In this document: positions 1-20,212 of the stretch, piece after piece
Layout of the letters: every line of letters starts with the position of its first letter
Numbering within the stretch: position 1 is the first letter of the stretch
From: a virus
IMG/VR virus record: IMGVR_UViG_3300009128_001359
Span: 1-20,212 of that record
Length of the DNA: 20,212 bases
Reading direction: 5' to 3' (one strand)
The notes under the pieces: model-generated
Told to the model about the DNA's origin: nothing
The model's input: only the letters and a program-made list of their open reading frames with translations
Databases searched by the model: none
Program-made: the position numbers and the translations under genes

Positions 1-1
1 A

Positions 2-45
2 GAACATCCAGCCAGATTCTCGAAATGTTCCCAGATTCTTGGATG
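2..45. repeat. Short direct and inverted repeats at left edge
   Basis: The word CCAGATTCT occurs twice in direct orientation (12-20 and 31-39). Two short inverted pairs surround them: GAACAT (2-7) with ATGTTC (25-30), and CATCCA (5-10) with TGGATG (40-45). No gene covers this stretch. It could be a terminator or operator relic of the gene to the left, but the arms are only 6 bp and the function is unknown. Confidence 0.35.
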
Positions 46-114
46 GACCCAAAACATGGCCTTCTCCCGTAATCCCGACTGTTCTGCTTTCGGCCGCCCC
101 AAGTGGTCCGGGGA

Positions 115-298
115 TTTGCGTCACGACCGTCATTTGCGTCATTCCGAGGGGAATGGACGGCGTGTTGCGTCACACCCTGCGGCGTTTGCGTCATGGCGAT
201 GGAATTTGCGTCACGGGTCACCGACTCAGTTGCATCGATCTGCATCGATTTGCACTGGCCCAGGCTGCCCGTGACGGTTGTGACGCAAATGACGCAAC
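115..298. repeat. Array of seven TTTGCGTCA-type 9-mers, candidate packaging or regulatory site
   Basis: The 9-mer TTTGCGTCA, or the variant GTTGCGTCA, occurs in direct orientation at 115-123, 133-141, 164-172, 185-193 and 205-213. It occurs inverted at 281-289 (TGACGCAAA) and 290-298 (TGACGCAAC). Start-to-start distances are 18, 31, 21, 20 and then a 76-base jump; the two inverted copies abut. The array ends 17 bases before the ATG of the small-terminase-like gene. Repeated boxes beside terminase genes are typical of pac or cos recognition regions bound by small terminases, and operators are the main alternative. An open reading frame crosses the array but lacks a ribosome site and I do not regard it as coding. 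The repeats are seen directly; the function is inferred. Confidence 0.6.
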
Positions 299-315
299 CT
301 CCGGGAGACGTCGGG

Positions 316-540
316 ATGACTGACACCAATCAACAGAACGAACGGAAAACGCTGCTCAGCCCCACGTCGCTGTCGCTTGCCGACGCTGCCCGGCTTCTCA
401 CGCGGGCCGGCGGGACACCCGTTACGCGGGAGATGATCCAGACGGACATTGACGACGGTGCGCCGATCAACGCCGACGGGACACTCAATCTGATCCACTA
501 CGCCGCTTGGTTGGTGAAGGAGATGGCCCGTGGCGATTGA
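316..540 (+). CDS. Small DNA-binding protein, candidate small terminase subunit
   Basis: This 74-residue protein starts at ATG 316 behind GGGAGA (303-308), which is better supported than the longer upstream extension through the repeat array. It lies directly before the large terminase and overlaps it by 11 bases, the place small terminases normally occupy. I recognise no named family. Residues about 18-70 show the pattern of a small winged-helix or HTH domain (SLADAARLL, then VTREMI, then LNLIHYAAWLV). The same pattern recurs in the first 60 residues of the large terminase. Candidate role: recognition of the neighbouring repeat array during DNA packaging. It is shorter than most small terminases, so the function is only inferred from position and from the shared domain. 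Confidence 0.65.
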   Translation: MTDTNQQNERKTLLSPTSLSLADAARLLTRAGGTPVTREMIQTDIDDGAPINADGTLNLIHYAAWLVKEMARGD

Positions 541-2794
541 TCCGCGACAACTCCGACCGACCGATCTGGCCCGGCTGCTGAACTCCACGCCGCTGGGCGA
601 GGTGATCAGCGAGCGCCAGTTGCGCCGGCATAGCACCCGGGCGGGGTTCCGAATCGGTGACGGCCGGCACATCGACCTGTATCGGTACGTCGCCTGGCTG
701 GTTGCAGTGCGCAACGAGCCGAAGCCAGAGACAACGCCGGTCGATTACGAGGTTCTGAAGAAACGAGCCCGAGCCCGCAACGTGGCCCTGTCGCTGGCTG
801 GCCGCGACATCGGCGAGATCCCGGCAGTGGTCGATCCGGAACGGAAAGCCGAGGCGTCTACCAACTTCCGCTTCTTCTGCGAGTCCTATTTCCGTCAAAC
901 ATTCCATTTGGCCTGGTCCAACGATCATTTGAAGGTAATGGCCACGATCGAGAAGGCTGTGTTGCACGGAGGGCTTTTCGCGATGGCCATGCCGCGTGGC
1001 AGCGGCAAGACCAGCATCGCCGAATGCGCATGCCTCTGGGCACTTCTGACTGGGGCCCGAGAATTCGTGTGCCTGATCGGCAGCGACGAAGGCCACGCGA
1101 TGGATATGCTCGAAAGCATCAAGATGGAACTCGACGGGAACGACCTGTTGCTGGAGGACTTTCCCGAGGTCGTCTACCCGATCCAGGCCCTGGACGGGAT
1201 CGCCAACCGCTGCAACGGCCAACTGTACCAAGACGAGCGGACGCACATCGGTTGGACGGCCCGAGAGATCGTCCTACCAACCATTCCCGGCAGCAAGGCC
1301 AGTGGGGCGATCATCAAGGTCGCTGGCATCACGGGCCGCATCCGAGGCATGAAGTACAAGCGGGCAGACGGCAAGACGGTCCGACCGTCACTCGTGGTGC
1401 TCGACGACCCGCAGACCGATGAGTCGGCACGGTCGCTGTCCCAGTGCGCTACCCGCGAAAGCATTCTCGCCGGGGCGGTCCTCGGCCTGGCCGGTCCGGG
1501 CAAGAAGATCTCGGGCATCATGCCCTGCACGGTCATCCGCCCGAGCGACATGGCGGACAACATCCTCGACCGTGACAAGCACCCTCAATGGCAGGGTGAG
1601 CGAACGAAGATGGTCTATTCGTTCCCCAAGAACGAGAAGCTATGGGACCGCTATGCCGAGATTCGGGCGGAGGGGCTTCGTGACGGTGTGGGGCTCGAGA
1701 CGGCAACTGAATTCTATCGCGACAACCGCGAGGCAATGGATGAAGGTGCGGTGATTGCGTGGCCGGATCGCTACAACTACGACGAACTCAGCGCGATCCA
1801 GCACGCGATGGACCTGAAACTCCAGAACGAGGCCGCGTTCTTCGCTGAGTACCAAAACGAACCGCTGCCCGAGATGGCAGTCGACGAAGACGAACTGACG
1901 GCGGACCAGATCGCCACCAAAACGAACGGGATGAAGCGGGGCGAGATCCCCATTGGCTGCAACCACCTGACGATGTTCATCGACGTGCAGCAGAAACTCC
2001 TGTTCTATGTCGTGGCTGCTTGGGCGGATGATTTCACCGGCCACGTCCTCGACTACGGAGTGTGGCCAGATCAACGGCGAGACTACTTCACGCTTCGCGA
2101 TGCCCGTGTCACATTGGCCATGAAGGCCCCAAGAGCAGGGCTGGAGGGTTCCATCTACGCCGGCCTCCGGGCCCTCACCGACGCCTACCTGGGCCGTGAA
2201 TGGCGGCGCGACGACGGCGCGGCCGTGCGGATCGATCGGTGCCTGATCGACGCCAACTGGGGCAACTCGACTGACGTCGTCTACCAGTTCTGCCGTGAAA
2301 GCCAGCATTCCGCCCTGCTCCTACCCAGCCACGGCCGGTTTGTCGGGGCGTCGAGCATTCCCTTCTCCGAGTACAAACGCAAGCGAGGCGACCGCGTCGG
2401 CCACAACTGGCGAATCCCGAACGTCCAAGGCAAGCGGGCGGTTCGCCACGTCGTCTACGACACCAATTACTGGAAGTCATTCTGTCACTCCCGACTGGCG
2501 GTCCCCATGGGCGACCGGGGCTGCCTGTCGATGTTTGGCAAGAAGTCCGACGCACACCGCCAGTTTGCAGATCACATCACTGCCGAGTACCGGGTGAAGA
2601 CGGAGGGTCGCGGCCGCACTCTCGACGAATGGAAGCTGCGTCCGGAACGGCCCGATAACCACTGGCTCGATTGCCTGGTTGGCTGTGCCGTGGCGGCATC
2701 GATCCAAGGCGCTGTGCTCTTTGGAACGGACGCCAAGCCGGCCCCCAAGCGTCCGCGGCTCAAGCTTTCGGAACTACAACGGAGCAGAAGATAG
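530..2794 (+). CDS. Phage terminase large subunit, GpA-like
   Basis: This 754-residue packaging motor would cut concatemeric phage DNA and pump it into the prohead. The start is GTG 530 with GAAGGAG at 516-522. The ATPase domain shows a Walker A motif PRGSGKTS (residues 155-162) and a Walker B motif LVVLDDPQ with D292 and D293. The C-terminal nuclease domain shows the acidic pattern expected of GpA-type terminases: FIDVQ (D485), LIDANWG (D574) and the terminal HWLDC (D714). Residues 1-60 carry an extra domain resembling the preceding small protein (ARLLNSTPLGEVISERQL, IDLYRYVAWLV). The gene is intact and of usual length or slightly longer, because of this N-terminal addition. The zinc-ribbon gene starts at the base right after its stop codon. 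Confidence 0.93.
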   Translation: MAIDPRQLRPTDLARLLNSTPLGEVISERQLRRHSTRAGFRIGDGRHIDLYRYVAWLVAVRNEPKPETTPVDYEVLKKRARARNVALSLAGRDIGEIPAVVDPERKAEASTNFRFFCESYFRQTFHLAWSNDHLKVMATIEKAVLHGGLFAMAMPRGSGKTSIAECACLWALLTGAREFVCLIGSDEGHAMDMLESIKMELDGNDLLLEDFPEVVYPIQALDGIANRCNGQLYQDERTHIGWTAREIVLPTIPGSKASGAIIKVAGITGRIRGMKYKRADGKTVRPSLVVLDDPQTDESARSLSQCATRESILAGAVLGLAGPGKKISGIMPCTVIRPSDMADNILDRDKHPQWQGERTKMVYSFPKNEKLWDRYAEIRAEGLRDGVGLETATEFYRDNREAMDEGAVIAWPDRYNYDELSAIQHAMDLKLQNEAAFFAEYQNEPLPEMAVDEDELTADQIATKTNGMKRGEIPIGCNHLTMFIDVQQKLLFYVVAAWADDFTGHVLDYGVWPDQRRDYFTLRDARVTLAMKAPRAGLEGSIYAGLRALTDAYLGREWRRDDGAAVRIDRCLIDANWGNSTDVVYQFCRESQHSALLLPSHGRFVGASSIPFSEYKRKRGDRVGHNWRIPNVQGKRAVRHVVYDTNYWKSFCHSRLAVPMGDRGCLSMFGKKSDAHRQFADHITAEYRVKTEGRGRTLDEWKLRPERPDNHWLDCLVGCAVAASIQGAVLFGTDAKPAPKRPRLKLSELQRSRR

Positions 2795-2977
2795 ATGAAC
2801 ACGAATTCACCGAAACAACCACAAGATGAGCAGCAGGGGCTGGAATGCCGGGAGTGCGGATGTAAGCATTTCCGGGTAATCTACACCAGACCATATCGAG
2901 GGGGGCGGCTGGTCCGACGACGGGAATGTCGGCACTGCGGTCGGCGCATGACGACCTGGGAAAAGGCGATCGGGTAG
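2795..2977 (+). CDS. Small NrdR-like zinc-ribbon protein
   Basis: This 60-residue protein begins immediately after the terminase stop codon, with GGAG at 2781-2784. Two Cys pairs, CRECGC (residues 18-23) and CRHCG (residues 45-49), flank a basic segment (IYTRPYRGGRLVRRR) and are followed by RRMTTWEK. This closely follows the N-terminal zinc ribbon of the ribonucleotide reductase repressor NrdR (Cys pair, TRP, RRRREC, CG-R-FTTYE), but the ATP-cone domain is absent. Stand-alone ribbons of this sort occur in phages. A DNA-binding regulatory role, or help to the terminase, is plausible but inferred. It is the last gene before the non-coding interval. Confidence 0.75.
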   Translation: MNTNSPKQPQDEQQGLECRECGCKHFRVIYTRPYRGGRLVRRRECRHCGRRMTTWEKAIG

Positions 2978-3183
2978 GCTGAGTGCGGCATCAGTCTGGA
3001 TAGAAATGCCAGCACTTATCAACATTTGCAGGTAATCCTATCCGCGCTCACCAAGAGGCCACTTTCTTCTGGAACACTTCGGTTCGTAGATGCGAGCGGC
3101 ACATTCCAACGATGCAAAGTGATGCAAAGCGATGAAGCTATATCTATATGCGTAATGACTTTGTCAAACGAGTGAAAACGGCG
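2978..3183. other. Non-coding AT-richer stretch with 10-bp phased repeats
   Basis: No credible gene lies here. Composition is clearly richer in A and T than the neighbouring genes. The unit GATGCAAAG(T/C) occurs in tandem at 3111-3120 and 3121-3130, and a third GATG starts in register at 3131. The three units thus fall on one helix face. A protein-binding site for phage late transcription upstream of the promoter candidate at 3184-3211 is a reasonable guess. Confidence 0.4.
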
Positions 3184-3211
3184 TTCACACCGAGTGAGAT
3201 TCATGTATAAA
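3184..3211 (+). promoter_or_regulatory. Candidate sigma-70 promoter
   Basis: TTCACA (3184-3189) and TATAAA (3206-3211) each differ by one base from the consensus -35 and -10 boxes and are 16 bases apart. Transcription would begin near 3218, in a local AT-rich patch inside a GC-rich genome. Downstream come the hairpin terminator (3266-3320), the tRNA-like element and the gpW-portal-capsid genes. It could drive the structural genes or a short terminated RNA. Confidence 0.45.
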
Positions 3212-3265
3212 TACTATTAGACAACCAAACCGGACAACGTCGGCGGCTGATCACTGTCGACGATG

Positions 3266-3320
3266 CCAACGAATCAAAGGCCATGCGGGGCCGCATCCTC
3301 GCATGGCCTTTTTTCGTTGG
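3266..3320 (+). terminator. Strong two-tier hairpin, Rho-independent terminator type
   Basis: An outer 8-bp stem, CCAACGAA (3266-3273) with TTCGTTGG (3313-3320), encloses an inner perfect 12-bp stem, AAAGGCCATGCG (3276-3287) with CGCATGGCCTTT (3300-3311). The loop is 12 bases. A run of six T (3309-3314) sits at the 3' foot of the inner stem. The inner hairpin plus T-run is a textbook intrinsic terminator. The outer stem is unusual, because forming it uses part of the T-run and could antagonise termination. Placed 48 bases after the predicted transcription start and before the structural genes, it may end a short RNA or act as an attenuator or antitermination point. Confidence 0.75.
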
Positions 3321-3339
3321 TTGGTCCGGGCTGGTTCGA

Positions 3340-3408
3340 CGCGGGTGGGCCAGTGTCCGGCGAGGCCTCATACGCCTGGCTTGATTGGTGCGACCCCAAT
3401 ACCCGCCA
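3340..3408 (+). tRNA. tRNA-like element with CAU anticodon and reduced D arm
   Basis: Bases 3340-3346 (CGCGGGT) pair with 3401-3407 (ACCCGCC) over six of seven positions; only the terminal C-C fails. The T arm is perfect: ATTGG (3384-3388), seven-base loop TGCGACC keeping T54, C56 and A58, and CCAAT (3396-3400). The anticodon loop CTCATAC (3367-3373) has T33, CAT and A37 on a stem AGGC/GCCT, followed by a five-base variable region. The D arm is the weak part: only GCC/GGC with a loop lacking the GG pair, and 15 bases where about 17-20 are normal. CCA is not encoded (CTT follows). It could be a phage tRNA for Met or for Ile (after lysidine modification), a decayed copy, or a tRNA mimic. Confidence 0.5.
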
Positions 3409-3428
3409 CTTTCGAGGAGATGGACACG

Positions 3429-3626
3429 ATGGCTGACGACCTGGAACAGACAATCCGCGACAACGCCGAAGGCCCGGCCGAGGCCCAGGGTGATTCCGGC
3501 GGCATGAAGCAGCATGGATTGCGTGACCAGATAGAGGCGGATCGCTACCTGAACTCGAAGAAGGCAGCCCGGTCAAAGGGACTCGGGCTCCGCTTAACGA
3601 AACTCGTTCCACCGGGGACGGCATGA
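3429..3626 (+). CDS. gpW-like small head-tail joining protein
   Basis: This 65-residue protein starts at ATG 3429, nine bases after GAGGAG (3414-3419); the ATG at 3420 touches that site and is unsuitable. It lies between terminase and portal, exactly where lambda has gene W, and its size matches gpW (about 68 residues). The middle and C-terminal part (LRDQIEADRYL, then SKGLGLRLTKLVPPG) is compatible with the two-helix plan of gpW-type connectors, which seal the portal after packaging and provide the tail-joining surface. Sequence identity to gpW itself is not evident to me, so the name rests on position, length and general pattern. Its stop overlaps the portal start (ATGA), indicating translational coupling. 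Confidence 0.65.
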   Translation: MADDLEQTIRDNAEGPAEAQGDSGGMKQHGLRDQIEADRYLNSKKAARSKGLGLRLTKLVPPGTA

Positions 3627-5095
3627 ACATGTTCGGTTGGCTGAAGAACGTGATGGGCGAGGCTAAGCCCGTTCGCGCGAGCGAGCAGGGCCGGGGCATT
3701 CGTGTCCTCCGCGCCCGGTACGACTCGGCCGTCACGAACGATGGCAACTATCGACACTGGGCCAATGCGGATGGGCTGAGTGCCAATGCGGCGGCCAGCT
3801 CGGAAGTTCGCCGGATTCTTCGCAACCGCGCCCGGTACGAGGTTGCCAATAACAGCTACGCTCGGGGAATTGTCCTGACGATTGCCAATGACGTGGTCGG
3901 CACCGGACCGCGTCTCCAGTTGCTCACCGAGGACGCAGAGGCGAACCGCCGGGTCGAGCGGGAGTTTACGCGGTGGTCCAAGGCGATCGGTCTGCCGGAA
4001 AAGCTGCGAACGATGCGGATGGCTCGGGCCGAGGATGGCGAGGCGTTCGCTGTTCTGACCAACAACCCAAACATTGCCTCGCCGGTCAAGCTCGATCTGC
4101 GACTCGTCGAGGCCGACCAGATCACCACACCGGACATAAGCGTGTTGGACCGAAACGCCATCGACGGCATCGTGTTCGACAACGCCGGCAACCCAGCCGA
4201 ATACCACGTACTGAAGGAGCATCCCGGGAGTGACGCTCTGGGGATGACCGGTCTGGCACTCGATTACGACCGCATTCCGGTCGACGCCATGGTCCACTGG
4301 TTCCGGGCGGACCGTCCCGGGCAGAATCGCGGCGTGCCCGATATCACGCCGGCACTGCCGCTGTTCGCTCAACTACGGCGATTCACACTGGCGGTCCTCG
4401 GCGCGGCGGAAACCGCTGCTGACTTCGCGGGCGTGTTGTACACGGATGCCCCGGCCAACGGCGAAGCCGACGCCGTCGAGCCGATGGATGCGATCGAGTT
4501 AGAGGCCCGGGCGCTCTTGACCATGCCCGGCGGCTGGAAGATGGGCCAGATCAAGGCCGAACAGCCGTCGACCACTTACGCCGAGTTCAAGCGGGAGATC
4601 CTCAACGAGATCGCCCGGTGCCTGAACATGCCGTTCAACGTCGCCGCCGGCAATTCCTCGGGCTACAACTACGCCTCCGGCCGGCTCGATCATCAGACGT
4701 ATTTCAAGTCGATCCGTGTGGATCAGGCCCATGTCAACGCCGTGGTCCTGGACCGGATCTTCAAGTCGTGGCTGTACGAGACGGTTCTCGTGTCAGGGCT
4801 GCTTCCGATCACGATGCGGAACCAGCTTGACCCTCCGCACCAGTGGTTCTGGGACGGGCACGAGCACGTTGATCCTGCCAAGGAGGCTAACGCCCAGGCG
4901 ACGCGGTTGGCCAACCACACGACCACACTGGCTGACGAGTACGCTCGGCGGGGCCAGGACTGGGAATCACAGTTGCGCCAGCGTGCCAAGGAAAACGAAC
5001 TGTTGCGGGAACTCGGCCTGTCGATGGCCGAGGCTTTGCCGCAAGAGGAGGAAACGGAAGATGACGAAACCCAGCGGGAAAGCCAAGCAGCTTAA
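3623..5095 (+). CDS. Phage portal protein, lambda family
   Basis: This 490-residue protein would form the dodecameric ring at the capsid vertex through which DNA is pumped. Start ATG 3623 overlaps the previous stop by four bases. Recognisable lambda GpB-type features are the N-terminal segment with RNRARYEVANNSYARGIV and VVGTGPRLQ (about residues 72-97), the LRLVEADQI segment, VHWFRADRPGQNRGVP, and the C-terminal NMPFNVAAGNSSGYNYASGR with the following DHQTYF. The extreme C-terminus is acidic (EEETEDDETQ). Length is normal. The end overlaps the protease-capsid gene by 35 bases. Function is well supported by family pattern and by the gene order terminase, gpW-like, portal, protease-capsid. Confidence 0.93.
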   Translation: MNMFGWLKNVMGEAKPVRASEQGRGIRVLRARYDSAVTNDGNYRHWANADGLSANAAASSEVRRILRNRARYEVANNSYARGIVLTIANDVVGTGPRLQLLTEDAEANRRVEREFTRWSKAIGLPEKLRTMRMARAEDGEAFAVLTNNPNIASPVKLDLRLVEADQITTPDISVLDRNAIDGIVFDNAGNPAEYHVLKEHPGSDALGMTGLALDYDRIPVDAMVHWFRADRPGQNRGVPDITPALPLFAQLRRFTLAVLGAAETAADFAGVLYTDAPANGEADAVEPMDAIELEARALLTMPGGWKMGQIKAEQPSTTYAEFKREILNEIARCLNMPFNVAAGNSSGYNYASGRLDHQTYFKSIRVDQAHVNAVVLDRIFKSWLYETVLVSGLLPITMRNQLDPPHQWFWDGHEHVDPAKEANAQATRLANHTTTLADEYARRGQDWESQLRQRAKENELLRELGLSMAEALPQEEETEDDETQRESQAA

Positions 5096-7139
5096 GTCGG
5101 TCCCCACCGACTTCCGCATCTGCGCGGAGAACGCGGGCGGCATCCAATTGGACGCCGCCTCTGGGGACGGCGAAGCTAAGCTGCGGCGTTTCAACATGAC
5201 GGCCTACACCGGGGGCGAGATGGTCCTGGCCGGATTCCCACACCCGGTGGTGGTCGACCTGGCTGGGCTGAAGGTGCCGGCCAAGTCGCGCCCGATTCTG
5301 AAGGACCACAACCGCAGCCTGATCGTCGGCCACACCGACGCGATCACGGTGGGCGAAAACACCCTTGAGGTCGTCGGCGTGGTTTCCGGCGCGGGACCGG
5401 TCGCCCAGGAGGTCATCGCTAGCAGCGAGAACGGCTTCCCCTGGCAGGCGTCGGTGGGGGCTCGGGCCGACAAGGTCGTCTTCGTGCCCCAGAGAAAAAC
5501 AGTCTCGGCCAACGGTCGTCAGTTCACCGGGCCGCTGTACGTCGCTCGAAAGGCCACGTTGGGCGAGGTGAGTTTCGTGGCCTTGGCGGCAGACGACAAC
5601 ACGTCTGCACAAGTCGCGGCGTCTGCCGCACAGCAAGAAACGGAGATTATGACCATGAATTTTGAACAGTGGGTTGAGGCCCAGGGCTTTGTCCTGGCCG
5701 AGCTTGACGAGAAGCAAACGTCCAACCTGAAGGCCATGTACGAAGCGAGCCAAGAGGGTGAGGACAACGGCAAGACGACCGTCGCAACTGCCGCCTCCGT
5801 CATGGGAAGCGAAAACGCCGTGGCCGATTTGCGGGCCGAGTTGGCTACCGAAACCAAACGGGTCGGCGCGATTCGTAAGGTCTGTGCCGGCCAACACGGC
5901 GAGATCGAGGCCCGGGCCATTGAGGAGGGTTGGGAAGAGACCAAGACCGAGTTGGAGGTCCTTCGGGCAGAGCGCCCCGCAGCGCCACACATTGGTCGTG
6001 GGCGCGATCCGATCAACGCCGACATTCTCGAAGCGGCGGCGTGCATGTCGGCCGGCCTGGACGAAAACGATCTCGTCGAGCAGTACGGCGACCGCGCGAT
6101 GGAAGCGGCCCAACCGATGCGGCACATCGGCTTGCGGGAATTGGTCGCGGCCTGCGCCCGGATGGAAGGTCAGCACCTGCCACCCGTCTTCGGCGATGGG
6201 ACGGCCACGATCCGGGCCGGCTTCTCGACGATGTCGCTGCCCGGCATCCTCGAAAACGTGATGAACAAGTCGATGCTCGCGGCCTACCAGGTCTCGGAGA
6301 TCGTTGCCATGCAACTATGCAAAGTCGGTTCGGTGAGCGACTTCAAGGAGGTCACGCGATATCGGCTGCTGGGCACCGGTGGGTTCGAGCAGGTCGCTCC
6401 GGACGGGGAACTGAAGCACGGCAAGCTGGGCGAGCAGAAGTTCACCAACAAGGCCGATACCTACGGCCAGGTTCTCATGCTCACTCGGCGGGACATCATC
6501 AACGATGACCTGGGTGCCTTCATGGACATTCCCCGCGAGATGGGCCGCAGCGGAGCGGAGTCGATCGACGACCTGTTCTTCTCGTTGTTCCTGTCGAATC
6601 CGGGCAGTTTTTTCAGCGCCGGGAACAGCAACTACCTGGCCGGTGCCGAGACGGCCTTCGGTCCAGACAGCTTGACTACGGCGAAGACGCTCTTCCGCAA
6701 GCAAAAGGCTGGACCGGGCACCAAGGCAAAGGACCAGAAGCCGATCAATATCCGACCCGAGAAGCTCGTCGTGCCGGTCGAGTTGGAGACGGAGGCGGAA
6801 CTCCTGATGGGATCGGCCCAAATCATGCTCGATGGGGCCAGTTCCAAGACCAAGATGCCGACCGACAACCCGCATCGAAACAAGTACAAGATCCTCTCGG
6901 CCCCACACTTGTCGGACAGCTACTACACGGGCAACAGCGCCAAGGCGTGGTACTTGTTTGCCAGCCCGGCCGTGGTGCCCGCCTTCGAGTTGGTGTTCCT
7001 CAACGGGAAGCGGACGCCGACGATCGAGCGGATCGAGGCTCCGGCCAACATGCTGGGCATGGGATTCCGGGGCTACATCGACGTGGGCGTGAAGGAACAG
7101 GACCCGCGTGGTGCGGTCAAGGTCAAGGGCGAGGCGTAA
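5061..7139 (+). CDS. Prohead protease-major capsid protein fusion
   Basis: This 692-residue protein starts at ATG 5061 behind GAGGAGG (5045-5051), inside the portal gene. The N-terminal ~180 residues look like a phage prohead protease (U35/U9-like): candidate catalytic His83 in LKDHNRS, a second His91, and candidate Ser131 in FPWQASVGA, followed by GEVSFVALAAD. A linker with many Ala, Gln and Thr follows, then from Met199 a major capsid protein of the Mu gpT-like type (MSLPGILENVMNKSMLAAYQ, VTRYRLLGTGGFEQVAPDGELKHGKLGE, SAPHLSDSYYTG). Normally protease and capsid are separate genes or the protease carries a scaffold. The protease probably cleaves itself away during head maturation. Assignment of the catalytic residues is inference. 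Confidence 0.88.
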   Translation: MTKPSGKAKQLKSVPTDFRICAENAGGIQLDAASGDGEAKLRRFNMTAYTGGEMVLAGFPHPVVVDLAGLKVPAKSRPILKDHNRSLIVGHTDAITVGENTLEVVGVVSGAGPVAQEVIASSENGFPWQASVGARADKVVFVPQRKTVSANGRQFTGPLYVARKATLGEVSFVALAADDNTSAQVAASAAQQETEIMTMNFEQWVEAQGFVLAELDEKQTSNLKAMYEASQEGEDNGKTTVATAASVMGSENAVADLRAELATETKRVGAIRKVCAGQHGEIEARAIEEGWEETKTELEVLRAERPAAPHIGRGRDPINADILEAAACMSAGLDENDLVEQYGDRAMEAAQPMRHIGLRELVAACARMEGQHLPPVFGDGTATIRAGFSTMSLPGILENVMNKSMLAAYQVSEIVAMQLCKVGSVSDFKEVTRYRLLGTGGFEQVAPDGELKHGKLGEQKFTNKADTYGQVLMLTRRDIINDDLGAFMDIPREMGRSGAESIDDLFFSLFLSNPGSFFSAGNSNYLAGAETAFGPDSLTTAKTLFRKQKAGPGTKAKDQKPINIRPEKLVVPVELETEAELLMGSAQIMLDGASSKTKMPTDNPHRNKYKILSAPHLSDSYYTGNSAKAWYLFASPAVVPAFELVFLNGKRTPTIERIEAPANMLGMGFRGYIDVGVKEQDPRGAVKVKGEA
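5642..5657 (+). promoter_or_regulatory. Internal ribosome binding site and start for capsid part
   Basis: Within the fusion gene, GGAG (5642-5645) precedes the in-frame ATG at 5655 by nine bases; another in-frame ATG lies at 5649. Starting at 5655 gives a 494-residue protein beginning MNFEQWVEAQGF, which reads like a natural N-terminus of a free-standing capsid protein. Separate synthesis of excess capsid subunit from a nested start, in the manner of lambda C and Nu3, is plausible. Confidence 0.45.
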
Positions 7140-7174
7140 GCCGGTAACCAAACTGTGAATTGGAGGTCATCGAG

Positions 7175-7513
7175 ATGACTGTTGAATTCGTGCAAGAGGG
7201 CAACGCGATTGATTACACGCCTTCGTCCGACATGTCGGCCGGCGACGTGGTGGTCCAGGGTGAACTGGTCGGCGTGGCCAAGCGGGACTGCAAGGCGGAT
7301 GAACTTGGGGCCCTGGCCGTTACCGGCCTGTTCGATTTTCCCAAGGCCACCGGTGGTGGTACGGCGATCACCGCAGGCGCCAACGTTTATTGGGACGTAG
7401 GCGACCAGGAGGCCAAGGAAGACTCGGAGACGGGCGCCAACAAACTGGTCGGCAAGACAGTGCTGGACGCGGCCGACGCCGACGAGACGGTCCGTGTTCG
7501 GATGAGCCAATAG
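7175..7513 (+). CDS. DUF2190 capsid decoration (cement) protein
   Basis: This 112-residue protein starts at ATG 7175 with GGAGG at 7162-7166; a TTG at 7160 would cover that site. It matches the DUF2190 pattern: FVQEGNAIDYTP, then AGDVVVQGELVGVAKRD, LGALAVTGLFDFPKATG and the ITAGANVYWD segment. Members are small beta-rich proteins encoded next to the major capsid protein and thought to decorate or stabilise the shell. Here it follows the capsid gene by 35 bases and precedes the connector genes by four. Length is typical and no defect is visible. Confidence 0.85.
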   Translation: MTVEFVQEGNAIDYTPSSDMSAGDVVVQGELVGVAKRDCKADELGALAVTGLFDFPKATGGGTAITAGANVYWDVGDQEAKEDSETGANKLVGKTVLDAADADETVRVRMSQ

Positions 7514-7517
7514 GACA

Positions 7518-7877
7518 ATGCCCGTGACCGACCTGCTTCGACAAGGTTCCGAATGGCTTGAGCGGATGCGAACGACGCATGCCGCCAGCCCGGTGGAGTA
7601 TCGCCGGGAAGGGCAGCCCGCCGAGACTGTCAGCGCCACATTCGGCAAGACGGACTACGAGATTGCCGACGACGCAGGCCTGACGGTCGGTTCGCACGTT
7701 TGGGATTTCCTGATACGGGCCGACGAGTTGGGCTTCGAGCCGGAATCGGGCGACGTCATCGCGGCCAGTGGTCGCAAGTACGAGGTCATGAACCTTGGCG
7801 GTGAAGGCTGCTGGCGGTTTAGCGACCCCTACCGACAGACGTATCGAATTCACACCAGAGACATTGGGAGCCTGTAA
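7518..7877 (+). CDS. Phage head-tail connector-type protein
   Basis: This 119-residue protein begins at ATG 7518, four bases after the decoration gene, with only a weak ribosome site (TAGGA), suggesting coupled translation. The sequence has a beta-rich centre (VSATFGKTDYEI, GSHVWDFLIRADEL, SGDVIAASGRKYEVM) followed by a short helix-poor tail. I do not recognise a named domain with certainty. Its place between the capsid-decoration and tail-completion genes is where siphoviruses encode the head-closure or stopper protein, and the beta-barrel-like pattern fits that class. The role is therefore positional inference; a minor head protein is the alternative. Confidence 0.6.
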   Translation: MPVTDLLRQGSEWLERMRTTHAASPVEYRREGQPAETVSATFGKTDYEIADDAGLTVGSHVWDFLIRADELGFEPESGDVIAASGRKYEVMNLGGEGCWRFSDPYRQTYRIHTRDIGSL

Positions 7878-7878
7878 C

Positions 7879-8316
7879 GTGAGCTTGGCGACCGACATAG
7901 CCGACGCCGTCATGGCCGAATTGAACGCGGCCCCAGACGGCACATTCAGCCAAACGATGACGGCACGCCGGACCGTGCTGCCGGAGTCCAACTTGCCTGA
8001 ACTGGCGGAGCTGAAGGTGTCGGTCGTGCCCAAGTCGGTCGAGATCACTGGTTCTACGAGGGCCACCAGCCAATACGACATCGCCGTCGACATCGGCGTT
8101 CAGAAGAAACTCGGCAAGGACCTCGATGCGGAGGTCGCGGCCTTGGGGGCGCTGGTCGACGAGATGGCCGACTACCTGCGTAAGCGAACGCTCGATCAAG
8201 CCCCGTTCGCCGTGTGGGTCGGAATCCGAAACGAACCGGTTTACGCACCGGAACATCTGGCTGAGCAGCGTGTGTTCACCAGCGTCTTGACGGTGACCTA
8301 CCGGGCATTGAAGTGA
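7879..8316 (+). CDS. Candidate tail completion/terminator or neck protein
   Basis: This 145-residue protein starts at GTG 7879, two bases after the previous stop, with GGGAG at 7866-7870; a start at 7795 would overlap the upstream gene by 83 bases and lacks support. Features are an N-terminal helix (LATDIADAVMAEL), a strand-rich middle (LKVSVVPKSVEITGSTRATSQYDIAVDIGVQKKL), a helical part (EVAALGALVDEMADYLRKRTL) and a final strand pair (RVFTSVLTVTYRALK). The strand-helix-strand layout and the order before the HK97 gp10-like and tail tube genes fit the tail terminator (gpU-like) class, which caps the tail at the head end. No decisive motif is visible. Confidence 0.58.
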   Translation: MSLATDIADAVMAELNAAPDGTFSQTMTARRTVLPESNLPELAELKVSVVPKSVEITGSTRATSQYDIAVDIGVQKKLGKDLDAEVAALGALVDEMADYLRKRTLDQAPFAVWVGIRNEPVYAPEHLAEQRVFTSVLTVTYRALK

Positions 8317-8346
8317 ACAAGGTGAAGCGGAGGATGGTAACGCCAA

Positions 8347-8784
8347 ATGATCGGCCTCGACGTCAAGCGAATGTTCTTCGATACGAAGAGGGTCCGCGCT
8401 AAGACGGACAAAGCGACGCGACGCGTACTCTCGAAGTTCGGTGCGTTTGTCCGACAGACGGCCAAGCGAAGCATACGCAAGCGGAAGAAGGCCAGCCAGC
8501 CGGGCAAGCCGCCCAGCAGCCACGTCGGTCTGCTGAAGAGGTTCATTTGGTTCGGCTATGACGTGATTCGCCGCAGCGTGGTCATTGGCCCGGTGCGGCT
8601 TTCGCAGAAGGGCCGTGGCGAGGCGCCCTCCGCGCTGGAGTACGGTGGAATCGTGACGATGCAGTCCCGTCGTCGCGATGGAAAGAGGACAAGGACTCAC
8701 ATCCGACCGCGACCGTTTATGGGCCCGGCGATGGAGAAAGAGAAACAACAACTTCCCGCGTTGTGGCGGGACAGTGTGAAGTAG
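8347..8784 (+). CDS. HK97 gp10-like head-tail joining protein
   Basis: This 145-residue protein is very basic in its first half (KRMFFDTKRVRAKTDKATRR, RKRKKASQPGKPPSS) and ends with IRPRPFMGPAMEKEKQQL, the RPRPFM-P signature typical of HK97 gp10-like neck and tail-completion proteins. Position before the tail tube gene is as expected. An in-frame stop at 8338 fixes the start at or after ATG 8347. The nearest good ribosome site, GGAGG at 8329-8333, is 13 bases away, longer than usual, and an out-of-frame ATG at 8334 lies between, so translation may be modest. Confidence 0.75.
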   Translation: MIGLDVKRMFFDTKRVRAKTDKATRRVLSKFGAFVRQTAKRSIRKRKKASQPGKPPSSHVGLLKRFIWFGYDVIRRSVVIGPVRLSQKGRGEAPSALEYGGIVTMQSRRRDGKRTRTHIRPRPFMGPAMEKEKQQLPALWRDSVK

Positions 8785-8799
8785 AACGGAGGATTCAGC

Positions 8800-9237
8800 A
8801 TGTCACAGACATTCCTGTTGGGCATGAACGCCAAGATCTATCAGGGAGCGGCGGGCGCCGATCTCGCGACCGTTACCGAAATGAGCAACGTCAAGGACGT
8901 GACGCTCAATCTCGAAGCGGGGGAGGCAGACGTCACGACCCGGGGCAACCAGGGCTGGCGGGCCACCGTGGCGACGTTACGGGAGTGCTCGGTCGAGTTT
9001 GAGATGCTCTGGAATCCGGGCGACGCCGGCTTCGAGGCAATCAAGACCGCGTTTCTCAGCGCCGGCACGCTCCGGTTGGCCGTGCTGACCGGCGAAAAAG
9101 CCACGTCGGGTACAGAGGGACCGTTGGGCGATTTCTCGATCACCAACTTCTCTCGCAACGAACCACTCGAAGAGGGTGTCACGGTAAGTGTTACCGCGAA
9201 ACTGGCTGAGTTCGAAGAATGGGTGGAGGTTGCATGA
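8800..9237 (+). CDS. Siphovirus tail tube protein
   Basis: This 145-residue protein starts at ATG 8800 behind GGAGG (8788-8792). It has the pattern of a phage major tail protein: MSQTFLLGMNAKIYQG, VTEMSNVKDVTLNLE, ADVTTRGNQGWRATV, SVEFEMLWNPGDAGFEAIKTAFL, GPLGDFSITNFSRNEPLEEG and VTVSVTAKLAEFEEWVEV. Such proteins form stacked hexameric rings giving the non-contractile tail tube. No sheath gene is next to it, so the tail is of siphovirus type. The stop codon overlaps the start of the chaperone gene. Confidence 0.83.
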   Translation: MSQTFLLGMNAKIYQGAAGADLATVTEMSNVKDVTLNLEAGEADVTTRGNQGWRATVATLRECSVEFEMLWNPGDAGFEAIKTAFLSAGTLRLAVLTGEKATSGTEGPLGDFSITNFSRNEPLEEGVTVSVTAKLAEFEEWVEVA

Positions 9238-9707
9238 TGAAAGCATTCAACGACGGAGCTGGCCGGACTTGGACGATCACGCTGACGCTCGGCACGGCAA
9301 TGACCGTGAAAGAGCAACTCGGCGTGGACTTGCTTCAGCCCGAAGCGGGCGACCCGCCATTGCTTACGCGACTCGGAACCGACGAGATGCTCTTGGGCGA
9401 AGTGCTCTGCGCGATGCTCCAACAGCAATTCGAGACGCAAGGTGTCACGGCCGAGGAGGTGCGCAACGGGTTCGACGGTCAGACGCTTTTGGCCGCCCAG
9501 AAGGCGTTCTATGAGGAACTGATCGATTTTTTCCAGAGTCGCGGCCGCACGGATCGGGCGAAGGCGGTCGCGAAGCAGGTCAAGATGATCGACGCAGCGG
9601 TAGTCGCGGTGGAAACACGCATCGACGCGCTGGACATCGACCAGACGATTGCTGGGGCCATGTCTGGCGAATCGCCGGAAGCCTTGGCATCGACCCAAGA
9701 CAGTTGA
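9234..9707 (+). CDS. Tail assembly chaperone (G-type)
   Basis: Two tandem ATG codons at 9234 and 9237 overlap the tail tube stop (ATGATGA), with GGAGG at 9225-9229; spacing favours 9237. The product is 156-157 residues: an N-terminal strand-rich part (RTWTITLTLGTAMTVKEQLGVDLLQP), then helices (GEVLCAMLQQQFETQG, GQTLLAAQKAFYEELIDFFQ, DAAVVAVETRIDAL). Position between tail tube and tape measure is that of lambda gpG and its counterparts, which chaperone the tape measure protein. The downstream ORF in the -1 frame continues the family pattern, implying a G/GT frameshift pair. Function is inferred mostly from synteny. Confidence 0.72.
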   Translation: MMKAFNDGAGRTWTITLTLGTAMTVKEQLGVDLLQPEAGDPPLLTRLGTDEMLLGEVLCAMLQQQFETQGVTAEEVRNGFDGQTLLAAQKAFYEELIDFFQSRGRTDRAKAVAKQVKMIDAAVVAVETRIDALDIDQTIAGAMSGESPEALASTQDS

Positions 9708-9940
9708 CGCTCCGGCAGTTGCTGTTGATGGCCGAGGGCCGCAACGAAAACCTCTGGCTGCTCGCCTCGGCCGTGATGTCGCTGCTGGCCAATTGCCACC
9801 GTGACCCGAAAAAGCGGGCATTCACGCCCGACGACTTCAACCCGATGGTTCACCGGACCGAACGGGCCGACGTGATCCGCGTCACGCCCGAGAACATCGG
9901 TGATCTGCGAGAGGCGTTTGTCGCAGCAGTCCAGAACTAA
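9704..9940 (+). CDS. Tail assembly chaperone extension (T-type, probably by -1 frameshift)
   Basis: This reading frame overlaps the G-type gene; its only start near the overlap is TTG 9704, which shares bases with the TGA at 9705-9707 and has no ribosome site. The next start is ATG 9728. The frame is open far upstream, and just before 9704 it reads GIDPRQL, leading directly into TLRQLLLMAEGRNENLW, as one continuous domain. The natural product is therefore likely a fusion made by -1 frameshifting somewhere in about 9650-9704, as for lambda gpGT. I see no perfect X-XXY-YYZ heptamer. The free 78-residue version, started at TTG by reinitiation, is the alternative. Confidence 0.65.
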   Translation: MTLRQLLLMAEGRNENLWLLASAVMSLLANCHRDPKKRAFTPDDFNPMVHRTERADVIRVTPENIGDLREAFVAAVQN

Positions 9941-9949
9941 GGCCCTTTG

Positions 9950-11980
9950 ATGGCAGTTTCATCAACCGCAATTCGAGCCGGACGCGCATTCGTCGAGCTA
10001 TTTGCCGACGACACGAAGCTGGTGCGCGGATTGCGTCGGGCCGAGGCGAAGGTTCGAGCGTTCGGCGACAAGCTCAAGAACATCGGGCGGCGGATGATGG
10101 GGCTGGGACTGATGGCCGCCGCGCCGCTGGCACTCGCCACGAAGGTCTTCGCTGGCTTCGATGACCAGATGCGTGCCGTCCAGGCCGTCATCGGCGCGAC
10201 CGGCAAAGAGTTCGACATGCTCAATGAGAAGGCCAAGATGCTTGGCCGTACCACGTCGTTCTCGGCGGCCCAGGTCGCGGCCGGCATGCTCGAACTGGGC
10301 CGGGCCGGCTTTTCACCCAAGCAGATTGACGCAGCTATTGCCTCGGTGCTCGATCTCTCTCGGGCCACCGGAACCGAACTGCCCGAGGCGTCGAACATCG
10401 CGGCCAGCACGCTCCGTTCATTCGGGATGGAAGCCGACCAGATGGGGCGTGTGGCCGACGTGATGACGGCCACGGCCAACAACTCGGCCCAGACACTCAC
10501 GGACCTGGGCGAGGCGATGAAGTACACCGCCCCGATCGCGGCCGAGTATGGACTCACGCTCGAAGAGACCGCCAAGACGCTCGGCGCACTGGCCAACTAC
10601 GGCATCAAGGGCTCGATGGCCGGCACCACCATGAAGAACATCCTGCTGCGGCTGGCCGATCCGGCGATCCGCTCCCAGGTCGAAGCGCTCGGCGTCTCGG
10701 TTACCGACGCCGGCGGCAACCTCCGCAATGTCTCCGACATCCTCCGCGACGTGGGCCAGGCGGTCAAGGGAATGCCTAATGCCAAGAGACTGGCCATCTT
10801 CAACGAGATCTTCGGCATGCGGGCCATCGCTGGCGGGGCCAAACTGACGGCCGCCGAGTTCGATCGGCTGAACAACGCCATCGACAGCGCGACTGGTACG
10901 GCTGCCAAGACGGCCAAGGTGATGGACAGCGGCATCGGTGGCGCCTTTCGACGCTTGTATTCCGCCGTCGAGGGAATCGCCATCGCCATTGGTGATGCCC
11001 TGGCCAAGCCGCTATCAGACATGGCCGCATGGCTCGGCAAGGCGGCCGGTTCGATCACCGAGTGGATCAAGAACCACAAGCAGCTTGTCGTCACCGCAAT
11101 GAAGGTCATCCTCCTCGTGATGGGAGTCGGCGCGGCCCTGGTGGCCTTGGGATTCACGTTCAGCGCGATGGCAACGGCAATCGGCGGGATCATCTCGGTC
11201 GTCACGGCCGCGATCGCCGTCTTCAAGATCATCGCCGCCGTGATTGCCTTTCTCGTCTCGCCGGTCGGACTGGCGATTGCGGCCATCGCCGCGTTGGGGG
11301 CCTACATCCTCTACGCGACCGGGATCGCTGGCAAGGCGATCGCCTGGCTGGGCGAGAAGTTCAGCGTGCTCAAAGACGACGCGCTGAACGCTTACCAAGG
11401 CATCGCGGATGCATTTGCCGCCGGCGACATCGCCTTGGCAGTCAAGATCCTTTGGTTGACGATCAAGATGGAGTGGACCCGAGGTATAGGCGCCCTCGAA
11501 AAGGCGTGGCTGAACTTCCGCAACTTCTTCATCCGCATCGGATACGACGCCTGGCATGGTCTTCTGGCCGTGGTCGAAACGGTCTGGCACGCCCTGGAGG
11601 TCGGCTGGATCGAGACGACGGCATTCTTCTCGAAAGCCTGGGCGTCCTTCACCGGCTTCTTCGCCAAGACCTGGCAGCGGATCAAGTCTGGCGCGAAGAA
11701 GGCGTGGAACTGGATCAAGAGCCTGTTCGACGATTCGGTCGACCTGGAGGCGGAGAACAAACTCGTCGAGGAGCAGAAGCAGACCGCGCTCAATCAAATC
11801 GACGATGAGCAGCAGCGGACGATTGCCGAGCGCGAGTCGAAAAGACAGGCCGACCGTCAGCGAGCGGGCGCGCTGCACGAAGGTACGATGGCGCAGATCG
11901 GCCAGGGCACACGGACGAGGTCTACCAAAACATGGCCCGCGTGGCGGCCCGATCGATCGTCCGCAAGACACCCGGCGTGA
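9950..11980 (+). CDS. Phage tail tape measure protein, truncated at the 3' end
   Basis: This reading frame gives 676 residues from ATG 9950 (TTG 9947 is possible). The N-terminal half is a TP901-type tape measure core: AFVELFADDTKLVRGLRRAE, KIFAGFDDQM-like segment (KVFAGFDDQMRAVQAVIGAT), FSAAQVAAGMLELGRAGFS, YGIKGSMAGTTMKNILLRLA, NEIFGMRAIAGGAKL. A long hydrophobic block follows (about residues 380-465), then Trp-rich helical repeats and a charged coiled coil (EAENKLVEEQKQTALNQIDD). After residue about 650 (IGQGT) the sequence turns into Arg-, Ser- and Pro-rich text (RTRSTKTWPAWRPDRSSARH) that reads as a wrong frame of the following glycosyltransferase gene. The genuine gene thus ends near 11905 through a deletion. 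Confidence 0.85.
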   Translation: MAVSSTAIRAGRAFVELFADDTKLVRGLRRAEAKVRAFGDKLKNIGRRMMGLGLMAAAPLALATKVFAGFDDQMRAVQAVIGATGKEFDMLNEKAKMLGRTTSFSAAQVAAGMLELGRAGFSPKQIDAAIASVLDLSRATGTELPEASNIAASTLRSFGMEADQMGRVADVMTATANNSAQTLTDLGEAMKYTAPIAAEYGLTLEETAKTLGALANYGIKGSMAGTTMKNILLRLADPAIRSQVEALGVSVTDAGGNLRNVSDILRDVGQAVKGMPNAKRLAIFNEIFGMRAIAGGAKLTAAEFDRLNNAIDSATGTAAKTAKVMDSGIGGAFRRLYSAVEGIAIAIGDALAKPLSDMAAWLGKAAGSITEWIKNHKQLVVTAMKVILLVMGVGAALVALGFTFSAMATAIGGIISVVTAAIAVFKIIAAVIAFLVSPVGLAIAAIAALGAYILYATGIAGKAIAWLGEKFSVLKDDALNAYQGIADAFAAGDIALAVKILWLTIKMEWTRGIGALEKAWLNFRNFFIRIGYDAWHGLLAVVETVWHALEVGWIETTAFFSKAWASFTGFFAKTWQRIKSGAKKAWNWIKSLFDDSVDLEAENKLVEEQKQTALNQIDDEQQRTIAERESKRQADRQRAGALHEGTMAQIGQGTRTRSTKTWPAWRPDRSSARHPA

Positions 11981-12573
11981 CCGTGAAGCTTGTGGCTTGC
12001 GAAGACGTCGGCCACGATCGCAATATGGGCACCCGTTTCGAGGCCTATATCGACGAGTCGGCCGATTGGGTGGTAGCCTGCGACGCCGACGTGCTCTGCT
12101 TCGACGACCTGACGCCCGTCATCGAGCGGGCGGAAACCGAAGGTCGCGATTTCGTTGGACGGATCTCGGGCCGTTACCGCAAGGCGCCAAGAACCCTTCG
12201 CATGGTCGAGTACTGCAACCTCTTCCGGCAGAACAATCTTCCGGAACTGGTCCTGCACGTCCCAAACGTCTTTTTCATCCGTGGTTCATTGTCGCGTCAA
12301 TTGGCCGAATCGGCCAACCGCTGGACCGAGCATCTCCATACGACCAACACGCACGTCCTCGGCCGTCCGCTCTGGTCCGACCAGGTCGGATTCACGCTGG
12401 CCGTAGCAGAACTGCGATTGGCTTCGGAGCGGCTGGGGTTCTTCCGTCCGGCGGAAGTGGCCAATTGGCTCGACGCGCGCCGGATGGATCCGCACCCACG
12501 AATTGTTCACTTCGGCGCCCGCCGGTGGCGACGTTTTTGGAGTCGCGGCAAGATCCTGGGCATGATGCAATGA
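11905..12573 (+). pseudogene. Glycosyltransferase-like gene, 5' end missing
   Basis: The frame carries HTDEVYQNMARVAARSIVRK, beginning upstream of its first ATG (11932), then DESADWVVACDADVLCFDDL with a DxD-type metal-binding motif (DAD) as in GT-A fold glycosyltransferases, then VPNVFFIRGSLSRQLAES and WSDQVGFTLAVAELRLAS. A GT-A enzyme normally has about 60-100 residues of nucleotide-binding Rossmann-like sequence before DxD; here about 55 remain after the junction, and upstream the frame runs into tape measure DNA. No ribosome site precedes ATG 11932. The 213-residue ORF from that ATG could still be translated. In intact phages of this type, such a gene near the tail genes may modify sugars on host or virion. 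The exact family is uncertain. Confidence 0.6.
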
Positions 12574-12872
12574 CGGGCCACCGCCGTGTGGGACCAAACC
12601 TCGTCCAGAAGACCATTTCGGTGGCCACAGCGCTGCTCACCGGCGAGCGAATCTCTGCTGACCGGATTCGCCGCCGAATCGAGATCTGCGCCCGTTGCCG
12701 CTACGTCCGCGCCCGCAAGACCCGACGCGGCGACCGCAAGCTCAACTGCGGCATCTGCGGCTGCCGACTCGGTGGACGCCGCGCGTTGATCAACCTCGCC
12801 CGCTACGAGGAGACGCGCCGGTACGGCTGCAAGCATCCGCGTGGCTCGCGATGGAGAAAGGCGGCGGTGTGA
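12570..12872 (+). CDS. Small Cys-rich zinc-binding-type phage protein
   Basis: This 100-residue protein starts at ATG 12570 overlapping the glycosyltransferase stop (ATGA), so the two are translationally coupled. After an N-terminal helix (NLVQKTISVATALLTG) comes RRRIEICARCRYV, then LNCGICGCRL and finally YGCKHPRGSRW. The order C-x2-C, C-x2-C-x-C and C-x-HP matches a family of small phage-encoded proteins with an IC-x-C start and a GC-P-G-W end, probably binding zinc. Their role is unknown to me. The coupling to the glycosyltransferase suggests they were maintained together. It is the last recognisable prophage gene. Confidence 0.62.
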   Translation: MTGHRRVGPNLVQKTISVATALLTGERISADRIRRRIEICARCRYVRARKTRRGDRKLNCGICGCRLGGRRALINLARYEETRRYGCKHPRGSRWRKAAV

Positions 12873-13098
12873 ATTACGCCTGAGGCGATGCCGCCGATAA
12901 CCAGCACATCCACGCCATCCACTGAAGGCACGCATACGCCTGAAGCGGTGTTGAGGGCGATTCTCGCGAAGGAAAAACTAGCTCTCCAGGAGGGTGCTGC
13001 GCATCGAAGAGCCATGATTGGCTGGCGCTGTACGCTCCTATCTCCTTTACCAGAAGCGACTTACATCTATTTTGAGAAAAATGGATAAAATGACGTGC
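12873..13098. other. Junction between prophage remnant and BREX operon
   Basis: No convincing gene is visible. A 66-codon frame (12888-13088) begins with repetitive Pro, Ser and Thr and then reads HTPEAVLRAILAKEKLALQE, perhaps a fragment of a small helical phage protein, without a ribosome site. The near-identical words ACGCCTGAGGCG (12876-12887) and ACGCCTGAAGCG (12936-12947) are exactly 60 bases apart. The end of the interval becomes AT-rich (13060-13095), leading into the brxA control region. Confidence 0.4.
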
Positions 13099-13122
13099 TT
13101 GGCCGGCAAGTTTGCCGGCCAA
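13099..13122. promoter_or_regulatory. Perfect inverted repeat upstream of brxA, candidate operator
   Basis: TTGGCCGGCAA (13099-13109) and TTGCCGGCCAA (13112-13122) are exact reverse complements separated by GT. The repeat ends five bases before the TATAAT box and covers the -35 region, so a dimeric repressor bound here would block transcription. As RNA it would be a stable hairpin without a following T-run, making it a poor intrinsic terminator for the upstream genes. Confidence 0.6.
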
Positions 13123-13127
13123 TCTGC

Positions 13128-13133
13128 TATAAT
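13128..13133 (+). promoter_or_regulatory. -10 box (TATAAT) of the brxA promoter
   Basis: A perfect TATAAT lies with only six bases between it and the brxA ATG at 13140. RNA polymerase would start at or within a base or two of the A of ATG, giving a leaderless mRNA. There is no ribosome binding site in the gap, which agrees. A consensus -35 box is lacking (the hexamer at 17-18 bases is CGGCAA-like), so an activator or the palindrome-binding protein may modulate it. Confidence 0.65.
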
Positions 13134-13139
13134 TCTGGC

Positions 13140-13937
13140 ATGTCATCAACCATCGCTGAACTAACGGCCCTCGCGAAGATCCCGGAAACCGACTCGGCTG
13201 TGGCCGAGGGTTTTCGTTTTGGGAGCAAGGGCACGCACACGAGCCGCACTTTCATGCTGCGAGAGTTGTCGCAAGTACTGCGAGGGACGCCCGCCGACGC
13301 TGATCGATCAGCGTACTCAGAGGCAATTATCGCAGAGAACCTGGCCGAGAAACGCACTGTCGCAACACGCCGCAGTACGAACCAGCGACTGGGCGAACTT
13401 TATGCTCTCGACCCAAAGACGCTTCTCTTCCGCGTGCTGCGCCAGTTCTGGCCGTCCGACGAGCGGGGGCAGCCGCTTCTTGCGCTGCTTTGTGCCCTGG
13501 CTCGCGATCCGCTTCTGCGAGCGACCGCCCCGACGGTCCTTTCGCTTGGAGTTGGCGAGGAACTGGCGAGACAATCCATGACCGATGCTGTCCGCGACGC
13601 GGTGAGCAATCGTTTGAACGACAGCATCGTCGACAAGGTTGTCAGAAATGCGTCATCAACGTGGGCACAATCTGGGCATCTCACTGGTCGCGTTCGCAAG
13701 ACCCGAGTGGCCCATCAGCCGACTCCGCTGTCGACAGCCTACGCGCTGTTCCTGGGCTATTTGCTGGGAATGCGGGGACATCGACTGTTCGGAACTCTGT
13801 GGACGGAGGTGCTCGATGTCTCCGTCGACGAGTTGATCGGATGTGCGATGGATGCGAAACGACTCGGCGTGATGGATTTCAAGCGTGCCGGTGACGTCAT
13901 TGAGATCGGATTCTCACCGATCTTGCAGAACCGCTAG
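13140..13937 (+). CDS. brxA: BREX protein BrxA (DUF1819)
   Basis: This 265-residue protein opens the operon. It has the DUF1819-type layout: an N-terminal helical segment (HTSRTFMLRELSQVL), SEAIIAENLAEKRTVATRRST followed by the arginine-containing NQRLGELYAL, then LLALLCALARDPLLRATAPTVLSL, and a C-terminal part with AYALFLGYLLGMRGHRLFGTLWTEVLDVS. BrxA proteins are small DNA-binding members of BREX phage-defence systems; their exact task is not settled. It is somewhat longer than the roughly 200 residues I know for well-studied BrxA. The ATG at 13140 is chosen because TATAAT sits immediately upstream (leaderless start); GTG 13095 would lie before the promoter. brxB follows after 14 bases. The order A-B-C-X supports the call. 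Confidence 0.8.
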   Translation: MSSTIAELTALAKIPETDSAVAEGFRFGSKGTHTSRTFMLRELSQVLRGTPADADRSAYSEAIIAENLAEKRTVATRRSTNQRLGELYALDPKTLLFRVLRQFWPSDERGQPLLALLCALARDPLLRATAPTVLSLGVGEELARQSMTDAVRDAVSNRLNDSIVDKVVRNASSTWAQSGHLTGRVRKTRVAHQPTPLSTAYALFLGYLLGMRGHRLFGTLWTEVLDVSVDELIGCAMDAKRLGVMDFKRAGDVIEIGFSPILQNR

Positions 13938-13951
13938 AGCCGGAGGCCCCT

Positions 13952-14512
13952 ATGGGACGGGTTGAAGAAATCGCTGAACGGTATGAACGGCATATTTCTG
14001 CCCCGTGGCAGCGCAACCTTGCCGGCGCGCAGAAGGCCATCTTCGTTGTCTATCGGAAAGAGGACGAACGCAAGCTCCGGGCAAAGCGACGCGAATTTGA
14101 GGTGCGTACCAAAGAAGCGGGGCACAAGTGGCGCGAGCTTGATCTCACACCCCTGTTTCCCCAGTGGATGGCTGACGACGAATACCGTGACGCGTTCTTT
14201 GACTGCCCTGACGATCTCACGATGAAGCTCGAAGGAGAATTCATCGGATATGTAGCAGATCAGTTGCGCGAGGCGCTTACGGCCGATGACGTTGATGAAG
14301 ACACCGTGGTCGGCGTTTTCGGCGCAGCAGCTATCTACGGGTTCGCGCGAGTTTCTCTCGTCCTGAAGAAGGTTGAGGGCGACATTCGTGGCCGCCTCGT
14401 GCTGTTCTTTCCTGGCGACTACGACCAAAACAACTACCGCCTGCTGGACGCCCGAGACGGGTGGAATTACCTCGCAGTGCCAATAACGCTCCATCAAGGA
14501 GAAGACGAATGA
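13952..14512 (+). CDS. brxB: BREX protein BrxB (DUF1788)
   Basis: This 186-residue protein starts at ATG 13952 with GGAGG at 13942-13946. It matches DUF1788: an N-terminal region with YERHISAPWQRN, and a C-terminal half with VGVFGAAAIYGFARVSLVLK, GRLVLFFPGDYDQNNYRLLD and DGWNYLAVPI, a diagnostic combination. BrxB is an essential but mechanistically unassigned component of type 1 BREX and probably works in a complex with BrxC and PglZ. Its stop overlaps the brxC start by four bases (ATGA), so the two are coupled. Full length, no defect visible. Confidence 0.88.
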   Translation: MGRVEEIAERYERHISAPWQRNLAGAQKAIFVVYRKEDERKLRAKRREFEVRTKEAGHKWRELDLTPLFPQWMADDEYRDAFFDCPDDLTMKLEGEFIGYVADQLREALTADDVDEDTVVGVFGAAAIYGFARVSLVLKKVEGDIRGRLVLFFPGDYDQNNYRLLDARDGWNYLAVPITLHQGEDE

Positions 14513-17500
14513 CCAAGAACCGAGATCTTTTTGTTCGCGATCCCGCCGTGGCGGCGCTGATGAACAACGGCCAGGCCCGCATCAACGACGGGATGACCGA
14601 CCAGGAGCGCAAGACACTGCGTGAAGAACTCTCCAATTTCGTGTGTGAGGGCCAATACGCCGATGGCACCTTGCGTATTCTGGAGTCGTTTCTTGGCAGC
14701 CTTGGTGGCACTAGCCAGGCGGCGGCCTGGGTAAGCGGCTTCTATGGCAGCGGCAAGTCACACTTGTTGAAGATGCTATGCCATCTCTGGGTTGACACCG
14801 AGTTCGCCGAAGATGGCGCGCAGGCCAGGAGCCTGGTTCCAGACCTGCCCAACGATGTCGCCGCGGCACTGAAGGAGCTTGACACGCAGGGCCGTCGGCT
14901 GGGTGGGCTGCATGCGGTGTCGGGCACGCTTCCCTCTGGCGGAAGCCAAAGTGTTCGCCTGATCGTGCTGGGCATCGTTCTCCGATCAAAGGGTCTGCCC
15001 GAAAGCTACGCGCAAGCGAAATTCTGCCTGTATCTTAAGCACAACGGTTTCTACGAGCAGGTGAAGTCCGCGATCGAATCCCACGGCAAGGACTTTCTCC
15101 GGGAACTGAATAACCTCTACGTCAGCCCCGTACTACACGATGCGCTGATCGAGGTCGACGCCGGCTACGGCGACCGAAAAGCTGTTCGTGAACTGCTCAA
15201 GCAGGAGTTTCGACAGCCAAACGACATTAGTACTGCCGAAGTGATTTCGATGATGCGAGAAGTGCTGTCAGACGGCGGTCAGCTTCCCTGCACCATCATT
15301 GTGCTCGACGAAGTCCAGCTCTACATCGGTGAAAGCAACGACAGGGCAACCCAGGTCGTAGAAGTCTCGGAAGCGATCTGCAAGCAGTTAGACTCCCGCG
15401 TCATGCTCGTCGGCGCGGGACAGAACGCGCTCGGCGCGCAAACGGCTCAGTTTGGAAAGCTGCGCGATCGATACACGATCCCCGTCGAACTGTCCGACGC
15501 CGATGTCGAGACGGTCACACGCCGCGTGCTTCTCCAGAAGAAGCCCGAGGCGGTCGACGCCATCCGCACGTCGCTCGATGGCCATGCCGGCGAAATCGAG
15601 CGTCAACTGGCCAGCACAGCCATCTGCAGCCGCACTGAAGATCGCGCTGTGCTTGTCGAGGACTACCCACTGCTACCCGTGCGTCGTCGATTCTGGGAGC
15701 ATGTGTTTCGGGCCGTCGATCCCGCCGGCACCAGCGGCATGTTGCGGTCCCAACTCAGGATCATTCACGACGCGCTGCGCAACCTGGCCGAAGAGGCTCT
15801 TGGCACCGTTGTGCCTGCCGACTTCATGTTCGACCAGTTGCAGCCCAACCTCGTTCAGCAGGGTGTTCTCCTGCGCGAACTCGATGAAACCATTCGCAAC
15901 CTCGACGACGGCACCGACGATGGCAGGCTTGCCCGCCGTCTCTGCGGACTGATCTTCCTTATCCGAAAGTTGCCTCGCGATGCTGGCGTCGACATTGGCG
16001 TTCGGGCTACCGAGGCGATGCTGGCCGATCTGATGGTTGGCGACCTGAAAGACGACGGCACGGCGCTCCGCAAGCAAATTCCCGTGGTGCTGGAGCATCT
16101 CGTGGAGAACGGCGTCCTGCTCCGTGACCACGGTGAGTACAACCTGCAGACGAGGGAATACTCCGAGTGGGACAAGGAATTCCGCAATCGGGTCACCCGC
16201 TTCTCCAGTCAGGAACCGGAGATTCACAATAAGCGAGACGCCCTGATTCGTAACGCTGCGCAGGAGGCGGCGAAAGGGGTGAAACTCCAACAGGGTGCGA
16301 GCAAGGAGACACGAAGGCTGGCGATTCACTTTGGCGACGAACCACCCACGGCCGATGGCCATGAAGTCCCGGTTTGGATTCGAGATGGCTGGTCGTGCAG
16401 CGAAAAAAGTGTTGTCGATGCGGCCCGAGCCGCCGGAACCGACAGTCCTATCGTGTTCATTTACGTTCCCAAGGCCAGCGCCGACGATCTGCGCAAGCAA
16501 GTCATCCGCTACGAGGCGGCCAAGGGGACGATCGAATTCAAGGGCGTGCCCAGCACACCCGAGGGCCAAGAGGCCCGCAACGCCATGCAGAGCCGCCAGG
16601 AAGACGCCCAGCGGTTGCGAGATGAGCTTATCGCAAGCGTCATCGACAGCGCCAAAGTATTCAAGGGCGGTGGTGCCGAGCGACACGAACTGACGATCGA
16701 AGAGAAGATCCGCGAGGCCGCCGGCGACGCGCTCGATCGGCTTTTCCCCGACTTCAAGGACGCCGACCACAAGAACTGGTCCGTGGTCATCAGCCGCGCG
16801 AAGAACGGCGACGATTCACCATTGCAAGCCGTCAGCTGGACGGGCCCGGGCGAGCAGCACCCCGTGTGCAAAGAGGTTCTACGCGAAGTCGGCGCGGGGG
16901 CGGATGGACGCAGCATTCGCAAGAAGCTGGCCGACAGCCCCTACGGTTGGCCACAGGACGCCATTGACGGCGCGCTCATCGCTTTGCACGCCTGTGGCCA
17001 TCTTACGGCCCGCCACGGCGGCTCTCCGTTGACCGCCGGGCAGCTTGATCAGGGCAAAGTGGGACGTGCTGAGTTTCGGGTGGAAACGGACACGCTGTCG
17101 GCCCAGCAGAAAATCCAACTTCGCGGCCTCTTCCAGGAAGCCGGCCTGTCCGCCAAGCCAAGTGACGACCTGGGCGACAAGTCGAGCGAGTTCCTCGATA
17201 CGCTCGAGCATCTGGCCGAACACTCCGGAGGCGAGCCGCCACTGCCCCAGCGTCCAAGTGTCGCGCATCTGGCCGATCTCCGCAGCCTGGCCGGCAACGA
17301 ACGGCTCGTGAAGATGCTCGAACAGCAAAAGGAACTGAAGGCAGCAGCCAAGGAGTGGAAAGCGGCCGCCGATCTGGCCGAGAAGCGGAAGCCGCAGTGG
17401 GACAACCTACAGCGATTCGTTCGTCACGGCTCGGGGATGGACGAATTCTCCGAGATTGATTCGGCAGTAGTCGGCATCCGGGGCGACCGGCTCCTGCTCG

Positions 17501-17961
17501 ACCGCACGGACCATGTCACACCGCTCGTCAAGAAAGCGGCCGGCGAACTCCGCACGGCAGTCACGACCGCCCACAAGAGTTTTGAGCAGACACATACCAT
17601 CGAACTCGCCTCCTTGGAAGCCACCGAAGCGTGGCAGAAAATCGAGGCCAACCAGCGAGAGGAAATTCTCCAGAGTGTGGGCATTGGCCCGGTTCCGTCG
17701 ATTTCTGTCGGCGCAGACGCGGATCTTCTCCGCACGCTCGACGCGACGCCGTTGTCGTCGTGGCGTGACAAGACCGACGCGATCCCCAGTCGCTTTGCCA
17801 ATGCGGCCACGAAGGCGGCCAAGCTCCTGGAGCCCAAGTTGCAGAGGGTGCGGCTTACCAGCGGCACGCTGAAGACGGAGGAGGAGGTGCGAGACTGGCT
17901 CGCCGCCAAGGAGACCGAACTTGTCGAGAAACTCAAGGACGGCCCCGTCGTTATCTCGTGA
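14509..17961 (+). CDS. brxC: BREX P-loop ATPase BrxC
   Basis: This 1150-residue protein starts at ATG 14509 with AAGGAG at 14496-14501. Residues 77-84 form the Walker A motif GFYGSGKS, and residues 262-268 the Walker B strand IIVLDEV (D267, E268). The N-terminus (NRDLFVRDPAVAALMNNGQARIND) and the later block SPYGWPQDAIDGALIAL are characteristic of BrxC. The C-terminal third is rich in charged helices and probably coiled. BrxC is the large AAA-like ATPase of BREX, needed for defence and in type 1 also for host DNA methylation. Length is near the usual 1,200. It is followed by pglX after 10 bases. No disruption is visible. Confidence 0.92.
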   Translation: MTKNRDLFVRDPAVAALMNNGQARINDGMTDQERKTLREELSNFVCEGQYADGTLRILESFLGSLGGTSQAAAWVSGFYGSGKSHLLKMLCHLWVDTEFAEDGAQARSLVPDLPNDVAAALKELDTQGRRLGGLHAVSGTLPSGGSQSVRLIVLGIVLRSKGLPESYAQAKFCLYLKHNGFYEQVKSAIESHGKDFLRELNNLYVSPVLHDALIEVDAGYGDRKAVRELLKQEFRQPNDISTAEVISMMREVLSDGGQLPCTIIVLDEVQLYIGESNDRATQVVEVSEAICKQLDSRVMLVGAGQNALGAQTAQFGKLRDRYTIPVELSDADVETVTRRVLLQKKPEAVDAIRTSLDGHAGEIERQLASTAICSRTEDRAVLVEDYPLLPVRRRFWEHVFRAVDPAGTSGMLRSQLRIIHDALRNLAEEALGTVVPADFMFDQLQPNLVQQGVLLRELDETIRNLDDGTDDGRLARRLCGLIFLIRKLPRDAGVDIGVRATEAMLADLMVGDLKDDGTALRKQIPVVLEHLVENGVLLRDHGEYNLQTREYSEWDKEFRNRVTRFSSQEPEIHNKRDALIRNAAQEAAKGVKLQQGASKETRRLAIHFGDEPPTADGHEVPVWIRDGWSCSEKSVVDAARAAGTDSPIVFIYVPKASADDLRKQVIRYEAAKGTIEFKGVPSTPEGQEARNAMQSRQEDAQRLRDELIASVIDSAKVFKGGGAERHELTIEEKIREAAGDALDRLFPDFKDADHKNWSVVISRAKNGDDSPLQAVSWTGPGEQHPVCKEVLREVGAGADGRSIRKKLADSPYGWPQDAIDGALIALHACGHLTARHGGSPLTAGQLDQGKVGRAEFRVETDTLSAQQKIQLRGLFQEAGLSAKPSDDLGDKSSEFLDTLEHLAEHSGGEPPLPQRPSVAHLADLRSLAGNERLVKMLEQQKELKAAAKEWKAAADLAEKRKPQWDNLQRFVRHGSGMDEFSEIDSAVVGIRGDRLLLDRTDHVTPLVKKAAGELRTAVTTAHKSFEQTHTIELASLEATEAWQKIEANQREEILQSVGIGPVPSISVGADADLLRTLDATPLSSWRDKTDAIPSRFANAATKAAKLLEPKLQRVRLTSGTLKTEEEVRDWLAAKETELVEKLKDGPVVIS

Positions 17962-17971
17962 GGAACCACTC

Positions 17972-20140
17972 ATGCCACCACTTCCAAGCAACCTCCGGCG
18001 CGATCTCGAACGCGCGATCATCAAGGCCCGCGACGTGGCCGAAGCCGGGGCCCGTGCCGCGCTGGAGGCGCTCACGATCCATGAAGGCAAGGTCGGCGGG
18101 CACTTGACCGGCGATCAGCGGACGCTCCGTAATCGGCTCCGCGCACACGCTCGGCAGCTTGGCGACAACCGGAACAGCCGGTCGGGCGCCCAGGCGATCG
18201 ACCGGCTGATGCGTGAATGCGCCTACGAACATTGGCACCGCATGATCTTCGCCCGATTCCTGGCCGAGAATGACCTTTTGGTGGAGCCCGAATCGGGCGT
18301 TTCGGTCACACTCGATGAGGTCGAGGAGCTTGCCCGCGATGCAAAGGCCGACCCTTGGGACTTGGCCAGTCGGTACGCCCAGCGAATGCTCCCGCAGATC
18401 TTTCGCCCCGACGATCCGCTGCTTGCGGTTGCACTTCCCACGGAGACCCGGGTGGAGCTCGAATCCCTTCTTGAATCGCTGCCGACCGAGACCTTTGGGG
18501 GCGACGACAGCTTGGGTTGGGTCTATCAATTCTGGCAGAGCAAGCGGAAGGACGAGGTCAACGACTCAGGCGAGAAGATCACCGGCGATACGCTGCCGGC
18601 AGTGACGCAGCTCTTCACCGAGCACTACATGGTGCTCTTCCTGCTGCACAACACGATGGGCGCGTGGCACGCCGGTAGGGTGCTTGCCCAGCGGCCCAAG
18701 CTTGCCAAGACGGCTGGGAGCGAACAAGAGCTGCGCAACGCGGTTGCGCTGTCCCAGGCCGACGGCTACTCGTTTGAGTACCTCCGCTTCGTTCGTGACC
18801 CGGTGGAAGGTGACGCGGATAATGCACCAACTGGCCCCTGGCGACCGGCAGCCGGGACATTCGACGGCTGGCCGAAGGAGGCGATAGACCTGAAGGTGCT
18901 CGACCCCTGCTGCGGGTCTGGGCATTTCTTGGTCGCCGTTTTCGAGCTGCTTACGCGTCTGCGGATGGACGAAGAAGGCTTGTCTGTCGAGGAGGCCTCG
19001 CGGGCCGTGTTGCGTGACAACGTTTTCGGTCTGGAGGTTGATCAGCGCTGTACGCAGATCGCCGCGTTCGCCCTGGCATTCGCCGTTTGGAAGATGACTG
19101 GCCGGGTGATTGACCTGCCCTCACTCAATATCGCCTGTTGCGGTATCGGCCCGTCGGCGACGCTTGATGAGTGGCTCACGCTCGCCGAGCAGGCCGAGCA
19201 CACTTTGCCGGCCCACGCCCGCGAGCCGGTCTGCAACGGGCTGGAGAATCTCCACCGCTTGTTCTCGCAGGCATCGGAACTCGGCTCACTGATCGACCCC
19301 TCCGAATTGCCCTCCGACATGTTTGCCGCCGACTACGAGACACTTCAGCCGTTCCTGGAAGAAGTCTTCCAACGTGAATCGGCAGACGCCGAGGCCCGTG
19401 AGCTGGCCGTTGCCGCGCAAGGGATGGTTCGGGCATCGGAACTGCTTGCTGGAGAGTATCATTTGGTCATCACGAACGTGCCGTACTTAGCACGCGGCAA
19501 GCAGGACGAGTTGATTCAGCGATTCTGCGAGGCAAACTTCCGCAAGGCGAAAACGGATTTAGCGACTGTCTTCCTTCTCCGAATGTTTGGCCTGCTGGAT
19601 TCCGAAGGGGTCTGTGCGATTGTCATTACGCAGAACTGGCGGTTTCAACCTACTTATTCCTCCCTGAGGAAATCGGTGCTGTCGAGCAAGACCCTCAATT
19701 TCGTCGGAGCCCTAGGTCCACGGGCTTTTGAGACTATCACCGGAGAAGTTGTGAACGTCGGGTTATTCGTGCATTCTGCGGTACGTCCAACAGAGCCGCA
19801 CGCGATTTCGTTCATTGAGGCTTCCGCAGAACCGAACTCCACAGAGAAGATGCGCGCGTTACGTGAAAGACCCGTGAGTCGGGTGTCGCAACGTAGCCAG
19901 CGCGATAATCCGGATCATGTAATCTCGCTTCATTCTTCTGATGGTGAAGAGCTCTTAGGGAACCGGGCGTCGAGCTACCAAGGCATTAAGACTGGTGATG
20001 ACGGAAGATATAAGAGGAAGTTCTGGGAGGTGGCTGGGCCGGAACCAGGCTGGCGGCTGATGCAAAGCACTGTCGAGGAATCTTGTGAGTACGGCGGGCT
20101 AGTGCCGTGTCAACATTTGATTCTTGGGTTCAGGCTATGA
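17972..20140 (+). CDS. pglX: BREX adenine methyltransferase PglX, 3' part missing
   Basis: The start is ATG 17972 with TGAGGA at 17959-17964. Motif I of the adenine-specific DNA methyltransferase is VLDPCCGSGHF (D311), followed by NVFGLEVDQRCTQIAAFAL. The catalytic motif IV is TNVPY (N502-Y505), where most relatives have NPPY. PglX marks host DNA at a non-palindromic site so that BREX spares it. The frame ends after 722 residues, against about 1,200 for intact proteins. After YGIKTGDD-type sequence (YQGIKTGDDGRYKRKFWE) and EYGG the text becomes LVPCQHLILGFRL, which I take as readthrough into an inserted element. The C-terminal specificity region would be lost. The last 600 bases are less GC-rich than the rest. 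Confidence 0.85.
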   Translation: MPPLPSNLRRDLERAIIKARDVAEAGARAALEALTIHEGKVGGHLTGDQRTLRNRLRAHARQLGDNRNSRSGAQAIDRLMRECAYEHWHRMIFARFLAENDLLVEPESGVSVTLDEVEELARDAKADPWDLASRYAQRMLPQIFRPDDPLLAVALPTETRVELESLLESLPTETFGGDDSLGWVYQFWQSKRKDEVNDSGEKITGDTLPAVTQLFTEHYMVLFLLHNTMGAWHAGRVLAQRPKLAKTAGSEQELRNAVALSQADGYSFEYLRFVRDPVEGDADNAPTGPWRPAAGTFDGWPKEAIDLKVLDPCCGSGHFLVAVFELLTRLRMDEEGLSVEEASRAVLRDNVFGLEVDQRCTQIAAFALAFAVWKMTGRVIDLPSLNIACCGIGPSATLDEWLTLAEQAEHTLPAHAREPVCNGLENLHRLFSQASELGSLIDPSELPSDMFAADYETLQPFLEEVFQRESADAEARELAVAAQGMVRASELLAGEYHLVITNVPYLARGKQDELIQRFCEANFRKAKTDLATVFLLRMFGLLDSEGVCAIVITQNWRFQPTYSSLRKSVLSSKTLNFVGALGPRAFETITGEVVNVGLFVHSAVRPTEPHAISFIEASAEPNSTEKMRALRERPVSRVSQRSQRDNPDHVISLHSSDGEELLGNRASSYQGIKTGDDGRYKRKFWEVAGPEPGWRLMQSTVEESCEYGGLVPCQHLILGFRL

Positions 20141-20212
20141 AACTGGGTGCCACTGCTGGCTTGTCCAGCAGTGCCTCGAAGCGTCTCGCCGGATTGCACT
20201 GCTGGACAAGCC
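20097..20212. mobile_element. Left end of a putative inserted element interrupting pglX
   Basis: pglX-like coding sequence appears to stop near 20097. The following DNA (starting GGGCTAGTGCCGTGTC) has no coding similarity I can recognise and quickly enters inverted repeats of a type I recall as abundant in planctomycete genomes. The right boundary and any transposase lie beyond the window, so it could be an insertion sequence, a small non-autonomous element or a repeat cluster left after deletion. Confidence 0.5.
20151..20212. repeat. Nested inverted repeats with CACTGCTGG core
   Basis: CACTGCTGG (20151-20159) and CCAGCAGTG (20165-20173) form a 9-bp hairpin with loop CTTGT. In addition GGCTTGTCCAGCAGTGC (20158-20174) is a perfect 17-bp reverse complement of 20196-20212, with 21 bases between, and the second arm reaches the window edge and may continue. 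Two alternative hairpins can therefore form. The pattern resembles REP-type or transposon-end repeats. Confidence 0.85.

Follow-up and report, generated by a model that had tools for sequence, protein, structure and literature searches.

This locus raises the question of why a BREX methyltransferase gene, pglX, ends early at the edge of a virus record, and whether it is broken or switchable, both of which a preliminary description of the DNA had proposed. The window, that is, the whole stretch analysed, is the complete virus record of 20,212 bases, a single contig without companion contigs. Phage head and tail genes (terminase, portal, head decoration, major tail and tape measure) fill it from position 1 to ~12,870, and from 13,095 PADLOC identifies brxA, brxB, brxC and pglX, in that order and on one shared strand:

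13095..13937, forward strand: brxA frame, likely start ATG 13141; PADLOC BrxA 6e-96; 5' of brxB in relatives
13952..14512, forward strand: brxB; PADLOC BrxB 5e-77, Pfam BrxB
14506..17961, forward strand: brxC (AAA ATPase), full length and stop-free; PADLOC BrxC E=0, profile positions 2-1145 of 1146
17972..20140, forward strand: pglX 5' part; PADLOC PglX 6e-262, profile positions 2-687 of 1125

This is the order of type I BREX, and it is also the usual one among the loci compared, 80 bacterial and 9 viral, that carry a related pglX. Since pglZ and brxL additionally lie 3' of pglX in the relatives L008 and L013, the window is read as carrying the beginning of a type I BREX operon, with the nearest BREX loci pointing to a host in the phylum Planctomycetota. 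In the same two relatives, accessory genes matching the PADLOC families HEC-01 and AbiU occupy the interval between pglX and pglZ (L008:13741-15578 and L013:13498-15192). The transition from phage genes to brxA spans 12870-13140, with an inverted repeat, TTGGCCGGCAAGTTTGCCGGCCAA, near 13100.

The phage side of the record appears to be incomplete. Relative to its nearest phage relative, L227, the window is missing ~4.2 kb (L227 11960-16186) at 11906-11923: homology of the tape measure to L227 stops at 11906 and the next gene begins at 11923, leaving the tape-measure gene short of its last ~130 residues and several following genes missing. Either a decaying prophage has lost this DNA or the assembly was joined here, and the record may thus be a decaying prophage beside host DNA. 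The idea that phages of this family carry BREX as common cargo was considered and rejected, as no brx genes occur in 117 related terminase and tape-measure loci and no genes of this phage were found beside BREX in the other BREX loci examined. The absence of brx genes from related phage loci suggests that BREX here may be host DNA adjoining the prophage.

The pglX frame runs from ATG 17972 to TGA 20138-20140 and encodes 722 residues, comprising a helical bundle, the methyltransferase domain, the start of the target-recognition domain and ~12 element-encoded codons before the TGA. Both catalytic motifs named in the preliminary description are intact, motif I (DPCCGSGHF) at nt 18902 and motif IV (TNVPY) at nt 19472, NVPY being the usual form in this PglX subfamily. 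The full set of target-recognition and C-terminal regions is not reached, the frame stopping at 722 of ~1,130 residues. Since 78 of the 89 PglX relatives have at least 1,056 residues (most 1,056-1,241, typically ~1,130 aa), the frame stops ~400-450 residues early, in agreement with the ~450 first proposed. Most of the remaining 11 relatives run off the end of their contigs; pglX of L023 terminates in what looks like sequencing-adapter sequence, and L011 carries a frameshift late in the gene. An early stop initially noted in L037 was an artefact of the analysis and was discarded. In L067 (Nitrospirota), PglX homology is lost at about residue 780-790, near 12370-12461, and is followed by unrelated DNA to the contig end. 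An exact search for other virus contigs across this part of pglX found none.

These lengths bear directly on whether this PglX subfamily might naturally end near residue 720, which the preliminary description had named as one of two findings that would overturn its reading. In such a case, specificity could reside in a separate subunit encoded downstream. The PADLOC PglX profile PDLC02535, with only 731 positions, is compatible with such a short form. Nevertheless, the closest relatives (L006, L008 and L013; 53-61% identical to the window PglX) are 1,164-1,241 aa long in a single frame and are followed by pglZ- and brxL-like genes, and the last 12 residues of the window frame are encoded by transposon sequence, so that a naturally short protein is almost certainly not what is seen here.

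Homology to most relatives is lost at residue 709/710 (Gly709; nt 20098/20101), and the end of a mobile element begins at nt 20100, no more than 2 bases from that point, which upholds the earlier proposal that an element interrupts the gene. The junction reads C|TA|GTGCCGTGTCAAC, and the sequence starting at 20100 is TAGTGCCGTGTCAAC. The features of this terminal region are the following:

20099..20101, forward strand: codon 710 (CTA); PglX homology ends at 709/710
20100-20101, forward strand: TA, left copy of the expected target duplication; in relatives, C|TA and TA|G border most of the elements
20100..20212, forward strand: putative IS630-type MITE, left 113 bp up to the contig end; matches complete Pirellulales copies
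20100..20113, forward strand: left terminal inverted repeat TAGTGCCGTGTCAA, like the ends of 1.22-1.245 kb DDE_3 elements
20145..20174, forward strand: first REP-like hairpin unit GGGTGCCACTGCTGGCTTGTCCAGCAGTGC; found in Pirellulales-type genomes in the search with the terminal 123 bp
20196..20212, reverse strand: second hairpin unit, inverted and incomplete at the contig end; 17-bp perfect pair with 20158-20174

The window contains the terminal-repeat pattern TAGTGCNNNGTCAA a single time, against an expectation of zero by chance. The last 113 nt fold more stably than shuffled sequences (z = -4.4), and the visible 113 bp of the element hold no coding frame. The first description of this DNA as full of inverted repeats requires narrowing: 19440-20099 is ordinary pglX sequence, and the only perfect inverted pair in 19400-20212 (17 bp, 20158-20174 with 20196-20212) sits, together with the hairpin unit, inside the last 113 bp, the other pairs being short and imperfect. 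No match was returned by an RNA family search on the window, by a promoter and terminator search in the last 313 bp, or by a plasmid search with the terminal 153 bp. The exact 21-base element end was absent from the virus contigs searched, and the 28-base hairpin by itself occurs in four of them.

A search of the last 123 bases against 397 genomes from the order that includes Botrimarina hoheduenensis, which we take to be Pirellulales, matched 104 of them, nearly all through the hairpin region; in G240 the match begins at query position 10, corresponding to window base 20099. The combined pattern of element end plus hairpin was present in 8 of 394 genomes and in none of the reversed controls. 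The relatives' loci yielded 17 distinct elements that are complete and 92-152 bp long, with both ends (at most 1 mismatch each), TA at both termini, mostly within CTAG, and one or two hairpins inside. The hairpin of the window is present in 12 of these 17, the other 5 carrying a different hairpin in the same setting, and complete elements with both ends and one or two of the window's hairpins occur in G023, G225, G240, G377 and G188. The window aligns to two G240 copies from the first base of the element to the contig end, and these copies extend ~40 bp past that point. The most plausible identity of the window insert is therefore an IS630-type MITE bearing REP-like hairpins, for which a TA target duplication and a total length near 150 bp would be expected. 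It is seen from its left side, the record ending inside it, so that the expected right terminal repeat, second TA and 3' part of pglX would fall past the contig end. The same matches point to a host within Pirellulales.

The assignment to the IS630 type comes from four elements of 1,220-1,245 bp (in G377, G123 and G225) that enclose DDE_3 transposase domains and whose ends (TAGTGC-TTT-GTCAC and variants) are similar to those of the MITEs. This resemblance could also mean that pglX received a complete IS630 element or some larger composite, of which only the first 113 bp are seen. Such an insertion is quite improbable: all copies with paired ends and the hairpin near an end measure 92-152 bp, the window aligns along them including the second hairpin, and the ends of the transposase-bearing elements are devoid of the hairpin. 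In L187, L201, L222 and L224 the same terminal repeats flank another hairpin core (CATGCCCACG...), so the core seems to be exchangeable. A candidate element inside a gene of L152 was dropped, as the long frame around it did not look clearly gene-like by eye.

The position of the insert at the very end of the record calls for caution, since only 113 bp separate the join from the contig end, the sequence there is a multi-copy repeat, and joins are least reliable at contig edges. An assembler could have linked pglX to a repeat from elsewhere, or the insert could represent a variant of a minority strain. In this respect, the adapter-like end of L023 and the unrelated DNA in L067 likewise lie at the edges of contigs, within or beyond this region of pglX, and a further junction may be present near 11906, among the phage genes of the window. 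On the contrary, repeat-driven joins arise inside shared k-mers, while here pglX switches exactly at a transposon terminus, at CTAG as in most other copies of the element, and the widely shared hairpin begins only 45 bp after the join. Thus, an edge artefact is considered unlikely.

The preferred explanation, to which we attach good confidence, is that a short non-autonomous MITE broke pglX in a recent loss-of-function insertion into an otherwise intact operon. An element of IS630/Tc1-mariner type with a REP-like hairpin doublet core would have inserted at CTAG at pglX codon 710, and translation would then enter the element for ~12 codons before reaching a stop. The product would retain the SAM-binding and catalytic methyltransferase domain, but most of the target-recognition domain would be missing, as would the spacer helices and the C-terminal region. 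In an alignment with Salmonella PglX (PDB 8c45), residue 688 of the window protein pairs with residue 702, which lies in a target-recognition domain covering 662-849; spacers and a C-terminal region follow that domain, and the N-terminal domain of the Salmonella protein showed no DNA binding by itself (PMC11341690). Deletion of brxX in E. coli, in turn, abolishes both protection and modification (PMC6326788). By analogy with these studied type I systems, the truncated protein would have neither DNA-binding nor methylation activity and would not sustain exclusion. Given that the cut falls inside the target-recognition domain, truncated PglX is thus most likely inactive and this BREX copy dead, bearing in mind that the studied systems are proteobacterial. 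Methylation and exclusion being lost together, the insertion is probably tolerated by the host. In addition, the reading frames of brxA, brxB and brxC remain uninterrupted and can be aligned over their length, pointing to a recent event. As two of the loci compared (L077 and L080) contain two pglX genes within one BREX locus each, a second copy could exist elsewhere here and rescue the system.

Regarding the alternative that the gene is switchable, excision of the element would restore pglX and make BREX phase-variable. Phase variation is described as common in pglX, unlike in other BREX genes (PMC11341690), and possible transposase sources are present in related genomes. However, neither an excised form nor a right junction is visible in the single-contig record, no further copy of the element repeat, inverted or otherwise, occurs elsewhere in pglX, the visible part of the element lacks a transposase gene, and no inverted repeats flanking an invertible pglX segment were found in 19400-20212. 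Excision of the Tc1/mariner type usually leaves a footprint, so that restoration of pglX would be inefficient. Reversible switching is accordingly very unlikely, and of the two states first suggested, the broken one is favoured. A wider scenario, in which Pirellulales IS630-type MITEs spread REP-like hairpins and repeatedly switch defence genes, pglX among them, off, and on again where a related IS630 transposase is active, is put forward purely as speculation and with still less expectation of being right. For the window itself, the early stop within repeats is resolved to base level, as a mobile element of a recognizable class within the recognition domain of a BREX methyltransferase. This cautions that BREX calls on virus contigs may describe broken systems.

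The window agrees with the type I BREX systems of E. coli HS and Salmonella StySA in the order and the family matches of its first four genes. Its relatives have pglZ and brxL further along the locus, in some cases with intervening accessory genes like those of Salmonella, whereas in the window pglX is truncated and the contig stops before the positions of pglZ and brxL. Interrupted pglX is already known: a truncated gene is reported in Ca. Regnicoccus frigidus and in others cited there (PMC9716671), where pglX is likewise the broken BREX gene and its neighbours are kept, the difference being that in the window the interruption can be traced to a recognizable mobile element whose boundary is placed to the base. 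Both IS630-derived MITEs and REP repeats have been described before, Correia and RUP being named among the former (PMC2817692). The window element resembles these MITEs in its IS630-like terminal repeat (left end) and the TA at that terminus, and its complete relatives are likewise short and free of a transposase gene; the family differs in having as a core a REP-like hairpin or inverted doublet that is also found solitary in many Pirellulales genomes. With REP/BIME sequences, which are associated with tyrosine transposases, it shares short dispersed palindromes, often as inverted doublets, but its hairpins lie inside an IS630-type element and no GTAG or CGTC tag is seen. A MITE family with REP-like cores seems to be undescribed, no paper on one having been found among the open-licence papers searched, and it offers a testable link between two classes of short repeats that are usually treated separately.
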